Source of the DNA: Sulfurovum sp. TSL6 | Lineage (GTDB): Bacteria > Campylobacterota > Campylobacteria > Campylobacterales > Sulfurovaceae | Direction of reading: 5' to 3' | DNA length: 64,000 nt | NCBI RefSeq assembly: GCF_019972115.1 | Contig: NZ_BPFJ01000001.1 | Location: 868,001 to 932,000 of the forward strand | In this document: positions 1 through 64,000 of the stretch, piece after piece | Numbering within the stretch: the first letter of the stretch is position 1 | Layout of the letters: each line of letters opens with the position of its first letter | The notes under the pieces: generated by a model | The model's database searches: none | Told to the model about the DNA's origin: nothing | Seen by the model: only the letters and a program-made list of their open reading frames with translations | Position numbers and translations under genes: made by a program

Positions 1-1
1 T

Positions 2-1105
2 ACAGCAGGTATTTATATGGTTGCCCGTTTTGCACCTTTATACACTCTCACCGTCGATGTTTCACTTTTGATCGCATACGTTGGAGCACTTAGTGCAATG
101 TTTGCCGCTGTCGTTGCTACAAGACAATATGATATTAAAAAGATACTTGCCTATTCAACGATCTCTCAACTGGGATTTATGTTTATGGCTCTTGGAGTTG
201 GTGCCTACTCTACTGCATTATTTCATATGTTCACACATGCCTTTTTTAAAGGATTACTCTTTATGGGAGCCGGTGCCATTATCGTTGCATTTCATCATAC
301 ACAAGATATACGGAAACTTCGTGGCATAAGAAAGTCTGTACCTACTGTTTTTATCATGATGCTTATAGGGTCACTGACTATTTCTGCTATACCTCCCCTG
401 TCCGCTTTCGTTTCTAAAGATGCCATTATGACTGTCCTATATGCCAGTCATCATTTAGATCTGTTTTTGATGGCACTGCTCTCTTCATTATTCACTGCCT
501 TGTATATGTTCAGGATGCTATTTGTACTCTTTTTCAGTGAAACTACCTATGAAGCTACGCTGGAACCTTCCCGAAACAGTGTCAAATCCATGATCTATCC
601 GATGGCCATTTTAACACTGCTTTCTATCTTTGCAGGCATGCTAAACCTTCCCGAAATATTTGGTGGAAATTTACATATTTCATGCTGGCTTGATCTTGCA
701 AATAGACACTTTGTTCTTTCGCATACCCATGAGATAGTGTTAATGTCAGTCAATACGGTATTAATACTCTCTGTCATATTCTATGCCTATAAAAGATATG
801 CATACAAGGATACGATCCTGAAAGAGAGCAACACCGGCTTTGTTGCAAATAAATTTTATATTGATGCACTATACAACCTGATCATTGTCAAACCCCTATA
901 CCTATTATCTGTTTTCTTAGATAGAAAAATAAGCCACGAACTCATTGATAATACGATTAATTCAATGGCATTCAATTATAGAAAACTTGGAAAATTTTTC
1001 TCAATTCTTGAAAATGGAAATGTGAGGTTCTATGCACTTTATATGCTCATAGGTCTTGTTTTAGGATTCATATATCTATTTTTATTATTGAAGGCAATAC
1101 TATGA
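2..1105 (+). CDS. nuoL: NADH-quinone oxidoreductase subunit L, C-terminal part (5' end outside window)
   Basis: Membrane proton-pumping subunit of respiratory complex I. The reading frame is open from base 2 and begins inside the gene (TAGIYMVAR), so about the last 367 residues are present. The conserved antiporter-like core is seen early: the KKILAYSTISQLGFM segment, then HAFFKGLLFMGAG, both typical of the NuoL/M/N family. Several hydrophobic segments follow, ending with a membrane helix close to the C terminus, as expected from the lateral-helix anchor of NuoL. The stop overlaps the nuoM start by four bases (ATGA), which indicates translational coupling. Function is certain from the motif and the following nuoM and nuoN. 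Confidence 0.95.
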   Translation, partial: TAGIYMVARFAPLYTLTVDVSLLIAYVGALSAMFAAVVATRQYDIKKILAYSTISQLGFMFMALGVGAYSTALFHMFTHAFFKGLLFMGAGAIIVAFHHTQDIRKLRGIRKSVPTVFIMMLIGSLTISAIPPLSAFVSKDAIMTVLYASHHLDLFLMALLSSLFTALYMFRMLFVLFFSETTYEATLEPSRNSVKSMIYPMAILTLLSIFAGMLNLPEIFGGNLHISCWLDLANRHFVLSHTHEIVLMSVNTVLILSVIFYAYKRYAYKDTILKESNTGFVANKFYIDALYNLIIVKPLYLLSVFLDRKISHELIDNTINSMAFNYRKLGKFFSILENGNVRFYALYMLIGLVLGFIYLFLLLKAIL

Positions 1106-2574
1106 ATATATTAAGCATCATTATCTTCTTGCCTATCATCACTGCAGTGCTATTGTTTTTTGTAAGAATACCTATCAGACTCATTAAGATCATTTATATG
1201 ATGGTAACATCGATGATCGCATTTTTAACACTAAAACTCTACATAAGTTTTGAACATCATGCTTCTATACAATTTGAAGAGATGCATCGTTGGATATCTG
1301 AGTATGGTATCAATTATCATATTGGTGTGGATGGGGTATCTCTTGGTATTGTTGTCATGAATGCGATCTTAATGCCACTGGTAGCCATAGCCCTATATAA
1401 GCAAAGAGATAAACGCGGTTACTGGATTAATTTATTGTTTGTTCAAGGTGGTATCATGGGGGTTGCATTATCTCTTGACCTGATGCTTTTTTATCTATTT
1501 TGGGAGATTATGCTGCTACCAATATTTTTAATGATCGGTTTTTTCGGTTATGGAAACAAAAATTTTATTACAATGAAATTTAATATATATACTATATTTG
1601 GCTCATTAATGATGCTTATTTCTATCTTATATATCGCAGTACAATATAAACTACAGTTTGGTGTCTACACTTTTGATCTAGATAAACTTCAAAACCTCGT
1701 TTTAGATTCGACACAATCTATTTTGGTATTTAGTGGTTTTATGATTGCGTTTGCTATAAAGATCCCCATATTTCCATTTCATACGTGGCTGATCGACACG
1801 TACAGGAGTGCACCAACAGGAGCTGTCGTGGTCATGTCGGCACTCATGGCAAAACTTGGTGCTTATGCAATATGGAGAGTGTTATTTACCCTATTGGATA
1901 AGACTTCCCATGAACTAGCCTCTTATTTTATAGGAATCGGACTTTTGGGACTGATATATTTTGGTATATCCGCTATGAGTCAAACCCATTTAAAAAGTAT
2001 GTTCGCACTCTCATCTGCTTCTCATTTATCTTTAATTGTCGTTGGTTTTTTTATCTACGATGTCTATGGACTGATCGGTTCATCTTATCTGATCGTTGCT
2101 CATGCTATCTCTTCTGCTGCTCTATTTATGATGGCTGCTATGTTATATGAAAGAACCAAGACATATGACATCTCTTCTCTTGGCGGTATTGCAGCAGTTG
2201 CACCAAGATTTTCGTTATTCTTCACTTTGTTTGCTTTGAGTATTGTTGGCGTACCTATGACAGCAGGTTTTGTTGCTGAAGTTTTGATCGTTCTTGGTGC
2301 ATTTCACTATAATATCTATATAGGATTTATGACTGCCACTACCCTATTGATAGCAATGCTTTTTATGTTTAAAATGATAAGTCAAGTTTTATATGGCAAG
2401 GTAAATAAGGCTACAGAAAACTTTGAAGACCTTCGAATGCATGAGCTTATTGCATTAATACCTCTGGCTTTACTCATCTTAGCGATGGGGATCTTCCCAA
2501 ACTATTTTATGCAAAAGATTGAGCCGACAGCTCTATCTTATACCGTTGAAAAAGAGGTATCTTATCATGAGTGA
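1102..2574 (+). CDS. nuoM: NADH-quinone oxidoreductase subunit M
   Basis: Antiporter-like membrane subunit of complex I, 490 residues, about 14 predicted membrane segments. Recognisable family motifs include HIGVDGVSLG near residue 72, the WEIMLLPIFLMIG segment near 133 carrying the conserved membrane glutamate, the PFHTWLIDTY motif near 223 and SHLSLIVVG near 312. The start overlaps the nuoL stop and the end overlaps the nuoN start by eight bases, so the three genes are one operon. Length matches the family. No oddities were seen. Confidence 0.96.
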   Translation: MNILSIIIFLPIITAVLLFFVRIPIRLIKIIYMMVTSMIAFLTLKLYISFEHHASIQFEEMHRWISEYGINYHIGVDGVSLGIVVMNAILMPLVAIALYKQRDKRGYWINLLFVQGGIMGVALSLDLMLFYLFWEIMLLPIFLMIGFFGYGNKNFITMKFNIYTIFGSLMMLISILYIAVQYKLQFGVYTFDLDKLQNLVLDSTQSILVFSGFMIAFAIKIPIFPFHTWLIDTYRSAPTGAVVVMSALMAKLGAYAIWRVLFTLLDKTSHELASYFIGIGLLGLIYFGISAMSQTHLKSMFALSSASHLSLIVVGFFIYDVYGLIGSSYLIVAHAISSAALFMMAAMLYERTKTYDISSLGGIAAVAPRFSLFFTLFALSIVGVPMTAGFVAEVLIVLGAFHYNIYIGFMTATTLLIAMLFMFKMISQVLYGKVNKATENFEDLRMHELIALIPLALLILAMGIFPNYFMQKIEPTALSYTVEKEVSYHE

Positions 2575-4057
2575 TGCATTTATCGCTTTAGCAGTACCAG
2601 CATTATTATTATTTAGTGCTCTGTTTATTTTACTTTTTGGCTTTAGTTCATACTATAATAAAAATAGAGGTTATTATATTACTCTAACCACTCTGTTTAT
2701 CACTTTCTGTATTTCTGTCAATGGTGTAGGTGACATACACTCTGCTGAACTTTTGCCTCAACTATTTAACGCAATGGTCATCTATGATACCTTTAGTGCT
2801 ACCTTTATTTCTCTCTTCTTACTTGGTGGTTTTTTATCCTTAGCTATTGCAAAATCGTTTATAGATCAAACAAACTTTTTTACCCATGAATCATTTGTTT
2901 TATTTCTTTTTTCACTTTTTGGCATGGTAGTTTTAACGATGGCAAATGAACTGCTTACAGCTTTTATAGCTTTGGAAATTGCCTCAATGTCTGTGTATGT
3001 TTTGGTGGGACTCAATAAAGAATCTCTGAGAGCATCAGAAGCATTTTTCAAGTATTTATTACTCGGCTCATTTTCCGCATCATTTTATTTACTGGGGATG
3101 ATGCTTATCTATGCACAGGCTAAAAGTACACATTTAAATGTTATTGCAGCATATATTTTAAACCATGATCTAAACTCTCAACTATTGATCATCGCAGGTG
3201 GTATGTTGATCATTATCACCATTATGTTTAAAATAGCGGCTCTTCCATTTGGAGCTTGGGTTCTTGATGTATATGAAGGGGCTTCTCTCCCTATTACAGC
3301 GTATATGGCCACGGTATTTAAAATTGCTGTATTTGCATTTACCATAAGAGTATTTTTGAAAAACAATGATCTGATTCAACTGGTTTTTGACCCTTTGATT
3401 GTGATAGGGGCAGTCATAACAATGATTGGTGGCTCACTCTTAGCTGTCATTCAAAATAGTGTTAAAAAGATGTTGGCAGCTTCTTCTGTTGTTCATAGCG
3501 GGTATTTGATGATAGCTTTAGCATCCATTGAAGATGCAGACTCAAGTGCTTCCAGTGCTATTATTTTTTATTTATTTGCATATTTTATCAGTGCCATAGG
3601 CGCATTTGGGGTTTTAAGTTATATCAGTAAAGGTACGGATAAACTTATATCTTTTGATGACTTAAATGGTCTTGGTAAAAACACCCCGATCATTGCAGTC
3701 TCTTTAACAATTTTCATGCTTTCATTGGCCGGATTTCCATCCACCATAGGTTTTATCGGTAAATTCTACATATTCACATCAGCCATTGAATCAGGCTATA
3801 CACTGTTGGCTCTTTTTGGTGCAATTACTGCTTTTATTTCCATCTATTATTATTTTAAAGTCATCGTACATCTATATTTTAAAGAGTCTGCCTATGTAAA
3901 AGTAGAGTATGGATATAGAGTATCGTTAGCTTTTATCATTACCGCTGCCTTTATTGTATTGTGGGGAGGCGTAGGAACATCATTAATACTAAATATTCCA
4001 GGTATTAATGAACTATATGAATTGAGTAAACATGCCATACAATCGCTTAATTTCTAA
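2567..4057 (+). CDS. nuoN: NADH-quinone oxidoreductase subunit N
   Basis: Last proton-pumping subunit of complex I, 496 residues from the ATG at 2567 (MSDAFIALAVP). An upstream ATG in the same frame at 2519 would give a charged N-terminal extension lying wholly inside nuoM, so I prefer 2567, which overlaps the nuoM stop by eight bases. Family marks are ELLTAFIALEIASMSVYVLVG (written here as ELLTAFIALE then IASMSVYVLVG), the AALPFGAWVLDVYEGA motif and the SVVHSGYLM segment. It ends the operon: an intrinsic terminator lies 83 bases downstream. Confidence 0.95.
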   Translation: MSDAFIALAVPALLLFSALFILLFGFSSYYNKNRGYYITLTTLFITFCISVNGVGDIHSAELLPQLFNAMVIYDTFSATFISLFLLGGFLSLAIAKSFIDQTNFFTHESFVLFLFSLFGMVVLTMANELLTAFIALEIASMSVYVLVGLNKESLRASEAFFKYLLLGSFSASFYLLGMMLIYAQAKSTHLNVIAAYILNHDLNSQLLIIAGGMLIIITIMFKIAALPFGAWVLDVYEGASLPITAYMATVFKIAVFAFTIRVFLKNNDLIQLVFDPLIVIGAVITMIGGSLLAVIQNSVKKMLAASSVVHSGYLMIALASIEDADSSASSAIIFYLFAYFISAIGAFGVLSYISKGTDKLISFDDLNGLGKNTPIIAVSLTIFMLSLAGFPSTIGFIGKFYIFTSAIESGYTLLALFGAITAFISIYYYFKVIVHLYFKESAYVKVEYGYRVSLAFIITAAFIVLWGGVGTSLILNIPGINELYELSKHAIQSLNF

Positions 4058-4139
4058 TACCTTATTTGTATAATAACAAAATTCAAAAAAAGTGAATTTC
4101 TGGCCTATAATTCACTGGCTACAATTCACTTGCATTTTA

Positions 4140-4170
4140 TTAAGGGACTATAGTAGCCCCTTAATTTTTT
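4140..4170 (+). terminator. Intrinsic terminator after nuoN
   Basis: Stem TTAAGGG / CCCTTAA (4140-4146 with 4158-4164) is followed directly by six T. It closes the nuo operon before gdhA. Just upstream (about 4087-4138) there are one copy of GTGAATT and two of AATTCAC, able to form alternative hairpins. Confidence 0.8.
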
Positions 4171-4299
4171 ATTACTGATTATTAATTTTACAAGTGCTAC
4201 AATAAGTATAGGAGCTATAGTAAGTTCTTATGTCTCTCTATCACAAAAGTAGCATAGATTATACGATCCTCATATCATCATTTTAAGGAATATTAAATA

Positions 4300-5691
4300 A
4301 TGTCACATATAGATATAACACTAGAAGAAGCACACGAGTATATAAAAAAAGAGATAGAAAAAGAAATAGAGCACTATCGTTGTGAACATGATATCTTTTT
4401 TCAAGCAGTGGAAGAGGTTTTATTGTCTATTGCTCCACTTTATCTTGCGGACGATAGATATGCAAAACATAACATTATCAGAAGATTGGCACATCCTGAC
4501 AGAATTATAAAGTTTAAGATCGAATGGTTGAATGATAAAAACGAAATTCGGGTCAATACCGGCTACAGAGTTCAGTTTAATAATTCAATGGGACCATACA
4601 AGGGAGGGCTTCGTTTTCATCCATCAGTTAATGAAGGGGTTTTGAAGTTTTTAGGGTTTGAACAGATCCTTAAAAATGCACTGACAGGTCTTCCTATAGG
4701 TGGTGCTAAAGGTGGAAGTGACTTTGATCCAAAAGGGAAAAGTGACTTTGAGATCATGAAATTCTGCAGGGCTTTCATGAGAGAACTACACAAATACATC
4801 GGTCCACGTATGGATGTTCCTGCCGGAGATATCGGCGTGGGTTCAAGAGAAATATCATATCTTTTCGGTGAATACAAAAAGATCACGTCAACCTTTGACG
4901 GTATCTTAACGGGTAAACCGCTTTTCTCAGGGGGTTCTCTCGCGCGTACGGAGGCCACAGGCTATGGCGTTGTTTATTTTACCGAAGCGATGCTGGAAAT
5001 AGAAAATAAAGAGAGTTTAAAAGGCAAGATATGTACGGTGAGCGGTGCAGGAAATGTAGCACTTCACACCATAGAAAAGCTTCTTGAGATAGGAGCCATT
5101 CCAGTTACTTGTACAGACTCAAGAGGAACAGTTTATGATGCCAGAGGTGTAGATATCGCATACCTCAAAGAGTTGAAGTTCAACCGTAGAGGAGGATCGT
5201 TGGAGGAATACATTGTCAAACATCCCGAGGCGACTTACATTCCTGCATCAGAATATCCTGAAGATGGGCATGCGGTATGGAACATAGAGTGTTATGCCGC
5301 TTTTCCTTGTTCTACACAAAATGAGCTGACTGATCTTGATGCTAAAAATCTGATTGCAAATGGTTGTGTCTCTGTAACTGAGGGGGCCAATATGCCATCT
5401 ACTCCGGAAGCCATTGCAACCTTTTTAAAAAATAAAATCTGTTTCGGTCCAGCTAAGGCAGCCAATGCAGGCGGAGTTGCTGTAAGTAATTTTGAAATGA
5501 GTCAAAATGCTTCTATGTTGAAATGGAGTTTTGAAGAGGTTGATGCCAAACTAAAAGAGACAATGTATGATATTTGTCATAATGTTGCTGCTACGGCTAA
5601 AGAGTATGGTGTCGAAGGCAACTATGTGGATGGTGCAAATATTTCCGCATTCAAAAAAGTTGCAGATGTAATGATCTCTGAGGGAATATAA
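4300..5691 (+). CDS. gdhA: Glutamate dehydrogenase (NADP-type)
   Basis: Reversible amination of 2-oxoglutarate to glutamate, linking ammonium assimilation to the TCA cycle. The 463 residues match the hexameric class I enzyme. Substrate-binding lysines are visible in GPYKGGLRFHPSV (K101), EQILKNALTG (K125) and the catalytic GGAKGG (K137); PAGDIGVG follows at about 175. The Rossmann segment VSGAGNVALH near 247 and then CTDSRG suggest NADP use, as expected for a biosynthetic GDH, but this is inference. It is a single-gene unit with AAGGAA ahead of the ATG, preceded by a 240-base gap containing the nuo terminator and a possible TACAAT -10 at 4198. Confidence 0.95.
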   Translation: MSHIDITLEEAHEYIKKEIEKEIEHYRCEHDIFFQAVEEVLLSIAPLYLADDRYAKHNIIRRLAHPDRIIKFKIEWLNDKNEIRVNTGYRVQFNNSMGPYKGGLRFHPSVNEGVLKFLGFEQILKNALTGLPIGGAKGGSDFDPKGKSDFEIMKFCRAFMRELHKYIGPRMDVPAGDIGVGSREISYLFGEYKKITSTFDGILTGKPLFSGGSLARTEATGYGVVYFTEAMLEIENKESLKGKICTVSGAGNVALHTIEKLLEIGAIPVTCTDSRGTVYDARGVDIAYLKELKFNRRGGSLEEYIVKHPEATYIPASEYPEDGHAVWNIECYAAFPCSTQNELTDLDAKNLIANGCVSVTEGANMPSTPEAIATFLKNKICFGPAKAANAGGVAVSNFEMSQNASMLKWSFEEVDAKLKETMYDICHNVAATAKEYGVEGNYVDGANISAFKKVADVMISEGI

Positions 5692-5751
5692 AAAGACAAA
5701 ATCAGATGATATGATTGCAGTAAATATTGCTATCTACCTGTTTTACTTCCA

Positions 5752-6218
5752 TCATTCTTTTGATTGTTTTTTCTTTAAGTGTTCAACATGAACTATTAGT
5801 CCATCAACTGTTTTCTTTAATAAATCGAGTTCGTCAATAGTCAGATCATCTAACTGTTCGAGGTTGTACTCTATTGTGTCAATTATCTTCTTATGAGGTC
5901 GTTGCATAGGTTTCATAAAATAGGATGTGACAGTTGCTACAATCGTTCCAAAAAAAATATTGAACCAATTACTATCCACAGACCACCAACAAACTGAGCG
6001 GTACTCGAGGTTGGTGTATCAGCGATGCCTGCGGTAGAAAATGCCTCTCCATATGAATCTATAGATGCACCCTCAACACCCTGCTCAGCTAAATATAGTC
6101 CAGCAGAAAATATTAACCATAATACAATTAATAAAAGTATCATTTTTATAAATAGAGTGTGAACAATAATATCATTAATAAATCTCTTAAATCGTGTATG
6201 TCGCCCTATTCTTCTCAT
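5752..6218 (-). pseudogene. Two-helix ion-channel-like protein, frameshifted at a T8 tract
   Basis: Two overlapping frames encode one protein. The upstream frame (from 6218) gives a basic N terminus, a membrane helix (MILLLIVLWLIFSAGLYLAE) and a loop with STAGIADTP, then runs out just after GSIFF. The downstream frame resumes with FFGTIVATVTSYFM, the usual second helix of Ion_trans_2 potassium channels, then a charged coiled-coil tail. The break falls in a run of eight T on the coding strand (5950-5957); nine would give one 155-residue protein. STAGIADTP sits where TVGYG(D) filters occur, but differs, and the pore helix before it looks several residues short. It may be a pseudogene, phase-variable or rescued by slippage. 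Confidence 0.6.
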
Positions 6219-6511
6219 TACTTTATCTTTCGAAAACGTAATAATAACCCCAACTCTATCATTTGAATTATTCCGTTTATAGTATATAAATTTAATCTGT
6301 CAATTTCTAAAAATTAATGCAAAAGGTAGTTATTGGCCTCTTGCACATGATTCGCACTAAATGATTACTTTTTTATAATTATTAATTTTATAAAAGATGT
6401 ACTTCAGATAATAACTATGTACCCTCACTAGTAAAATATTAGTAAATGATAATAAAGTTGGCAGAGTCATTTTTTTAAAGTGTCTGGAAAGGCCGTAAAT
6501 AAGGGATTAGA
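6219..6511. other. AT-rich intergenic region, no gene seen
   Basis: About 290 bases between the frameshifted channel gene and the tRNA. I find no convincing ORF with a ribosome binding site and no strong hairpin. It probably holds the leftward promoter of the channel gene (AT-rich stretch with TATA motifs near 6280-6290). Confidence 0.4.
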
Positions 6512-6602
6512 TGGCGGACAGTGAGGGATTCGAACCCTCGGTACCCTTACGAGTACGCATCCTTAGCAGGGATGTGGTTTCAGCCAACTCACCCAACTGT
6601 CC
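6512..6602 (-). tRNA. tRNA-Ser (anticodon GCU)
   Basis: Read on the minus strand, the 7-bp acceptor stem GGACAGT / ACTGTCC closes the molecule, followed by G and an encoded CCA (6514-6512). The anticodon loop is CTGCTAA, giving GCU for serine AGC/AGU codons. The long variable arm (CGTACTCGTAAGGGTACC) and the T arm GAGGGTTCGAATCCCTC are typical of class II tRNA-Ser. Length 91 bases including CCA. Confidence 0.95.
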
Positions 6603-6770
6603 ATGTGTTTTTGTGGATGAGATTATAATTAGATTGGGTTAAATAGAAGCTTAAAATAATATCAATTCGTTCTAAATTGATTTTTTTTCACTCTATGCTA
6701 TTATTTTTTAGGAAAATCACTAAAAAACTGATTATCATTACATCATATATTTACAGAAAAAGGTACCAAA

Positions 6771-6893
6771 ATGTTAAAAAAACTCACACCTCTTATCGTA
6801 CTTGCACTGTTTGCTTTAGGTGCTTACTTTATGATGCAGGGTATGGATCAGGCTGTCCATATGACTAAAGAAAAGAAAGAGATCAAAAAGTAG
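6771..6893 (+). CDS. Small membrane protein, 40 residues, unknown function
   Basis: The ATG at 6771 follows AAAAGG with fair spacing. The product starts [10 protein letters not shown], continues with one hydrophobic segment (residues 7-22) and ends in a lysine-rich cytoplasmic tail (KEKKEIKK). The layout, two lysines then one helix then a charged tail, is that of a single-pass inner membrane protein. The stop lies 11 bases inside the convergent pyrF 3' end. A second longer frame in the same place (from 6677) has no such organisation and is likely a chance ORF. I do not recognise a family. Confidence 0.55.
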
Positions 6894-7575
6894 CGATTAC
6901 CTTCAGTATCTCTTCTACTTTACTTTGAGGATCACTGTCTTTGTAGATAGGTCTTCCTACTACAGGGTAGTCTACACCCTCTTCATTCGCAAGATCCAGG
7001 GTTGCTACACGCTGTTGATCTCCGGCATCTTCTCCAAAAGGTCTGATCCCTGGACAGAGTGTCAAGAATGTGTCAGACGTTGCATTTTTGATAGCCCTAC
7101 TCTCAAAAGTGGAACACACCACACCGTCCAAACCATTTTCATAACTCATTTTTGCGAACTGTTCTGCTTTTTCATCTATGCTTTTTTCGTAGACGGTCTG
7201 GAAGTTTGCTTCATCAAAAGAGGTCAATGCCGTCACAGCCAGTACCAAAGGACGGTTTTCATAGGGAGCCAGTCTGTCCATCACTGTTTTCATCGCGACA
7301 GCCCCTGCTGATGCATGAATGTTGAACATATCTACACCTATCTTAGCTATCTCTTCTGCTGCATCTGCCATCGTGTTGGGGATATCGTAAAGTTTGAGGT
7401 CTAAAAATATCTTGAAATCAGGGTTTATCGCTTTTAACGCTTCTATAAAAGGTTTGCCATCACGAATATAGGCACGAAATCCTACTTTCATCCAGACATT
7501 GTACGATTTCAGTGACTCTGCAAGGGCCAAATTCTCTTCAGCTGACGGCAAATCAAGTGCTACACATAGTTCCAT
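6883..7575 (-). CDS. pyrF: Orotidine 5'-phosphate decarboxylase
   Basis: Last step of de novo UMP synthesis, decarboxylating OMP in the cytosol. The 230 residues fit the bacterial family. The catalytic DxKxxD array is visible as D59-L-K61-L-Y-D64 in [12 protein letters not shown], with the substrate lysine near the N terminus (WMKVGF, K30) and the phosphate-binding CPGIRPFG and VVGRPI segments toward the C terminus. It stands alone, divergent from the cyclophilin gene; its promoter should lie in the 67-base gap 7576-7642. Confidence 0.95.
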
Positions 7576-7642
7576 AGTTAAAACCTCTTATCTTTTAATG
7601 GTATAATAATAGCCTAATTTTAATATATAAGGACTAAACAAT

Positions 7643-8164
7643 ATGTTTGGAAAAGAATCAAAAAGATACGATATCGTTCAATCTGTAATGGATACATATA
7701 ACTACGCAAAATTTACAACTTCTAAAGGGGTCATCTGGGCTAAGCTTTTTAAAGATGATGCACCTAACACCGTTGCAAACTTTGCTCACCTTGCAGAAGA
7801 GGGGTTCTACAACGGCCTTAAATTCCACAGAGTGATCCCTGGATTTATGGCACAAGGCGGTTGTCCTCATTCTAAAGACAATCCATCTATGGCTGGTACA
7901 GGCGGTCCAGGCTGGAATATAGACTGTGAAACGGACACTAGTACACATCCGCACAGAAGAGGAACACTTTCTATGGCACATGCCGGACCGAACACAGGTG
8001 GAAGCCAGTTCTTTATCACTTTTGTAGCTACACCACACCTTGATGGTGTTCACACTGTATTTGGTGCTATCGATGAAGATGATACTGAAAGCTTCATGGT
8101 TCTGGACAAGATTGATCAAAATGATGACATCGTTAGTATTGAAGTGGTTGAATCAAGAGATTAA
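7643..8164 (+). CDS. Peptidyl-prolyl cis-trans isomerase, cyclophilin type
   Basis: Catalyses proline isomerisation in folding proteins. The 173 residues contain the whole cyclophilin domain: FHRVIPGFMAQGG with the catalytic arginine, then GTGGPGW, RGTLSMAHAGPNTGGSQFFIT split as RGTLSMAHAG and NTGGSQFFIT, and HLDGVHTVFG. There is no signal peptide, so it is cytoplasmic. The first 25 residues are a short extension before the domain. AAGGA lies seven or so bases before the ATG. A palindromic element follows the gene. Confidence 0.92.
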   Translation: MFGKESKRYDIVQSVMDTYNYAKFTTSKGVIWAKLFKDDAPNTVANFAHLAEEGFYNGLKFHRVIPGFMAQGGCPHSKDNPSMAGTGGPGWNIDCETDTSTHPHRRGTLSMAHAGPNTGGSQFFITFVATPHLDGVHTVFGAIDEDDTESFMVLDKIDQNDDIVSIEVVESRD

Positions 8165-8172
8165 TGCATTTT

Positions 8173-8255
8173 CTCATTCTCGTGCTTAGCACGAGGATCT
8201 AAGATTAAAACGGAAATAAAAACCTGTAGATTCCAGTGTCAAGCATGAGAATAAC
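8173..8255. repeat. REP-like imperfect palindrome between cyclophilin gene and nadE
   Basis: The left arm (8173-8201) and the right arm (8227-8255) are imperfect inverted copies about 29 bases long, separated by a 25-base AT-rich loop. The left arm itself contains the perfect small palindrome CTCGTGC TTA GCACGAG (8179-8195). The right arm carries decayed bases (AGTGTCAAGCATGAG). This architecture is that of REP or small MITE-like elements that lie between genes and often act as 3' ends. Copies elsewhere in the genome would be expected; only this one is in the window. Confidence 0.6.
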
Positions 8256-8276
8256 GGGTATTTAAAAAGGAACTGT

Positions 8277-10175
8277 ATGTTTGGATATTATAGAGTTGCA
8301 TCGGCTGTGAACAAAACCACCGTAGGAAATCCTGCAAAAAATGCCGAAGAAGTCATCAAACTCATCCAAGAAGCACAGTCTAAAGAGGTTAGTGTCGTTG
8401 TATTTCCGGAACTCACGCTTACAGGATACACTGCCAGTGACCTCCTTCTCAATCAAACACTCATGGCTTCTCAAAATGAGCAACTCAAGCATCTATTACA
8501 AAAGACAGAAAAGATCAATACCATTGCGATCATCGGTATTGCTCTACTTGAAGCAGACAGACTTTACAATTGTGCAGCTGTACTGCAAAGTGGAAAGATC
8601 TTAGGGATCATACCTAAAAGCTATCTGCCTAACAAAAAAGAGTTTTACGAAAAACGTCAATTTGTAACGGGCCGGGATATCACAAGAGCCACAACAGAGC
8701 TATGGGAAGAGGAGATACCTTTCGGGGTTGACCTTCTTTTCAGTGACACTAAAGAGATGACCTTTGGGGTGGAGATATGTGAAGATCTTTGGGCGGTGAC
8801 TCCTCCTAGCAACCATATGGCAAACAATGGTGCCAACCTTCTTTTTAACCTTTCGGCAAGCAATGAACTCATAGGCAAAGCTGAATATCGCGAAGAGTTG
8901 GTACGTACACAAAGCGGCCGTTGTATGGCTGCCTATGTCTATGCTTCTTCCGGTGTAGGTGAATCAACGACCGACACTGTTTTTGGAGGACATGCGATCA
9001 TCTCGGAGTATGGTACAACTTTGGTTCAAAATGGCCGCTTCAGTCTGGAAAATACACTTATCACAGCGGATGTGGATCTGGAACGTTTAAGATGGCTTAG
9101 ACTCAATGAATCAAGCTACTCTGACGGAAGACGTAAAAAAACACGGGTCATTAAAGTAGGACAGCTTCCTGCTATGCATGAACTGGAACGCGCTATCAAC
9201 CCTATGCCATTCGTGCCTTCACGTTTTGCAGAGAAAACACACCGTTGTGATGAAATTACCCATATACAAGCCCATGGACTTATCAAACGTATGCGTCATG
9301 CACATATCAAAAAAGCGGTCATAGGTATCTCCGGCGGACTTGACTCCACACTTGCCCTGCTCTCTACACACAAAGCTTTTGAAATAATGGACTGGGATGT
9401 GAAAGATATCATTGCAGTCACGATGCCTGGATTTGGGACCACCAGCCGTACCAAGTCCAATGCAGTCAAACTTTGTGAAGCATTGGGTGTGACCTTTAAA
9501 ACCATCGATGTCACAGAAATCTCCCATAAAGAGTTTGAAGCTATAGAACACGATGTTAATGAACATACTGTCACCTATGAGAATGTACAGGCAAGAGCAA
9601 GAACGTCGATCCTGATGAATATGGCCAATAAAGAAGGTGGCCTTGTGATCGGTACGGGTGACCTTAGTGAGATAGCCCTTGGCTGGTCTACTTACAATGG
9701 TGATCACATGAGCATGTATGCTCTCAACTCAGGCATACCCAAGACGCTCATACAGTATGTCATCGAGTATTATAAGTCTAATATATCTATTGCTGATATT
9801 ATCGATGATATACTTGATACGCCTATCAGTCCGGAGTTGCTTCCTCATGTAGATGATAAGATCGTCCAGGAAACAGAAGAGATCGTCGGAGCGTATGAGC
9901 TGCATGATTTCTTTCTCTACCATTTTATCAAGTACGGTGCACATCCTACCAAGATACGATTCCTGGCACAACAAGCCTTTGATGGAAAATATGATGAGGC
10001 GACCATTACAAAGTGGCTCAAACTCTTTTTGAGACGTTTCTTCACCCAGCAGTTTAAACGTTCGTGCATGCCTGATGGACCAAAAGTAGGTACGATCTCT
10101 TTAAGTCCGAGAGCGGATTGGAAGATGGCCAGTGATGCAGATGTTGAAATTTGGTTAGAGGAGTTAGACAGATGA
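8277..10175 (+). CDS. nadE: Glutamine-dependent NAD+ synthetase
   Basis: Last step of NAD synthesis, amidating nicotinic acid adenine dinucleotide with ammonia from glutamine. The 632 residues hold an N-terminal nitrilase-fold glutaminase with the triad E45 (FPELTLTGY), K114 (IPKSYLP) and C168 (VEICEDLW), and a C-terminal ATP-dependent synthetase with the PP-loop SGGLDS at 352-357 and the later GTGDLSEIALGW. This is the long two-domain form. The stop overlaps the start of the DUF502 gene by four bases. Confidence 0.95.
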   Translation: MFGYYRVASAVNKTTVGNPAKNAEEVIKLIQEAQSKEVSVVVFPELTLTGYTASDLLLNQTLMASQNEQLKHLLQKTEKINTIAIIGIALLEADRLYNCAAVLQSGKILGIIPKSYLPNKKEFYEKRQFVTGRDITRATTELWEEEIPFGVDLLFSDTKEMTFGVEICEDLWAVTPPSNHMANNGANLLFNLSASNELIGKAEYREELVRTQSGRCMAAYVYASSGVGESTTDTVFGGHAIISEYGTTLVQNGRFSLENTLITADVDLERLRWLRLNESSYSDGRRKKTRVIKVGQLPAMHELERAINPMPFVPSRFAEKTHRCDEITHIQAHGLIKRMRHAHIKKAVIGISGGLDSTLALLSTHKAFEIMDWDVKDIIAVTMPGFGTTSRTKSNAVKLCEALGVTFKTIDVTEISHKEFEAIEHDVNEHTVTYENVQARARTSILMNMANKEGGLVIGTGDLSEIALGWSTYNGDHMSMYALNSGIPKTLIQYVIEYYKSNISIADIIDDILDTPISPELLPHVDDKIVQETEEIVGAYELHDFFLYHFIKYGAHPTKIRFLAQQAFDGKYDEATITKWLKLFLRRFFTQQFKRSCMPDGPKVGTISLSPRADWKMASDADVEIWLEELDR

Positions 10176-10828
10176 AGTCAAACAATACAATAAAGCACTT
10201 CATCAACACGATGATCCAGGGAGTGTTTTGGCTTTTGCCGATCGTTGCCATTATCATCATCATTTCATGGCTTTTTGGCAAAATAGAACTGTTAGTGGGT
10301 GAAGTATTCAGGTTTATCGGTTTTATACCTGAAAAGTATTTCTTTTTGTGGGAAGTTTTCGCGGTAGTTGTCTTTTTAGTTACACTTTACATACTGGGGC
10401 ATCTTGCACGAACAAAACTTGCAGGTCTATTTGAGCACCTATTTGCAAGAATCCCCGGTTACACTACGATCAAAGAACTCGTAGGTATTTTCAACTCTTC
10501 CAAAAAAGGCAAAAATCAAGTATTGGTCGTAGCGATCAAAGGTTTTGGAAACGCAGGTTACAACATAGGTCTGATGTATTCACAAAAAGAAAGTATCATC
10601 AAAGACCATTACACCATTACGCTCTCTATGTCACCCATACCCAATGGTGGATTTATGTTTGAGATCCATAAAGAGAAGATCTATGTCATAGACAATGCCA
10701 CCTTCGACAACAACTTACAATACCTGCTCTCGATGGGTGTAAAAAGTTTTACCGAGATCCTAAGGATCGAACCTAAAAGTATAGATGAATTTACCCCGCT
10801 TTGTGAGTGGATCAAAAATAATGAATAA
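10172..10828 (+). CDS. DUF502 family membrane protein
   Basis: A 218-residue inner membrane protein from the ATG at 10172, which forms an ATGA overlap with the nadE stop; an in-frame start at 10151 lies inside nadE and is less likely. Two membrane helices (about 16-35 and 57-77) are followed by the DUF502 mark LFARIPGYTTIKELVG and a soluble domain containing SMSPIPNGGFMFEI. The family is widespread, its role unknown. Coupling to nadE is positional and does not by itself show a link to NAD synthesis. Confidence 0.85.
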   Translation: MKSNNTIKHFINTMIQGVFWLLPIVAIIIIISWLFGKIELLVGEVFRFIGFIPEKYFFLWEVFAVVVFLVTLYILGHLARTKLAGLFEHLFARIPGYTTIKELVGIFNSSKKGKNQVLVVAIKGFGNAGYNIGLMYSQKESIIKDHYTITLSMSPIPNGGFMFEIHKEKIYVIDNATFDNNLQYLLSMGVKSFTEILRIEPKSIDEFTPLCEWIKNNE

Positions 10829-10840
10829 TTAATCCTACCA

Positions 10841-10884
10841 CGCTATCTAACACCCTTTCATTCATTCAGGGGTATTGGATAGCG
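10841..10884. terminator. Long hairpin after DUF502 gene
   Basis: CGCTATCTAACACCC (from 10841) pairs with GGGGTATTGGATAGCG (to 10884) with wobbles, giving a stem of about 15 pairs around a TTTCATTCATTCA-type loop. No long T run follows on the plus strand (AAAATATC), so it may stabilise the mRNA end rather than act as a simple terminator. Confidence 0.55.
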
Positions 10885-11015
10885 AAAATATCTACAAAAT
10901 CAGCAAGAGACTTTTAGGGTCTCCACTCCTCAGATCTTAGTCATATTTTTCTTAAAATATAATCTCTCCAAAAATGATATAATAATTCTATATAATCTAT
11001 ACCAAAGGATCAAAA

Positions 11016-11492
11016 ATGGAAAAAGAGTTCAAAAAAGTTATCTCAGAGTCTAAGAAGTCCTTAGAGAAAATTGAGAAGGAGATAGAAGCCAAAAGTGATG
11101 ACTTTACGGAAGAAGTGAGTGAACTTTGGATTGACTTGAAAAAATATTTATCTGAAGTAAAAGAGAAACTTAAAGAGGCCTACGATCATTTGGAAGATCA
11201 ATCAGAACTCAAAGGACATTTAGGGATCATGGAGGCGCGAGATAGAATGGAAAGGCTCCAAGAGGCTACCTATGATTTCAGCTATAAAGTTTCGAACAAT
11301 GCACAACAAGAGCTGGATATTGCAGCCTTGAAAGCACACCTTGTAAAAATGGAAAGTGAAGATTGGTGGGCAGAGAAACAAAAAGAGCTTTTGCATATCT
11401 ATAGTGACGCTAAAGACGAAGCGGAAAAAGCTGCCAGTAAAGCAGCAAAAGAACTTAATAATATAATGTTAAAAGTAACAGAAATGATATAA
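11016..11492 (+). CDS. Charged coiled-coil protein, unknown function
   Basis: The product has 158 residues, is rich in K and E, and is almost entirely predicted helix with heptad-like spacing (for example LEKIEKEIEAKSDD and LSEVKEKLKEAYDHLE). There is no signal peptide or membrane segment. The C-terminal part, with SDAKDEAEKAASKAAKEL, resembles stress-associated helical proteins in composition only. AAAGGA sits eight bases before the ATG and a TATAAT-like box lies upstream near 10978-10984. It is a single-gene unit. I do not recognise a family. Confidence 0.7.
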   Translation: MEKEFKKVISESKKSLEKIEKEIEAKSDDFTEEVSELWIDLKKYLSEVKEKLKEAYDHLEDQSELKGHLGIMEARDRMERLQEATYDFSYKVSNNAQQELDIAALKAHLVKMESEDWWAEKQKELLHIYSDAKDEAEKAASKAAKELNNIMLKVTEMI

Positions 11493-11505
11493 TTTTCTAA
11501 AAACA

Positions 11506-11576
11506 GTAGCCTGATGCATCTGTGTCAATACTGCTGGAAGCCCGTCTGTAGCGTATAAGATGCAGGTGGAGATTAC
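11506..11576 (+). ncRNA. Candidate structured RNA upstream of the cold-shock gene
   Basis: The stretch folds into one long interrupted stem: GTA/TAC and CCT/AGG at the base, GCATCT (11516-11521) with AGATGC (11558-11563), then ATAC/GTAT and GCT/AGC inside, closing a GGAAGCCCGTCTGT-type loop. It lies just after the coiled-coil gene stop, so it could be a 3' structure, a small RNA or part of a long leader. It does not match any riboswitch consensus I can recall. Confidence 0.35.
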
Positions 11577-11635
11577 AAATTATATTTAAAATAAATATTT
11601 TTATTTTAAATAAGGTTATAAGTTTAAAAATAGGC

Positions 11636-11641
11636 TACAAT
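11636..11641 (+). promoter_or_regulatory. Probable -10 box for the cold-shock gene
   Basis: TACAAT in the context GGCTACAATATAG, preceded by a T/A-rich run, as is usual for the sigma70 promoters of this group that lack a clear -35. It would give a leader of about 125 bases, like the long leaders of cspA-type mRNAs. Confidence 0.45.
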
Positions 11642-11650
11642 ATAGTTGAA

Positions 11651-11677
11651 GAAAGATGAGGTTCGAGTTCATCTTTC
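11651..11677 (+). promoter_or_regulatory. Leader hairpin of cold-shock mRNA
   Basis: GAAAGATGA (11651-11659) and TCATCTTTC (11669-11677) are perfect 9-bp complements around the loop GGTTCGAGT, early in the presumed 5' leader. In cspA-type mRNAs such leader structures control translation with temperature; the same role here is inference. Confidence 0.45.
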
Positions 11678-11773
11678 GTGTGTTAAGTGTTATTGCTAGA
11701 CCCCGAAAGACTTCTCTCACATTTGGATTCCACTTAAATTATAAGTGAAAATTATTACCAAAAGGTACAAAAA

Positions 11774-11992
11774 ATGGCAGCATTAGTAAACGGAACTGTT
11801 AAATGGTTCAACGATGAAAAAGGTTATGGATTTATCCAACAAGAGAATGGTGGAGATGATGTATTCGTACACTTTCGTCAAGTTAATAACGAAGGTGGTG
11901 GTCGTGTGACTCTCGCTGAAGGTCAAGCAGTAACATTTGAAGTTGGTGAAGGTCAAAAAGGCCCACAAGCTGAGAACGTAACTCCACTCTAG
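11774..11992 (+). CDS. Cold-shock domain protein
   Basis: A 72-residue single-stranded nucleic acid binding protein of the CspA family, an RNA chaperone that melts structures in mRNA. RNP1 is KGYGFIQ (about 16-22) and RNP2 is DVFVHF (29-34); the N-terminal GTVKWFND is intact. Length is standard. AAAAGG precedes the ATG. The gene is a single unit with a long folded leader and a strong hairpin straight after the stop, consistent with an abundant, post-transcriptionally controlled transcript. Confidence 0.95.
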
Positions 11993-11999
11993 TAGTGGC

Positions 12000-12031
12000 T
12001 TGCAGGCTTCATGCCTGCAAATTCAATTTCC
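12000..12031 (+). terminator. Terminator of the cold-shock gene
   Basis: Perfect stem TTGCAGGC (12000-12007) / GCCTGCAA (12013-12020) with loop TTCAT, followed by the T-rich ATTCAATTTCC. It lies between the cold-shock gene and the convergent DUF4139 gene and may serve both. Confidence 0.7.
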
Positions 12032-12045
12032 TCTTTATCTCCCTC

Positions 12046-13461
12046 TTAATAATTCACTTTTAAATCTTTATCATACGATAATTCAAACAATACTTCTATG
12101 TTTTTCGTTTCATTTGCAGCTAATATAAGTCTCATTTCTATCTGTCCGTCTTTGAGCATTTTGTAGTTTACTTTTTTCTTTGCGTTGATACTTAACAGTT
12201 TTGATTTGATCTCTTCTGTAGTGGAGGTCGGTATACGTTCGATGAGTGTAAGTTTTTTTACTTTATCTGATTTGTTCGTGACCGTAAGTCTATAGCCATC
12301 TTTTTTACGTGCAGTACCGCCAAATATACCCGTTTCACGTTCTTTATTTACTATGGGCTTGCGTGTTATTTTAATATCTTCTTCTATTTTTGTATACAGA
12401 TCGTATTTCCCCTCCCTGTACTCACCCAGTGCTTTTTCATTGATCACATCATGAGAAGACTTTACTTTCCATTGGTGACTCTCTATTTGATATTTTGGTT
12501 CAAACGAACACACATGAAAGGCTTTGATATTGGTATAAGGGTAGGCACGGACTTCACAAGAGAGTGGCGCTTTCCATTGCAAAACTTTGACATCCAAAGG
12601 TACGCCGGTTGAAGGTAACACAAGTTTTTCTATCTTATACTCTCTGGCATCTTCATAAGAAACTGCCGGTGCAGATGCGATCTCTCTTTCCTCCGCCATC
12701 ATAAGCATATCCATCTGTGCACTTTTTGCCTTAGCCCTTTTCGCAAGGATTTGTGGTCTTGGTTCATACTTTCTCACAATCCATGGATAAAAGTGTGTTG
12801 GGCGTACATACTGCTTAGCTGAACGATAATAGAACATGGCACTGTCTGCTTCAATGTCTATACCGCTTCTGTTTGTGATGGAGAGAGTTTGTGTGACGAG
12901 TACCTCTTTTTCATCTTGTATATCGGCTTCATATGCTGTAGAAAAAGATACATACCCGTAAGGGATGATAAGCTCTACCTCTGTATTGCATGTTTTCACA
13001 GTCTCTATTGCCCGTCTGCCAGGTGCCTGTTTATCAAATGTTCTTTCTTTGATCTGCACTGCTTCACGCAAACCCTTTTCTTCTTCTAAAAGTCTTGCCT
13101 GTGCGTCTCCCAGCTCTTTTGCAGCTTCTATCAAACCATTGGCATCAACAGCTGTAGGTTGAGGCAGTGAGGCAAGTTGTCTTAAAAACTTACTGTTTTG
13201 CTGAACAGCTTGTACCTTTTGCTCTGTATTTTTCAGATCTGTTAAAACTTGACATAATCTATCATCTGAAGGACAACTGCTCCTCATAGTGAGTGGGAGT
13301 GTTGTTCCCTCACACTTTGCTTTTAGACCTTTGGAAAAGCCTATAAAATGGTTTTTAGGTGTGAGATTATAAAAAGTTTTGTCCTGATAGACAGCAAGTG
13401 AAGAAGCATAGCTCATGCTTCCACTTAAAAATAGTATGCTAATAGAAGTAGTAAATTTCAT
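12046..13461 (-). CDS. DUF4139 domain-containing exported protein
   Basis: A 471-residue protein with an N-terminal signal peptide (MKFTTSISILFLSGSMSYAS) and therefore probably periplasmic. A helical stretch (about 65-150, with LTDLKNTEQKVQAVQQ and LLEEEKGLREAVQIKE) is followed by a large beta-rich C-terminal part with the LTVTNKSDKVKKLTLIERIPTS pattern (here split: LTVTNKSDK, LTLIERIPTS) of the DUF4139 or mucoidy-inhibitor-A family. The function of the family is not established. It lies 40 bases upstream-ordered before the cytochrome c gene on the same strand, in the order cytochrome c then DUF4139, so the two may be cotranscribed. Confidence 0.75.
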   Translation of the reverse strand: MKFTTSISILFLSGSMSYASSLAVYQDKTFYNLTPKNHFIGFSKGLKAKCEGTTLPLTMRSSCPSDDRLCQVLTDLKNTEQKVQAVQQNSKFLRQLASLPQPTAVDANGLIEAAKELGDAQARLLEEEKGLREAVQIKERTFDKQAPGRRAIETVKTCNTEVELIIPYGYVSFSTAYEADIQDEKEVLVTQTLSITNRSGIDIEADSAMFYYRSAKQYVRPTHFYPWIVRKYEPRPQILAKRAKAKSAQMDMLMMAEEREIASAPAVSYEDAREYKIEKLVLPSTGVPLDVKVLQWKAPLSCEVRAYPYTNIKAFHVCSFEPKYQIESHQWKVKSSHDVINEKALGEYREGKYDLYTKIEEDIKITRKPIVNKERETGIFGGTARKKDGYRLTVTNKSDKVKKLTLIERIPTSTTEEIKSKLLSINAKKKVNYKMLKDGQIEMRLILAANETKNIEVLFELSYDKDLKVNY

Positions 13462-13501
13462 GGATCATCCTTCATAATAATATAAGAATGATTATAACCA
13501 A

Positions 13502-13867
13502 TTATTTTGCGCTGTTACTCTCTGTGAATTGTGATAGGTATGCTTGGTTTTTCTTTTGCAGATAATCATAGATCGCTTTGACCTCTTCATTTGTCAAATA
13601 ATAACGAGGCATGACCTTATGATACGTATTGACTGCTTTGATCATGTCATCGAGTGTGTTTCTGCGTATATCTGAGCCTTTTAACGCCTGTTTCCCATGT
13701 ATATCCCGGTATTCGACAATGGTTTGACCTTCACCGCTTTTTCCATGACATTGAGAACAGCTTACCCCTCTGGGATTTGCATAGAGCATTTCACCATACT
13801 CATAGTGTGAGATAAAATCTTCTTGTCCCCATACCATTAAAGGCAGTAATATCCATAATAGTCTCAT
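13502..13867 (-). CDS. Periplasmic monohaem c-type cytochrome
   Basis: A 121-residue protein with a short signal peptide (MRLLWILLPLMVWGQ) and one haem-binding CSQCH (about residues 37-41), followed by GKSGEG. The distal methionine is probably in KVMPRYYLT near residue 86, and the end LTNEEVKAIYDYLQ is a typical class I cytochrome c C-terminal helix. It would carry electrons in the periplasm. Its redox partner cannot be told from the neighbours. It is transcribed divergently from folD. Confidence 0.9.
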   Translation of the reverse strand: MRLLWILLPLMVWGQEDFISHYEYGEMLYANPRGVSCSQCHGKSGEGQTIVEYRDIHGKQALKGSDIRRNTLDDMIKAVNTYHKVMPRYYLTNEEVKAIYDYLQKKNQAYLSQFTESNSAK

Positions 13868-13956
13868 GATAGTATCAACGTTTACTCCAAACCGGGCAAA
13901 ACGGTATTGCCTAAAGTATTTTTGATATAATACAATAAAAAATATAAGGGCACTCT

Positions 13957-14802
13957 ATGCAACTCATCGATGGTAAATCCTTAGCCAAGAAAGTGCAAGC
14001 TACCGTAACTACTGAAGTCGCACAACTCAAACAAGAAAAAAATATCGTTCCCGGACTCGCAGTGATCCTCGTTGGTGATGATCCTGCCAGTCATGCGTAT
14101 GTCAAAATGAAAGCAAAAGCATGTGAAAATGTAGGGGTCTACTCTATCACACACAACATGCCTGACACAATCAGTCAAGATGAGATCATCGCAACCATAG
14201 AGATGATGAACAATAACCCTCGTATAGATGGTATATTGGTACAGCTTCCTTTACCGAAACAAATAGATACGGACAAGATACTCGAGGTCATAGACCCGAA
14301 AAAAGATGTAGATGGTTTCCATGCCTATAATGTAGGTCGTTTGGTCACAGGACTTGACAGTTTTGTACCATGTACACCGCTTGGTGTGATGAAAATGTTT
14401 GAAGAGTACGATATAGAACTTCGAGGAAAAGATGTATGTGTGGTAGGTGCCAGTAACATCGTAGGAAAACCTATGGCTTCCCTCCTTTTGAATGCAGAAG
14501 CAACAGTGACTGTCACACACATCTATACCAAAGACCTCAAAGCACATACAAGTAAAGCTGATATTATAGTCGTAGGTGTAGGTGTAGCAGGACTCATCAA
14601 AGAGGATATGGTGAAAGAAGGTGCTGTCGTGATAGATATCGGTATGAACCGTATAGAAGACGGCTCACTGGTGGGCGATGTAGACTTTCCAAATGTAAGT
14701 CCGAAATGTTCTTATATCACTCCTGTACCGGGTGGTGTGGGTCCGATGACCATAGCGATGCTCTTGAGCAATACACTTAAATCTGCTAAAGCCAGAGCAT
14801 AA
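13957..14802 (+). CDS. folD: Bifunctional methylenetetrahydrofolate dehydrogenase / cyclohydrolase
   Basis: Interconverts 5,10-methylene-, methenyl- and 10-formyl-tetrahydrofolate for one-carbon metabolism. The 281 residues match the family. The catalytic Tyr and Lys are Y48 and K52 (SHAYVKMKAKAC); the signature QLPLPKQ follows at about 95, and GASNIVGKP near 167 forms the nucleotide site. PVPGGVGPMT is present near the C terminus. The stop TAA shares one base with the ATG of lepB, so folD, lepB and rpiB probably form an operon. Confidence 0.96.
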   Translation: MQLIDGKSLAKKVQATVTTEVAQLKQEKNIVPGLAVILVGDDPASHAYVKMKAKACENVGVYSITHNMPDTISQDEIIATIEMMNNNPRIDGILVQLPLPKQIDTDKILEVIDPKKDVDGFHAYNVGRLVTGLDSFVPCTPLGVMKMFEEYDIELRGKDVCVVGASNIVGKPMASLLLNAEATVTVTHIYTKDLKAHTSKADIIVVGVGVAGLIKEDMVKEGAVVIDIGMNRIEDGSLVGDVDFPNVSPKCSYITPVPGGVGPMTIAMLLSNTLKSAKARA

Positions 14803-15773
14803 TGAGAGGTTTTATACAGGCTTCAGGCCGTTTTGCCAGTTCATGGACAGGAACGATCATTATCGTACTTTTTCTCATCTTCTTTGTTGCGCAATCTTTT
14901 GTCATTCCATCTGGATCGATGAAAAGAACACAGCTGATCGGTGACTTTTTATTTGCCAAGAAGTTTTCCTATGGGATCCCTACCCCTCACTTACCATGGC
15001 TGGAGATCCCTCTTTTGCCGGACTTTAACGGAAACGGACACCTCATAGAAGGGCCTAGACCTCAAAGAGAAGATATCGTTATCTTCCGTTATCCAAAAAA
15101 CCACAAAATACACTATGTCAAACGTTGCGTTGCTGTAGGTGGAGATGAAATACTTTATACCAATGAAAAACTGCTCATTCACTTCCATGAAGGTGACGAG
15201 TACATAAAAACAAACTATCCTGCAGATAAGATCGTTTCACTCAGAGATAAACTTTGGGTTGAAAACCCTTATATATCAAAATATCCAGGTATACAGTATG
15301 AGCCTGAAGGTGCTCCTATATTTGAGGGACTTTTACAGTACTATGCATACAATAAAGAGATCGATATGATACCTGTCTATGTGGATGGTCTTGATGCACC
15401 CACCTATGAAATCACGGGAAAAGGTATCAATGCACTCTATGCAAAAGTCGATGAGGATCATTTCTATATGATAGGTGATAACCGTGACAACTCTAATGAC
15501 AGCCGTTTTTGGGGTGCTGTTCCTTATAAACTTATCGTAGGAAAGCCTTGGTTGAACTATATGAGTTTGGAACACCGTTCCTATGAGAGTGTACTTAATG
15601 GTGATGCATATGGAAGCGGAAAAGACAATGCAAGACTTAAACGTTTATGTGGTGATATAGCAATTGATTCTCAAGCGTGTGAAGATCTCTGGAACAAACA
15701 ACGATTTACAGTTCGATGGGGACGTGTAGGAAGACGCATTGATAGTATCCAAAAAGAACAGCCAATAGAATAA
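14802..15773 (+). CDS. lepB: Signal peptidase I
   Basis: Cleaves signal peptides from exported proteins at the outer face of the inner membrane. One N-terminal membrane anchor (about 17-34) precedes the catalytic serine S39 in IPSGSMKRTQL; the general base lysine is K107 in HYVKRCVAVGGDE. The third box, IGDNRDNSNDSRFWG, lies around residue 225. The 323 residues are long for the family because of an insert between boxes, which is common in this group. It overlaps folD by one base, with rpiB 10 bases downstream. Confidence 0.95.
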   Translation: MRGFIQASGRFASSWTGTIIIVLFLIFFVAQSFVIPSGSMKRTQLIGDFLFAKKFSYGIPTPHLPWLEIPLLPDFNGNGHLIEGPRPQREDIVIFRYPKNHKIHYVKRCVAVGGDEILYTNEKLLIHFHEGDEYIKTNYPADKIVSLRDKLWVENPYISKYPGIQYEPEGAPIFEGLLQYYAYNKEIDMIPVYVDGLDAPTYEITGKGINALYAKVDEDHFYMIGDNRDNSNDSRFWGAVPYKLIVGKPWLNYMSLEHRSYESVLNGDAYGSGKDNARLKRLCGDIAIDSQACEDLWNKQRFTVRWGRVGRRIDSIQKEQPIE

Positions 15774-15783
15774 GGGAAAACAG

Positions 15784-16242
15784 ATGAAAAAATTTTACAT
15801 TGCAACAGACCATGCAGGATATGCACTTAAAGCCTATGTTAAAGATTATGTAAAGTCTTTAGGTCATGAGATCGTTGATCTTGGTCCAGACTCTGCAGAT
15901 AGAGTGGACTACCCTGATTTTGCAAAAAAATGTGCAGATGCTGTACTGGCAGACAAAGGCAGTTTTGGTATCCTGATCTGTGGTACCGGTATCGGTATTT
16001 CTATTGCTGCGAACAAAGTACCTGGTATACGTGCAGCACTTTGCCATGATACCTATACGGCAAAACTTACAAGACAACACAATGATGCGAACATCCTCTG
16101 CTTTGGCGAACGTGTGGTAGGAAAAGGTGTCATAGAAGATATGATAGAAGCGTTTGCAAGTACAGAATTTGAAGGCGGCAGACATGCCGGACGTGTGGCA
16201 AAGATAGAAAGTGTCTGTGCTTTCGGTTCAGATCTGGGTTAA
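15784..16242 (+). CDS. rpiB: Ribose 5-phosphate isomerase B
   Basis: Interconverts ribose 5-phosphate and ribulose 5-phosphate in the non-oxidative pentose phosphate pathway. The 152-residue length and the motifs IATDHAGYALK (H10) and ILICGTGIGIS with catalytic C66 identify the RpiB/LacAB family. It lies 10 bases after lepB with its own AGGGAAAAC ribosome binding region, so it is likely the last gene of that operon. A small GC hairpin follows. Confidence 0.93.
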   Translation: MKKFYIATDHAGYALKAYVKDYVKSLGHEIVDLGPDSADRVDYPDFAKKCADAVLADKGSFGILICGTGIGISIAANKVPGIRAALCHDTYTAKLTRQHNDANILCFGERVVGKGVIEDMIEAFASTEFEGGRHAGRVAKIESVCAFGSDLG

Positions 16243-16263
16243 TATTTAATACATAGTATCCAA

Positions 16264-16278
16264 AGGGCTAACTGCCCT
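16264..16278 (+). terminator. Weak hairpin after rpiB
   Basis: AGGGC TAACT GCCCT is a perfect 5-bp stem 21 bases after the rpiB stop. There is no long T run, so its termination activity is uncertain. Confidence 0.35.
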
Positions 16279-16627
16279 ATCCTTATTGATCTCTTCCATA
16301 ACGTACATGTAGACCATCCTAGTATCTATAGATCTAGCAAACAATTCTTGAATATTCTCAGAATCACACTTTTTTCTCATATCTAGCTAAATAACATAAG
16401 AATTTTTAATAACTGTATAGTTATTCCACAAAAATAGTAAAAAGATCAATAATTATCATACTTCTTGCAATAGCGAGACATTTTATCATATACTATATAG
16501 AATATAAAAAAGATTGGGATTATATATGTTCAGAGTTTTCCTATGGGGATAAAGAAAAACTAATCTGTAGATAACTTCTGTGATCATCATTAACATATAT
16601 TATCAATTATGGACAAGGATAATAATC
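16279..16627. other. AT-rich intergenic region before a helical-protein gene
   Basis: About 350 bases without a supported gene. It is AT-rich and probably holds the promoter of the gene at 16628 (TATACTATATAGAATATAAA near 16490-16509). I see no repeat or conserved RNA in it. Confidence 0.4.
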
Positions 16628-17206
16628 ATGACAAATCGAATGGACGATACTGAAATCGATTATCTCAACCAAGAAAAAGATAAGATTTTATATAAGGAAC
16701 TAGAAGAAAAACTAGAGAAGGTAGACAGAGACCATGATGTCGCGCTATGGGCTCTTAAAGAAGCAAATAATGTAGTGGACGCTATTTGGGAAAAAAGACA
16801 AAAACTTAAAAAAGAGTTGAGAAATGTTTCCAGAAGACTGAGAGAAAGAGACATGAGTAGAAACATGTATACGATTGATTTCAGGTTAGAAATGGAGCTC
16901 TACTCTCCAAAGATAGTCTTCGAGCACAAACATCTCATCTCTGCTATTTTCAGTGACGGGGAAGTTAAGATAGAAAAGACACTACAGGGAAGGATTAAAG
17001 ATGAACTTACATGGGATGCGATCTTCTCACACATTAATCCTATGGAAACCTATGTGATTCTAAGAACCATCATACTCAAAAGATTCTATAAAGATACAGC
17101 ATATGTTATAGGTGGAAATATGAATGAAGATAAGGTGAAGGACATCGAAAGAAAGGCATTTGAAAAAATGAGGAAGATGTCTTTTATCGAAAATATCTAC
17201 AAATAG
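16628..17206 (+). CDS. Helical protein of unknown function
   Basis: A product of 192 residues from the ATG at 16628 (MTNRMDDTE), which has AAGGAT upstream; an in-frame start at 16580 would add a hydrophobic stretch with no ribosome binding site. The first 80 residues form a charged coiled coil (LYKELEEKLEKVDRDHD, then KKELRNVSRRLRERD). The second half is a mixed domain with ELTWDAIFSHINPMET. There is no signal peptide. AT-rich flanks and the absence of a recognised family suggest an accessory gene. I cannot assign a function. Confidence 0.6.
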   Translation: MTNRMDDTEIDYLNQEKDKILYKELEEKLEKVDRDHDVALWALKEANNVVDAIWEKRQKLKKELRNVSRRLRERDMSRNMYTIDFRLEMELYSPKIVFEHKHLISAIFSDGEVKIEKTLQGRIKDELTWDAIFSHINPMETYVILRTIILKRFYKDTAYVIGGNMNEDKVKDIERKAFEKMRKMSFIENIYK

Positions 17207-17489
17207 GTCTGCACTTTTTTAGATCAGGGATGTCAACCCTCTTCCAAAGACACTTTCAATGTATAAGTAGTTGAAATTGCAATGATGTACCGCTGTAATA
17301 GAGTCTAAACTATGAGAGATGCTGAATTTACATCTGATAACACCTCACAATACAGGTAGACAAATATTAACCGTAATGCAAGTTAGTATTTCTCACGATA
17401 ACGTTATTTAAGACTGTATTTTCGATACAAAATTCAAACAACTATGATACAATTAATCCAACATAACAGTATAATCCCAAGGAAATAAC
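17207..17489. other. Intergenic region with apt promoter
   Basis: About 280 bases without an ORF. Near its end GATACAAT (TACAAT at 17448-17453) is a plausible -10 for apt, and AAGGAA at about 17479 is the apt ribosome binding site. Nothing else was seen. Confidence 0.4.
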
Positions 17490-18032
17490 ATGACACTCAC
17501 CTCAGAAGATAAAAAAGTCATTCTGGACAGCATTAGAGATATCCCAGACTTCCCAAAACCCGGCATCATCTTTAAAGATATCACCACCCTGCTTTCTACA
17601 CCTCATGCTTTTGATACACTGATGACACACCTATCAGATCGTTATAAAAGTTATGAATTGGACTTTATTGCAGGTATTGATGCAAGAGGGTTTATCTTTG
17701 GTTCTATTTTGGCTGATAGACTGGGTGTTGGTTTTGTACCTGTTCGAAAAAAGGGAAAATTACCCTATACCACTGTGGCTGAGAAATACAGCCTGGAGTA
17801 CGGATTTGATGAAGTGGAGATACATATTGATGCTTTTGGAGAAAAGGAAAACCCAAATGTCCTTCTAATAGATGATCTTATCGCAACAGGCGGGACAGCA
17901 AAAGCTGCCGCGAACCTGATAGATAAAGTGGGTGCAAATTGTGTTGAGGCATGTTTCATTATGGAGCTTGCTTTCCTCAATGGACGTGAAGGATTCGAGT
18001 CACCTGTTTATTCTGTTTTAGAGATAGACTAA
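17490..18032 (+). CDS. apt: Adenine phosphoribosyltransferase
   Basis: Salvages adenine to AMP with PRPP. The 180 residues carry the family N terminus [18 protein letters not shown], the [10 protein letters not shown] adenine-site segment near 60, and the PRPP-binding loop [17 protein letters not shown] near 125. AAGGAA lies eight bases before the ATG. The stop shares one base with the start of a 43-residue ORF, which suggests translational coupling. Confidence 0.95.
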
Positions 18033-18163
18033 TGTCTGATATTATCGGACCTTACCACTATAATCATGCTTTACATGATGCACGTGCTATGATAGAAGAA
18101 CAAACACAGAATATGATACAAACTTTTTATAAAATGGAAAAAGTCACAGAATTTATCAAATAA
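18032..18163 (+). CDS. Small soluble protein coupled to apt, unknown function
   Basis: A 43-codon ORF beginning [16 protein letters not shown] whose ATG overlaps the apt stop by one base (TAATG). The product is hydrophilic and helical toward the C terminus (QNMIQTFYKMEKVTEF). No separate ribosome binding site is evident, as expected for stop-start coupling. It was judged real because of the exact overlap and the sensible composition; I recognise no family. Confidence 0.5.
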   Translation: MSDIIGPYHYNHALHDARAMIEEQTQNMIQTFYKMEKVTEFIK

Positions 18164-18224
18164 TCCCCTACTCAATACACAAGCAATATAGAGTATAATG
18201 TAAAAATATCAACAAGGTGTTTTT

Positions 18225-19325
18225 ATGAGAGTTTATATGTTTTTTACCATTTTTCTTCTACTGTTCTTCTCTATACATTACCTTTTTTACTCAAGAGTGA
18301 TCAAAAAGCTTTTAGTGTCTGAAAAAGTAAAAAAAACCTTCACTCTGTTTTTAAGTGTCAATTTTATTTTCAATATACTCTATGTTGTAGGTCGATACAC
18401 AGATATCATAGGCAATACACTCTATTATCTCTTCTCTTTATCAATAGGTGTCTCTTTTATGCTTCTTTTGTATCTGATATTACACGAGATTCTCCATTTG
18501 TTCCATAAAACACTCAAGCATGTTGATCATTCAAAAAGAGCGTTCATTAAAAAAAGCAGCGATGGTGCCATGCTGGCACTTGCAACCTCCTATGTCAGTG
18601 CAGGTGCCTATGAGGGTATGAAAGAACCGGTAGTCAATATAGTAGAATTGGATCATTTTGATTTTTCCATCGTACAGATCAGTGATTTTCATATAGGTGG
18701 ACTGATAGACAAAGAATTTGTTAAAAACTCTGTCTTAAAGATCAATGCACTAAAACCGGATATCGTCTTCATCACCGGAGACCTTGTAGATACCGGGCTT
18801 GAATATATAGAAGATACAGTAAGGGAACTTGATGCGATCTCTTCAAAACATGGTATCTATTATATTTTAGGTAATCATGAGTATTTCCATGATCCTCTGA
18901 AGATCATTGATTTCATTAAAACGACACAGATAAAGCTGCTCTTGAATGAACATGTCACCATTGATACACTGAAACTCAATGTAGTGGGTGTGACAGATCG
19001 TATGGGTTACCGTACGAATTTTCTTGCACCTGACATCCATAAAGCATTTTCAGGATGTAACGATGCTTACAAAACGATCCTTTTAGCCCATCAACCCAAA
19101 TATATAGAAGAACTTGGAGACTACACGCCTGATCTCATACTCAGCGGACATACACATGGAGGGCAGATCTGGCCTTTTGGGCACTTGGTCAAACTGCAGC
19201 AACCCTATGTCAAAGGACTGCACAAACTTCCCAATGGCAGCCATCTCTATGTCAATAGCGGCATCGGGTTTTGGGGACCGCCTATGAGACTTGATTCACA
19301 GGCTGAGATCACTTATATCGTTTGA
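18225..19325 (+). CDS. Membrane-anchored metallophosphoesterase (YaeI/YkuE-like)
   Basis: The 366 residues combine three N-terminal membrane segments (about 4-24, 41-58, 67-90) with a calcineurin-like phosphoesterase domain from about 145. All five metal-site blocks are visible: ISDFHIGG, TGDLVDTG, GNHEYF, LAHQP and SGHTHGGQ. Related enzymes act on phosphodiesters such as UDP-diacylglucosamine or envelope lipids, but the substrate here is unknown. It is a single-gene unit with AAGGTG before the ATG. Confidence 0.85.
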   Translation: MRVYMFFTIFLLLFFSIHYLFYSRVIKKLLVSEKVKKTFTLFLSVNFIFNILYVVGRYTDIIGNTLYYLFSLSIGVSFMLLLYLILHEILHLFHKTLKHVDHSKRAFIKKSSDGAMLALATSYVSAGAYEGMKEPVVNIVELDHFDFSIVQISDFHIGGLIDKEFVKNSVLKINALKPDIVFITGDLVDTGLEYIEDTVRELDAISSKHGIYYILGNHEYFHDPLKIIDFIKTTQIKLLLNEHVTIDTLKLNVVGVTDRMGYRTNFLAPDIHKAFSGCNDAYKTILLAHQPKYIEELGDYTPDLILSGHTHGGQIWPFGHLVKLQQPYVKGLHKLPNGSHLYVNSGIGFWGPPMRLDSQAEITYIV

Positions 19326-19399
19326 CAGAAGTAAGTGCATTCACTACTGTAAGGCGATTTCTAACCTCTCATTGGATATAATCTTTCAAATTAATTTAT

Positions 19400-19441
19400 A
19401 AGCTTTCTCTTGCGAAGGGCAAAGCTTTTCCGAGAAAGCTT
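19400..19441 (+). promoter_or_regulatory. Inverted repeat in trpB leader
   Basis: AAGCTTTCTC (19400-19409) and GAGAAAGCTT (19432-19441) are perfect 10-bp complements around a 22-base loop, 83 bases before the trpB start; a further partial copy (AGAGCTTTCTTG) follows. It could be a terminator for the preceding gene or a leader element of trpB. No run of Trp codons is present, so it is not a classical attenuator. Confidence 0.4.
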
Positions 19442-19523
19442 TTAGAGCTTTCTTGTATAAGATTTTAATCAAAAGTGAAAGGAATTTGTGAGGAGCTTTG
19501 CTTCTTGCAAAGGAAACATTGAT

Positions 19524-20768
19524 ATGAACTTACATAAAGAAATATATATCCCAAAACCAAGCCCGCATGATCCGGATGAGCTAGGACATTTTGGCAGCAT
19601 TGAAGCAGGACAAACAGGTTTTGGTGGACGATTTGTACCGGAAACACTGATGCCTGCACTTGAACAACTTAGACTTGACTATGAAGCAGTACGTTTTGAT
19701 AAAGACTTCTGGGCAGAAGTAGACTATTACTACAAAAACTACGTAGGTCGCCCCTCTTCGCTCTACTTTGCTGAAAACCTCTCTAGAGAACTTGATGCAA
19801 AGATCTATCTTAAGCGTGAAGACCTTAACCACACAGGTGCACACAAGATAAACCACGCTGTAGCACAAGCGGTACTTGCAAAAAGACTGGGTAAGAAAAA
19901 GGTCATTGCAGAGACCGGTGCAGGTCAACATGGTGTGGCTACAGCTACAGCTGCAGCACTCTTTGGTCTGGAGTGTGAAATATTTATGGGTGCTAAAGAT
20001 GCAGCACGTCAGGAACTTAATGTCTTCCGTATGAAACTTCTTGGGGCAAAAGTACATGCCGTTGAATCTGGAAGCAAAACACTCAAAGATGCCATGAATG
20101 ATGCTATCAGACACTGGGTAACCAATGCCCGTGACACGTACTACATCATCGGTACCGTTGCAGGTCCCCACCCTTACCCTATGATGGTACGTGACATTCA
20201 GTCTATCATCGGCTGGGAAGCGAAACAACAGCTTAATGTAGTCGAAGGGTGTTTACCGGATAAAGTGATCGCCTGTATCGGTGGAGGTTCGAATGCCCTG
20301 GGTATTTTTAACCACTTTTTAGAAGATGAGAGTGTAGAGTGTATCGGTATAGAGGCAGGCGGATTTGGACTTGACTCTAAACATGGCTGTTGTCTTGCAA
20401 AAGGCAGTCCCGGTGTACTTCATGGACAACTCAGTTACCTACTTCAAGATGAAGATGGTCAGGTACAAGAAGCGCACTCTATCTCAGCAGGACTTGACTA
20501 CCCTGGCATAGGCCCGGAACATTCATTCCTAAAAGATGAAGGTATCGCTAAATATGATTACATTACAGATGATGAAGCATTAGATGCTTTTGTGTGGCTT
20601 TCACAGGCTGAGGGCATCATCCCTGCGTTTGAGAGTTCTCATGCCATTGCCTACCTCAAAAAGATGAAACCTGAAGAAGTCAAAGGTAAAACGATCTTGA
20701 TCAATCTCTCCGGACGTGGCGATAAAGATATGATACAGGCAAAAGAAATTTTAAAAGACCAATTTTAG
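19524..20768 (+). CDS. trpB: Tryptophan synthase beta chain
   Basis: Condenses indole with serine to tryptophan using PLP. From the ATG at 19524 (AAAGGAA upstream) the product has 414 residues; an earlier in-frame ATG at 19488 adds a cysteine-rich tail unlike the family. The PLP lysine is K108 in [10 protein letters not shown], followed by the ETGAGQHG glutamate segment and the phosphate-binding GGGSNALG. It is the TrpB1 type that normally pairs with TrpA, but trpA is not adjacent; this scattered trp arrangement occurs in the group. Confidence 0.95.
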
Positions 20769-20780
20769 TAAACGAACTAC

Positions 20781-21722
20781 CTATACATTCGTCATATACT
20801 TATTGCTGACCACTATAGATAATGGGATCTGTACTAGATAGGCGAACATAATAGGCAGAAGCATCGAAACTCCAAAAGTACCTGCCGAAAAGGTAGAAAG
20901 TACTAAAGCCAAAGTGATGTACCTTGTGATACTTTGCCAGAATGCCGCTCGCTCTTGCGGTGAGTTTAAATCATAGATCATTTTTGAAGCCACAAATATG
21001 AGCAGATAGAATACAGCTACTGCGACAAGGGCAATAAAAAAGAGTTCAGGTTCAAAATCATAAATCTCGATCAAGAGTTGAGAACTCTGCAGACCAAACA
21101 AATAGAATAAAATGATAAAGATACTGATACGACTGATCTGTTTACTGTAGGTTTCAATGAACGTAAGCAGTGGTTTGATGAAGAGTACCACCCTACTTGC
21201 AATAAATGGTATAAGTATTAAAAGAGTGATCACCGGTTCTGCAAATCTGCTGATAGCTATCTGTTCATCATATGTCACGTCAAAGTACCCTGCGCTATAA
21301 GTAGCAAACAGATGCAGCATCAATAATGAGAGTGAAACAAAAACAAGATTAATGAAGAGAAGCAAGAAGCCTAAAGAGGTGTCAGCATTAGACCTTTTGA
21401 TCCAGTGCATGACCATACCTCCGCCACTCAGTACTGAAAGTAAAAACAATCCGGCAGTAATACCGAAGTCATTGGTCATAAAACCGATGATCAGTGCAAA
21501 GATCGGTAAGAGTAGATAGTTGACCAATAGTCCTTTAAACAGGACTGACCTATACTCCCATACCAATATGCTATCTCGTAACTTGAATTTAAAAAGTGAT
21601 GGCATGATAAGGGTAAGACCTGCAAAGAGGCAGATGTTTTTATCGAAAATAAACCCATCTGTAGTATACCCATACGTAAAACCTAATAGTGCTCCTGCTA
21701 TAACAATAATGATCAACAGCAT
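20781..21722 (-). CDS. BASS/ACR3-like membrane transporter
   Basis: The 313 residues from the second of two adjacent ATGs (21722), which is spaced five bases from AAGGAG; the first ATG (21725) is only two bases away. Longer in-frame starts reach back into the divergent pepA region and add a polar tail. About nine or ten hydrophobic segments are seen. The central SGGGMVMHWIKRSNAD resembles the unwound helix region of bile acid:sodium symporter (BASS) and arsenite (ACR3) families, but the ACR3 cysteine is absent. The substrate is unknown. Confidence 0.6.
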   Translation of the reverse strand: MLLIIIVIAGALLGFTYGYTTDGFIFDKNICLFAGLTLIMPSLFKFKLRDSILVWEYRSVLFKGLLVNYLLLPIFALIIGFMTNDFGITAGLFLLSVLSGGGMVMHWIKRSNADTSLGFLLLFINLVFVSLSLLMLHLFATYSAGYFDVTYDEQIAISRFAEPVITLLILIPFIASRVVLFIKPLLTFIETYSKQISRISIFIILFYLFGLQSSQLLIEIYDFEPELFFIALVAVAVFYLLIFVASKMIYDLNSPQERAAFWQSITRYITLALVLSTFSAGTFGVSMLLPIMFAYLVQIPLSIVVSNKYMTNV

Positions 21723-21866
21723 CATCTCTCCTTGCAATATTTTACATAGTATACTACAAAAAGTATTTTGACTCTTTGGAGAATGAGGTGGGTTCTTCAT
21801 TCTCATACGCGTCTTTACCAATATTTTGATATACTCCATAGAATAAAAACATACCAAAGGTTATCC

Positions 21867-23333
21867 ATGAATTTCGAATTAACTCAACTCCCCGTAGCAG
21901 ATATCCAAGGTGATATAGAAGTCATTATCGTCATCGACAAAAATACAGATCATACGTTTGTACAAGATAAAAAGCTGTTAAAAAAAGCAGGTTTTGAAGG
22001 TGGACAGGATGAAACATCTCTGCTTGTAAGTAAAGACAGACTCTATGTAGGTGCTGACTCTACACTGAGTAAAGATATTAGAACTGCTGCAGCCAATGCC
22101 ATTAAAGCACTCAAAGGTACAGAATACAGATCTATCAAAGTTGCAACCTATCTCAATAGCAACAAATGTACGAACTCTCTGCGTGCCATGGTGGAAGGCT
22201 TTATCTTGGGCGCATACACTTTTGAGAATTATAAATCAAAAAAAACTAAGAGTAAGATCAAACATATATCTATCTCACTTGAAGAGTATAGCGGGTACAC
22301 AGTAGATATAGAAAAAGCTTCTACTGTTATTCATAAAGCACAGATCGTCGCTGATGCCACAAACTTTACACGTGACATCGTCAACACCACACCTGATGAC
22401 TGTTACCCGGATGTTATGGCAGAGATCGCTGAGGCGATGGCCAGTGAAACAGGTCTGAAATGTAAAGTACTTAAGCCAAAAGCACTGAGAAAAGAGAAGA
22501 TGGAAACACTGCTTGCGGTTGCACGGGCAAGCCGTCATAGACCAAGAGTCATACACCTTGCACACAAACCAAAAGATGCAAAATGTGTAGTGACTCTTGT
22601 AGGTAAAGGTCTTACATATGACAGTGGTGGACTAAGCCTTAAACCGGCAGACTTCATGGTAACGATGAAGTCAGACAAGAGTGGCGGTTCTGCAGTCATC
22701 GGTATCATGAAAGCCGTAGCAGAAATGAACTTGCCTGTAGAGGTCCATGGTTTTGTAGGTGCCGTAGAAAACATGATCGGTGGAGATGCGTATAAACCTG
22801 ATGATGTACTCGTTGCGAAGAATGGTAAAACGATCGAGGTACGTAACACAGATGCTGAAGGTCGATTGGTACTTGCCGATACGCTGTGTTATGCCCAACA
22901 GGAAGTAAAAGCTGACTATCTCTTCGACTTTGCAACACTCACGGGTGCCTGTGTGGTAGGTGTAGGAAACTACACATCAGGTGTAATGGGTAACAGTGAG
23001 GCAATGAAATCACTTGTAGTCGATGCGGCAAAACGTTCAGGAGAATTGGCAACGGCCTTAGACTTCAACCCTTACCTCAAAAAAACCATCAAATCTGAAA
23101 TAGCAGATGTATGTAATATTTCCAATACACGTTATGGCGGAGCGATCACAGCAGCTCAATTCCTCTCCGAGTTTATAGACAAAGAGCATGGAGAAAAATG
23201 GGCTCACATAGATATCGCAGGTCCTGCATTTGTAGAACATGCTTGGGGAGAAAACCCTCATGGTGCTTCTGGTGCCGGAGTTAGAATGATGGTAAAACTC
23301 ATAGAGAACTTAGTAGAAACTGAAGAAAAGTAA
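21867..23333 (+). CDS. pepA: Leucyl aminopeptidase (M17)
   Basis: Cytosolic metallo-aminopeptidase that releases N-terminal residues from peptides; some members also bind DNA. From the ATG at 21867 (AAAGG upstream) it has 488 residues. The two-metal site is complete: GKGLTYDSGGLSLKP, MKSDKSGG and the signature NTDAEGRL. The C-terminal GGAITAAQFLSEF and GASGAGVRM are also typical. An in-frame extension back to 21768 has no ribosome binding site and overlaps the divergent gene. Confidence 0.95.
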   Translation: MNFELTQLPVADIQGDIEVIIVIDKNTDHTFVQDKKLLKKAGFEGGQDETSLLVSKDRLYVGADSTLSKDIRTAAANAIKALKGTEYRSIKVATYLNSNKCTNSLRAMVEGFILGAYTFENYKSKKTKSKIKHISISLEEYSGYTVDIEKASTVIHKAQIVADATNFTRDIVNTTPDDCYPDVMAEIAEAMASETGLKCKVLKPKALRKEKMETLLAVARASRHRPRVIHLAHKPKDAKCVVTLVGKGLTYDSGGLSLKPADFMVTMKSDKSGGSAVIGIMKAVAEMNLPVEVHGFVGAVENMIGGDAYKPDDVLVAKNGKTIEVRNTDAEGRLVLADTLCYAQQEVKADYLFDFATLTGACVVGVGNYTSGVMGNSEAMKSLVVDAAKRSGELATALDFNPYLKKTIKSEIADVCNISNTRYGGAITAAQFLSEFIDKEHGEKWAHIDIAGPAFVEHAWGENPHGASGAGVRMMVKLIENLVETEEK

Positions 23334-23343
23334 AACTATTGCA

Positions 23344-23372
23344 TATCAGGTATCTATGACCTGTTATGGTAC
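23344..23372. terminator. Hairpin between convergent pepA and kefB-like genes
   Basis: A stem around CAGGT / ACCTG (ATATCAGGTATCTATGACCTGTTAT) lies 15 bases after the pepA stop, followed by TACTTTTACTCTTTTATTTT. It probably ends transcription of pepA. Confidence 0.45.
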
Positions 23373-23374
23373 TT

Positions 23375-25000
23375 TTACTCTTTTATTTTAAGATGGCAAG
23401 CCAAGGCCTCTTCTGCCAGCATATCAGCAATAGTATCTCTACTATTAATGATATGCTTGATACCTAAGGCTGAAATCATCTTTTCCTCTGCTTTATTATT
23501 TACTCTTACGATACTGTTGATATTCGGGCTGAATGAAACGATATTTTCACAGATCAATTGTCTCTGTATCTCATTTTCTATCGTGACGATGATCGCAGTA
23601 CATTGATTCACATTAAAATGAGATAAAACCATTTGCTGTGCTGCATTGGCAAGATAAATGGCTTCTTCTCCTTTTGAAAGTACTTCATCAACTACCTTCA
23701 CGTCGTGTTCAAGGATCACATAGAGTAATTTTCTTTTTTTAAACTTTTTAACCAGTTTTCGTCCTACCGGTCCATACCCACACACAATAATATGGTCTTG
23801 AAACGTACCACCAAGAAGGGCCCTGTCACGTAATGCTACAGGTTCTTTGGTGAATATATCTGCAAGTTTTTTAATGTTCTTCAACACAAAAGGTGTCAAT
23901 ATCATGGAAAGCACGATGGTAATAATCATAATTTGATTGAGTTCTTCAGAGATCAGATCATTTGCACGAGCCAGTGAAAATATTGCCAAGGAAAATTCAC
24001 CTACCTGGAAAAGTGCCAATGCTGTTTTCAGAGCAGTTCTTTTTTGTACAAAGAAACGTAAAATACCAAAGATCAATACGCCTTTTATCAACATCAAAAC
24101 CACTAAAAGTTCCAAGATAATATCTACATAATTGATAAGAGAATGCCAGTCTATCAGCATCCCTATCGTCACAAAAAAGACACCTAGAAGTATATCTCTA
24201 AAAGGGATCAGGTCTGCTTCTATTCGATAACGGAATTTTGTTTCTGCTATGGTCATACCTGCGATAAAAGCACCTAGTGAGTAGGTAAATCCAAACACAT
24301 GCGCCAAAAATGAGGCACCCATAACGATAAACAGTACCGCAACAAGGAATATCTCTTCTGAACCTGTAGACATTACCCAGCTAAAAAAGTGATTCAAGAC
24401 GTATTTACCGATCATGAATAGAATTAAAAAAACAACAATGGCACTGCCCAATGTTCCCAGTAGAAGTACTGAGACGGACTGTGACTCTGATGTAAAGAAA
24501 GAGACCATTAAAAGTATAGGAATAACCGCAAGGTCCTGAAAGAGTAAAATACCCAGTGTATTGCGCCCATATCCTGAATGGATCTCATTGTTTTCATTCA
24601 GTATTTTCAATACGATCGCAGTGGAAGAGAGAGACAAAGCAAAACCTACGATAATAGCACTCTTCGTATCCAATGCAAAGACCATAGTTCCAAGCAGTGT
24701 AAAAAGAAGTCCAGTAAGCATGACCTGGAGCGTTCCATAGACAAATACTTCTTGTTTCATATTTTTAAGATGATTGACTGAGAATTCCAATCCTATAGTA
24801 AACATTAAAAACACGATCCCAAACTCTGCCAGATGGGATAGCATTTCCTTAGAATCTTCAGCAAAATGAAACATAGATGAAATAACGAAACCGGAGATGA
24901 CATACCCTATGATCGTTGGTATATCAAATCTTTTAAAAAAAACGTTGAGCACAGTAGCAATAGCAATGGTAATAATGAGTATTAGTAAGGGATTTTCCAT
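23375..25000 (-). CDS. CPA2 family monovalent cation:proton antiporter with TrkA-N domain (KefB/C-like)
   Basis: The 541 residues contain about 12 membrane segments (to about 385) of the Na_H_exchanger family, including the FLMFTIGLEFS segment and the LLFQDLAVIPIL motif, then a cytoplasmic Rossmann TrkA-N (RCK) domain beginning HIIVCGYGPVGRKLV near 408. It should exchange K+ or Na+ for protons and sense a nucleotide. The glutathione control known for KefC cannot be inferred. It is divergent from the Lon-like gene. Confidence 0.85.
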   Translation of the reverse strand: MENPLLILIITIAIATVLNVFFKRFDIPTIIGYVISGFVISSMFHFAEDSKEMLSHLAEFGIVFLMFTIGLEFSVNHLKNMKQEVFVYGTLQVMLTGLLFTLLGTMVFALDTKSAIIVGFALSLSSTAIVLKILNENNEIHSGYGRNTLGILLFQDLAVIPILLMVSFFTSESQSVSVLLLGTLGSAIVVFLILFMIGKYVLNHFFSWVMSTGSEEIFLVAVLFIVMGASFLAHVFGFTYSLGAFIAGMTIAETKFRYRIEADLIPFRDILLGVFFVTIGMLIDWHSLINYVDIILELLVVLMLIKGVLIFGILRFFVQKRTALKTALALFQVGEFSLAIFSLARANDLISEELNQIMIITIVLSMILTPFVLKNIKKLADIFTKEPVALRDRALLGGTFQDHIIVCGYGPVGRKLVKKFKKRKLLYVILEHDVKVVDEVLSKGEEAIYLANAAQQMVLSHFNVNQCTAIIVTIENEIQRQLICENIVSFSPNINSIVRVNNKAEEKMISALGIKHIINSRDTIADMLAEEALACHLKIKE

Positions 25001-25183
25001 TGATTCTCCTGTTTTCTTTATAGTATTTCAATTGTATACTTTTATCATAGCAAAACTGTATGTAAAAAAGGCAGTTTATTCTGTAATTTATCTTTATCAG
25101 TAATCTTTAAAGATAAAAAACCATTCTCAATCGACAATTAATTTCGCTACACTAATAATAATATTTGATGTTTAAGGATAATT

Positions 25184-27601
25184 ATGAAAAATTCTCTAAC
25201 TATATCAGAACTTTATCATTCCTGTGACAGCACTGTATTTTCTTTTACTACTACTGAGGAATTAGAAACACTAGAACAGCCAATCGGTCAAGAGAATGCT
25301 ATAGATGCCATTAACTTTGCTTCTAGTATAGAGCAAGATGGGTATAACCTTTTTGCAATGGGTCCATCAGGAAGTGGTAAACACTCCTCTGTTATGAGCT
25401 TTCTAGAAAAAAAAGCTTCTAGTGAATCCCCTCCTAAAGACTGGTGTTATGTCAACAATTTTAAAGATCCTAGAAAACCTATTGCCATAGAGTTACCTTT
25501 TAGAGAGGGCTTTAAATTTAAAGATGATATTGATGAACTGATTGAACTTTTAAAAGTATTACTTCCTAGTGTTTTTGAAGGAAATACGTACCGAGATGAA
25601 CATGAAGCGATTAATCAAAAATATATCGATGAAAAAGCATCCATCTTTAATCATTTAGAAGAAGAGGCAAAAAAACATAATATCTCCTTAAATGCTTCTT
25701 CCAAAAGTAGAATCACCTTTACACCTATTGTTGATGGAAAAATACTTTCTGAAGAAGAATTTAAAGCAATTCCTGATGAAAAAAAAGAGGAGATCAATCA
25801 TAGGGTTGACGAGTTTGAGATCATCGTCAGAGATGCACTGCACAAAGTCGGTGAGTCGAACAAGGAAATGCAAAAAGAATTTAAGACACATGATCAAAAA
25901 ACTACATATGAAGCAGTGAAGTCCTCCATAGATGAACTACGTCAGAAGTATGCATCTTCAGAAAAGATCATTCATTATCTCAATGATCTACAGAGTGATA
26001 TCATTCACCATGTCAGAGATTTTTTATTGAAACCCGAAGAGGCAAATATACCTATATTTCTTCAAGAGTATTATAAGCCTTCGTTTACACGTTATAAAGT
26101 CAATCTTTTTATCTCTCATCACAACGGAACACAAACTGCACCCGTTATCTTTGAAGATAATCCCATTCATCAAAATCTTATAGGTAGAATCGAACATCTA
26201 TCTCAAGTAGGTACACTCACCACTGATTTCAGCATGATAAAACCCGGTGCACTACATAAGGCTAATGGCGGATACCTGGTCATTGATGCTAGAAAATTAC
26301 TGATGCAGCCTTTTTCTTATGAAGAGCTCAAGAGAGTCTTACGCTCTAAAGAACTACGTATTGAGTCACTGGGACAACAGTACTCCTTGATTAGTACCAT
26401 AACACTTGAACCTGAACCTATTCCTATCAATGTAAAAGTCATTTTGATCGGTGAGCGGATCTTATATTATCTCTTACATCATTATGATCCTGAGTTTCAA
26501 GAGCTTTTTAAAGTCAATGCTGATTTTGAAGATGATATACCTCGAAATGATGAGAACATCCAACTCTATGCAAGAATGATAGGAACCATTGCAAATAGAC
26601 ACGATTTACTTCCTTTTACCGCTGAAGCTGTTGCAAGGATTATTGAACAAAGTTCACGTGATGTATCACATGCTTTAAAGTTTTCAACTCATCTCAGTAC
26701 ACTTTCTGATCTTTTAAAAGAAGGTGATTATTGGGCTAGAAAAAATAATCATTCTGCCATAGAGAAAAGCGATATTGAAAAGGTGCTTGAGACACGTATA
26801 CAGCGCCTTAACCGTATTCAAAGGAAATTGTATGAACAGATAGACGAAGATACGATCATGATCAATGTCAAAGGCAGTATGGTTGGTCAGATCAATGCAC
26901 TAAGCTTCATCTCCCTAGGAGGGTATCAGTTTGGTCTTCCATCACGTGTCACTGCAAGAACACGTATCGGAAAAGGAGATATTATTAACATAGAACGTAA
27001 AGTGGAACTTAGTGGTCCCATCCACGCAAAAGGAATTATGATCCTAAGTGCTTATTTAGGATCTACCTATGCTTCTGATCTACCACTCAGTCTATCTGCA
27101 TCTTTAGTCTTTGAACAATCCTATGGAGTGATCGAAGGAGATAGTGCCTCTTCTACAGAGCTTTATGCACTACTCTCATCACTTTCCACTCTTCCGATCA
27201 AACAGAATATAGCAGTAACTGGTTCAGTCAATCAATTTGGTGAGATTCAAGCCATCGGTGGCATCAATGAAAAAATAGAAGGCTTTTTTGATATTTGTAT
27301 GCGTAAAGATCCTGAAGCTTTTTACGGTGTCATAATTCCTGAAGCAAATGTCAAGCACCTTATGCTCAAAAAAGAGCTGCTTGATGCTGTTGAAAAAGAA
27401 AAATTTGCTATCTATGCTGTAAAAACCATTGATGAAGGGATATCGATTCTTACAGGTATAGAGGCTGGTAAAGCAGATGAAAAAGGAGATTTTCCACCTG
27501 AATCCGTTAATGGAAGAGTAGTGACACGTCTTCAAGAGTTTTCAAAAATAGCAAAAGAATTTAGTCAATCAAAAGAGAATAAAAACAATGCAGAAGAGTA
27601 A
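25184..27601 (+). CDS. Lon-like ATP-dependent protease (AAA_32 type)
   Basis: Serine-lysine peptidase fused to an AAA+ ATPase, 805 residues. Walker A is GPSGSGKH at 60-67; a long helical insertion follows (about 150-290). The Lon proteolytic domain is C-terminal with catalytic S654 (EGDSASS) and K697 (GGINEKIEG), 43 residues apart exactly as in classical Lon. It lacks the N-terminal LAN domain of LonA and resembles the bacterial Lon-related family rather than house-keeping Lon. It lies next to dnaJ2-dnaK2, which point back toward it, so a joint role in protein quality control is plausible but inferred. Confidence 0.88.
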   Translation: MKNSLTISELYHSCDSTVFSFTTTEELETLEQPIGQENAIDAINFASSIEQDGYNLFAMGPSGSGKHSSVMSFLEKKASSESPPKDWCYVNNFKDPRKPIAIELPFREGFKFKDDIDELIELLKVLLPSVFEGNTYRDEHEAINQKYIDEKASIFNHLEEEAKKHNISLNASSKSRITFTPIVDGKILSEEEFKAIPDEKKEEINHRVDEFEIIVRDALHKVGESNKEMQKEFKTHDQKTTYEAVKSSIDELRQKYASSEKIIHYLNDLQSDIIHHVRDFLLKPEEANIPIFLQEYYKPSFTRYKVNLFISHHNGTQTAPVIFEDNPIHQNLIGRIEHLSQVGTLTTDFSMIKPGALHKANGGYLVIDARKLLMQPFSYEELKRVLRSKELRIESLGQQYSLISTITLEPEPIPINVKVILIGERILYYLLHHYDPEFQELFKVNADFEDDIPRNDENIQLYARMIGTIANRHDLLPFTAEAVARIIEQSSRDVSHALKFSTHLSTLSDLLKEGDYWARKNNHSAIEKSDIEKVLETRIQRLNRIQRKLYEQIDEDTIMINVKGSMVGQINALSFISLGGYQFGLPSRVTARTRIGKGDIINIERKVELSGPIHAKGIMILSAYLGSTYASDLPLSLSASLVFEQSYGVIEGDSASSTELYALLSSLSTLPIKQNIAVTGSVNQFGEIQAIGGINEKIEGFFDICMRKDPEAFYGVIIPEANVKHLMLKKELLDAVEKEKFAIYAVKTIDEGISILTGIEAGKADEKGDFPPESVNGRVVTRLQEFSKIAKEFSQSKENKNNAEE

Positions 27602-27617
27602 GCAGAAGAGGTGTTGA

Positions 27618-28715
27618 TCACTTATCTCTTCCAAGTTTTCGAAGTCGTGTATAAAGTTCTCTCTCCTCTTGACTTAAGCTCTCAGGTATGTGCACATGAA
27701 GACGAAGGTAGAGATCTCCTCTTTTTGTTTCTCCAAAATGAGGAAGTCCTTTCCCACCAAGGCGCAGTACAGAATTGGGCTGTGTACCTTGGGGAACGGT
27801 AACAGTCACAGAACCTTCCATCGTTGGCACTTCCATTTCCATGCCCAATACTGCATCGATCAATTCAATACTCTTTGAATGCCAGAGATCAGCACCTGCA
27901 CGTTTAAAACGTTCATCATATGCTGTACGTACGATCACAAGAAGATCACCCGGTTTTCCTTCTTTACTTTGACTGGGTCGACCATGAGACGGCACTCGTA
28001 GCACCATACCCTCTTCGGCTCCTACAGGTATCTTTACTGTCAATGTTTCAGGTTCATCTATCATACCTGTACCATGACATTTTTGACAGGGTTCATCGAT
28101 AAATTTACCCTTTCCTGCACAATTTGGGCATGTTCTTATTTCCTGATAGGCAACATTACCCTCTTGTCTAGTATTAACCATATTACCAGTACCGTTACAT
28201 GTTTTACAGATGCGAGGTTCTGTTCCTGGTGCTGCACCGGTTCCCTTACATTCAGGACAGGCACGAAGGTGGCTTATATGTATATCTTCATCACCTCCGG
28301 TGACGATCTTTTTCAGTGGTACATAAACCTCCACTCGTATATCTGCACCTCTGGAAGCATACTCACCTCCACGATTAAAGAAACTGCCAAAGAGACCTCC
28401 ACCAAAACCCCCAAGGTCAAAATCGAAACCGCTTCCCTTAAAGATATCATCAAAATTGATACCACCAAAAAGATCCTCTTGAGAAAATCCTGAAACCGCT
28501 TCAAACCCTCTATTATCATACTCTTTGCGCTTTTTGTGATCAGAAAGTACCGCATAGGCTTCAGCTATCTCTTTGAATTTTTCTTCTGCATCCGGCTCTT
28601 TATTTCTATCAGGATGGTACTTTAAGGCAAGTTTGCGAAAGGTATCTTTTATCTCTTTTTGATCCGCATCCTTTTTGACGCCAAGTACTTCATAATAATC
28701 CCTTTTCTCTGCCAT
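27618..28715 (-). CDS. dnaJ: DnaJ-family co-chaperone (second copy type)
   Basis: Stimulates Hsp70 ATPase and delivers clients. The J domain (1-70) has HPD at 34-36, a Gly/Phe region follows ([29 protein letters not shown]), then four zinc repeats: [24 protein letters not shown] and CQKCHGTG, and the C-terminal client-binding domain. The 365 residues match a full DnaJ. It lies 16 bases after dnaK2 on the same strand, so the two are one operon. No grpE or hrcA is near, so the housekeeping set is probably elsewhere. Confidence 0.92.
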
Positions 28716-28731
28716 ATCAATACTCTATGGA

Positions 28732-30564
28732 CTACTTGGATTCATGGAAATCCGCATCTACTACCCTCTCATAGGGAGCATCTCCACTTTTCGTTTCTCC
28801 ACCTTGACTACCGGCTGAACCAGTCTGTCCCTGTGTCTGGCCATAGATAGCACTACCTGCTTCTTTCATAACCTCTTTCAGTGCTTCTGAACGCTCAGTA
28901 GCCAAATCGATGTCGGCACTTTGAACTGCTTCTTTCGTTTCTTTAAGTTTTTCTTCTATTTTGCTTTTCAGATCACCCTCTAGTTTATCACCATAATCAG
29001 CCAACATTCTTTCAGCCTCGTAACATATGGCATCCGCTGCATTTAGTTTGTCTGCTTTTTCTTTTCTTTTTTTATCTTCATCTGCATATTTTTCAGCCTC
29101 TTCTACCATTCTCTCTTTCTCTTCATTAGAGAGTCTTGTAGATGCAGTGATTTTGATCGATTGACTTTTACCTGTTGCAACATCTTTAGCAGTAACATTG
29201 AGTATCCCACTTGCATCTATATCAAACGTTACATCTATCTTTGGTATACCACGCGGTGCTGGAACTATACCATCAAGATTGAACTGTCCAAGAGAGGTAT
29301 TGTCAGCAGCCATCGGTCGTTCCCCCTGAAGTACATGTACAGTAACACTTGTCTGCATATCAGCAGCTGTTGTAAACGTTTCTGTATGCTTCACTGGAAT
29401 CGGGGAATTTCGGGAAATCAATGGAGTCACAACTCCACCCAGTGTCTCAACACCCAGACTGAGCGGAGTCACATCTACCAGAACGATATCACCGATCTCT
29501 CCAGAAAGCACCCCTGCTTGTATAGCAGCACCGCTTGCAACACACTCCATAGGATCTACTCCACCTTCGGCCTTTTTGCCAAGAAGTTCTTCAAAATATT
29601 CACGAACCACAGGCATTCTTGTAGGTCCACCCACAAAGACAATTTTATCTACACCTTTCTCTGTGATACCTGCATCGCTTAATGCCTGTTCTATAGGTCC
29701 TTTACAGCGTTCAACAACCGGACGGACAAGACGTTCCAGTTCTGTACGGGTCAAGTCAAGTTCAAGATGTTTATCAGCTGATATATAAGGAAGGCTGACA
29801 TGTGTGGTTGTACTTGTTGTCAATTCGATCTTTGCCATTTCTGAGGCATCCATCAACCTTGCAGAAGCCTTTTTGTCACTCCTGACATCAATGCCGCTCT
29901 GCTCTTTAAATTTGTCAGCAAGGTGCTGAAAAATATTTTCATTCATATCTGTTCCGCCAAGCTGGGTATCACCGCTTGTAGATTTGACTTCAAATACCCC
30001 GTTACCAAACTCCATGATCGTTACATCAAGCGTTCCCCCACCAAAATCAATCACAGCTATTTTAATATCTTCACCTGCTCTGTCAAGACCATAGGCTAGT
30101 GCAGCGGCTGTAGGTTCATTCACAAGACGTATCACCTCAAGGCCTGCAATTTTACATGCATCTTTTGTTGCACTTCGCTGATTATCATTAAAATATGCAG
30201 GTACTGTGACAACAGCTTTTTCAACGGGTTCACCTAGAAATGCTTCTGCATCGTTTTTAATCTTTTGCAAAAGAAAAGCCGATAATTGTTCAGGGGTGAA
30301 CTCTTTATCTCTTAATCTGACTTTTTCACGCTTTCCCATTTGTCTTTTAAAAGCATAAGCTGTTCCCTCAGGATTTTCAGCAGCCTGTCTACGTGCAGGT
30401 TCCCCTACGAGCTTATTTCCATCAGCAGTAATAGCAACATAACTGGGAAAAGCTTTCCCACTAAGACTGATACCTTCCGTACTAGGGATAATCACTGGTT
30501 TACCGCCACGAAGGACAGCTGCTGCCGAATTTGAAGTTCCAAGATCAATACCTATAATTGCCAT
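28732..30564 (-). CDS. dnaK: Hsp70 chaperone DnaK lacking the Gram-negative insert
   Basis: ATP-dependent chaperone of 610 residues. The phosphate-1 motif is [14 protein letters not shown], phosphate-2 is [11 protein letters not shown] and the adenosine motif is [10 protein letters not shown]; the linker and substrate domain ([12 protein letters not shown]) are intact. Between KRQMG (about 78) and [10 protein letters not shown] there are only about 10 residues, where proteobacterial DnaK has about 24 more. The N terminus ([16 protein letters not shown]) resembles archaeal DnaK sequences as I remember them. It is the first gene of the dnaK-dnaJ operon, divergent from ychF. Confidence 0.93.
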
Positions 30565-30592
30565 AACTATACCTTTGTGATAGATTTTACTA

Positions 30593-30604
30593 TACTATAT
30601 AGTA
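30593..30604. promoter_or_regulatory. Palindrome upstream of dnaK2
   Basis: TACTATATAGTA is a perfect 12-base palindrome 29 bases upstream of the dnaK2 ATG, within a longer ACTATACTATATAGTAAC stretch. It overlaps the likely promoter region and could be an operator or simply a -10 in AT-rich DNA. No CIRCE (TTAGCACTC-type) element is seen. Confidence 0.35.
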
Positions 30605-30762
30605 ACATATATTTTAAATATAATAATATATAAGTATTAAAATATAATTTTTACATAGGTTTCATTTTATGGATGATGAAAACGCTGGCTTAGAAACTAA
30701 TCCCTTCTTCACTAATATTTCGCTAAAATCGCGATAATAATATATAACACTTAAGGAATATC

Positions 30763-31866
30763 ATGGGACTAGGCATCGGACTTGTTGGACTACCAAATGT
30801 AGGAAAATCTACAACTTTTAACGCACTCACTAAAGCACAAAATGCAGAAAGTGCAAACTATCCGTTTTGTACCATTGAACCAAATAAAGCAGTGGTACCT
30901 GTACCAGACAAAAGACTGGATGAACTTGCGAAGATCGTCAATCCTGAAAAAATACAACACTCAACACTTGATTTCGTTGATATCGCCGGGCTTGTAGCCG
31001 GTGCAAGCAAGGGTGAAGGTCTGGGAAATAAATTTCTTGGAAACATCCGTGAAACGGAAGTGATCTTGCATATCGTAAGATGTTTTCATGATGAAAACAT
31101 TGTGCATACGGAAGGTTCTATTGACCCTATTCGTGATGTTGAGATCATCGAGCAGGAACTGCTCTTTGCTGATATTGATGCTGTACTTAAGCGAATCGAA
31201 ATGCTTAAGAAAAAGGCCAAAGGTAATGACAAAGATGCAAAAGAACAACTTGTCGTTGCCGAGGCTTTACTTGCACATATAGAAGAAGGTCACCCTGTAT
31301 CTACTTTTGAAGACAAAGAGAGTGATAGCTTTTTGGCGATAAACAAAGATCTACGTCTTCTTACAGCAAAACCGATCATCTATGGTGCAAATGTAGATGA
31401 AGATGGTCTGAGTGAAGACAATGAATATGTACAAAAACTGAAAGCCTATGCTGCTGAACGAAACTCAGAAGTGATCAAACTTTGTGCCAAAGTAGAAGAA
31501 GACATGGTAGACTTTGATGATGAGGAAAGAGAAGAAATGCTTGCAGATCTGGGTGTTGAAGAGAGTGGTCTTGACCAGATCATACACAAAGGTTTTGACA
31601 AACTTGGACTCATGAGCTACTTTACTGCAGGGGTAAAAGAAGTACGTGCCTGGACAATCCGTAAGGGTACTACAGCGCCTAAAGCTGCAGCAGTTATACA
31701 TAATGACTTTGAAAAAGGTTTCATCCGTGCAGAAGTCATAAGTTATGAAGACTTTGTACAATACGGTGGTGAAGCTGGTGCTAAAGAAGCGGGTAAAAAC
31801 AGACTTGAAGGTAAAGAGTACATCGTACAGGATGGCGATGTCATGCACTTTAGATTCAATGTTTAA
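30763..31866 (+). CDS. ychF: Redox-regulated ATPase YchF (Obg-like)
   Basis: Ribosome-associated P-loop ATPase, 367 residues, standard length. Walker A is GLPNVGKST (about 9-17), the G2/G3 region includes DFVDIAGLVAGASKGEGLGNKFL (DFVDIAGLV then GEGLGNKFL), and the C-terminal TGS-like domain ends with MHFRFNV, the usual C terminus. The adenine-specific NxxE motif replaces NKxD in this family (GANVDED near 207 here). AAGGAATATC precedes the ATG. It heads a run with the DUF302 and DUF1456 genes. Confidence 0.95.
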   Translation: MGLGIGLVGLPNVGKSTTFNALTKAQNAESANYPFCTIEPNKAVVPVPDKRLDELAKIVNPEKIQHSTLDFVDIAGLVAGASKGEGLGNKFLGNIRETEVILHIVRCFHDENIVHTEGSIDPIRDVEIIEQELLFADIDAVLKRIEMLKKKAKGNDKDAKEQLVVAEALLAHIEEGHPVSTFEDKESDSFLAINKDLRLLTAKPIIYGANVDEDGLSEDNEYVQKLKAYAAERNSEVIKLCAKVEEDMVDFDDEEREEMLADLGVEESGLDQIIHKGFDKLGLMSYFTAGVKEVRAWTIRKGTTAPKAAAVIHNDFEKGFIRAEVISYEDFVQYGGEAGAKEAGKNRLEGKEYIVQDGDVMHFRFNV

Positions 31867-31875
31867 GAAAGGACT

Positions 31876-32340
31876 ATGATGAGAAAATTACTTTTAATTG
31901 GATTGATCGGTTTTACTTTACTGGGTTGTGATAGTAAAAAAGGTACATTTCTTGAAACGGTTAAAAGTGAAAATAACCATTCTACTTCTGTAGCCAAACT
32001 AGAGAAACTCATCGTAGATCAAGGTCTCACGCATTTCAGTACTATGGACCATAGAGCAAATGCCAGAAATGTCAAAATGAATTTGAAACCTGAAACGGTT
32101 GTGGTCTTTGGCAATCCTAAGATGGGAACGGTCCTCATGAACTGTAATCCTTCTATGGGATTGGATCTGCCTCTTCGTATACTTGTCACAACAAACTATG
32201 AGGGTACTACAAGCATTATCTATACCAATCCGGAATACTGGTCTTTAAAACACAATATTAAAGACAAAAATTGTTTAAATATATTAAAAAAAGCAAAAAT
32301 GGCATTGGCCAATCTTGCTGAAGAAGCAGGTAAAAAATAA
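31876..32340 (+). CDS. DUF302 domain lipoprotein
   Basis: A 154-residue protein with a lipoprotein signal peptide whose lipobox is TLLGC (cysteine about 18), so it is probably anchored in the envelope. The mature part matches the DUF302 pattern: KLEKLIVDQGLTHFSTMDH, VVVFGNPKMGT, and LPLRILVTTNYEGTTSIIYTNP (split here into LPLRILVTTN and YTNPEYW). Function unknown. Two adjacent ATG codons (31876, 31879) are possible starts; AAAGGA lies just upstream. It follows ychF by nine bases. Confidence 0.8.
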   Translation: MMRKLLLIGLIGFTLLGCDSKKGTFLETVKSENNHSTSVAKLEKLIVDQGLTHFSTMDHRANARNVKMNLKPETVVVFGNPKMGTVLMNCNPSMGLDLPLRILVTTNYEGTTSIIYTNPEYWSLKHNIKDKNCLNILKKAKMALANLAEEAGKK

Positions 32341-32341
32341 T

Positions 32342-32821
32342 ATGCAGATCCCTACAAATGAAATACTCTACCGTATACAAAAAGCACTGAACCTCACAAC
32401 AGAAGAAATGTTAGAAGCCTACAAGCTTGAAGCATATAAAATGGATGCTTCACATTTGGAGTCTCTTTTAAAACGTCATCAAGATGATGGTTTTAACGTA
32501 GCTACCTATGAAGAATTAGGTGTATTTTTAGATGGACTTGTTACGCTTAAACGCGGCCCGTCTCCTAAAAAACCCAATGATGATGAAGCTGTAGAACTGA
32601 CCAATAATCTTATACTCAAAAAGCTTCGTATTGCCCTGGAACTCAAAGAAGCTGAAACAGAGATCATCTTTGGCCTGGCAGATGTTGAACTCAGCAAACA
32701 ACAACTTGCTTCCCTATTTCGTAAAGAGGGACATAAAAACTTCAGAGCATGCTCTGATGAGTTACTGATGGCATTTTTAGATGGATTGAATGAATTTTAT
32801 TATGTGGGAGATATAGACTAA
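32342..32821 (+). CDS. DUF1456 family protein (YehS-like)
   Basis: A protein of 159 residues from the ATG at 32342, one base after the DUF302 stop; an in-frame ATG at 32315 lies within that gene. It holds two copies of the DUF1456 unit, with matching FLDGLVTLKRG near 65 and FLDGLNEFYYVG near 145, and NEILYRIQKALNL / NNLILKKLRIALEL starting each. The family is a small cytoplasmic helical protein of unknown function found in many proteobacteria. Confidence 0.85.
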   Translation: MQIPTNEILYRIQKALNLTTEEMLEAYKLEAYKMDASHLESLLKRHQDDGFNVATYEELGVFLDGLVTLKRGPSPKKPNDDEAVELTNNLILKKLRIALELKEAETEIIFGLADVELSKQQLASLFRKEGHKNFRACSDELLMAFLDGLNEFYYVGDID

Positions 32822-32839
32822 GTCTATCTCTTCAATATC

Positions 32840-33220
32840 GTGAACTTAGAAAAATCACTTCAAGCTATAAAAACCGAATTAGCAAAAAGAGAAACAACAT
32901 TCAAATTTATACAGCAAATCTACCCGTACTTAGGACATCTCTCTCAAGCAGAAATACTTGCATACTTTCAAGTCACTACGGTCGATGCACTGGACAAACA
33001 TATTCAACAGATCAAAAGCACGAACTTACACCACACTGATCATTTGAGCAGTGAGAACGCCATCTGCAATTGTACAGACAGTACAGGAGCGTTAAAGACC
33101 CTTTATGAGACACAGGCACTTGCAGAACTGGAAATGAAGCAATTAAACGTTAACAATCTTCTAACACTTAGGGTCTATGCATGTCCAAGCGGGAACGGAT
33201 GGCATTTGACAAAAGGATAA
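32840..33220 (+). CDS. Hypothetical protein
   Basis: A 126-residue frame that would begin with GTG at 32840, 18 bases after the DUF1456 stop, in the same direction and probably the same operon. The ribosome binding site is weak, which leaves the start uncertain. The product is helical at the N terminus (LQAIKTELAKRETTFKF) with a CNCTD cysteine pair near 73 and a C-terminal VYACPSGNGWHL, a pattern seen in short proteins that form a small beta unit. No family was recognised. Confidence 0.6.
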   Translation: MNLEKSLQAIKTELAKRETTFKFIQQIYPYLGHLSQAEILAYFQVTTVDALDKHIQQIKSTNLHHTDHLSSENAICNCTDSTGALKTLYETQALAELEMKQLNVNNLLTLRVYACPSGNGWHLTKG

Positions 33221-33252
33221 CACCTGTCACTGCCTGCCATCATAACTGAAGC

Positions 33253-34032
33253 TTAGACTTCCAAAACTAGCTTCACAGGACAGTGGTCAGATCCCATGAC
33301 ATGGTCCAAGATATCAGCATCGACTATCTTATCTTTTAAGTCATCAGAAACAAAGAAATAATCGATTCTCCATCCTACGTTCTTTCCTCTGGCTCCTGCT
33401 CTGTAACTCCACCAGCTGTAACGGTCTGTTTCATCGCCTTTGACATGTCTAAAAGTATCTATGTAGCCATGATCTATGAGTTTATCCATCCATTCACGTT
33501 CTATAGGTAAGAAACCAGATGTTTTTTCATTGGCTTTAGGACGTGCCAGATCAAACTCTTTATGTGCAGTGTTCACATCACCGCATACGACTATAGATTT
33601 TCCCTCTTCTCTTAAGGTATTGATATGATTTAAAAAACGATCATAGAACTCCATTTTATAGACCAAACGTTCATCATTGCGTTGTCCGTTCGGGAAATAG
33701 ACATTAAAATATGCGATATCTCCAAAGTGGTATTCATTGATGCGTCCCTCATCCAGGATATCAACATGCGAACAGCAAGATGCTTCACCTTTGATATCGG
33801 TATAGAGTGCTACACCTGACTGTCCTTTGTTGGATGACGAGTTGATACTTTGGAATTTATACTCTCTCTCAAAGATAGTGTCAGGGATCTGGTCTGCCTC
33901 TGCTTTGATCTCCTGCAGGCCCAAAAAGTCTACATTTTCTTCATCTATCCACTTGAGTGCCTGCTTCTTCTCTACGGCTCTAATACCATTTACGTTCCAT
34001 GATATAAAAGTGAGCGTATTGCGGTCTGACAT
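33253..34032 (-). CDS. xth: Exodeoxyribonuclease III (AP endonuclease)
   Basis: Repairs abasic sites and 3' blocks in DNA. The 259 residues from the ATG at 34032 (AAGGAG upstream) start with TFISWNVNGIRA; a longer in-frame start at 34080 has no ribosome binding site. The metal ligand glutamate is in LQEIKAE, the asparagine and aspartate in CGDVNTAH, and the C-terminal GSDHCPVKL holds the catalytic Asp-His pair. Length fits the ExoIII branch. It is transcribed divergently from the methyltransferase. Confidence 0.93.
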   Translation of the reverse strand: MSDRNTLTFISWNVNGIRAVEKKQALKWIDEENVDFLGLQEIKAEADQIPDTIFEREYKFQSINSSSNKGQSGVALYTDIKGEASCCSHVDILDEGRINEYHFGDIAYFNVYFPNGQRNDERLVYKMEFYDRFLNHINTLREEGKSIVVCGDVNTAHKEFDLARPKANEKTSGFLPIEREWMDKLIDHGYIDTFRHVKGDETDRYSWWSYRAGARGKNVGWRIDYFFVSDDLKDKIVDADILDHVMGSDHCPVKLVLEV

Positions 34033-34129
34033 TTTTTCTCCTTGCTGCGAATTTTCGTATGTGTTTATAAATTTCTTCATTATTTTGATAGAATAATACC
34101 AAAAGAGACTTCAAAGAAAAAGGGGATCT

Positions 34130-34702
34130 ATGGCACAAGAAGACAAAGCACGCTGGGATGACAAATGGCAGAACAATCCAATGACGGATGAACCCATCAA
34201 ACTGGTCAGTGACTATGCTTCACTGGCTCCCGGGCTACAGGCACTTGATATTGCCTGCGGTATGGGAAGACATAGCAAATATCTGGCTTCCAGGGGATTT
34301 GAAGTCGATGCACTCGACATCTCTTCGGTTGCGATAGAAGAGCTTCAGAATATTCCTCATATTCATGCAAAAGAAGTTGATTTTGATACCTATACCCTGC
34401 CAAAAGAGAAGTATGACCTTATCGTATGTACCTATTTTTTAGAGCGCAGACTCTTTCCCCAGATGATCGATGCGCTTAAACCCAACGGTATCATCCTTAT
34501 GGAAACTTTTTTACATCATCCTGACAATGAGCGTACTGCTTCCAATCCGGCTTTTCTTTTGAATGAAGGTGAACTTGAAACCACTTTTAATACGAAGTGT
34601 GAACTTCTACAACTGCCTGAATTTTGGGATCAAGACTATAGAGGATTCAAAACGATGAAAACATCAATGGTGGCTAAAAAGAAAAGTGCGGCTGACAAAT
34701 GA
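34130..34702 (+). CDS. Class I SAM-dependent methyltransferase (TehB-like)
   Basis: The 190 residues contain motif I ALDIACGMGRHSKYLAS (about 38-54), the acidic end of strand 2 (VDALDIS) and motif post I region YDLIVCTYFLERRLF. It resembles the TehB/thiopurine methyltransferase group, which often acts on small toxic compounds, but the substrate is unknown. It sits alone between two genes on the other strand. Confidence 0.8.
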   Translation: MAQEDKARWDDKWQNNPMTDEPIKLVSDYASLAPGLQALDIACGMGRHSKYLASRGFEVDALDISSVAIEELQNIPHIHAKEVDFDTYTLPKEKYDLIVCTYFLERRLFPQMIDALKPNGIILMETFLHHPDNERTASNPAFLLNEGELETTFNTKCELLQLPEFWDQDYRGFKTMKTSMVAKKKSAADK

Positions 34703-34777
34703 AATTTTTGAGTCGTAACTATCACACTTAGAACATGAGGGCCAGTTTGCATACTGACCAGCAAGGCTTATGATGTC

Positions 34778-35482
34778 TTAGATCAAAGATGATGATACCA
34801 GTCCAATAAGACCACCGAAAACACCGCCCCACACAACAAGCCACCCTAAATGTTCTTTGATCAGATCTTGTACCAATTCTTTCACCATTTTAGGTGTCAA
34901 TTCATCCAATCTTCTTGTAATGAGTCCTTCCACCGAAGCGATCATATCTTCACTTAATGCTGAGCTTTGTATATGATGGTCCAGTTGTGCTTTGAATGCA
35001 GAAGAAGAAACAATGGAACTTACAGCACTCTTGAGTTTACGTGAAAAAGGATCACGTAATCCTTCTAAGGCTTCTTCCCCACCGAACATCGCGATAGCAC
35101 CGCCAAATTTCGACTCCATCACCGTCTTAGAGAGTGCATCAAAAGCGGGAGAAAAGTCTGCACCTTCAACCAAAGGGGTCAGATCTATCTTCTCTTCTTC
35201 CTTTGCAAAAAAGTCTCCCAGCTGCTCTTTGGTAAAGAACTGTTTCATGATCATTTCACGGATCGATGCTTTAAATGCAGTAAAGTTTTTTTCTATCACG
35301 CCTGAACCATAAAGAAATGGTACCTTTTCAAATAACATATGAATAGCAAGTTGGTTTGTTATGGCCCCGGAGAGTGCAAACAGTCCCGTAAAAAGCAGTA
35401 CATCACGATAGTGAGACGGCACCAGGAAAGATACCCCTACAAGGAGTAAAGAAAAGAGATCTGTTGTGAGGGTTTTTGACAT
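34778..35482 (-). CDS. DUF445 family membrane protein
   Basis: A 234-residue protein from the ATG at 35482, preceded by GAGGAT; a start at 35500 would add six residues. Two N-terminal hydrophobic segments (about 8-42) and one at the C terminus (WLVVWGGVFGGLIGLVSS) flank a helical soluble part. The segment SGAITNQLAIHMLFEKVPFLYGSG (split: GAITNQLAIHMLFE, VPFLYGSG) is the DUF445 or YheB hallmark. The family is implicated in membrane or sporulation contexts elsewhere; here its role is unknown. Confidence 0.8.
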   Translation of the reverse strand: MSKTLTTDLFSLLLVGVSFLVPSHYRDVLLFTGLFALSGAITNQLAIHMLFEKVPFLYGSGVIEKNFTAFKASIREMIMKQFFTKEQLGDFFAKEEEKIDLTPLVEGADFSPAFDALSKTVMESKFGGAIAMFGGEEALEGLRDPFSRKLKSAVSSIVSSSAFKAQLDHHIQSSALSEDMIASVEGLITRRLDELTPKMVKELVQDLIKEHLGWLVVWGGVFGGLIGLVSSSLI

Positions 35483-35612
35483 GTGATATCCTCTTCGCAT
35501 TTTTGGTGTAATATAGCAAAATCTGGATTATATTACGCTATCAACTCAATACCTCAACATTAAAAAGAAGGTATAATCGATTTTAACCATTAATTTATCT
35601 ATAAAGCTTCTC

Positions 35613-36761
35613 ATGTCTAAAACACTAAACAAAAAGATACAGATCTCACTCTTACTGATCGCAACAATGGGTGTGATGTCCGGCATCACTGTCGTTTCTT
35701 CTCTCCCCCTCATCAGTAAAACATTCAGCCATCTCCCTCATATCGAATTTCTTTCAAAGCTGATGTTGACCATTCCTTCCATCATCATTGCACTTTTTGC
35801 CCCGATAGCTGGGATCATTGTAGATAAATTTGGCAGGTTAAAACCGCTTTATACAGGGATCTTTCTCTTTGTACTCGGCGGAAGCTCAGGATTTTATCTT
35901 GAGAATTTCTATGCTATTCTTGCCGGCCGGGCGGTTCTAGGTACAGCTGTTGCACTACTCATGACCAGTTCTACTGCACTCATAGGTGATTATCTTGATG
36001 AAATGGCACGGCATAAATTTATGTCTATTCAAGGGATGGCCGTGGCTATGGGAGGGATAGTCTTTATCACAGCTGGCGGTCTACTAGCTCAACTGCATTG
36101 GTCCTACCCTTTTGCTATTTATATCTTGCCTCTGTTCTTTCTTCCTCTGTTACTTACCTCTCTCTATGAACCCGAGAAACATAGGCATGTCGAAAGTGAC
36201 ATAGAGATTGAGGCCAAACTCTGGCCTGTTTACCTCACTGCTTTTTTTGCGATGGTACTTTTTTATATGCTGCCAACACAATTACCTTATCTTATTATAG
36301 AGACTTTACATGGCAAGCCAAGTACAATAGGGTTGGTCATTGCTACAGCGATGCTTTTCAATGCACTCACCGCAAGACAATATGCAAAACTCAAAGCAAG
36401 GTTTTCCTATATGCATATTTATATGATTACTTTTATTTTTTTTGGTATAGGTCTGTTCATCATTTCTCAAGCCCATTCTATTGCACAACTCTTTTACAGT
36501 ACTGCATTTATAGGTATAGGATTTGGCCTGATCCTTGTCAATACCAATTCATGGTTTCTTTCGAAAGTCCCTGCCCACAAAAGGGGGAAAGCTTCAGGAG
36601 TACTTGCATCAAGTTTCTTTTTAGGACAGTTTTCTTCTCCGTTGCTCCTGGAACCTATAGTACAACTCTATGGGATTCAAGGACTATTTTTGATCGTATC
36701 ATGTATAGCCTTAATGATATCACTCATACTGTTTTTAAAAGGTAAAATGTCTAAAGCGTAA
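35613..36761 (+). CDS. Major facilitator superfamily transporter
   Basis: A 382-residue protein with about 12 membrane segments. The loop 2-3 motif is GIIVDKFGRLKPL, typical of drug:proton antiporters of the DHA1 group, and GRAVLGTAVALLMTSS follows. The second half has a shorter linker (KGKMSKA at the end). No substrate can be assigned. The ATG lacks a strong ribosome binding site (AAAGCTTCTC), which slightly weakens the start call. It ends 24 bases from the convergent HAD gene. Confidence 0.85.
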   Translation: MSKTLNKKIQISLLLIATMGVMSGITVVSSLPLISKTFSHLPHIEFLSKLMLTIPSIIIALFAPIAGIIVDKFGRLKPLYTGIFLFVLGGSSGFYLENFYAILAGRAVLGTAVALLMTSSTALIGDYLDEMARHKFMSIQGMAVAMGGIVFITAGGLLAQLHWSYPFAIYILPLFFLPLLLTSLYEPEKHRHVESDIEIEAKLWPVYLTAFFAMVLFYMLPTQLPYLIIETLHGKPSTIGLVIATAMLFNALTARQYAKLKARFSYMHIYMITFIFFGIGLFIISQAHSIAQLFYSTAFIGIGFGLILVNTNSWFLSKVPAHKRGKASGVLASSFFLGQFSSPLLLEPIVQLYGIQGLFLIVSCIALMISLILFLKGKMSKA

Positions 36762-36785
36762 AAGTATAGATAAAAAGTAGAGGAT

Positions 36786-37406
36786 TCAACGTATCAGTAA
36801 TTGATGCAGTTCATCGACACTGCGTACGGCATCTGTATGGTCTGTAAAACCCCAGTCTACCATGATATAGTCTATCTCTGCTCTTTTACTTGCCATCTCA
36901 TCACGTGGACCATCTCCGATAAAAAGTGCCTGGTGACTACTATGTTCCAACTCCTCCAAGATCTTGTGAAGCATCGCCGGATGAGGCTTTCCTTCATGCA
37001 CATCATCATAACAGGCGATCGTATCAAAATGCCCATAGACCTCTAAGTGTGTCAGTGATTCTATCGTAGAACCCCTATAGGCATTGGTAGCTACTGCCAG
37101 GTCGTGCCCTTTGTCTTTAAGGGTTTCAAGCAGTTCTTTAATACCATCATAGAGTACCAATTCCCTTTCATGGTTTTTCGTATAGTACTCAGAAAACCAT
37201 TTTTCATGGTCCCTGTCAAATGCTTTTGCATGGTAAAAGGTTTGTGCAGGATTAATCGTATGGTCATTCACCAAGCTTAAAATATACTCTTGTTCCATAG
37301 GTTCGAAACCCAGGTTTTCACGTACATAATTGATAGCATTGGCTATGGTCAACGAAGAGTTGACCAGTGTACCATCCATATCAAAAATAATCAGTTTTTT
37401 ATCCAC
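36786..37406 (-). CDS. HAD family hydrolase, phosphoglycolate-phosphatase-like
   Basis: A 206-residue phosphatase with HAD motif I FDMDGTLVNS (nucleophile about D9), a helical cap, motif II VATNAYRGS, and motif IV IGDGPRDEMASKRA. It starts with GTG at 37406, overlapping the stop of the upstream PDC-sensor gene by one base (TAGTG), hence translational coupling. The substrate is not certain; phosphoglycolate is the usual guess for this subfamily. Confidence 0.85.
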   Translation of the reverse strand: MDKKLIIFDMDGTLVNSSLTIANAINYVRENLGFEPMEQEYILSLVNDHTINPAQTFYHAKAFDRDHEKWFSEYYTKNHERELVLYDGIKELLETLKDKGHDLAVATNAYRGSTIESLTHLEVYGHFDTIACYDDVHEGKPHPAMLHKILEELEHSSHQALFIGDGPRDEMASKRAEIDYIMVDWGFTDHTDAVRSVDELHQLLIR

Positions 37407-38329
37407 TATTTACTGTTCTTTTTATTCTTAATGGTTGCTTGGTTAAACTTCACGTAAACAGAAAGACTTACTAAAAGCAGTGCGACACCAGAGATAAGAT
37501 ATACGGCATACTCTAGCTGAGCTGGATCTGTCAGTGCAAACTTAAAGACAAGCATCAAGGCTTCAATGGAGAGCGCAATGATAATGGAACCTAAAAAACG
37601 TATCATGGTCTGGTGCCCTTCACCTGCCCCCTCTCTTTTCTCCTTACCCAAAACCTCTTCCTCAAATATCGCTTTGACCAGATCAAAAATAGCTAGAGAG
37701 AGGGTCAAAAGGATCGTTGCTTTAAACATTTCATTGATGTCAATGGCAGAAAAATCCATTCCGAAATGCAAGAATGCTGTAACACCTTTGACAAAGAGTA
37801 AGAGTGAAACGCCTGCAAGTGCTAAAGAGAAAGCGGTATATGCAATTTTACTTAATGTTCCCGAAAATGAGTCAATAGAACTTGGATGCACCATACGTAA
37901 AATATTTGGCAAAGTGATATCTACACAGATAATACTGATCAAATTATCTTTGTCATCTACAATAGGAAATGATACAGTGACAACCATCTCATTACTTACA
38001 TTGGATGGGTATGGTTCCGTTAGGGAACAACGATGCTCTCTTAGCGTTCTATAATAGTAAGCCCTGTCACTTCTATCCTCACCTTTACCAATACCTCTAA
38101 GCTTTTTATTCTTAGAGATATTTTCAGTGATCTGTATGCCTTTACCGTCCAGAGCATAGATCGCTTCTGCATCAGCGATACTCTCGTTAAGCGGTTCTAA
38201 CTTTGCAAGCACCGTAGAAACATCACCATTGATAATAGTTTGAGAAATATGTCTTCCTATGATATAACAAAGGTAAGCTCTTGCTTTCGCACGGACCTGT
38301 GCATACTCTTCTATCTCTTTAATCTGCAT
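37406..38329 (-). CDS. PDC-sensor membrane protein
   Basis: A 307-residue protein with a N-terminal PDC/Cache-type sensory region (about 1-150: YAQVRAKARAYLCYIIGRHIS, then the YYYRTL and EPYPSNVSNEMVVTVSFPI strands) followed by several membrane segments (about 160-300). It has no kinase, chemoreceptor or GGDEF output, so it may be a stand-alone sensor or regulate its coupled HAD partner. The first gene of a two-gene unit, with AAGGAAG ahead of the ATG. Confidence 0.65.
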   Translation of the reverse strand: MQIKEIEEYAQVRAKARAYLCYIIGRHISQTIINGDVSTVLAKLEPLNESIADAEAIYALDGKGIQITENISKNKKLRGIGKGEDRSDRAYYYRTLREHRCSLTEPYPSNVSNEMVVTVSFPIVDDKDNLISIICVDITLPNILRMVHPSSIDSFSGTLSKIAYTAFSLALAGVSLLLFVKGVTAFLHFGMDFSAIDINEMFKATILLTLSLAIFDLVKAIFEEEVLGKEKREGAGEGHQTMIRFLGSIIIALSIEALMLVFKFALTDPAQLEYAVYLISGVALLLVSLSVYVKFNQATIKNKKNSK

Positions 38330-38356
38330 ACTATTCTTCCTTTTATTTGTAAACTT

Positions 38357-39172
38357 CTATAATACTTTACCTAAAACATCCGTAAATTTTACTTTTTGAT
38401 TGATCGCTACTTCCGGGAAGATACTCCCCTTTTCTGAGAAGGTCAAAATAGTAGAACCCATCTCAAACCAACCATAGAACTCTCCCCTCTCTACCCAAAA
38501 ATCTTCATATTCATAATGCACCGGTTCTCTTATCTCTGAGTTCGTTCTCACTTTTTCTTCAAAGGTCACAACCATTTGGCCTACATTAAGTGCAGCCACA
38601 AGAACCAAGACCTGCGTTCTGCCCTTTTCATCTTCACACTCAATCACCACTCTCTCATTTTCAATGAACAGGTCCACTTTATGACGAAGCAATGGAAAGT
38701 TCACAGGATAGTGTTTACCGGGGATATGTGTCAGGGACTTCACTTTGAGTCTCATCGGCATATGATAACGATGGTAATCCTTGGGAGAAAGATAGAAATT
38801 GATAAACTCTCCTCCTTCTACCTTGCTTACTGCCTCCTGATGGTATGCACCAAAAAGCTTCTCAATACTGTAACTCATCCCTTTGATCTGATAGGCTTTA
38901 CCTTCTTTGATCGGCCCTGCATCAGTGATAAGTGCATCCACACCCGAGATCAGTGCATCTTTATCAGCAGGTAATGCTCTAGGTGTTTCAAAAGCTCTTG
39001 TAAAGAGTTTGTTCAGTGTTGGATAAGCGCTAGGCTCCTTAAACTCACTCATATCAAGCCCCATGAGTTTTACATACCCTTTGTTAATAAAATTTTGTAC
39101 GGGCGATGAGAATGCTTTAGAAGCGAACTTTCCAAATGCACTGGAGAGGATGGAGGTAAAGTGTTTAGCCAT
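38357..39172 (-). CDS. psd: Phosphatidylserine decarboxylase
   Basis: Makes phosphatidylethanolamine from phosphatidylserine in the inner membrane. From the ATG at 39172 (AGGAAAC upstream) it has 271 residues; longer in-frame starts add a polar tail. The self-cleavage site is the GST in WFEMGSTI, so the pyruvoyl group forms from about S240. FYLSPKDYHRYHMP is another family segment. It lies 27 bases upstream of the PDC-sensor gene, in the same direction. Confidence 0.92.
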   Translation of the reverse strand: MAKHFTSILSSAFGKFASKAFSSPVQNFINKGYVKLMGLDMSEFKEPSAYPTLNKLFTRAFETPRALPADKDALISGVDALITDAGPIKEGKAYQIKGMSYSIEKLFGAYHQEAVSKVEGGEFINFYLSPKDYHRYHMPMRLKVKSLTHIPGKHYPVNFPLLRHKVDLFIENERVVIECEDEKGRTQVLVLVAALNVGQMVVTFEEKVRTNSEIREPVHYEYEDFWVERGEFYGWFEMGSTILTFSEKGSIFPEVAINQKVKFTDVLGKVL

Positions 39173-39315
39173 TGTGTTTCCTGTAATTGAACCTATGTGT
39201 CTGATCCTGGCCAGACGGTTCATAATATATGGAGTATTATACCATTTGTCATTTAGGGTTGGGGTTGTTAGATAAAATACGATACTATCTGTGTCAATAT
39301 ATTCAAGGATACAGC

Positions 39316-40056
39316 ATGGCAAAATACGTACTTTTCGATACAGAGACCACAGGAAACCAAGAACAGGACCGCATCATACAGGTAGGTGCGATGATCGTAC
39401 ACAGTAAAGATGAGATCGAAGTGTTTGATGAACTGTGCCTAGCCCCTGTACCCATCAGTATAGAAGCCATGGAAGTACACAACATCACACCAGACCTCAT
39501 AGCAGATAAGGGTCTCTATGATGAAACTGATTTTGCGGTAAAAGTACAGCAACTCAACCAAAAAGAGAACTATCTTATCGCGCATAATATCTCTTTTGAT
39601 ATGGGCATGCTGGAAAAAGAGGGTTTTCAAAATCACTATACCCTGATAGATACACTGCGTTGTGCCAAGCACCTGCTTCCTGACAGCCCTAATCACAGAC
39701 TGCAGTATCTGCGATACGCGCTTGAACTCTATCAGATCGAACAGGCAGAAGCGCAAAAACTTGGCATCACTATCAAAGCTCATGATGCAATAGGTGATGT
39801 GCTTGTGATGAAACTGCTGCTTTCTAAACTGGTACGTCTGACACAGGAGAAATTTGCAGGAGTCAACCCTATGCAAAAACTGGCTGAACTCACACAAACG
39901 CCTGTGATAATGAAAACCTTTAAATTCGGAAAATATAAAGACAGAGAGATCGCTGAAGTCGTGAATGAAGACAGAGGCTACATTACATGGATGAGAGCGA
40001 ATCTGGACCTGGATGAAGATATGACCTTTACTTTGGACTATTATCTGGCATCATAA
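39316..40056 (+). CDS. 3'-5' exonuclease, DEDDh type with C-terminal DUF3820-like piece
   Basis: The 246 residues from the ATG at 39316 (AAGGAT upstream) hold Exo I LFDTETTGN, Exo II with IAHNISFDMGML and Exo III AHDAIGDVLVM, a complete DEDDh set. The last 45 residues contain FKFGKYKDREIAEV and YITWMRA, a short motif found behind ExoX/DNA polymerase III epsilon-like nucleases. It would trim DNA 3' ends in repair or replication. A longer frame to 39229 is not supported by a ribosome binding site. Confidence 0.85.
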   Translation: MAKYVLFDTETTGNQEQDRIIQVGAMIVHSKDEIEVFDELCLAPVPISIEAMEVHNITPDLIADKGLYDETDFAVKVQQLNQKENYLIAHNISFDMGMLEKEGFQNHYTLIDTLRCAKHLLPDSPNHRLQYLRYALELYQIEQAEAQKLGITIKAHDAIGDVLVMKLLLSKLVRLTQEKFAGVNPMQKLAELTQTPVIMKTFKFGKYKDREIAEVVNEDRGYITWMRANLDLDEDMTFTLDYYLAS

Positions 40057-40063
40057 GTGTGGG

Positions 40064-40079
40064 AGATTGTAGGCAATCT
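40064..40079. terminator. Hairpin between convergent exonuclease and diguanylate cyclase genes
   Basis: AGATTG (40064-40069) and CAATCT (40074-40079) pair perfectly around TAGG; an outer GTGTGGG/CACAC pairing may extend it. It is in the 33-base gap between two convergent stops. Confidence 0.45.
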
Positions 40080-40089
40080 ATTTCTACAC

Positions 40090-41793
40090 TCACACTCTGA
40101 TGAATTTATCTAAAGCTTTCACCCTATTTCTTCCGCTCTCTTTGACATGGTAAAGGGCTTTATCGGCTCTTCTTACAATCGTCTCTATGCTTCTTTCAAT
40201 ATGGTTATATTGGCTGATACCAAAACTGGCAGTGATAAAGAACGTATTATCTTTATCTGTGAACTTTTTAGTGGCTACTCTTTTTCTGATACGTTCAGCA
40301 AGGAACAAGGCTTGTTTTTCATTGGTTTCAGGCAATAAAACCAAAAACTCATCACCACCCATTCTAAAAGCATAATCATATTCCCGGATCACACCTTTTA
40401 CGATCTTTGCTACAGCTTTCAATACATTGTCTCCTGCATCATGACCATAGGTATCATTGATCTCTTTAAAATGGTCGATATCAAACATAATGATCGAGAG
40501 ACATCTATTGTGCCGTAAGAGACGGTTAAACTCTTTATGTGATATCTCATAATATGCTCTGCGGTTATAGAGCCCTGTTAAGATATCTGTTTTTGCCTCT
40601 TTTTCTGCGATGATCCTTTTCTCCTGTGTCATTTTCATACGATCTGCCAGTGCCATAGAAAGCAGAACCACATCGATATACATACCAATGTCATTGGCCT
40701 TATAGGTCAGATAGGTATACGGGATATACGACATGACCGTCAGTGCAGTAATAAAAGCACCGATCAAACCACTGGCAGTACCCAGAAGAAAAAATCGGGC
40801 AGAATGGTTCCCCGTGAGTAAACTGTACAGAGCGATACCAAAAAGATAAACACTGATCAACAGTATGGATATGATTGAAAGCATCACATGATAATGATAG
40901 CCACCGATCATAGCTGAGAGTACTGCTACACCAACGATACCAAAGATCAGGAACGTTGTGATGATGTAAAGGGTATGATGGTATTTCACAAAGTTTAAAA
41001 ATGATCTTGCAAAAAGCAGTGCGGTCACTACATAAAAATAGATCGAGGTAGACTGTGCCCAGTTTTGCACGGTAGGCCAATGAGGAAAGAGGTACATAAA
41101 AGTATAGCCGTTATAAGAAGCATTCATCGCAAAAAAGGCGACCAGGAAGAGTACATAATGAGCATAGTAACGGGCTTTCACACCAAAATAGAGAAAAAGA
41201 TTATAGAAGAGCATGGCAACAATACCACCATACACCAAACCGATATACATCGACGCATCAGCCTGTTCGGCTAAAAATGATGCTTTATCCATAACAGACA
41301 TTGCAAAAATAAAAGGATCTCTTGTTTTCACTTGAACATATACGGTAGATATACCCGGTTCAAACAGTGGTTCAAAATTGATAAGATAGTGATCGAGTGC
41401 CCTTTTTGAATAAGGATAGATGTTTCCTCCCTGATAGGTTCTGACTTCTCCTTTTGAAGATATGACAGTAACGTTCACTGAGTCAAGCCAGGCTGGTTCA
41501 AAGATGATAAGTCTGGATAGAGGTTTGTCTTCTTTATTGATCGCTTTGAACTGATACCAAAATGCTGAATTTGTAAAGGGATGGCTTGCTACGGGTTTAT
41601 TGAGTGGTATAAAATCTTTAGAAGGAAGATGGCGTATCTCGGATAATGTCATCTTCGCAGTCGTATCCTCATACTCAAGCATCGATTCACCGATTTCATA
41701 GTGTGAGTTTGAAAGGTCCAGTACCTTTAACTGTACATCTCCATAGAGAAGGGAAAGATAAGAAAAAAGTACTAAAAAAATTGTTTTTTGCAT
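40090..41793 (-). CDS. 7TM-sensor diguanylate cyclase
   Basis: Synthesises c-di-GMP from two GTP. The 567 residues begin with a signal peptide, then a periplasmic 7TMR-DISM-type sensory domain (about 25-175), seven membrane segments (about 180-385) and a GGDEF domain at the C terminus. The signature GGDEF lies at about 479-483 in RMGGDEFLVL, and the inhibitory RxxD site seems absent immediately upstream. It links an envelope signal, probably a small ligand, to motility or attachment. It is a single-gene unit. Confidence 0.9.
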   Translation of the reverse strand: MQKTIFLVLFSYLSLLYGDVQLKVLDLSNSHYEIGESMLEYEDTTAKMTLSEIRHLPSKDFIPLNKPVASHPFTNSAFWYQFKAINKEDKPLSRLIIFEPAWLDSVNVTVISSKGEVRTYQGGNIYPYSKRALDHYLINFEPLFEPGISTVYVQVKTRDPFIFAMSVMDKASFLAEQADASMYIGLVYGGIVAMLFYNLFLYFGVKARYYAHYVLFLVAFFAMNASYNGYTFMYLFPHWPTVQNWAQSTSIYFYVVTALLFARSFLNFVKYHHTLYIITTFLIFGIVGVAVLSAMIGGYHYHVMLSIISILLISVYLFGIALYSLLTGNHSARFFLLGTASGLIGAFITALTVMSYIPYTYLTYKANDIGMYIDVVLLSMALADRMKMTQEKRIIAEKEAKTDILTGLYNRRAYYEISHKEFNRLLRHNRCLSIIMFDIDHFKEINDTYGHDAGDNVLKAVAKIVKGVIREYDYAFRMGGDEFLVLLPETNEKQALFLAERIRKRVATKKFTDKDNTFFITASFGISQYNHIERSIETIVRRADKALYHVKESGRNRVKALDKFIRV

Positions 41794-41909
41794 CTTTTAT
41801 CCTTGCTATTGATAAGACACACTCTTTTGTACTAGTTTTAATTCTAATTTTGGGTTACTATAATAACATAAAATTATTAACAGGCATTATTTTGATAACA
41901 TTAGTGTAT

Positions 41910-43109
41910 TCAAACTACCTTTCTGATGAATACTACTTTCAGATAATCTCCCTCTTTAAATTTTTCCATGACCCTGAAATCTTTGGGTAGAGAAAACGTA
42001 TCTTCTATCTTGTACTTTCCCCCCAGCTCTTTAAATGCCTTGTCAATAAACTCTTTGAATTTCCCCATGTTCAAATTCGCATAATTCGTTGATGCAACGA
42101 TCACCCCGTCCCTATTTGTTATCTGTATCGCCTCTTTAAGCAGTTTGACATAGTCTTTTGCCACAGAGAAGGTATGCTTTTTCGATCTGGCAAAACTAGG
42201 CGGATCCAGTACCACTACATCAAAGAGTATCTCTTTTTTGACTGCATATTTAAAGTAATGAAAGACATCTTCAACAATGATATCCTGTGCTTCTGGATCA
42301 ATGCCGTTAATGATGAATTGTTCCTCTGTTTTACTGCGGCTTCTTTTCGCAAGATCCACACTGGTGGTCTTGGTTGCACCACCCAAGGCGGCAAAAACAG
42401 AAAATGCTCCTGTGTAAGAGAAAGTGTTGAGTACCGTTTTTCCTTTGGCATAACTATCACGAATCGTTTTTCTCACTTCTCTTTGGTCTAAAAAGACACC
42501 CACCATAGGTCCATCATCCAGATAGATGGCGAATTTTGCACCATTTTCTTTTACGATCAAAGGAAACTCACCTCTGCTACCACAGACAAAATCATCTGCA
42601 TCATCAAGGTATTGACCTTTTGTATCAAATCTCTTTTTCTGATAGATACCCTTATACTCTACTTGAGACTTCAGTGCTTCCAGGATATCTTCTCTGAATG
42701 CATAAATACCCAGACTGTACCAGGTCACCAGGTAAAAGCCATCAAAATAATCTATCGTTAAACCACCTACGCCGTCACCTTCACCGTTAAAGACCCTGAA
42801 AGCAGTAGTGTTATTATCGTTGTAGTAACCTTTTCGGTATTGTATAGCCGCTTTTATTTTATTTCTAAAATACGAAACATCGATCTTTTCCTCTTTTTTA
42901 GAGGAGAGTACCCAGCCATACCCTTTGTTCTGTTGACCGTAATACCCTTTAGCGATAAACTTTTTTCTATCATCAAGCAGATGAACGATCATTCCTTCAT
43001 CTTTTACTTTGCTCCAGTCCACTATAGAGTCTTTGGAGATTAAGGGATATCCGTTCCTGTAATTTTTGATATATTGTGGTTTAATGGTTAAGTCTATTGC
43101 ATTATTCAT
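41910..43109 (-). CDS. rlmI: Class I rRNA methyltransferase, RlmI-like
   Basis: The 399 residues have a N-terminal PUA-like domain (about 1-75), a middle EEHEE-type region and a C-terminal Rossmann methyltransferase with VLNTFSYTGAFSVFAA (motif I) and the catalytic VVLDPPSFARSK. The family methylates 23S rRNA cytosine 1962 in E. coli; activity here is inferred from family. The start is the ATG at 43109, six bases after AAGG; ATG at 43115 is inside that ribosome binding site. Confidence 0.85.
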   Translation of the reverse strand: MNNAIDLTIKPQYIKNYRNGYPLISKDSIVDWSKVKDEGMIVHLLDDRKKFIAKGYYGQQNKGYGWVLSSKKEEKIDVSYFRNKIKAAIQYRKGYYNDNNTTAFRVFNGEGDGVGGLTIDYFDGFYLVTWYSLGIYAFREDILEALKSQVEYKGIYQKKRFDTKGQYLDDADDFVCGSRGEFPLIVKENGAKFAIYLDDGPMVGVFLDQREVRKTIRDSYAKGKTVLNTFSYTGAFSVFAALGGATKTTSVDLAKRSRSKTEEQFIINGIDPEAQDIIVEDVFHYFKYAVKKEILFDVVVLDPPSFARSKKHTFSVAKDYVKLLKEAIQITNRDGVIVASTNYANLNMGKFKEFIDKAFKELGGKYKIEDTFSLPKDFRVMEKFKEGDYLKVVFIRKVV

Positions 43110-43185
43110 ATTCATCCTTGACAGCGTACTAACTCTACACCGACATACAATTATTTGTTCCACCGCAGAAGTGGTGTAACTTCCT

Positions 43186-45450
43186 TTATGACTTTAACTT
43201 TTCAGCCACTAGTTCATTCACCACTTGCGGGTTTGCTTTGCCCCCTGTGGCTTTGAGTACTTGTCCTACAAAGAAGCCTAATAATTTTGTATTTCCTGCT
43301 TTGAACTTTTCAACATTATCCGGATTTTTTGCAATCACTTCATCAATAATAGGTAAGATTTGTGAAGGGTCACTTATCTGTACAAGCCCTTTATCTTCAA
43401 CGATCTGTGCCGGACTTTCTCCTGTTTTAGCCATCTCTTCAAATACTTGTTTGGCAATTTTACTTGAAATGGTCTCATCATCAACCATCTTAACAAGTTC
43501 ACCTATTTGTCTTGCGCTAAATTTCAGCTCATCTGCTTGTTTCTCTTTGAACTCTCTGGCTACTTCATTGGCAACGATGTTAGCGATTGTTACAGGACTA
43601 TTGTTTACAGATAGAGCCGCTTCATAAAATGATGAAAGTTGTTCATCTCTAGCTAAAATATCAGCAACCATGTCATTTAGTTTTAGCTCAGTAGTGTACT
43701 TATCAAACAGTGCTTGTTCAGCTTCACTCATAGGGGATACTTCACCATCTATTTGCACTTGTTTAGCTTGAGGTTTACGTTCACTCTTAGGTGATCCATC
43801 ATCTGCTTTTTTCTTTTTAGTATAAGAGTCTTTAAGAGCGACAATTTTATTGAACACCGGTGTTTCATCCGTATAATCTATAGGATCGGCATAGAAATAC
43901 CCCTGTCTTTCAAACTGGAATCTCTCATCAGGTTTCTCTGTGATGACCGCAGGCTCGATCAGCGCATTTTTGATCACTTTTAAAGAGTCTGGATTGATAT
44001 CTTCCAACCCTTCAGGGGCTTCATCTTTAAAGAGTCTGTCATAGAGTCTTAGTTCTACTCTTTTAGCCTGGGTAGCATCTACCCATTGGATAGCACTTTT
44101 AACCTTGATACCACTGGTATCTGAACCACTTTTAGAATCACGGTGATACGCTGCTTTTATCTCTATGATAGTGCCGTCAGCATCTTTGATCACTTCCTTA
44201 CAAGTGATGATATAAGCATGTCTAAGTCTGACCGGTTGCTCTGGTGTAAGACGGTAATAACCTTTTGGAGGGTTCTCCATAAAGTCATCACGCTCAATAT
44301 AGATCTCTTTTGAAAAAGGTATCTTTCTTGAACCCTCTTTAGGTACATCATGTGGGTAGTATGGCGCATCAAGTGCTTCTGAACCCTCATAATTTTCAAT
44401 GGTGACTTTAAGTGGGTCAAGTACACACATCACACGCGGTACTTTTGTATTGAGGTCATCTCTGATACAAAACTCGAGTTGAGAAACATCCACCGTTGAG
44501 TTTGCTTTAGCGATACCTATTTGATCACAGAAGTTTAGAATAGACTCTGGCGTATACCCTCTTCTTCTATATCCGGCAATTGTTGGCAATCTAGGGTCAT
44601 CCCAGCCGCTAACCCTTCCTTCATTCACTAATTCTAAAAGCAATCTTTTACTCATCACCGTATAGTTGATAGCAAGCCTTGCAAACTCATGCTGATAAGG
44701 TCTTGGCGGTTTTAGCCCAAGCGTATCAAGTACCCAATCATAAATATCACGGTTATTTTCAAACTCCAGTGTACAGATAGAATGCGTAATGCCTTCAATA
44801 TAGTCAGACAAGCAGTGACCAAAGTCATACATTGGGAAAATATGCCACGCATCGCCTGCTCTATAGTGGTGTGCGTGTCTGATACGATAGAGAAGCGGAT
44901 CTCTCATTTTCATATTCGCTGCGGACATATCGATCTTGGCGCGCAGGACGTGTTCACCGTCTTTAAACTCACCGTTTTTCATTCTTTCAAAAAGGTCCAG
45001 GTTTTCTTCAACACTGCGATCGGCATATTGAGAGCGTTTTCCCGCTTCGGTGACCGTTCCTCGATATTCACGGATCTCATCTTCACTGAGGCTATCCACG
45101 TATGCCTTGCCCATTTTAATAAGTGTAACAGCATAATCGTAGAGTTCAGGAAAATAGTCAGAAGTAAAACGTACACTATTATCCCATTCAAATCCAAGCC
45201 ACTGTACAGCATCTTTGAGTGCTTCAACATATTTCGTGTCTTCTGTAGTGGGGTTGGTATCATCCATTCTAAGGTTGCAGCGTCCCTGATAGTCACGTGC
45301 AATACCAAAATTTATAGCGATAGATTTGGCGTGTCCGATATGTGGGAAACCATTAGGCTCTGGAGGGAATCTTGTATGAACTTCTTTATACTTGCCTGAT
45401 TCTAAGTCCGCTTCAACGATAGTACGTAAAAAATCTTTGCTCTCACTCAT
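43186..45450 (-). CDS. glnS: Glutaminyl-tRNA synthetase with C-terminal YqeY/GatB-like tail
   Basis: Charges tRNA-Gln directly with glutamine. The 754 residues hold the class I catalytic core with an intact HIGH motif at 37-40 (PHIGHAKS) and VMSKR at 265-269, then the beta-barrel anticodon domain up to about 550. A lysine-rich linker (TKKKKADDG, about 552-575) leads to about 175 residues with the YqeY/GatB tail pattern (ANEVAREFKE, then AKQVFEEMAKTG and GFFVGQVLKATGGKANPQ). Such fusions are known in Deinococcus. It is divergent from a GluRS-like gene. Confidence 0.93.
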   Translation of the reverse strand: MSESKDFLRTIVEADLESGKYKEVHTRFPPEPNGFPHIGHAKSIAINFGIARDYQGRCNLRMDDTNPTTEDTKYVEALKDAVQWLGFEWDNSVRFTSDYFPELYDYAVTLIKMGKAYVDSLSEDEIREYRGTVTEAGKRSQYADRSVEENLDLFERMKNGEFKDGEHVLRAKIDMSAANMKMRDPLLYRIRHAHHYRAGDAWHIFPMYDFGHCLSDYIEGITHSICTLEFENNRDIYDWVLDTLGLKPPRPYQHEFARLAINYTVMSKRLLLELVNEGRVSGWDDPRLPTIAGYRRRGYTPESILNFCDQIGIAKANSTVDVSQLEFCIRDDLNTKVPRVMCVLDPLKVTIENYEGSEALDAPYYPHDVPKEGSRKIPFSKEIYIERDDFMENPPKGYYRLTPEQPVRLRHAYIITCKEVIKDADGTIIEIKAAYHRDSKSGSDTSGIKVKSAIQWVDATQAKRVELRLYDRLFKDEAPEGLEDINPDSLKVIKNALIEPAVITEKPDERFQFERQGYFYADPIDYTDETPVFNKIVALKDSYTKKKKADDGSPKSERKPQAKQVQIDGEVSPMSEAEQALFDKYTTELKLNDMVADILARDEQLSSFYEAALSVNNSPVTIANIVANEVAREFKEKQADELKFSARQIGELVKMVDDETISSKIAKQVFEEMAKTGESPAQIVEDKGLVQISDPSQILPIIDEVIAKNPDNVEKFKAGNTKLLGFFVGQVLKATGGKANPQVVNELVAEKLKS

Positions 45451-45626
45451 TATTATTAAACCTTTTGATTTTAAAGTTGTATTTTATCCAATTAGAGCTT
45501 ATCACATCTTAGGTAAAGCGTATTGTCTTCATACTAAATGGCAGGTTGAGTCACGAGAAAAGTGCTTCAAAGTAAAAAGCATAGCAAAACCTATCGCTCT
45601 TTAACATACTTATAAATTAAACCCAC

Positions 45627-45632
45627 TATAAT
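45627..45632 (+). promoter_or_regulatory. Probable -10 box of the GluRS-like gene
   Basis: A perfect TATAAT 39 bases before the ATG at 45671, in the glnS/gltX divergent gap. TTGGAG, the ribosome binding site, lies about 10 bases before the ATG. Confidence 0.5.
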
Positions 45633-45670
45633 AACACTCTTATAAAGTCACAACTTTTGGAGTCAGATAA

Positions 45671-46978
45671 ATGCTTAGATTTGCCCCATCACCTACGGGT
45701 GATATGCATATAGAAAACCTTCGTGTAGCACTATTCAACTACATGACAGCCAGACAAAAAGATGTCAACTTCATCGTACGTATAGAAGATACGGATAAAG
45801 AGCGAAACATCACTGGCAAAGATACTGAGATCATGGAGATCCTTGAGAAGTTCGCGCTTCCTCACGACAGCGTCTCTCACCAGAGTGAGAACCTTCATAT
45901 ACACCAAACACTGGCGATCAGACTCCTTGAAGAGAAAAAAGCATTTGTCTGTACCTGTACACCCAAAGAGATCGAGGCAGACAGAGAAGAGGCAAAACAG
46001 AATAATGTGGCTTACAACTACAGCGGACGGTGTTCAACTGTAGGTGCAGAAGAGCTAAAAAAACTCAAAGAAGATAAGACACCATTTGTCGTGCGTATCA
46101 AAAAACCTGATGCACCGATAATCAACCATGACCTTATCAAGGGAGATATTGAGACTGCACCCAATGAAGTAGACTCTTTTGTCATTTTAAAAAGTGACGG
46201 AACACCTACTTATAACTTTGCTTGTGCCTGTGATGATATGATCTCAGGGATCAGTCTCATCATCCGTAGTGAGGACCACCTCTCAAACACTCCGAAACAA
46301 ACACATATCAAAACACTTCTTGGTTATGAGCAGGAGACAGAGTACGCACATTTGCCTATCATACTTAACAGTAAAGGTGAGAAGATGGATATGCAGGATG
46401 ATGCCAGCTCGATCAAGTGGCTTTTTGAGCAGGGATTCATACCCGATGCGATCGTCAACTACCTGATCTCACTTGGCAACGAAACACCCACAGAGATCTT
46501 TACCATGCCTGAGGCACTCGAATGGTTTGATCTGAGCAAACTTTCCAAATCACCTGTAAAGTTTGACATAGATACACTCCGTTTTATCAACGCAGAACAC
46601 CTTAAACGTCTGGATGACAAACTTCTCTCTACACTCTTTGGTTTTGCAGATGAAGACATCGGAAAACTGGCTAAGCTCTACCTTGAAGAGGCAAGTACGA
46701 TCAACGAACTTGAATCGAAGATCAACCCTATCTTTGCACCTAAAAATTTTGAAGGTGAATGGAGTGCCCAGATGCACACCCTAGAAGACATCATCCATAA
46801 TGCTCCTATGATAAATGACTTTAACGCATTTAAAGCACACCTTATGAAAGAGAGTGGACTGGAAGGGAAGAACTTCTTTACACCCTTAAGACTCATTCTT
46901 ACAGGTGCGGAACATGGACCTGAACTTTCCCAGATCTATTCGCTTATCAAACCATACTTACTGGAGGTAGCATCATGA
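45671..46978 (+). CDS. gltX: Glutamyl-tRNA synthetase family protein with altered catalytic motifs
   Basis: The 435 residues align along their length with GluRS: MLRFAPSPTGDMH at the start, RIEDTDKERN, SFVILKSDGTPTYNFAC (split: SFVILKSDG, PTYNFAC) and a C-terminal anticodon domain. However, the HIGH motif is HIEN (13-16) instead of HIGN, the RGEDH motif is RSEDH (200-203) and KMSKR is KMDMQ (238-242), losing the catalytic Lys of the loop. The ORF is intact and has a promoter and ribosome binding site. It may be a decayed paralogue or have another function. Another GluRS should exist elsewhere in the genome. Confidence 0.85.
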   Translation: MLRFAPSPTGDMHIENLRVALFNYMTARQKDVNFIVRIEDTDKERNITGKDTEIMEILEKFALPHDSVSHQSENLHIHQTLAIRLLEEKKAFVCTCTPKEIEADREEAKQNNVAYNYSGRCSTVGAEELKKLKEDKTPFVVRIKKPDAPIINHDLIKGDIETAPNEVDSFVILKSDGTPTYNFACACDDMISGISLIIRSEDHLSNTPKQTHIKTLLGYEQETEYAHLPIILNSKGEKMDMQDDASSIKWLFEQGFIPDAIVNYLISLGNETPTEIFTMPEALEWFDLSKLSKSPVKFDIDTLRFINAEHLKRLDDKLLSTLFGFADEDIGKLAKLYLEEASTINELESKINPIFAPKNFEGEWSAQMHTLEDIIHNAPMINDFNAFKAHLMKESGLEGKNFFTPLRLILTGAEHGPELSQIYSLIKPYLLEVAS

Positions 46979-47250
46979 ATGCTCTTATCTACGCCATTGT
47001 ACAAACTTTACACACAGTACTGAATCTTTATATCTGGATCGTGATCATTGCTGCACTGTTAAGTTTTGTACGACCTGATCCCTATAACCCTATCGTGCAG
47101 GTACTTCACCGTTTAACAGAACCTGTCCTAAGCTTTATCAGACGTAAAATGCCATTTGTTGTACTTTCAGGTATCGATCTCTCACCCTTGGTTGTGATCT
47201 TAGGTCTACAACTCATTGACAATTTTATGATGCGTGCTGTACTCGGATAA
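46975..47250 (+). CDS. YggT family membrane protein
   Basis: A 91-residue inner membrane protein with two hydrophobic segments (about 8-32 and 65-85). The family hallmark DPYNPIVQVLHRLTEPVLSFIRR is present (RPDPYNPIVQ, LTEPVLSFIR). The role is not settled; YggT relatives affect osmotic tolerance or cell division positioning. The ATG overlaps the GluRS-like stop by four bases (ATGA), so they are cotranscribed. Confidence 0.9.
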   Translation: MNALIYAIVQTLHTVLNLYIWIVIIAALLSFVRPDPYNPIVQVLHRLTEPVLSFIRRKMPFVVLSGIDLSPLVVILGLQLIDNFMMRAVLG

Positions 47251-47253
47251 TAC

Positions 47254-48531
47254 ATGCGCGTGAAGTTTCTTTTTCTTTTATTGCTGCTTGTACTCTCTAT
47301 GGGTACATCCACACTGCATGCGAAAAAGTTCACCTACGAACAGATCCACAAGATGCCAAAGAGTATAGAAAAAGATTACTATATCTGGCGTTTTCTTTCA
47401 CAGACCAACACTACAGCTGCTGAAGCCAAAAAGATCATCTATGAAGCAAGCAGACTCAATACAAAGCTTCGAAAAGCTTACAATAACAGAACCGGATCAA
47501 CTGTTGAACTCCCAAAGATCACAGCAACCGGAGAAACAAACAAAAACTGGAGAAGAAGAAGCAAAGCTCACAAAAGTTTCAAGCATGGGCTTGCTCTGAT
47601 GCAGCAAAGAAAGCCTAAGCAGGCAGCAGATTATTTTGAGGATGCTAGCAAAAATTATGTACAGCGTTATGACATAGACAAGTCTCTCTTCTGGCTCTAT
47701 TTGAGTACCAAAGAGGATGAATACATCAAACTTTTACGTGAGAGCTGTGATGTCAATATCTATACATTAATGGCAGCAGACACGATAAACGGAAGATATC
47801 CAAAAACCATTACAGAATCCCTTTGGAAAAGTAGTACATGGGGGTTTGATATCGAAGACCCTATCTGTTGGGCTAAAGTCAAACAGAAGATGCATTCAGG
47901 TGTTGACCTGGATGATCTGGCAGAGGATCATAAGTCTCAAGAAACGATCGGAATCTATACCTACCTCAAAGCCAAGGCCTGTAACTATACGGAGTCTTAC
48001 TTCCCCATGCCTTACCGTAAGGCCATGAAACATATGACACCGGAAAGACAAGCACTTATCTATGCTATAGCAAGACAAGAGAGTCGTTTTGTACCGGCTT
48101 CTGTCTCACGTTCCTTTGCATTGGGTATGATGCAGTTTATGCCATTTCTCATCGAACATGTTTCCAAAGAGAAAGGTGAGAAGATAGATTATGATGAGAT
48201 ATTCAATCCCTACAAGGCCATAGAGTATGCAGATTACCACCTTGACTATCTTACCAAGTACCTTTACCATCCACTTTTCATAGCCTATGCTTACAATGGA
48301 GGTATAGGCTTTACAAGAAGACATATAACTAAAAAACAAAACTTCAGAAGAGGTCCTTATGAACCCTATATGAGTATGGAAAAAATGGAAAACGAAGAAG
48401 CTAGAGAATATGGAAAAAAGGTTCTGGCAAATTATGTCATCTATCTCAATAAACTTGGGGTGACAACACGTATATTTCCACTTTTAAGCGTACTGGCCTC
48501 ACCTTCTGAAACCGATAAATTCAGGAAGTAA
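47254..48531 (+). CDS. slt: Soluble lytic murein transglycosylase
   Basis: Cleaves peptidoglycan glycan strands with 1,6-anhydro product formation in the periplasm. A signal peptide (about 1-23) precedes a helical superhelix domain and a C-terminal SLT domain. The catalytic glutamate is E276 in AIARQESRFV, followed by GMMQFMP and AYNGGIG, the typical three motifs. The 425 residues are shorter than E. coli Slt70. It starts three bases after the YggT stop, so the unit gltX-like, yggT, slt is one operon. Confidence 0.9.
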   Translation: MRVKFLFLLLLLVLSMGTSTLHAKKFTYEQIHKMPKSIEKDYYIWRFLSQTNTTAAEAKKIIYEASRLNTKLRKAYNNRTGSTVELPKITATGETNKNWRRRSKAHKSFKHGLALMQQRKPKQAADYFEDASKNYVQRYDIDKSLFWLYLSTKEDEYIKLLRESCDVNIYTLMAADTINGRYPKTITESLWKSSTWGFDIEDPICWAKVKQKMHSGVDLDDLAEDHKSQETIGIYTYLKAKACNYTESYFPMPYRKAMKHMTPERQALIYAIARQESRFVPASVSRSFALGMMQFMPFLIEHVSKEKGEKIDYDEIFNPYKAIEYADYHLDYLTKYLYHPLFIAYAYNGGIGFTRRHITKKQNFRRGPYEPYMSMEKMENEEAREYGKKVLANYVIYLNKLGVTTRIFPLLSVLASPSETDKFRK

Positions 48532-48549
48532 TATAAAAAACACTGACTA

Positions 48550-49068
48550 TTAAAACGCTTCTTTGGTCAATACATATTTCGCCACTTTGGCAAAGTGTAA
48601 CGTACCTTTTCCGTAGCGTTTGCTCTCAAAGAGAAGTGTGATCTTTTTATTTGACTCATGGGGAAAAGTAACAAGATAATAACTGCTCCACGGGGTCACA
48701 AAAGATAAATCTTTTAATCGTTCATCCTTCAAACTCAGTGCTTTGATCTCTTTAGCTTTTTTTCCATTCAGAGTTAAGGTATTTTCCTCAGAATGTAACG
48801 CTCCTGATGCTTTACCTTCCATAGACAATCCCACGATAAAAACTTCATCTCGCGTATCATTATTTTCAAAATTCGGAGTATAGAGATAGGTTGCAGTTAA
48901 CATGACTTTTGTCACATTATCCTGGTAGAGTTGTGTCTTTTCTGTTTTTTGTAACTGCTTATGATACGTCACTTTTTCACTATAGCCCTGGATCAGATCT
49001 GTCTCTTGTTTGGATGTGCAGCCAAGCAGGAGAGCAATGGCTATGAACGATAAACAGGATCTAACCAT
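48550..49068 (-). CDS. Putative lipoprotein, unknown function
   Basis: A 172-residue product from the ATG at 49068, five bases after AAGGAG. The N-terminal signal ends in a lipobox (ALLLGC, cysteine about 17), so it is probably a lipoprotein. The mature part is beta-rich with VTPWSSYYLVTFPHES and LLFESKRYGKGTLHF. I recognise no family. The gene is convergent with slt and is separated from mobB by a divergent promoter gap. Confidence 0.65.
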   Translation of the reverse strand: MVRSCLSFIAIALLLGCTSKQETDLIQGYSEKVTYHKQLQKTEKTQLYQDNVTKVMLTATYLYTPNFENNDTRDEVFIVGLSMEGKASGALHSEENTLTLNGKKAKEIKALSLKDERLKDLSFVTPWSSYYLVTFPHESNKKITLLFESKRYGKGTLHFAKVAKYVLTKEAF

Positions 49069-49159
49069 GTGCACTCCTTGTAATTAATACGGATTTTAAC
49101 ATACATTCAATAAAGATTTATGTATAATTCATTTAATCATCATTCAAGGAAATCATACT

Positions 49160-49657
49160 GTGAGTAAAAGAGTTGCTGTTGCATTTACCGGTCCATCAAA
49201 CAGTGGGAAAACCACTCTGGTAGAAAAAGTTGCACAAATATTGATAAAAGAACGTAAAGTAGCCATCATAAAAAATGATCCTAAAGACAAAGCACAGTTT
49301 GATGTAGAAGGAAAAGACAGCCATAAATTCTCACAAACAGGTGCAGAAGTCGTGGTCACTTCACCTACACGTACCACCTACTTCTCACAAAGAGAAAAAA
49401 CATTGGACGATATCGTAGCCATGATCAATGACTTTGATATTCTACTTGTTGAAGGGCTTAAAACGCTTCCGCTGCCGCGTATTGCTGTTTTCAGAAACAA
49501 GATCGATGAAAGTTATTTTGCCTGCAGTGAAGCCATAGCGATTGATGACACTATAGACATTGCAAGCTATACTATACCGGAGAATATCGATATACTTGAC
49601 CTGAATAACACTGCCCAGATCATAGAGTGGATCCATGAGCATGCACAACAATTATAA
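49160..49657 (+). CDS. mobB: Molybdopterin-guanine dinucleotide biosynthesis protein MobB-like GTPase
   Basis: A 165-residue P-loop protein with Walker A GPSNSGKTT (about 11-19), then VAIIKNDPKDKAQFD, and LVEGLKTLPLP, all as in MobB, which helps MobA form molybdenum cofactor. The start is GTG at 49160, preceded by AAGGA. No mobA or moe gene is nearby. It lies 17 bases upstream of fbp in the same direction. Confidence 0.88.
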   Translation: MSKRVAVAFTGPSNSGKTTLVEKVAQILIKERKVAIIKNDPKDKAQFDVEGKDSHKFSQTGAEVVVTSPTRTTYFSQREKTLDDIVAMINDFDILLVEGLKTLPLPRIAVFRNKIDESYFACSEAIAIDDTIDIASYTIPENIDILDLNNTAQIIEWIHEHAQQL

Positions 49658-49674
49658 GTAAAAGAGGATAAAAG

Positions 49675-50526
49675 ATGTTAACCATATTTGAAACCATAGA
49701 AAAAATTGCGATCAAAATAGACCATGCGATCAAAACAGAAGACCTAGGGTACAGTGACAGCTCAAACACATCTGGGGAAGATCAACTTAAACTGGATGTA
49801 AAAAGCGACTATATTGTAGAAGAAGCTTTTAAAGATGTCTCTCTTGTAAAAGCCTTGGTAAGTGAAGAAAAAGAAGGTGTCTTAGCGTTACATGATAATG
49901 GTAAATACACTGTCTGTTATGACCCTTTAGATGGTTCAAGCCTGGCAGATGTCAACCTCTCTGTAGGGTCTATCTTCGGTATCTATGAAGGTGAATTGAA
50001 AGCTGAAAATCTTGTAGCCTCTGCTTATGTTGTGTATGGTCCGCGTATTGAACTTGTAACAGCAAGAAAAGGTAGTAACCCGAAACATTACAGAGCACAG
50101 GAGGGTCTTTTCAACTTCATCTCCGAGATCACACTCGATGAAAAAGGAAAACTCAATGCTCCTGGCGGGACACAACAAAACTGGATCGAATATCACAAAA
50201 CATTTGTAGATAGCCTTTTTGCTGAAGGGTACCGTCTCAGATACTCTGGCGGTATGGTACCCGACCTTCACCAGATCCTTTTAAAAGGTGGCGGGATCTT
50301 CTCATACCCTGCTACATCAGACAAACCAAATGGTAAACTCAGACAGCTTTTTGAAGTCATTCCTTTTGCTTTCATGTATGAACAGGCTGGTGGACAAGCC
50401 ATTAATGATAAAGGGTTGAGACTGATGGAACTTATTCCAGGTCACCCGCATGATACAAGCCCTTGTTTCTTCGGTTCCAATTATGAGATCACTAAACTAA
50501 AAGATGCTTATGGGATCAAAGCGTAA
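49675..50526 (+). CDS. fbp: Fructose-1,6-bisphosphatase class 1
   Basis: Hydrolyses fructose 1,6-bisphosphate in gluconeogenesis, consistent with an autotrophic or mixotrophic lifestyle. The 283 residues carry the metal and sugar-phosphate site [13 protein letters not shown] near 83, and the substrate segment [14 protein letters not shown] near 187. SEEKEG (the glutamates of metal 1) appears near 63. It is somewhat shorter than the 330-residue proteobacterial norm. The stop shares one base with the next ATG, so it is coupled to a small cysteine protein. Confidence 0.93.
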
Positions 50527-50723
50527 TGTCAGACCAAGTACTCGATGAGTGGCAAATTGCCCTAAAACAGAAAAAATCTGAACTAGAAGCCTGTCAAAAA
50601 GAGCATCAGCTAAAAAGCTGTATGCGTTGTGAAAAACTGCTTGATTGTGTCGTTCGTGATAGCTATATCCAAGCTGTCTATGACAGTATGAGTAAAGGTG
50701 CCGGTGGGGGATTTGAGTTCTAA
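50526..50723 (+). CDS. Small cysteine protein coupled to fbp
   Basis: A 65-residue product with Cys at about 23, 32, 35 and 41, spaced C-x8-C-x2-C-x5-C (ACQKEH, CMRCEKLLDC), suggesting a zinc site or a thiol-disulfide unit. The tail AVYDSMSKGAGGGFEF is one I associate with a Campylobacterota-restricted family. The ATG overlaps the fbp stop by one base. Function unknown; a link to fbp is only positional. Confidence 0.8.
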   Translation: MSDQVLDEWQIALKQKKSELEACQKEHQLKSCMRCEKLLDCVVRDSYIQAVYDSMSKGAGGGFEF

Positions 50724-50968
50724 TAAGACTTTATCAACTTCAACTTCTCTGCCCTGCTCATCTTTTTTTTGATCTCATACTCACGTTTAGAAGCTGAACT
50801 TCTATCTGCGTACTCTTCGCTATAAACTAAGCTTACAGGTCTTCTGACACGTGTATATTTTGCCCCTTTATCCGAGCCGTTATGCTCTTCTATACGACGT
50901 TCCAATTCTGTAGCGATACCCGTATAAAGTGTCTCATCTGCACACTTTACTATATACACATAATACAT
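50720..50968 (-). CDS. GIY-YIG nuclease family protein
   Basis: An 82-residue protein of the UPF0213 or YhbQ group. It shows the GIY-YIG fold marks YYVYIVKCADETLYTGIATELERRI (split: YYVYIVKCAD, LYTGIATELE) and the downstream arginine KYTRVRRPVSLVYSEEY. Members may cut or process DNA but many are uncharacterised. It is convergent with the small cysteine protein (four-base overlap) and follows a charged gene on the same strand. Confidence 0.85.
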   Translation of the reverse strand: MYYVYIVKCADETLYTGIATELERRIEEHNGSDKGAKYTRVRRPVSLVYSEEYADRSSASKREYEIKKKMSRAEKLKLIKSY

Positions 50969-50977
50969 CTCTTCTTT

Positions 50978-51493
50978 TTACTTCTCATCTTCAAGGGCAT
51001 ACGCTTTAAAATAGACACGTACCCAATCATACGAGACAAAAAATTTGTCTGAATATATTTCAGTTTTAATGAGTACATCTTTCTTTTTCACTTCATATTC
51101 ACTGATAGATTTATAATAAAGTGTAATAATACTTGCTCTAGTGTTGATTTTATCACAATCTGCGATCTCTATATAATACTCTCGTTCCATATTTGTAAAT
51201 TTATAGAACTCTTTATTTGCGATCTTATAACGCTTTTTATTATGAAGCCGTTTCTTTTTGATCTCTTCCCGTTTTTGAGTACTGAGTCTTTTTTCATTGA
51301 GTTTGTCTAAGATCTTCTTTTTTTCTTCTTCCGTAAATGATCTTTTTTTACCTTGGAGTTCCTCTTCTGCTCTTTGATGGATCAGTCTTTCTTCATTTAA
51401 CCTATCCATGATCATTTTTTTTTCTTCAGCCGTGTAGGTTTCTTTTTTAGAGAAACTCTTTATATCTGTTATTTCACGTGAATGGTCATCCAT
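50978..51493 (-). CDS. Highly charged protein with internal repeat
   Basis: A 171-residue product. Residues about 20-85 contain two related lysine/glutamate-rich helical units, EEKKMIMDRLNEERL and EEKKKILDKLNEKRL, each about 32 residues apart, then a basic stretch (REEIKKKRLHNKKRYK). The C-terminal half is a probable folded domain (EYYIEIADCDKINTRASIITLYYK as YYIEIADCDK, RASIITLYYK). No family recognised. It is nine bases upstream of the GIY-YIG gene, and its start lies near the metG leader. Confidence 0.65.
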   Translation of the reverse strand: MDDHSREITDIKSFSKKETYTAEEKKMIMDRLNEERLIHQRAEEELQGKKRSFTEEEKKKILDKLNEKRLSTQKREEIKKKRLHNKKRYKIANKEFYKFTNMEREYYIEIADCDKINTRASIITLYYKSISEYEVKKKDVLIKTEIYSDKFFVSYDWVRVYFKAYALEDEK

Positions 51494-51652
51494 GTTTGTC
51501 CTTTTAGATTGTTCCCACTCAATTCCCTCTTCTGGTATAATTATACATCATTAACATATAATTTTCTTTTCTCACCCATAATACAGCACTTTTTGGCTAA
51601 AATATTTACCAAATTTACTCTACAAACTCATTTGTTTAAGGAACTACACAAT

Positions 51653-53608
51653 ATGTCATGTCACAAAAAATCTTATATTACCACCCCGATCTATTACGTT
51701 AACGACATTGCCCACATCGGCCATGCGTATACAACTATCATTGCAGATACACTTGCACGTTATTCTCGTATGTCAGGATTGGAGACTTTCTTTCTGACCG
51801 GTACAGATGAACACGGACAAAAAATAGAAGAAGCTGCAAAAGCAAGAGGAAAAACGACCCAAGCCTATGCAGATGAGATCTCTGCCACTTTTAAAAACCT
51901 TTGGGATGATTTTGACATCTCTTATGATAAATTTATCAGAACCACAGATGCAGACCACATGAAAGGTGTACAAAAAGCCTTTTCGATCATGTATGAAAAT
52001 GGTGATATTTATAAAGATACCTATAAGGGTCACTACTGTATCTCATGTGAAACCTTCTTCCCTAGCATACAATTAGTTGATGATGAGTTTTGTCCGGAGT
52101 GTGGAAAGAGCACGACTATAGTAGAAGAAGAAAGTTACTTTTTCAAACTCTCTAAATATCAGGATAAGCTGCTTCAATATTATGAAGAGCATCCAAATTT
52201 CATTTTACCAAAAAGTAAAAGAAATGAAGTGATCCGTTTTGTTGAAGGCGGACTCCAGGACCTTTCCATTACGCGTACAAGTTTTGACTGGGGTGTGAAA
52301 CTGCCAGCAGAGATGGATGACCCTAAACATGTGATGTATGTATGGCTCGATGCACTTATGAACTATGTAACGGCACTGGGGTATGGGACTGACGAAGCAA
52401 AAATGGACCTATGGCCTGCACGTGTTCAACTCATAGGTAAAGATATTTTACGTTTCCATGCTATCTACTGGCCGGCATTCCTCATGAGTCTTGACCTGCC
52501 TCTTCCTACACACATCGCAGCCCATGGATGGTGGACAAGAGATGGCGAAAAGATGAGTAAGTCTAAAGGCAATGTTGTGAATCCTAGAGAAGTAGCAAAT
52601 GCCTATGGACTGGACAACTTCCGTTACTTTATGCTTAGAGAAGTGCCATTTGGCGGTGACGGTGACTTTAGCCAAAAAGCACTCATAGACCGTATCAACT
52701 CCGACCTGGGTAATGACCTTGGAAACCTACTCAACCGTCTCATAGGAATGAGCGGTAAATACTTTAACGGTACTGTAGACTCAGCCAATGTCTCCAAATA
52801 CTATCAGGCTGAACTTGATGAAGTACATGCCTCTTTAGACACTTTGGAACCACTGCTTTTTGATATGCAGATACACAGATATCTCGAAGAGCTTTGGAGA
52901 CCGCTCACTGTAGCGAACAAAGCCATCGATATGTATCAGCCCTGGACACTGATGAAAGAAGGCAAAGAAGAAGAGGCGATGGCCCTTAACGGACTTATAG
53001 CGGCGATACTTGCAAAAGTATCGATCATGCTTTCACCTGTCATGCCTGAAGTATGTAAAAAGATCTCAAATGCGCTACACTTTACCATAGACAATGACTC
53101 ATGGAACAGCATGGTGAAAGATACTAAACTACTTGAGACATTTACATTAGAGAAGATAGACCCTCTTTTCCCACGTATAGAAGAGCCTTTACTGGAACAA
53201 GCAGAACCTGTTGATGTAAAGGAACAAGAGAAAGCGCCTAAAAAAGAAGCTACTAAAAAAGAAACAAAAGGAGAAGGGTTAGCACTGATAGGTATAGACC
53301 AATTCTTCCAAACTTCTCTGAAAGTAGGAACGGTTGTAAAGGCAGAGGAAGTACCAAAGAGTAAAAAACTTCTTTTACTGCAAGTCGATGTAGGTGAAGA
53401 TGAGCCTAGACAAGTGGTTGCAGGTATCAAAGAGTGGTATAGTGCTGAAGATATGCTAAACACACAAGTCTGTGTTGTTGCAAACCTTAAACCGGCTAAA
53501 CTCATGGGTCTCAAGAGTGAAGGTATGCTTCTTGCTGCCAAAGATGAAGATGGTCTGTGTATGATACGTCCAGAAAAGCCAAAAACGGCTGGAACACCTA
53601 TAGGTTAA
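51653..53608 (+). CDS. metG: Methionyl-tRNA synthetase
   Basis: Charges initiator and elongator tRNA-Met. From the ATG at 51653 (TTTAAGGAACT upstream) the product has 651 residues. The class I HIGH motif is HIGH at 21-24, KMSKS is in GEKMSKSKGN near 302, and a zinc site is made by CISC and CPEC (about 128-150). After the anticodon domain an acidic/lysine linker leads to a C-terminal EMAP/Trbp111-like domain (DQFFQTSLKVGTVVKAEE). A longer in-frame ORF to 51482 lies in AT-rich leader and is not a credible start. Confidence 0.95.
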   Translation: MSCHKKSYITTPIYYVNDIAHIGHAYTTIIADTLARYSRMSGLETFFLTGTDEHGQKIEEAAKARGKTTQAYADEISATFKNLWDDFDISYDKFIRTTDADHMKGVQKAFSIMYENGDIYKDTYKGHYCISCETFFPSIQLVDDEFCPECGKSTTIVEEESYFFKLSKYQDKLLQYYEEHPNFILPKSKRNEVIRFVEGGLQDLSITRTSFDWGVKLPAEMDDPKHVMYVWLDALMNYVTALGYGTDEAKMDLWPARVQLIGKDILRFHAIYWPAFLMSLDLPLPTHIAAHGWWTRDGEKMSKSKGNVVNPREVANAYGLDNFRYFMLREVPFGGDGDFSQKALIDRINSDLGNDLGNLLNRLIGMSGKYFNGTVDSANVSKYYQAELDEVHASLDTLEPLLFDMQIHRYLEELWRPLTVANKAIDMYQPWTLMKEGKEEEAMALNGLIAAILAKVSIMLSPVMPEVCKKISNALHFTIDNDSWNSMVKDTKLLETFTLEKIDPLFPRIEEPLLEQAEPVDVKEQEKAPKKEATKKETKGEGLALIGIDQFFQTSLKVGTVVKAEEVPKSKKLLLLQVDVGEDEPRQVVAGIKEWYSAEDMLNTQVCVVANLKPAKLMGLKSEGMLLAAKDEDGLCMIRPEKPKTAGTPIG

Positions 53609-53610
53609 AT

Positions 53611-54591
53611 ATGAAAATTGAAGATATAGTAAACCTCACTGAGGGAACACTCACCAACACACCAAACGTTCAAGCTATAGAAGCTGCGACTGTTTACTAC
53701 TCAAAAGTAGAGCATGGTGATCTTTTCTTCTCTTCAAATCAGGAAGAAATAGACCAAGCCATAGCCAATGGTGCGTATGCCATCGTTTACGCTGATGAAA
53801 GTATAGTCAAAAAGGATGATGAAATAGCCTGGATCAAGGTCTCTGATCTCCAACTTGCAGCCTTTAAACTCATTCGTTATGTGGTCATTAGAAAAGAATC
53901 AAAATTTTTCTTACTTTCAGAACATGAACAGACCTTTCTTAAGATGATACTTGTTCATAAAACAAACATTACTTTTATTGCAGACGACTGGCGCAAAGCC
54001 TTTGAGCAGATACTCAATTCTGAATGTTCACTCTTTGTAGGAACAAATAAAGAACTCCTCGAACTCATCAAACCTGACGTCTCTAAGCTCAACAGAGAAG
54101 TAGACGGGTACATGGTGTCTGATACACTCTTTAGAAGTACATTTAAAGTAGGCGGGTTTGTCTATCAGGAAAAGGAACTGATTCCTTTTCATTTAGAATA
54201 TCTGCTTCGTGCTATAGACTTTTGTGAAACACATGAACTCCCTTATTCAGTGGACCGTCTTAAGTATACGAAGCATTTTACCCCGGTCTTCATAGATGGT
54301 AAACTCAAAAGTACACAGGCAAGCAAAAGTGCTAAAGTAGCTATCTTTACCGACAATCTCTCAGATATCACCAAAGCAAGAGAATATGTCATGAGAAGTA
54401 ATATGTGGGTAAAAAGTGTTGTAATGACACCGCCTAAGACCAAAGTACCGGGTATTGACCACCCGCACTGGTTTGAAACAAAAGAAGAGTTACAGGACCT
54501 TCTTAAAAATATCCATTATAACTATGCATTTATCTACAATGCAGATAAAAGTATGTTAAATACGATCCAGGAAGAGTACTCACTTTTCTAG
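53611..54591 (+). CDS. MurF/MurE N-terminal-domain-like protein, unknown function
   Basis: A 326-residue product from the ATG at 53611, two bases after metG stops. Residues 15-70 (TVYYSKVEHGDLFFSSN, then IANGAYAIVYADE) resemble the UDP-binding N-terminal domain of Mur ligases, but the ATP-binding GTNGK loop and ligase domains are absent; the C-terminal half has SAKVAIFTDNLSDITKAREYV. It may be a peptidoglycan-linked protein or a partial homologue. It is probably cotranscribed with metG. Confidence in the Mur likeness is moderate. Confidence 0.65.
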   Translation: MKIEDIVNLTEGTLTNTPNVQAIEAATVYYSKVEHGDLFFSSNQEEIDQAIANGAYAIVYADESIVKKDDEIAWIKVSDLQLAAFKLIRYVVIRKESKFFLLSEHEQTFLKMILVHKTNITFIADDWRKAFEQILNSECSLFVGTNKELLELIKPDVSKLNREVDGYMVSDTLFRSTFKVGGFVYQEKELIPFHLEYLLRAIDFCETHELPYSVDRLKYTKHFTPVFIDGKLKSTQASKSAKVAIFTDNLSDITKAREYVMRSNMWVKSVVMTPPKTKVPGIDHPHWFETKEELQDLLKNIHYNYAFIYNADKSMLNTIQEEYSLF

Positions 54592-54600
54592 ATATCTTTT

Positions 54601-55263
54601 TTACACTTGCAATGACTGTAAGTGTAAAGGTTTTCTCATAAGCACCATGTTTTTCCCATTATCAGCGATAAATTCAACACCATACTTTTTACAAAGTACT
54701 CTAAAAGTCTGCGCAGTAAAGAAAACGATATGTGTAGGGTCCTGGTGGTAATACCACTTTTTGAAAGCCTCTACATCATTGGGGTGAAACTGTGTCTGCA
54801 GTGCCAGGTAACCGCCCTCTTCCAACCGTCCCAAGAGACTCTCAAATACTTCTTTAGGCTGATGCAGGTGTTCAAACACTTCTGTAGAGACGATCAGCTC
54901 ATATTTTTTATTTTCTACTAATGTGTCAGGATGATAGATAGGATCATAGTAGTCACACGCTATACCTTCTTTTTTAAGCATTGAAGCAAGTAAAGAACTT
55001 CTGCCGCAACCAAAATCAAGTGCTGTTTTCGGTGTGTTCACTAAAGGGAGTATGAAATCAAGGAATCGTTGGAAATACGCCTGGTATCCTGTATCATTTT
55101 CATCATTTTCATGCAGATTATATCGTTCTTTTTGTGTGTTAAGGTCCTGATGACATTCAGGTGATTTAAAAATATATTCACAGTTAGTACAATGATAGTA
55201 AGCGATATTTGTTTTCTTGTCTACAAAAGTTTCACATATATTATGACAAATATGACAGTCCAT
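54601..55263 (-). CDS. Class I SAM methyltransferase with N-terminal zinc-type cysteines
   Basis: A 220-residue protein. The start has two CxxC pairs (CHIC at 3-6, CTNC near 25-28) that look like a zinc ribbon. Motif I is TALDFGCGRSSLLAS near 80, and VSTEVFEHLHQPKEVFE follows. This organisation is common in C-methyltransferases of sugar or lipid pathways, but the substrate is unknown. It is convergent with the MurF-like gene and divergent from the TRAP-type protein gene. Confidence 0.8.
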   Translation of the reverse strand: MDCHICHNICETFVDKKTNIAYYHCTNCEYIFKSPECHQDLNTQKERYNLHENDENDTGYQAYFQRFLDFILPLVNTPKTALDFGCGRSSLLASMLKKEGIACDYYDPIYHPDTLVENKKYELIVSTEVFEHLHQPKEVFESLLGRLEEGGYLALQTQFHPNDVEAFKKWYYHQDPTHIVFFTAQTFRVLCKKYGVEFIADNGKNMVLMRKPLHLQSLQV

Positions 55264-55325
55264 TTTACCCCTTTAAAACGATTGTTATGTTACTATTAAA
55301 TCTATTAATTCAAGGACAAAACAGC

Positions 55326-56423
55326 ATGAAAAGAAGAGACTTTATATCCGGAACAGCCATTGGAGCCACTGCTTTAGCACTAAGCGGATGTCATAGAGCT
55401 GAAGAAAAAAAAGCAGGGGCTTCTGCGAATATAAACCGGGGTAAAAAAGTAACTCTCAAACTTGCTACTTCATGGCCTGCACACTTTCCCATTATGGGTA
55501 CAGGGGTAGACAGTTTTGCCAAACGCTGTTCTGAACTCAGTGGCGGGACGCTTGAGATCAAAGTCTATGCCAAAAATATTCTTGTCCCTGCCCTTCAGGT
55601 TTTTGACTCTACTTCTGCAGCACAAATAGATGCATTTCACTCCGGTGTCTACTACTGGAAAGGCAAGAACCCTGCATTCTCCATCTTTGGAGGCATGCCA
55701 CTGGGTCTCACCAGCGAAGAGATGATCACATGGATGAAATTTGGCGGTGGGTATGAACTTTGGCGTGAGATGTACGGTAAATTCAACCTTTATCCTCTTA
55801 TAGGAGGAACTACCGGACCGCAGATGGGTGGCTGGTTCAAAAAAGAGATCAACTCACTTGCTGATCTTAAAGGGCTCAAGATGCGTATCCCCGGGTTAGG
55901 TGGAGAAGTGATGAAAAAACTGGGAGTGAACCCTGTACTTTTGCCTGCCGGAGAGATCTATACTTCACTTGAACGCGGTACCATAGATGCTACAGAATGG
56001 GTAGGACCCGCGCTTGACAGTATGATGGGTTTTGCAAAAGCGGCACCCTACTACTATACGGGTTGGCATGAGCCTGGTTCTATACTGGAGATCACTTTTA
56101 ACAAAGCCCGATGGGAGAAGCTCAGTACCGAACATCAAGCCATCATCACTGCAGCCAGTGAAGAGATGTCCGCTAATATGCTTCAGGAATTCAGATACAA
56201 AAATGCAAAAGCACTGCAAGGACTTCCAAAAAATGTAGAGATAAGAACATTTCCCAAAGATATGATGGATGCAGCCAAAGTAGCACTGGAAGAAGTACTG
56301 GATGCGGAAAGTGCTAAAAGTGAAGATTTTAAACGTGTATTAAAAAGTTACCAGGATTTTGTCAAACTCAATAAACCCTGGGATGATATCAGTACCAAGA
56401 ACTTTTTAAATATCAGAGGGTAA
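55326..56423 (+). CDS. TRAP-type solute-binding protein, Tat lipoprotein
   Basis: A 365-residue protein from the ATG at 55326 (CAAGGACAAAACAGC upstream). The twin-arginine signal MKRRDFISGTA ends in a lipobox (ALSGC, cysteine about 22), so it is folded in the cytoplasm and anchored in the envelope. The mature part matches DctP: KLATSWPAHFPIMG, then GLKMRIPGLGGEVMKKLG, ATEWVGPALDS. Members bind 2-oxo acids or similar. There is no DctQ/DctM membrane partner beside it, so its transport system, if any, is elsewhere. Confidence 0.85.
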   Translation: MKRRDFISGTAIGATALALSGCHRAEEKKAGASANINRGKKVTLKLATSWPAHFPIMGTGVDSFAKRCSELSGGTLEIKVYAKNILVPALQVFDSTSAAQIDAFHSGVYYWKGKNPAFSIFGGMPLGLTSEEMITWMKFGGGYELWREMYGKFNLYPLIGGTTGPQMGGWFKKEINSLADLKGLKMRIPGLGGEVMKKLGVNPVLLPAGEIYTSLERGTIDATEWVGPALDSMMGFAKAAPYYYTGWHEPGSILEITFNKARWEKLSTEHQAIITAASEEMSANMLQEFRYKNAKALQGLPKNVEIRTFPKDMMDAAKVALEEVLDAESAKSEDFKRVLKSYQDFVKLNKPWDDISTKNFLNIRG

Positions 56424-56429
56424 TACCCC

Positions 56430-56445
56430 TAAATCCCTTTAGGCA
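56430..56445. terminator. Hairpin after the TRAP-type gene
   Basis: CCTAAA and TTTAGG pair around TCCC in the 55-base gap between two convergent genes. Without a T run it is only a weak candidate. Confidence 0.3.
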
Positions 56446-56478
56446 TTCCAAAAAAGAAGTGTTACTCAACTGTGTATG

Positions 56479-57405
56479 CTAATACTTCTTATTGGTATAT
56501 TCTATGAGATCTTTCTCACTCAGGTCCGCTATCAGACCCGTGAGGTTCCTCAATGAAAAAAGTTGTAACTTCTCACCTTTTTCCTTTTTCAGTTCAGACG
56601 AGAACTTGTTTTTAGAGAAGATGACAAAAGTATCGACATCCAATTGCGCTTGTGCACATTTTTCTTTGAGCTTTGTAAGTTCACTTTTATTGGCTTTTGA
56701 CTTGGAGTACTTTGTGACACCTGCGATCATTTCACCAGACTTTCTTTTGATCAATATGTCGATCTCAACATTCTTGTCCCAATACCCACCGATACTAACG
56801 ATAGGGTCGCCTTCAAAAGCATCTTTAAAACTCTTTTTGAGCATTTCAAAAACCAATTGATCATAGATAAGCGTAGAGAACCCTGCTTTCATGTGAGACC
56901 AGTGTGCTTTCATCTCTGAGTAGTCACCCGCTTTGATGCCTTTATAGTAAGGAGAGATACAGGCAAACCAAAAACGCATAAACGGTTGTACAAACAGGAG
57001 TTTATCAGAGTTTCCCTCTTCTTCTTTCAACGGTTTTTCTACAGATCTATCAAAAATCAAAAGATCGCTTTTGACAAGCCAATCTATAGCCTCTTCTCCC
57101 TCTTCTCTTTTTACATTCGCCTTTTTAAATGCAGAATGTTCCCGTCTGTCACCTGATGCAATGGCAGAAAGAAGTGCATGGTAGAGAGGTTTGCTCTTTG
57201 TCGTATGTGCAATGTCCCCATGAATGTATCTGTAGTTGCGAAGCACTTTTTCTTCTATGAGATCGTCGATGGGTTTAGAAAAGTCAATCTGCCACCCCAT
57301 ACCGCCAAATACAGCAAAATACTCTACTGCCTGTTCAAAGTCAGTAGCATTGTTTTGGTAACAAAAAGAACGGAAGTGTTGTAGTAGTGTCGGATTTTTC
57401 GCCAT
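56479..57405 (-). CDS. DUF234 family protein, paralogue A
   Basis: A 308-residue soluble protein. The N-terminal two-thirds is helical (LLQHFRSFCYQNN, then a winged-helix-like KANVKREEGEEAIDWL), the C-terminal third looks like the DUF234 domain with NVEIDILIKRKSGEMIAGVTKYSK (split: NVEIDILIKR, MIAGVTKYSK), a PD-(D/E)xK-like arrangement whose acidic residue before the lysine pair is replaced here (GVTK). The usual AAA domain of archaeal-type DUF234 ATPases is missing. A colinear 308-residue paralogue lies at 61416-62342. Divergent from selO. Confidence 0.75.
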   Translation of the reverse strand: MAKNPTLLQHFRSFCYQNNATDFEQAVEYFAVFGGMGWQIDFSKPIDDLIEEKVLRNYRYIHGDIAHTTKSKPLYHALLSAIASGDRREHSAFKKANVKREEGEEAIDWLVKSDLLIFDRSVEKPLKEEEGNSDKLLFVQPFMRFWFACISPYYKGIKAGDYSEMKAHWSHMKAGFSTLIYDQLVFEMLKKSFKDAFEGDPIVSIGGYWDKNVEIDILIKRKSGEMIAGVTKYSKSKANKSELTKLKEKCAQAQLDVDTFVIFSKNKFSSELKKEKGEKLQLFSLRNLTGLIADLSEKDLIEYTNKKY

Positions 57406-57557
57406 AAAGATACCCTTGAATTAATTCATAGATTATACCTAAGATGCTGTTATATCCCTACCATCTTCTATCATGTTTTATGTAGTTTATATCTTCTATC
57501 CTTATTTATTTATAACATTATAAGTGTCTTCAAAGCTTTACTAGCTAATATGGGCTT

Positions 57558-58988
57558 ATGAAATTAAACGAATTACAATTAACCAACCCCTATTTAAAAC
57601 TACCTTCTGAGTGTTATGATAGAGTGGCACCAACACCTCTTGTAGACCCCTTCCTTATACATGCCAACACAGATGTGGCCAAGGTACTCGATATTGACGA
57701 GGAGGAACTTCAAACCGAGGCATTTGTGAAGTTTCTTAATGGTGAGTATACATTAGAAGAGTCAGAACCTTTTGCCATGTGTTATGCGGGGCATCAGTTT
57801 GGGTATTTCGTACCAAGATTAGGAGATGGTCGAGCGATCAATATCGGTACGATCGACAAGTATAATCTACAGTTAAAAGGTGCGGGGATGACTGAGTATT
57901 CGCGTAATGGTGATGGACGTGCAGTACTGCGTTCAAGTATCAGGGAATATCTTATGAGTGAAGCGATGCAATGTCTGAGTATACCCACAACACTCTGTTT
58001 AGGACTGATAGGTTCAGAACATGATGTAAGACGTGAAAAGATGGAAAAAGGGGCTATCGTCTGCCGTGTGAGTTCTTCATGGGTTCGCTTTGGTACGTTT
58101 GAATATTATGCCCATCAGGGGATGTTCAAAGAGCTTGAGGCTTTGGCTGATTATGTCATAGAGGAGAATTTTCCGCATCATAGCGGTAAAGAGAATCGTT
58201 ATACCCTGCTCTTTAATGATGTGATGATCATTACAGCCAGACTGATGGCACAATGGATGTCTGTTGGTTTTAACCATGGCGTAATGAACACAGACAATAT
58301 GTCTATAGCCGGGCTGACCATAGACTATGGACCGTATGCCTTTTTGGATGATTTCCGCCATGAAAATATATGTAACCATACAGATGTAGACGGACGCTAC
58401 AGTTTTGCAAACCAACCCGAAATCGCCAAATGGAATCTTCGATCGCTGATGATGGCCCTTAGTCCTTTAAGTAGTACGGAGAAAATGGAAAAGAACCTGG
58501 CGATGTACGACAAGATCTATATACGGTACTTTCACTACTATATGTGCAAAAAACTCGGATTGGAAGGTACAGTAGAAGGTGATCCTGAACTCATAGATGA
58601 TATGTTGGACATGCTGGAGCAGCTCCATGTGGATTATACGCTCTTTCTTAGAACACTGAGTCACTATGAAGGAGACAGAAAGGCACTCTTGTCTACAGGG
58701 CTATACCATGAACCGATGAATGTATGGCTGGACAGGTACGATGAACGTATCAAAAACATAGATACAACCGTGAGAAAAGAGCAGATGCTCTCTGCCAATC
58801 CAAAGTATGTACTCAAAAACTATATGCTTCAAGAGGCGATAGATGCTGCTGAAAAAGGTGACTTTTCTGTGGTTTATGACCTGTTTAAAATAGCCCAAAA
58901 TCCATTTGATGAACATCCCGAGTTTGAAAGATGGGCAGGTGCTACACCACAGGAATTTAAAAATAAAAAGCTCAGCTGTTCATCTTAA
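57558..58988 (+). CDS. selO: Protein adenylyltransferase SelO (YdiU)
   Basis: Pseudokinase-fold enzyme that transfers AMP from ATP to protein Ser, Thr or Tyr, linked to redox homeostasis. The 476 residues show the family segments YAGHQFGYFVPRLGDGRA (split: YAGHQFGYF, RLGDGRA), QLKGAGMTEYSRNGDGRAVLRSS (LKGAGMTEYSR, GRAVLRSS), and GFNHGVMNTDNMSIAG with the catalytic asparagine/aspartate. The C terminus SCSS has Cys where animal SelO carries selenocysteine. Its neighbour upstream is the divergent DUF234 gene. Confidence 0.93.
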   Translation: MKLNELQLTNPYLKLPSECYDRVAPTPLVDPFLIHANTDVAKVLDIDEEELQTEAFVKFLNGEYTLEESEPFAMCYAGHQFGYFVPRLGDGRAINIGTIDKYNLQLKGAGMTEYSRNGDGRAVLRSSIREYLMSEAMQCLSIPTTLCLGLIGSEHDVRREKMEKGAIVCRVSSSWVRFGTFEYYAHQGMFKELEALADYVIEENFPHHSGKENRYTLLFNDVMIITARLMAQWMSVGFNHGVMNTDNMSIAGLTIDYGPYAFLDDFRHENICNHTDVDGRYSFANQPEIAKWNLRSLMMALSPLSSTEKMEKNLAMYDKIYIRYFHYYMCKKLGLEGTVEGDPELIDDMLDMLEQLHVDYTLFLRTLSHYEGDRKALLSTGLYHEPMNVWLDRYDERIKNIDTTVRKEQMLSANPKYVLKNYMLQEAIDAAEKGDFSVVYDLFKIAQNPFDEHPEFERWAGATPQEFKNKKLSCSS

Positions 58989-59061
58989 TATGGAAAACTT
59001 TGAGATAGTCAAAGTGTAGAAATGATATACTAAAAAAAATACGCTATAAAAAGGAGACGGT

Positions 59062-59205
59062 ATGAATCAGGACGAATTATTAGACCTATATCTTGAAAAG
59101 TTACGTGTATTATGCAAAGAAAAACTTGAAGAACGTGAGATCAGTGTCATAGAAGCATTGAAAGAGTCAATACTATATATTGAAGGCGAGATGCAAGAGT
59201 ACTAA
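59062..59205 (+). CDS. Small acidic helical protein, 47 residues
   Basis: The ATG at 59062 has the strong ribosome binding site AAGGAG five to eight bases upstream and a TATACT -10-like box near 59023. The product starts MNQDELLDLYLEKL, has one cysteine and is helical and acidic to its end (EGEMQEY). It is 73 bases after selO and likely its own unit or a readthrough partner. No family recognised. Confidence 0.6.
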   Translation: MNQDELLDLYLEKLRVLCKEKLEEREISVIEALKESILYIEGEMQEY

Positions 59206-59311
59206 AGTATCCTCTTCCTTGTTGCAGATCAGCCAAACATCCCTCTGCTTGTCAATAACCCTGCAAAAGCTATTTTGTTATTTAAACCCTGATATCATTT
59301 TTCATAATCCC

Positions 59312-59950
59312 TTAGAGCCCAGCTTCTTTTTCTTTACTGAGGTCTTCATTTTCTACCGTCCAAAAAATGACTTGGTGTCTTTGAAGGATCCCCTGATCTA
59401 ACACTATGTTACGCAGTTTTACATCAACATCAAAATAACTGACATACGCATACAGCATTTCAAAATCTTTATCTTTCAACGTAGAAGCCTTATCTATCAG
59501 TTTATGCAGCTTGACATGAGGGTTAAGCTTATGCATATACTTTAAAGCCTTATCTTCGAAACAAGAGACTTCTACCCAATCCAGTTTATTTTCTATCAGT
59601 TTGATGGTGATTTCACAGAGCCTTTTACAGGTGGAGGGGTTGTATTTGATCTCCAAGATAAGTGTTGCTTTGCCCTGTGTGAGTTGAAGGAGTTCATCCA
59701 AAGAGGGAATAGCCTCTCCTTCTCCTGCATCGAGTTTTTTTAATTGGGCAAGTGAAAGGGCTTCAGGTATGTTATCATAACCTGTTATACGCTTAAGATT
59801 AGCATCATGAAAGAGTATGACTTCTTCATCAAGACTCAATCTAAGATCAGTCTCTACACCATCTGCACCCGCCTCAAGCGCTTTTTGAAAAGAAAGAAGT
59901 GTATTTTCAGGATACTCCTTACTTAAACCTCGATGGGCAATTCGCTTCAT
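59312..59950 (-). CDS. Glycerophosphodiester phosphodiesterase
   Basis: Cleaves glycerophosphodiesters to glycerol-3-phosphate plus alcohol. A 212-residue cytoplasmic form (no signal peptide). The active site is complete: IAHRG with the His near residue 6 and E at PENT, the ETDLRLS pair, and FHDANLKR with the second catalytic His. LEIKYN further on is also typical. It is divergent from the glycerol-3-phosphate dehydrogenase gene (29-base gap), which would use its product. Confidence 0.9.
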
Positions 59951-59979
59951 AAAATCCCTCTTTTCTGTTATTATATCTT

Positions 59980-61077
59980 ATGCATAAAAAATATGATATG
60001 GTTATTCTTGGTGCCGGTATTAATGGGGTAGCTATTGCAAAGGCACTGGCTTCTTCAGGGAAAAAAGTTCTCGTAGTGGAAAAAACACATATTGCTGCAG
60101 GGGCATCATCCAAATCCTCACGGCTCATACACGGCGGCCTGAGATATTTGGAAAACTTTGAGTTTTCCCTGGTCAAAGAAGCCTTGCATGATCAGAAATA
60201 TCTTTTAGATACCTATCCCGACCTGGTCAAGCTACAGCCTTTTTATCTGCCCATCTATAAAAATTCTAAACGCCCTTCCTGGATGATACGACTGGGCTTA
60301 TGGCTTTACAGCTTTTTCGCACAACATGGGCAGAGGTCAGAGGAAGTAGGGAAAGAAAACTTTTTAAAAGAGTTCACCGCACTTAAAGCACAGAACCTAA
60401 AAACTGTATTCCGATACTTTGACGGGAAAACAGATGATGATGCACTGACACACAGAGTAGCACAAGAAGCACAAGACCTGGGTGTAGACATCCTTGAATA
60501 TACAGAGGTCACTTCCCTCCAATTTGAAGATACAACCATAGCGTTACACATCAATAACACCCTCATTCATACCCCAGTACTCATCAATGCAACCGGAGCA
60601 TGGGTAGACGAAGTAAATGCAAAGTTTAACCTGCCCTCTTCTTACACCATAGAAAAACTCAGTGGTATACATCTTGTGATCCGAAAGGTACTGGTGCCTC
60701 ATCCACTTATTTTAGAGACTTCTACCAAACGTATCTTTTTTATGATTCCTGAGGCAGAGTCAACACTCATAGGTACAACCGAACGAAGTGAAAACTGTAA
60801 AGTCGATGAGATCATCATCCATGATGATGACATAGAGTATCTGCTTAGAGAAAGCAATGCCTACTTGAAAACAGCGTTAAATCGTAATGATATTAAAGAG
60901 GTTTTCATAGGAACACGTCCCATCATAAAAAGTCAAAAAGACCCTTCTGATATGTCACGAGAATCCAAGATCGATCTGCATCATTTAGGGGAAAGTAAAG
61001 TACTTCATATCTATGGAGGAAAGTTAACCACTTTTCCTTCTTTGGCAAAACATGTAGTTAAGCTTCTACGGCTTTGA
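59980..61077 (+). CDS. glpD: FAD-dependent glycerol-3-phosphate dehydrogenase (GlpD-like, short form)
   Basis: Oxidises glycerol-3-phosphate to dihydroxyacetone phosphate, passing electrons to quinone. The N-terminal FAD site is MVILGAGINGVAIAKAL (about 7-23), followed by SRLIHGGLRYLE; TGAWVDE and HIYGGKLTTFPSLA come later. The 365 residues are short: it lacks the C-terminal domain of the 500-residue GlpD. It may be a compact GlpD, or a related oxidoreductase. It pairs divergently with the phosphodiesterase gene. Confidence 0.82.
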   Translation: MHKKYDMVILGAGINGVAIAKALASSGKKVLVVEKTHIAAGASSKSSRLIHGGLRYLENFEFSLVKEALHDQKYLLDTYPDLVKLQPFYLPIYKNSKRPSWMIRLGLWLYSFFAQHGQRSEEVGKENFLKEFTALKAQNLKTVFRYFDGKTDDDALTHRVAQEAQDLGVDILEYTEVTSLQFEDTTIALHINNTLIHTPVLINATGAWVDEVNAKFNLPSSYTIEKLSGIHLVIRKVLVPHPLILETSTKRIFFMIPEAESTLIGTTERSENCKVDEIIIHDDDIEYLLRESNAYLKTALNRNDIKEVFIGTRPIIKSQKDPSDMSRESKIDLHHLGESKVLHIYGGKLTTFPSLAKHVVKLLRL

Positions 61078-61102
61078 TGACAGGTGAACTCTTACTCGAT
61101 GC

Positions 61103-61405
61103 TTAACCAAACATCATTCTTGTTGCCAATAACGTGGCAAGAGCTGCCATCATAAAAATACTGAAAAACTTCATATAGTATCGGTTGTTGATCATGGTAG
61201 AAATGATGGTTCCCGCCACCAAAGCAACAGCCAATAAACCATAAAGCACAAACATCAACATTATAACCTCTTGAGGCAGTTCGAGAGGCTTTTCATCAGG
61301 CAGGACAAATGTCTGCAGTCCGATCGTCACGATCCAGATATAAAGCATGACAGAGAAGAAAGCTGTCCAAAATAAAAACTGAATTTTACCGCTTCGTATG
61401 AGCAT
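61103..61405 (-). CDS. Small membrane protein, three helices
   Basis: A 100-residue product with hydrophobic segments at about 9-29, 47-69 and 78-96 and a short polar loop (LPDEKPLELPQ) between the first and second. Start at ATG 61405, with a TTTCC-preceded AAAGGAAA ribosome binding site. It is followed upstream by a DUF234 gene (10-base spacing, same direction), so it may be cotranscribed with it. No family recognised. Confidence 0.65.
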   Translation of the reverse strand: MLIRSGKIQFLFWTAFFSVMLYIWIVTIGLQTFVLPDEKPLELPQEVIMLMFVLYGLLAVALVAGTIISTMINNRYYMKFFSIFMMAALATLLATRMMFG

Positions 61406-61415
61406 CTATTTTCCT

Positions 61416-62342
61416 TTAGTACTTTTTATTGGTATAGGCTAACAAGTCATCTTTACTCAAGTGATCTAGTAACGAAGCCAGATGAGTGTGTGTTAAAAGT
61501 GTCAAGTCTGCTTCTTTCATCTGCTCAACTTCAGAAGAAAATCCATTTTTAGAAAAGAGTACATACTCCGTTATATCTAGTTCTGCCTTTTCACACTTCT
61601 CTTTAAGGGAGTTCAGCATGTTCATTTTTGCTGCCTCTTTAGAGTATTTGCACTCACCTGCCAACATCTTTCCGGATTTTCTTTTGGCAAGTATCTCTAT
61701 CTGCACATGTTTATCATAGTATGAACCTATGGAAACGATGGGATCATCTGCAAACTTTTCAGCAAAGCTTTGTTTTACAAGTTCTAGCACCAATTGATTA
61801 CTCAGCAAGATAGAAAAGTTCGCTTTGAGCTGATTCCATTTTTGGGTAAATTCACTAAAGTCACCATTCGAAATGCTCTTATAATGGGGAGAGATCACAG
61901 CAAACCAAAAACGCATAAAAGGCAATTCAAACAACACTCTGTCCGATTTCCCATCACTTTCTTTTAAAGGTTCTTCTACTGAGAGATCAAATTTTAACAG
62001 ACTTTTCTTTTCCAGGTAGTCCATAGCTTCTTCACCCCTGTCTCTACCCACTTTAGCTTTTTTAAAAGCATCATGCTCATGATTCACACCTAAGGCTACG
62101 AGAGACAACAAGTTATGGTACACAGGGTTATTATGTGTATATCTTGTCATGCTTTTATGAAGGGCTTCGTAGTTACGCAGTACTTTTTCTTCTATGAGTG
62201 CCTCTACACTCTTAGATACATTAACATCCCACCCCGTACCACCAAATACTGCAAAGTACCCTAAAGCCTTATCAAAATCCCTGATATTATTCTGGTAAGC
62301 AAAAGAGCGAAAATGTTGTAAAAATGTTGGACGTTTTGACAT
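61416..62342 (-). CDS. DUF234 family protein, paralogue B
   Basis: A 308-residue protein colinear without gaps with the gene at 56479-57405; about half of the residues are identical by eye. The nuclease-like strand pair is HVQIEILAKRKSGKM followed by GECKYSK, so here the E-x-K of a PD-(D/E)xK site is present, whereas the other copy has GVTK. The ends HFRSFAYQNN and YTNKKY are shared. It lies upstream of the small membrane protein in the same direction. No ATPase domain. Confidence 0.75.
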   Translation of the reverse strand: MSKRPTFLQHFRSFAYQNNIRDFDKALGYFAVFGGTGWDVNVSKSVEALIEEKVLRNYEALHKSMTRYTHNNPVYHNLLSLVALGVNHEHDAFKKAKVGRDRGEEAMDYLEKKSLLKFDLSVEEPLKESDGKSDRVLFELPFMRFWFAVISPHYKSISNGDFSEFTQKWNQLKANFSILLSNQLVLELVKQSFAEKFADDPIVSIGSYYDKHVQIEILAKRKSGKMLAGECKYSKEAAKMNMLNSLKEKCEKAELDITEYVLFSKNGFSSEVEQMKEADLTLLTHTHLASLLDHLSKDDLLAYTNKKY

Positions 62343-62570
62343 AGGTTAGCCTTGTATTGATACATGAATTATATCCAATGTTTATAGTGTCTCTTTTTTT
62401 CGTTTTCAACCTTTGTATAAAAGTGTAGAAGTATGTCATATTGACATCTTTTTAATGATGATGGAAAAATTGGGGTAATCTTTGAATGCAGTCTGACTAT
62501 GTTGTGTCAAACAACAGAGGCAACTGCTGTTTGAACCTCGTAGTCAAATCCTGACTGTGAGAGGTGGTGG
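62343..62570 (+). other. Intergenic region and structured leader of the 21-residue peptide
   Basis: About 230 bases before the small peptide. TATAAA at 62415 or TTGACA at 62441 may belong to its promoter. From about 62484 the sequence is strongly self-complementary: TGACTA...TAGTCA closes an inner CAAACAACAG / CTGCTGTTTG stem, and CAGTC / GACTG pair outside it. This leader ends in the ribosome binding site GAGAGGTGG. Confidence 0.5.
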
Positions 62571-62575
62571 ATGAT

Positions 62576-62641
62576 ATGGAATTAACCATTCTCATCATTT
62601 CGATTATATTAGCTATTCTCAAGTATCTAAATAATCGTTAA
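62576..62641 (+). CDS. Hydrophobic 21-residue peptide, type I toxin-like
   Basis: An ATG behind GAGAGGTGGTGG encodes MELTILIISIILAILK followed by a short basic tail ending NNR. It is one short membrane helix with a charged tail, the design of type I toxins such as TisB or the AapA peptides. The leader is strongly folded, a terminator hairpin follows at 62649-62670, and the antisense strand has a perfect TATAAT inside the ORF (62603-62608). It may be a real toxin-antitoxin locus, a regulatory peptide or a chance ORF; I favour the first two. Confidence 0.45.
   Translation: MELTILIISIILAILKYLNNR
62603..62608 (-). promoter_or_regulatory. Candidate antisense promoter (-10) inside the small peptide ORF
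   Basis: Perfect TATAAT on the minus strand with TTTAGA, four of six matching TTGACA, 17 bases upstream. Transcription would run leftward across the peptide start, its ribosome binding site and the structured leader, so the product would be a cis-antisense RNA. AT-rich DNA produces many such boxes by chance, so this is tentative. Confidence 0.35.
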
Positions 62642-62648
62642 AACCATT

Positions 62649-62670
62649 TAGAGGGAGCTTTGCGCTCTCT
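62649..62670 (+). terminator. Terminator after the 21-residue peptide
   Basis: AGAGGGAGC / GCGCTCTCT pair around TTT with one mismatch and one G-T wobble, seven bases after the peptide stop, followed by CTTCAAAC. It supports a short independent transcript. Confidence 0.5.
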
Positions 62671-62790
62671 CTTCAAACATCATTCTAGCAGAAAATGCTT
62701 TGTATGTAAATAGTCACTATCATCATAAATACCTGAAGCTAAAAGTGTTACACTTATAGTGATTCACTTTTATTACAAGGTTTTTCGGCA

Positions 62791-63648
62791 ATGGCGAGCT
62801 ATTATCTTCTACTCATACAATTTCTTTTTGCGCTTATCGCGCTCTTTTTGTTTTGGCAAAGTGTAGGTTACTTCCGTCGTATGTGGAGATACAAGAGACT
62901 CAAAGCTATGCCCTTTCCAAGATCCTATGTGACCATACTGCAAAAGATACACCAGTACCAGACACTCGCACCCAAACAGAAAGAAAAACTCCACTTTATG
63001 ATACTTCTTTTCATAGATCAAAAAGAGTTCGTAGGTGTAAAAATGAACATCAATGATGAAATAAAAGTTATCATAGCATTTTATGCCTGTCTGATGCGAC
63101 TTGGATTTGAACTGGGTGAGAAAGACCATGTCAGTACCATCATAGTCTACCCCGAGCACTTCATCGTAGATGACTCACATACGATTGATGGCATACACCA
63201 CACCCGCACATCAGTCCTCGAAGGGCAGTCAGCCAATGGCACTGTAGTCATCTCATGGCAGGATATAGCACAAAACATAGCTAAGCAGGGGAAAGAGAAT
63301 GTCATCATCCATGAGTTTGCCCATGAGTTGGATTTTGAAGATGGCCTTGCAGACGGTACACCTCTTTTGGAAACTTCAAACTATCAAAAATGGTCTGAAG
63401 TTTTCTCTAAAGCTTTTACTATATTAAGAAACCTTCAAAAGATGCAAAAACATTCAGAAGGGCTCACACTTTTAGGTGACTATGCGCTCACGAATGAAGC
63501 TGAGTTTTTTGCAGTCTGCAGCGAACGCTTTTTTCAGACACCTAAAGCGTTCAAAAATAATTTTCCTGATCTTTATGCAGAACTTAAACGTTTTTATAGA
63601 CTTGATGCAGAAAAGTTATACTCATCACATCCCGATCAAAATGAATGA
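62791..63648 (+). CDS. M90 family zinc peptidase (MtfA-like)
   Basis: A 285-residue protein. A single N-terminal membrane segment (about 5-25) and basic region precede the peptidase domain. The zinc site is HEFAHELD near residue 170 (HExxH) with a later NEAEFFAV providing the glutamate ligand. E. coli MtfA controls glucose uptake by binding Mlc; no such partner is evident here, so its target is unknown. The ATG at 62791 is preceded by AAGG. Confidence 0.85.
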   Translation: MASYYLLLIQFLFALIALFLFWQSVGYFRRMWRYKRLKAMPFPRSYVTILQKIHQYQTLAPKQKEKLHFMILLFIDQKEFVGVKMNINDEIKVIIAFYACLMRLGFELGEKDHVSTIIVYPEHFIVDDSHTIDGIHHTRTSVLEGQSANGTVVISWQDIAQNIAKQGKENVIIHEFAHELDFEDGLADGTPLLETSNYQKWSEVFSKAFTILRNLQKMQKHSEGLTLLGDYALTNEAEFFAVCSERFFQTPKAFKNNFPDLYAELKRFYRLDAEKLYSSHPDQNE

Positions 63649-63671
63649 TGTTTTTCACGTAATTTTGGTTC

Positions 63672-63694
63672 GTTCCCACGATGTTCGTGGGAAC
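63672..63694. terminator. Perfect hairpin between convergent MtfA-like and thioredoxin genes
   Basis: GTTCCCACGA / TCGTGGGAAC with loop TGT is a perfect 10-bp stem. It can serve both strands. A similar GTTCCCACG palindrome is a common repeated element in many genomes, so this may be one of a dispersed family. Confidence 0.6.
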
Positions 63695-63703
63695 CAGTAA
63701 CCA

Positions 63704-64000
63704 TTAAAAATACTTTTCAACCCATTTTATGATCTGCTTACTACTGCGTGCACCGGTAAATCTATCTATCTCTTTTCCATCTTTAAACACAAGTACCGCA
63801 GGGATATTTACTATAATGATAGTTGGGTTTTGTGTTTGAGCATTATCGTTGTTTATTTTTAAAAACTGTGCTTGTAATGGCATAGCCATAGCTGCGGCTT
63901 CAAAATGAGGTGCCATCGTCAGGCATGGACCACACCAAGGTGCCCAGAAGTCAACTATAATAGGTAGATCAGAAGTATGAATGAAGTAGTCCAATATAGC
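63704..64000 (-). CDS. Thioredoxin-family protein, 5' part outside window
   Basis: The frame is open to base 64000, so the start is not visible. The catalytic WCGPC is in VDFWAPWCGPC, followed by PAVLVFKDGKEIDRFTGA with the cis-proline. The sequence LPIIVDFW and the preceding HTSDLP resemble thioredoxin 2 (TrxC), which has an N-terminal zinc domain; this would lie beyond the window. It would reduce protein disulfides in the cytoplasm. Confidence 0.85.
   Translation of the reverse strand, partial: AILDYFIHTSDLPIIVDFWAPWCGPCLTMAPHFEAAAMAMPLQAQFLKINNDNAQTQNPTIIIVNIPAVLVFKDGKEIDRFTGARSSKQIIKWVEKYF

Follow-up and report, generated by a model that had tools for sequence, protein, structure and literature searches.

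The minus-strand locus at positions 5752–6218 of the 64 kb stretch of DNA analyzed here (hereafter, the window) is, in our assessment, likely to be a pseudogene: a two-transmembrane, KcsA-like channel gene that was probably acquired horizontally and appears to have been inactivated fairly recently by two lesions. A channel gene of the kind found in Gammaproteobacteria and in one Gallionella MAG probably entered this genome and would have been disrupted by a 21-nt in-frame loss before the filter and by a frameshift at a run of eight T (T8) in the second helix. No working channel would then be made because even a frame-restored product would lack the helix that holds the filter. The original prediction, which had offered decay and phase variation as possible explanations of an ion channel gene broken at the T8 run, is supported on the side of decay by a comparison in which seven pore-helix residues are missing and the frame is broken in the window copy, whereas 13 of 13 relatives are intact.

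The remnant consists of two overlapping frames on the minus strand, listed among the ORFs as a 93-codon frame (6218–5937) and a 75-codon frame (5979–5752), and the point at which the frame switches is the T8 run at 5950–5957 (A8 on the plus strand). The first frame (93 aa, 5937–6218) encodes the N-terminus, the first transmembrane helix, a truncated pore helix, the STAGIAD filter, and the start of the second helix, and falls out of frame after the T8 run, whereas the second (75 aa, 5752–5979), the homologous part of which starts at this run, encodes the remainder of the second helix together with the conserved C-terminal helices of the cytosolic part. Both pieces matched the same protein family, with E values of 7e-40 and 1e-39, respectively. 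This family is uninterrupted in 13 relatives and, on the evidence of sequence comparison, it is this match of both frames to the same family that is above chance, not the T8 run. The two frames join at the T8 run, as had been predicted, at the coordinates given above, with a run of eight bases and one continuous protein in the relatives. That this is a broken ion channel gene was likewise upheld, given that, in each open relative, the counterpart of the two pieces is a single continuous protein. Scanned against Pfam, neither the pieces nor their read-through matched a family above its cut-off, and the scan of the locus for regulatory signals detected no terminator-like site and five promoter-like sites compared with 6.0 expected. 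The remnant, located on the 3′ side of a minus-strand tRNA-Ser(GCT) gene (6512–6602), is present in a single copy in its own genome, where the only match of a 1001-base stretch other than to itself was to one further place, by way of the tRNA that it includes.

A search of 84,980 species genomes identified five relatives that are 68–80% identical in the best segment, from MAGs labelled Chromatiaceae, Colwellia, Sedimenticola, Gallionella, and Gammaproteobacteria. All five are open across the position of the break in the window copy; the Colwellia copy has a stop near the aligned start, and its own frame begins a few codons further on. With these five relatives as the profile, a second search covered 369 genomes from the class to which the Sedimenticola MAG belongs and produced matches at E <= 1e-20 in 11 of them, namely, two of the first five, eight new open copies (L056–L063), and a decayed one (L064). 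Matches were also obtained in 1 of 300 genomes of the order of the Gallionella MAG and 1 of 6 of the family of the Chromatiaceae MAG, in both cases the MAG itself. The resulting set of 13 different uninterrupted relatives (L005, L006, L007, L008, L009, and L056–L063), from Gammaproteobacteria and the one Gallionella MAG, encodes a protein of ~162 residues, to which the window copy is homologous over its full length, the identity reaching 84% across 154 columns. A C-terminal segment, I-I-D/E-T-I-E-x-N-L-E, is strongly conserved in 13/13 family members. The second decayed copy of the family, L064 (1486–1764), contains three in-frame stops and lies at the end of the examined stretch; because it belongs to another genome, loss of the channel-like gene is not unique to the window. 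When the ORFs of five of the relatives' loci were compared by eye, no common neighbor gene was seen, and the NCBIfam scan of four relatives gave weak matches only, all far below the cut-offs. Mobile carriage of the family was considered and rejected given that no relative was detected in IMG/VR contigs, plasmids, or phages at the sensitivities of those searches.

The strongest evidence of decay is the shortened pore helix, a feature that had been suspected from the window alone and that the alignment to intact homologues confirms: the filter is as in the relatives, and the pore helix is truly cut. Where the relatives share the invariant sequence A-L-Y-W-G-[VI]-A-A-F-S-T-A-G-I-A, the window copy does not carry it in full and reads A-F-S-T-A-G-I-A, that is, it is missing seven residues (21 nt; A-L-Y-W-G-V/I-A) that are present in 13/13 relatives. 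In sequence alignments of the relatives, the missing stretch aligns with the part of KcsA just before the filter, which we take to be the pore helix. At the site of the deletion, L005, the nearest relative, has a 5-bp direct repeat, GCATT, the two copies of which are exactly 21 nt apart, and the window keeps a single GCATT within the scar (6036–6047, minus strand); the repeats are weaker in the other four relatives that were read at the DNA level. Direct repeats are the usual substrate for slippage deletion and, given the spacing of the pair in L005 and the one copy retained in the window, slippage between the GCATT repeats is the likely route by which the 21 nt would have been lost.

The second lesion falls on a Leu codon that is invariant in 13/13 relatives, all of which have Leu at the start of the run followed by Phe-Phe-Gly, and the DNA alignment with five relatives places the gap inside this codon. 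In the same five relatives, the longest T run per gene is only 4–6 bases, which argues that the T8 tract is not ancestral, as far as these genes show. The base loss that broke the frame may itself have created the T8 run; the frameshift would have arisen either because the invariant Leu codon lost a base or through slippage in a run that had formed there by substitution. The length of the run is unremarkable. The 64 kb window contains 12 A/T runs of 8–9 bases, of which two lie outside the listed ORFs and nine, besides the T8 run itself, lie in eight ORFs that are open through the run, seven of these ORFs having a Pfam domain. Because these nine runs sit in ORFs that stay open, A/T runs of this length are ordinary sequence of this genome; the chance of such a run in random sequence with the length and dinucleotide make-up of the gene is ~0.07. 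Elsewhere in the window, at 50720–51493 on the minus strand, two neighboring ORFs encode a GIY-YIG domain protein (82 aa, with a T8 run inside) and a 171-aa product without a Pfam match (with a T9 run inside).

Among the alternatives to a pseudogene, the one that survives best, albeit as an improbable explanation, is that an error of sequencing or assembly at the homopolymer produced the frameshift, so that the real gene would be open and, with the 21-nt deletion, would encode a membrane protein of 155 residues in which the pore helix is cut. Some platforms are known to make single-base errors at runs of eight, and both the apparently constrained substitutions and the in-frame nature of the deletion would speak for an open gene. 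However, the nine other A/T runs of 8–9 bases in ORFs of the window leave their frames intact, so that runs of this length are not a general weakness of the assembly, and the 21-nt deletion, which cannot be a sequencing error of the homopolymer type, would be left unexplained.

Phase variation, in which replication slippage of the T run would toggle the channel on and off, was the other explanation offered at the outset and appears very unlikely. The frames do join at a homopolymer, which resembles homopolymer phase variation in Campylobacter, where A/T tracts are named in some putative phase-variable genes and called unexplored in a review (PMC8355987). The main and usual mechanism described in that review is, however, that of G/C tracts, mostly G9–G10 in C. 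jejuni (PMC8355987), whereas the run in the window is of the A/T type and shorter. Furthermore, no such tract is present in the five relatives read at the DNA level, and the second lesion could not be mended by switching: any ‘on’ form would still lack the seven pore-helix residues found in 13/13 relatives. With a part of the pore lost in addition to the reading frame, an on/off switch at the T run is unlikely, and a functional product of the open frame, such as a phase-variable gene has, would not be expected here. The gene is in no other of the 78 congeners, so that variation of the tract length could not show. The general caution is that, when a homopolymer interrupts a reading frame, a full-length comparison with intact relatives should precede any proposal of phase variation.

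No more credible is the possibility that some functional full-length product arises on the U-run by transcriptional slippage or by −1 ribosomal frameshifting. The run could plausibly act as a slippery stretch, and a change of −1 is what the frame requires, but the five relatives read at the DNA level have no such run, and the pore of the product would be damaged anyway. That the two ORFs, each with a start codon, encode a membrane fragment and a soluble, helical one as proteins in their own right can be dismissed almost entirely, because the relatives do not conserve the two frames as separate proteins but have one uninterrupted protein in 13 of 13 cases, and the split falls inside the part that aligns with the second transmembrane helix.

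Some observations run counter to decay of the gene and bear on the age of the putative inactivation. The pN/pS values between the window copy and the five relatives (0.17–0.21, 5 pairs) are close to those among the relatives (0.14–0.20, 10 pairs), with synonymous sites near saturation and, accordingly, low power. Of the 63 columns that show no variation among the 13 relatives, the window copy is missing six, owing to the deletion, and differs at two, one of which is the break, so that beyond the two lesions it departs at one more invariant column; in a leave-one-out comparison, the uninterrupted relatives themselves differ at 0–6 of 63–69 invariant columns. Neither pN/pS, given the near-saturated synonymous sites, nor the departures from invariant columns gave a clear sign of relaxed selection. 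The deletion, moreover, is in frame, as it would be under selection on the protein, although this is the case for one random deletion in three. Taken as they stand, the sequence data suggest that the inactivation is recent or that the shortened protein is still constrained; under the pseudogene explanation, the break would be recent because the substitutions still resemble those of a constrained gene.

Within the lineage of the window, the gene was found in a single genome per sample, the samples overlapping: 1 of 100 related genomes, 1 of 78 genomes of the genus, and 1 of 298 genomes of the phylum sample. Six weak matches apart from these, five in the genus and one from a family-mate in the phylum sample, were rejected as family members because they are parts of 359–532-residue channels with TVGYGD or TVGFGD. 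Given its presence in 1 of 78 congeners and the relatives in another phylum, the gene was probably acquired horizontally from other bacteria. In the phylogenetic tree, the window copy is placed beside L005 with support of 86/87, in a topology that is weakly resolved, with only one branch starred. The GC content of the gene is 34%, with a GC3 of 0.22–0.29 compared with 0.26–0.41 in eight genes of the window; the composition thus shows no sign of a GC-rich donor and is not foreign. Acquisition is deduced from the patchy distribution, with the weakly resolved tree and the non-foreign composition as counterpoints. At tRNA-Ser(GCT), the adjacent ORFs differ, by eye, among the 14 congener loci inspected, and tyrosine integrases (PF00589) are located beside this tRNA gene in three of the 14 (L011, L022, and L031). 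A search for a tRNA-end repeat as an attachment site showed that the first 14 bases of the tRNA 3′ end are not repeated anywhere else within the window.

As a pseudogene, the locus is an ordinary relic of little weight; the invariant, non-canonical filter of its 13 uninterrupted relatives would be of interest for channel biophysics, provided that ions pass through these proteins. The K+ channel filter signature is T-x-G-Y/F-G, which neither the relatives nor the window copy display, T-A-G-I-A being present in all of them. The filter text STAGIADTP, read in the original prediction as a sign of decay, is real, but this candidate sign was ruled out because STAGIA is invariant in 13/13 uninterrupted relatives and present in the window copy, which also means that the whole family departs from T-x-G-Y-G. 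Three Ion_trans_2 matches over the cut-off were found in the window's own genome, two of them with canonical filters (TVGYG and TVGFG) by pattern search, whereas the third showed none. No relevant mention of STAGIAD or TAGIAD as a selectivity filter was found in the titles and abstract openings of the literature.

As in KcsA and other two-helix K+ channels, the order in the family would be helix, pore helix, filter, helix, and cytosolic helix, and its profile aligns positions 28–128 to KcsA structures (best E 6e-8), which points, at the level of the sequence profile, to homology with KcsA-like pores. The alignment of the relatives to KcsA extends across the entire pore module, whereas the pore helix of the window copy is shorter by seven residues. 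Unlike these channels, the 13 uninterrupted relatives have the filter S-T-A-G-I-A-D/E/N/A instead of T-V-G-Y-G-D, and the family has its own conserved C-terminal segment. At E <= 0.01, 12 of 14 rows match Ion_trans (PF00520) and 11 of 14 match Ion_trans_2 (PF07885), but unlike the Pfam channels, only some family members exceed the curated cut-offs, with PF07885 (22.5) passed by one and PF00520 (25) by two of four relatives; the window pieces and their read-through gave no match to either domain at E <= 1. The AlphaFold prediction for five relatives was poor (mean pLDDT 54), the model of a relative placing helices at 22–47, 54–72, and 79–113. We tentatively propose, as a possibility that falls somewhat short of an even chance, a small and patchy family of KcsA-like pores with an invariant T-A-G-I-A filter, devoid of the second glycine and the aromatic residue of T-V-G-Y-G; if the relatives conduct, these would be natural two-helix channels with a selectivity of another kind, which selection would have maintained in several proteobacterial lineages and which would have been lost repeatedly. 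Among the loci of this family, that of the Colwellia copy (L006) includes, directly upstream of the gene, two ORFs (1979–2910) that, by eye, resemble the two parts of an IS3-type transposase.

Follow-up and report, generated by a model that had tools for sequence, protein, structure and literature searches.

A probable pseudoenzyme among the glutamyl-tRNA synthetases: gltX2 of Sulfurovum sp. TSL6 and its relatives in GlnRS-bearing Campylobacterota

The gene gltX2 of Sulfurovum sp. TSL6, located in the 64,000 nucleotides of DNA that we analysed (the window), has lost the catalytic motifs of a glutamyl-tRNA synthetase (GluRS) and probably encodes a folded pseudoenzyme without charging activity that is kept for a non-catalytic role. 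Beyond this single gene we propose, tentatively and with slightly less than even confidence, a class of convergently dead, probably tRNA-free proteins with a GluRS fold in GlnRS-bearing Campylobacterota, which would have gained a protein-level function or would always have had one. In the model that we favour the ancestral task of gltX2 would have been, as in Helicobacter, to supply Glu-tRNA-Gln for the amidotransferase GatCAB. With GlnRS present, comparison of the genomes shows that gltX2 repeatedly loses the ATP-binding signatures HIGH, RGEDH and KMSKS and that the altered GluRS2, which judging from its motifs would no longer charge any tRNA, is then held near full length by purifying selection. 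The altered protein probably binds tRNA poorly, because it is strongly acidic and many conserved basic residues are lost, and the preserved GluRS fold would serve a non-catalytic role, perhaps most likely by binding other proteins or as a structural element; a possible route would be the half comprising the stem contact and the anticodon domain, where many of the most invariant residues lie.

The open reading frame is uninterrupted and its product of 435 amino acids matches TIGR00464 (glutamate--tRNA ligase) over residues 1–426 with 402.7 bits at a curated cut-off of 289.95. Together with the matches to PF00749 and Anticodon_2 this gives a full-length homology including the catalytic and the anticodon-binding domain, in agreement with a first, sequence-only reading of the DNA, which had described a full-length GluRS-like protein. 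The three altered motifs named there were found again in the alignment, with the correction that RSEDH occupies residues 199–203, as residues 200–203 are SEDH only (Table 1). HIEN and KMDMQ depart from the HIGH and KMSKS signatures of class I synthetases, and RSEDH lacks the G of RGEDH that is invariant among the intact GlnRS-less relatives of the family. At positions aligned to the glutamate pocket of known GluRS the protein keeps R3, A5, S7, E39, Y181, N182 and R199, and by its sequence it would represent an early stage of motif loss. In its nearest relative and nearest named isolate, Sulfurovum sp. AR (83% protein identity; L005/L223), the same sites carry changes of their own, namely SIED, RSEDQ and KMSTN. 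Chance or a sequencing error therefore appears unlikely as the source of the changes in the window gene, and the latter was rejected because close relatives differ otherwise at identical sites. From the promoter and ribosome binding site that had been read upstream of the gene, the GGAG stands, while the promoter is weak: there is a TATAAT at 45627–45632, and a promoter scan gave 7 promoter-like sites against 5.3 ± 2.4 in shuffled sequence, which is no excess.

Table 1: Features in and around gltX2 (positions of the window).
Feature	Position	Strand	Basis
gltX2 (GluRS2 orthologue, catalytic motifs lost, 435 aa)	45671..46978	+	ORF; TIGR00464; synteny; omega
HIEN, residues 13-16, replacing HIGN (HIGH motif)	45707..45718	+	alignment
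RSEDH, residues 199-203, replacing RGEDH	46265..46279	+	alignment
KMDMQ, residues 238-242, replacing KMSKR (KMSKS motif)	46382..46396	+	alignment
GGAG, likely ribosome binding site, 8 nt upstream of ATG	45659..45662	+	sequence
glnS, GlnRS with C-terminal YqeY/GatB domain	43186..45450	-	NF011291 1240 bits; domains; motifs
yggT-family membrane protein (presumed family)	46975..47250	+	ORF; synteny
Soluble lytic transglycosylase-like (slt, presumed function), third in gltX2-yggT-slt run	47254..48531	+	ORF; synteny in some relatives

The genome of strain TSL6 (2.25 Mb, 7 contigs, 99.98% complete) contains three genes of the superfamily, encoding GluRS2, GluRS1 and GlnRS. A search for a second intact gltX, as the sequence-only reading had proposed, led to GluRS1 on contig 3 (C3:64681; L002) with HIGG, RGDDH and KLSKR at the corresponding sites, and this gene and the three motif changes together support the earlier claim that normal charging would be lost in GluRS2. 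The divergently oriented glnS lies about 220 bases from gltX2 and has intact PHIGH and VMSKR motifs; no tRNA-Gln was found within the window or the scanned loci. On the other side the stop of gltX2 overlaps the start of the next gene (ATGA), whose product we take to be a member of the yggT family and which is followed by a gene presumably encoding a soluble lytic transglycosylase-like protein. Among the 185 related loci with enough flank, yggT is located 3' of gltX2 on the same strand in 178, mostly overlapping or abutting. By this position before yggT and its placement among the family members in the tree the window gene falls into the gltX2/GluRS2 group, and we regard it as the gltX2 orthologue of Campylobacterota. 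The gene order gltX2-yggT-slt is also that of H. pylori (HP0643-HP0645). Since GlnRS makes Gln-tRNA-Gln directly, a GluRS2 specific for tRNA-Gln becomes redundant in a GlnRS-bearing genome, and tRNA-Gln is the only tRNA that is charged by the GluRS2 of H. pylori (reviewed in PMC3927822, which covers both this specificity and the HphiGN motif).

In order to relate the state of gltX2 to GlnRS, gltX2 was read in 191 genomes from the genus, the family (11 genera) and the order (56 genera surveyed), and GlnRS was scored in those genomes. The raw table, limited to genomes at least 90% complete, contains 6 intact and 74 altered gltX2 with GlnRS and 65 intact and 4 altered gltX2 without it (Fisher p = 9e-30, uncorrected for relatedness). 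A cleaned table of 144 well-assembled gltX2 genomes shows 72 altered and 6 intact genes in the presence of GlnRS and 0 altered and 66 intact genes in its absence; G147 was scored as intact here, G176 and the fragment G105 were left out, and so were, as a judgement, G060 and G093. The 4 altered genes without GlnRS in the raw table are those of G060, G093, G176 and G147. G147 has no GlnRS and carries RGDDH, a variant found in GluRS1 too. G060 has a piece resembling a GlnRS tail at a contig end, and G093 shows 7% contamination and has a sister (G077) that carries GlnRS. Also by judgement, the GlnRS-negative genomes G006, G020, G085 and G127, which have an altered gltX2 and are incomplete (72–80%), were set aside. 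In G176, a single-contig genome without GlnRS, gltX2 (L301, 846–2140) is frameshifted near residue 213 with the upstream motifs intact, possibly a sequencing error.

Alignment of the relatives at the motif sites, another check that had been proposed, showed HIGN (or H[LVT]GN), RG[ED]DH and K[ML]SKR in the well-assembled GlnRS-less relatives and, in the cleaned set, altered motifs only together with GlnRS. GlnRS and an intact gltX2 are found side by side in G018, G019, G027, G029, G039 and G042. That motif loss is seen only with GlnRS, and that GlnRS also occurs with an intact gltX2, fits with GlnRS having arrived first, and from this distribution a takeover by GlnRS is the likely reason for the motif loss. 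A possible mirror case is G039 (L062), where gltX2 is intact and glnS contains both a frameshift and an in-frame TAG, either through a reverse replacement or else an assembly error. Neither GlnRS nor GluRS2 was found in G157, G173, G194, G206 and G161 of the order survey, and their GluRS1 may be non-discriminating. As about ten GlnRS genomes yielded no gltX2 (including G061, G146, G166, G178, G180 and G252), the role of its product appears to be dispensable in some species. GatB occurs in 117 of the 120 genomes examined in the order, irrespective of an intact, a dead or a missing gltX2, and it is presumably retained for Asn-tRNA, because the TSL6 genome has no AsnRS above the cut-off. For a scaffold role of the dead protein for GatCAB, which we also considered, the occurrence of GatB is not informative, as it does not discriminate between the three states.

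To follow the history of the gene, the phylogenetic tree of gltX2 was built from the C-terminal part with the scored motifs excluded. It groups the sequences mostly by family, and intact and dead forms are intermixed in f1, f3, f7, f15 and f19. In the cleaned tree the altered state requires at least 12 changes and the deletion of the KMSKR loop, which is found in 64 of the 191 sequences, at least 22, both being approximate counts as many branches have modest support. Independent sister contrasts point the expected way in about 6 cases and the opposite way in 0 (median p 0.031), and motif loss has about 12 or more separate origins, spread over five families. As gltX2 mostly follows the family boundaries and remains in front of yggT, its history is best described as vertical inheritance with convergent loss. 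The long-branched sequences of G144, G172 and G233 (f3/f15) are placed inside f1, which may be a long-branch artefact. In the GlnRS tree, also with modest support, the members of f15 are scattered among f1, which suggests several transfers of GlnRS. Positions were mapped in 88 GlnRS genomes, and in 37 of them (f1, f15 and f19) GlnRS is located no more than 8 kb from gltX2, in differing orientations. A joint horizontal transfer of dead gltX2 and glnS is unlikely, since gltX2 mostly follows the families and stays before yggT, whereas glnS fails to follow them cleanly.

Residues were compared between 64 dead and 44 intact proteins (thinned sets), and G15, N16, T41, G200, D202, S205, K238, S240, K241, R242, S246 and F403 proved near-invariant in the intact and abandoned in the dead proteins, that is, the ATP-site signatures and a few other sites. 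The dead proteins keep much of the fold core, the cysteines C94-C96-C121, the FAxAxDDM helix and many residues of the stem contact and the anticodon domain, and M1, A20, G255, S320, G331, Y429 and E432 are invariant across 42 divergent dead proteins. Most of the conserved positions of dead proteins are shared with active GluRS2, and no new functional site was found among them. AlphaFold2 gave a pLDDT of 94.9 for the window protein and 92.7 for a loop-deleted relative of 382 amino acids, both being nearest to solved GluRS structures. The sequence-only reading had also allowed for a changed reaction, in which GluRS2 would still work as a ligase, with its active site rewired. The kept fold and the glutamate pocket, still largely there in the window protein, would agree with this, but G15, N16, G200, D202 and K238-R242 are freely variable or deleted and no conserved replacement motif takes their place. 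As the sites for ATP and glutamate have been lost in a different way each time, and as those 64 sequences lack the KMSKR loop, the relatives share no new active site, and we regard a changed reaction as highly improbable.

Dead and intact proteins also differ in charge. The mean net charge changes from -6 in intact to -16 in dead proteins of the Sulfurovaceae (p 4e-7) and from -4 to -16 in four other families (p 7e-6), and the neighbouring ORFs show no significant net-charge shift; the window protein has a net charge of -24. From the conserved basic residues of intact proteins 58% are kept in dead proteins, compared to 72% of the acidic ones. This convergent acidic shift, overall from about -5 to -16, suggests a weakened tRNA binding, and it also weakens the idea that dead GluRS2 might have retained a role as tRNA chaperone.

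Selection was analyzed with a pairwise codon model (own script) on non-overlapping close pairs. For 30 pairs of dead gltX2 omega ranged from 0.04 to 0.38 with a median of 0.16, each being significantly below 1 (LRT 15 or more), and for 25 intact pairs the median was 0.04 (0.05 for dS < 3). The medians per domain are 0.13–0.19 in dead versus 0.03–0.07 in intact genes. With an omega of 0.189 between the window gene and its nearest orthologue (Sulfurovum sp. AR, G026), the earlier view of retained use rather than simple decay is supported. In a pseudogene the frame would not be maintained and omega would be near 1, whereas the window gene has an open frame and an omega of 0.19; with a fold under purifying selection and no catalytic motifs the gene shows what is expected of a non-catalytic synthetase-like protein. 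A slow decay under relaxed selection after the replacement by GlnRS, with gltX2 as a pseudogene in progress, would explain that selection is relaxed about threefold to fourfold, that the catalytic domain shrinks, that gltX2 is gone from about ten GlnRS genomes and that one genome (G175) has no anticodon domain left, but omega is about 0.17 even in pairs already sharing the loop deletion, i.e. after the loss. Furthermore, about 670 nonsense changes would be expected under neutrality in 23 dead pairs and 0 were observed. The ORFs in this count were open frames by construction, but the searches, too, list the gltX2 matches without internal stops. We therefore consider such a decay improbable. The G175 protein (L286, 1655–2578), from a genome with GlnRS that consists of one large contig, is a dead GluRS2 cut to 313 amino acids. 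For GlnRS itself omega was 0.01–0.12 (seven pairs), and PHIGH and [VM]MSKR are present in all 52 GlnRS sequences read.

The main rival to a pseudoenzyme with a role of its own is a translational placeholder, a functionless product whose frame is translated for the coupled expression of yggT and slt, with selection only for a soluble and harmless protein. This would be in line with the overlapping or abutting stop and start of gltX2 and yggT in most genomes, the conserved downstream position of yggT (178/185), the frame-preserving indels and the loss of active site and basic surface while the fold core remains. However, the length of a placeholder would be unprotected, yet the dead proteins mostly have about 364–438 amino acids, even at 30–35% identity; omega is low in each domain, and the polar residues D259, S320, D327, K335, Y429 and E432 are nearly invariant. 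We hold a placeholder to be rather unlikely and favour a pseudoenzyme kept for a non-catalytic role.

A survey from 2014 already described the coexistence of GluRS2 and GlnRS in epsilonproteobacteria and, from the constant presence of GluRS2, suggested that it might be the GlnRS that does not function (PMC3927822). For the lineages with dead GluRS2 the motif data point the other way. No description of the motif loss in GluRS2 was found in the open-access literature searched. The lineages can be seen as a replicated natural experiment, in which a change from indirect to direct Gln-tRNA synthesis would be followed by repeated loss of an active site with the protein usually kept. Two questions become testable with them, namely which tRNA-Gln enzyme works in GlnRS-bearing Campylobacterota and whether a role that has nothing to do with tRNA can be the reason for keeping a synthetase. 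The results are also a warning for annotation, as family models still label such proteins 'glutamate--tRNA ligase' and the window protein exceeds the TIGR00464 cut-off.

Among known systems, the H. pylori GluRS2 shares with the window protein the orthologous group and the gltX2-yggT-slt neighbourhood, but H. pylori uses GluRS2 and GatCAB for tRNA-Gln, whereas the TSL6 genome has GlnRS and its GluRS2 no longer carries the HIGH, RGEDH and KMSKS motifs. GluQ-RS (YadB) is likewise a GluRS relative with a similar catalytic domain and has a role outside protein synthesis; it has no anticodon domain and keeps its active site, whereas the window protein keeps the domain and has lost the active site. 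As a GluQ-RS the window protein scores 190 against a cut-off of 277, below all GluQRS cut-offs, and it has 435 amino acids including the anticodon domain. Non-catalytic synthetase-like proteins of the HisZ type have a synthetase fold without aminoacylation; HisZ belongs to class II and has a known partner, in contrast to the class I window protein, and a synthetase fold without aminoacylation would be common to both. HisZ has been described as a regulator (PMC9734150), and other inactive synthetase relatives have been described as well (PMC9437257). The second GluRS of T. maritima is likewise reported to charge neither tRNA-Glu nor tRNA-Gln (PMC3927822), but there the inactive form is described as a gene duplicate with a non-discriminating GluRS as its partner, whereas the loss in Campylobacterota is recurrent and tied to GlnRS.

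Follow-up and report, generated by a model that had tools for sequence, protein, structure and literature searches.

A probable type I toxin-antitoxin-like module with a putative SOS-type operator in Sulfurovum

Introduction

Among described systems, those closest to the locus reported here are tisB/istR-1, dinQ/AgrB, aapA/IsoA and hok/Sok. In the passages that PMC8309996 and PMC11264685 devote to it, tisB/istR-1 of E. coli combines a small membrane peptide, an SOS-type regulon, a structured leader and an RNA antitoxin, and IstR-1 is trans-acting (PMC8309996); dinQ/AgrB, also of E. coli, appears there as a short, single-helix, SOS-regulated membrane peptide, again with a trans-acting antitoxin (PMC8309996). 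According to the relevant parts of PMC6733600, aapA/IsoA of H. pylori is a multicopy system of the Campylobacterota whose mRNAs form a long-distance interaction and alternative hairpins, with the IsoA3 promoter inside the toxin ORF, and in hok/Sok the 5' hairpin is metastable and the full-length mRNA is closed by pairing between its 5' and 3' ends. For the Epsilonproteobacteria, including Campylobacter and Helicobacter, the sections of PMC2390758 that bear on the subject describe no LexA orthologue.

Here we analyse a unit of ~250 bases from Sulfurovum of the deep-sea type, whose self-folding mRNA codes for a tiny membrane peptide, and which carries a probable antisense RNA and a control site of the DNA-damage type. 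The window, a stretch of 64 kb from Sulfurovum sp. TSL6, contains one copy of this family. A preliminary description, made from the letters of the window, had proposed a new type I toxin-antitoxin locus at 62415-62672, a span that covers nearly the whole of the conserved unit (62432-62710). As a whole that interpretation is partly supported; the element it overlooked is an SOS-type operator 5' of the leader. On the basis of sequence comparison we consider it likely that the locus is a type I toxin-antitoxin-like module under this operator, with a wiring resembling that of tisB/istR and an mRNA folding resembling that of hok or aapA. The hok/Sok system differs from the module in peptide, size and antisense position. 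Neither the family nor the regulon was reported in the open-access literature that we searched on type I toxin-antitoxin systems in Sulfurovum and on LexA and the SOS response in Epsilonproteobacteria, Sulfurimonas and Campylobacterota.

Results

Extent and spread of the family

The conserved unit is bounded on the left by the operator box (from 62432) and on the right by the antisense -35 (to 62710); beyond these edges conservation is at flank level, with majority fractions of 0.45 and 0.42. Its features are collected in Table 1. The preliminary description had recognised no known sequence, and no Rfam family matches the locus at gathering score; at that score only a tRNA elsewhere in the window was matched, while over the locus a search at E ≤ 1 gave only a chance-level snoRNA. 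The window also encodes, on the minus strand, two similar 308-residue proteins (56479-57405 and 61416-62342), the second a DUF234 match; the paralogy of the first was judged by eye only.

Table 1. Positions in the window of the features of the Sulfurovum unit.
Feature	Position	Strand	Evidence
Operator palindrome TATGTCATATTGACATC, 1 mismatch to TATGTCA-NN-TTGNCATA	62432-62448		conserved position
Sense -10, TAATCT in the window (weak)	62476-62481	+	TATAAT or near variants in most copies
5' leader, competing pairings; predicted start near 62488	62487-62575	+	fold z -5.3; covariation
GCAGUC, 5' arm common to two alternative helices	62488-62493	+	partners 62522-62527 or 62553-62558
AACUGC, near partner; 5' hairpin of locked or nascent form	62522-62527	+	95% of cells paired
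GUUUGAA, leader side of long-distance interaction	62529-62535	+	pair probability, RNAalifold
GACUGU, far partner of 5' arm, long leader hairpin	62553-62558	+	double change, columns 7-76
Shine-Dalgarno AGAGGTGG	62560-62567	+	seen in the sequence
Hydrophobic peptide ORF, 21 residues, putative toxin	62576-62641	+	dN 0.25, dS 1.21 (24 copies)
TATAAT of the preliminary description, rejected as family antisense promoter	62603-62608	-	TA...T in 3/20
3' hairpin, terminator-like; 5' hairpin of antisense RNA on other strand	62650-62672	+	pairing kept
UUCAAAC tail, 3' side of long-distance interaction	62672-62678	+	UUCAAAC in 19/20 copies
Antisense extended -10, TG-C-TAGAAT	62682-62690	-	best of 291 scanned positions
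Antisense -35, TTTACA, 17 nt from -10	62705-62710	-	conserved in most copies

When 60 relatives were searched at the DNA level, full-length homologues (~68-74% identity) came from the same genus only, often several per genome. With a covariance model we obtained 25 strong matches (E ≤ 2.5e-24), spread over 14 of the 78 genomes of the genus with at most 4 per genome; at E ≤ 0.01, where partial copies and weak matches are counted, 18 of the 78 genomes are reached. A pattern for the 3' tail matched in 15 of these genomes and in 19 stretches of named GTDB contigs, all from Sulfurovum or from unplaced Epsilonproteobacteria, Campylobacterota and Campylobacteraceae; carriage by phages was rejected, as the same pattern matched 0 stretches of viral_contigs. 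The copies lie at unrelated places and their neighbour genes vary by site, with the same downstream neighbour, a peptidase of family M90, in three copies (window, L089, L091). Judged from these homologues, which at many unrelated sites keep the peptide, leader, hairpin and promoter elements, the locus is above chance. The family alignment consists of 20 clean copies, the peptide test of 24 (4 with a mini-insertion added) and the A3 peptide alignment of 23 rows; the partial copies L042 and L162, the contig-edge copy L094, the L067 remnants and the G098:C147 copy were left out.

The mini-insertion (26-36 bp, ACCCCAAGGG[C/T]ATTTC...GGCA) occurs in the leaders of L042, L089, L090, L098, L104, L162 and L225, among them that of a copy in genome G070 that shares its neighbour gene with the window copy; it was seen in 8 distinct contexts among 263 loci, none of them within the window. 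At L067 a 3' remnant of the family directly follows an IS605-type TnpB-like gene (recognised by eye), and the contig holds a second decayed remnant. We rejected the reading as an IS605 right end: the L067 remnant is taken for a relic because no other inspected copy shows such a neighbour.

An order-wide search (298 genomes) gave three matches in two genomes of another family, f16, with E from 5.5e-13 to 8.4e-9, and a search of 121 f16 genomes gave five matches in three genomes. These distant homologues (L168, L169, L179, L262, L263; peptides such as MLRIIELILKVVYEIFLYLRNN) have an antisense extended -10 downstream and, by eye, no obvious SOS box; their MFE structures show 5'-3' closure in 2 of 5 copies.

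The peptide

The ORF claimed at 62576-62641 (MELTILIISIILAILKYLNNR, stop TAA) was found downstream of the Shine-Dalgarno sequence AGAGGTGG, as the preliminary description had it. Across the family the peptide has 20-21 residues, with the rough pattern MDxxILILTIIVAILRYxNN, and M1, I5 and L15 invariant in 24 copies; the hydrophobic core encoded by the ORF has a GRAVY of 3.27. Conservation of the peptide had been named as a check on the locus, and the 24 copies indeed bear the mark of purifying selection: pooled over codons 2-18, dN is 0.25 and dS 1.21, statistics which, as they pool related, non-independent copies, are descriptive only. Two out-of-frame controls show no such pattern.

Compared with the Pfam TisB_toxin profile, 15 of 23 family peptides gave sub-threshold matches at E ≤ 1 (best E 2.7e-4), the window peptide not being among them; in the control, 1 of 20 core-shuffled peptides matched. 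The TisB cut-offs were not reached, with 18.3 bits against 25 (Pfam PF13939) and 16.6 against 38 (NCBIfam TIGR04459), in a scoring that took three family peptides singly, of which one matched, and that does not include the bits of the member with the best E. No DinQ-named family was among the matches in Pfam scans of the family peptides. The window peptide itself had no match in the Pfam scan, and a PDB search with it returned nothing at E ≤ 10, hence no solved structure.

Folding of the mRNA

The self-complementarity that had been reported for the leader is confirmed, and the 188 nt of 62485-62672 fold with an energy of -62.8 kcal/mol and a z-score of -5.3, equalled by 0 of 200 shuffles. The 5' arm, GCAGUY family-wide, can pair either with the nearby AACUGC or with the more distant UUAACUGC/UGACUGY: at 62488-62493, 95% of cells are paired with 62522-62527 and 96.7% with 62553-62558. 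Covariation among family copies was another check that had been named, and the leader helices do covary, with a score of 0.154 versus 0.117 for shuffled alignments (0 of 500 shuffles as high); column pair 7-76, as an example, shows a double change between CG (8 copies) and UA (10). In the long-hairpin structure 87.5% of cells are paired, and at most 41.8% after sliding the partners. By eye, the changes at columns 7-76 and 9-68 follow mostly one deep split, and therefore represent few independent events. The sense -10 of the window copy is weaker than those of the other copies, so that the window copy may be poorly expressed.

A terminator had been placed directly after the ORF. What stands of this claim is the hairpin at 62650-62672, which is G+C-rich and in which 7 of 9 pairs stay paired in at least 19 of 20 copies; the pattern scanner, on the other hand, called 0 terminators, and the U-tract is poor.

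The two ends of the mRNA are complementary. RNAalifold, unprompted, pairs GUUUGA with the UCAAAC tail, and single-sequence folding agrees; the GUUUGAA/UUCAAAC lock is predicted with a mean pair probability >0.65 in 19 of 20 copies, and the one tail that departs from UUCAAAC reads UUCAACC. In copy L013 the lock is broken without compensation, and no compensatory change was found within the family; the lock lacks covariation because the pairing is nearly invariant. When the RNA of the window copy is cut after the ORF, the predicted fold of the leader switches to the long hairpin. How the lock would hide the ribosome site and block translation is the weakest step of the proposed mechanism: the predicted access of the Shine-Dalgarno sequence hardly changes, the mean being 0.32 in the full-length and 0.39 in the 3'-truncated form.

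The antisense promoter

The preliminary description had assigned the antisense RNA to a TATAAT inside the ORF, on the minus strand at 62603-62608. The letters are there, but TA...T is kept in only 3 of 20 copies, and this site was rejected in favour of a conserved promoter downstream of the mRNA; the window contains 67 exact TATAAT (36 on the plus and 31 on the minus strand). Of 291 aligned positions scanned on the minus strand, the best is the site that ends at 62682, with a mean of 7.0 of 8 matches and TA...T in 20 of 20 copies, its family consensus being TGnTARAAT. The majority fraction is 0.83 in the -35 and -10 hexamer regions versus 0.65 in the spacer. Given this conserved downstream promoter, an antisense RNA convergent with the mRNA is expected to begin near 62675, to cross hairpin, ORF and leader, and to overlap the mRNA fully.

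The putative operator and the SOS-type regulon

The box TATGTCA-N3-TGNCATA is present within 3 mismatches in 22 of 24 copies, and within 2 in 20, always exactly 38 nt upstream of the leader start; the two other copies have no box. Among shuffled upstreams, 1.4% reach 3 mismatches. The majority fraction is highest in the box columns (0.85), and lower in the following spacer (0.64) and in the flank (0.45). The hairpin fold of the palindrome had prompted the idea of a terminator, which was rejected, most of the inspected sites in the own genome being located between divergent genes.

Elsewhere in the same genome, boxes precede radA, ruvA/murJ, recA, recG, a Y-family polymerase gene, mltG and the gene of an S24/CI-like repressor (loci of this regulon: L054, L053, L048, L047, L058, L063). 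For recA, where 27 of 30 loci could be read (3 starts were not located), the box is found within 2 mismatches in 27 of 27 and within 1 in 25, versus 1 of 27 and 0, respectively, in the shuffled control. For the repressor gene itself, with 24 of 30 loci read (6 not located), it is found within 3 mismatches in 24 of 24 and within 2 in 22. Over the 78 genomes the box pattern has 1025 matches, compared with 38 for the reversed pattern; it is absent from two of them, G005, which has the repressor, and G010, which does not.

The repressor has Peptidase_S24 and Phage_CI_repr domains, and is matched at E ≤ 1e-10 in 76 of the 78 genomes, some of these matches being only short N-terminal or paralogous. 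The self-cleavage site and the Ser/Lys dyad are recognizable as SAGG in 27, GESM in 27 and [FL]IKR in 28 of 30 proteins, a check that used a different finder from the upstream test and covered 30 of 30 proteins. Against NCBIfam lexA the repressor scores below cut-off (E 4.8e-9); LexA_DNA_bind (PF01726) is absent from the own genome and is matched in 2 of the 78, both times in 445-codon open frames. A recA gene and repair genes combined with a self-cleaving repressor that has its own box make up an SOS circuit. The box regulon has the appearance of an SOS regulon that lacks canonical LexA, and in which the repressor would bind the box and DNA damage would induce the genes.

A second, sequence-distinct Sulfurovum family of short-peptide RNAs (L241-L261, in G018, G030, G087, G094 and G097; for example MRFILIIVILLLLIIVTKAY) has 21 DNA matches in 5 of the 78 genomes, 11 of them in one genome and three in tandem. 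Here too the ends are complementary and an antisense promoter is convergent with the sense one; in 9 of 9 folded copies 5' ends of the CUAGUUGG type close on 3' ends of the CCAACUAG type. A close box was found in 1 of 18 copies (L242, 1 mismatch). Its peptide may resemble the Ibs toxins.

Discussion

These results can be assembled into a mechanism. When there is no DNA damage, the S24/CI-type repressor would occupy the box TATGTCA-N3-TGNCATA in front of the toxin promoter, and leakage transcripts would be covered by an antisense RNA made constitutively from the downstream extended -10 promoter. The sense mRNA may fold during synthesis, with the full-length form locked by the pairing of GUUUGAA with UUCAAAC; once the 3' end is lost, the leader would be free to form a different hairpin. 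Upon damage, RecA would promote self-cleavage of the repressor and, if both strands are transcribed, the mRNA would outnumber the antisense RNA. The membrane peptide of 20-21 residues would then be made; most likely it would lower the membrane potential and slow growth, acting while the repair genes of the same regulon are at work.

SOS-induced membrane proteins can have other roles, the division inhibitor SidA being a model. The peptide might serve the bacterium, for example as an inhibitor of division, from a leader-regulated gene that is not part of a toxin-antitoxin pair. An SOS-type box in front of a small, hydrophobic, selected peptide is what such a gene would also present; however, the conserved convergent antisense promoter and the complementary ends of the mRNA fit a toxin-antitoxin module better, and the patchy, multicopy spread (14 of 78 genomes) among different neighbours fits it better than it does a housekeeping regulator. 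We regard this explanation as improbable, though it is the best of the rivals. The type I plan put forward in the preliminary description, in turn, has good comparative support in the selected peptide, the covarying leader, the predicted lock, the convergent antisense promoter and the scattered multicopy family.

It is still less probable that the family is a true member of AapA/IsoA that has diverged in sequence. The phylum is the same, the peptide is short and hydrophobic, and the 5'-3' lock (predicted in 19 of 20 copies) and the alternative hairpins are like those described for aapA3 in the passages of PMC6733600; the comparison with AapA/IsoA, already drawn in the preliminary description, is therefore apt for the folding of the mRNA. 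It fails for the layout of the antisense promoter, which lies outside the ORF, downstream of the mRNA, and not inside it as in aapA3/IsoA3 (PMC6733600, same passages), TA...T within the ORF being kept in 3 of 20 copies. In addition, according to the parts of PMC6733600 on this system, AapA3 has 30 residues, and no SOS box is mentioned there, whereas the Sulfurovum module has an SOS-type box. There is also no Rfam match, and it is on these features that the two families are provisionally set apart.

With respect to TisB, an SOS-type operator, its function predicted, precedes the toxin in 22 of 24 copies. The antisense RNA of the module is, however, predicted to be convergent, cis-encoded and fully overlapping, unlike the trans-acting antitoxins described for tisB and dinQ in the passages of PMC8309996, and the repressor is not canonical LexA. 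We file the type I-like modules of Sulfurovum as a putative new family, a member of neither TisB nor AapA, because, to the extent that they were scored, they stay below the cut-off for TisB, and because they do not have the AapA promoter layout. A non-coding or selfish MITE-like repeat with an incidental ORF, which the short unit, the scattered copies and the mini-insertion in several leaders might bring to mind, is very unlikely in view of the selection on the peptide, the promoters conserved on both strands and, by eye, the lack of terminal inverted repeats or flanking duplications.

Beyond the single locus, we lean slightly towards a broader interpretation, in which this genus, from a phylum said to lack LexA, runs an SOS regulon (recA, ruvA, radA, recG, Y-family polymerase) under a CI-like S24 repressor, and mobile, self-locking type I toxin RNAs have been recruited to it independently of tisB, converging with it in a TisB-like helix and in wiring. 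If this is true, a CI/S24-type SOS regulon would hold multicopy peptide toxins, and the coupling of DNA damage to membrane peptides, as in tisB and dinQ, would have arisen repeatedly, here in a short module that is predicted to consist of four elements, an operator, a lock, an antisense RNA and a peptide.
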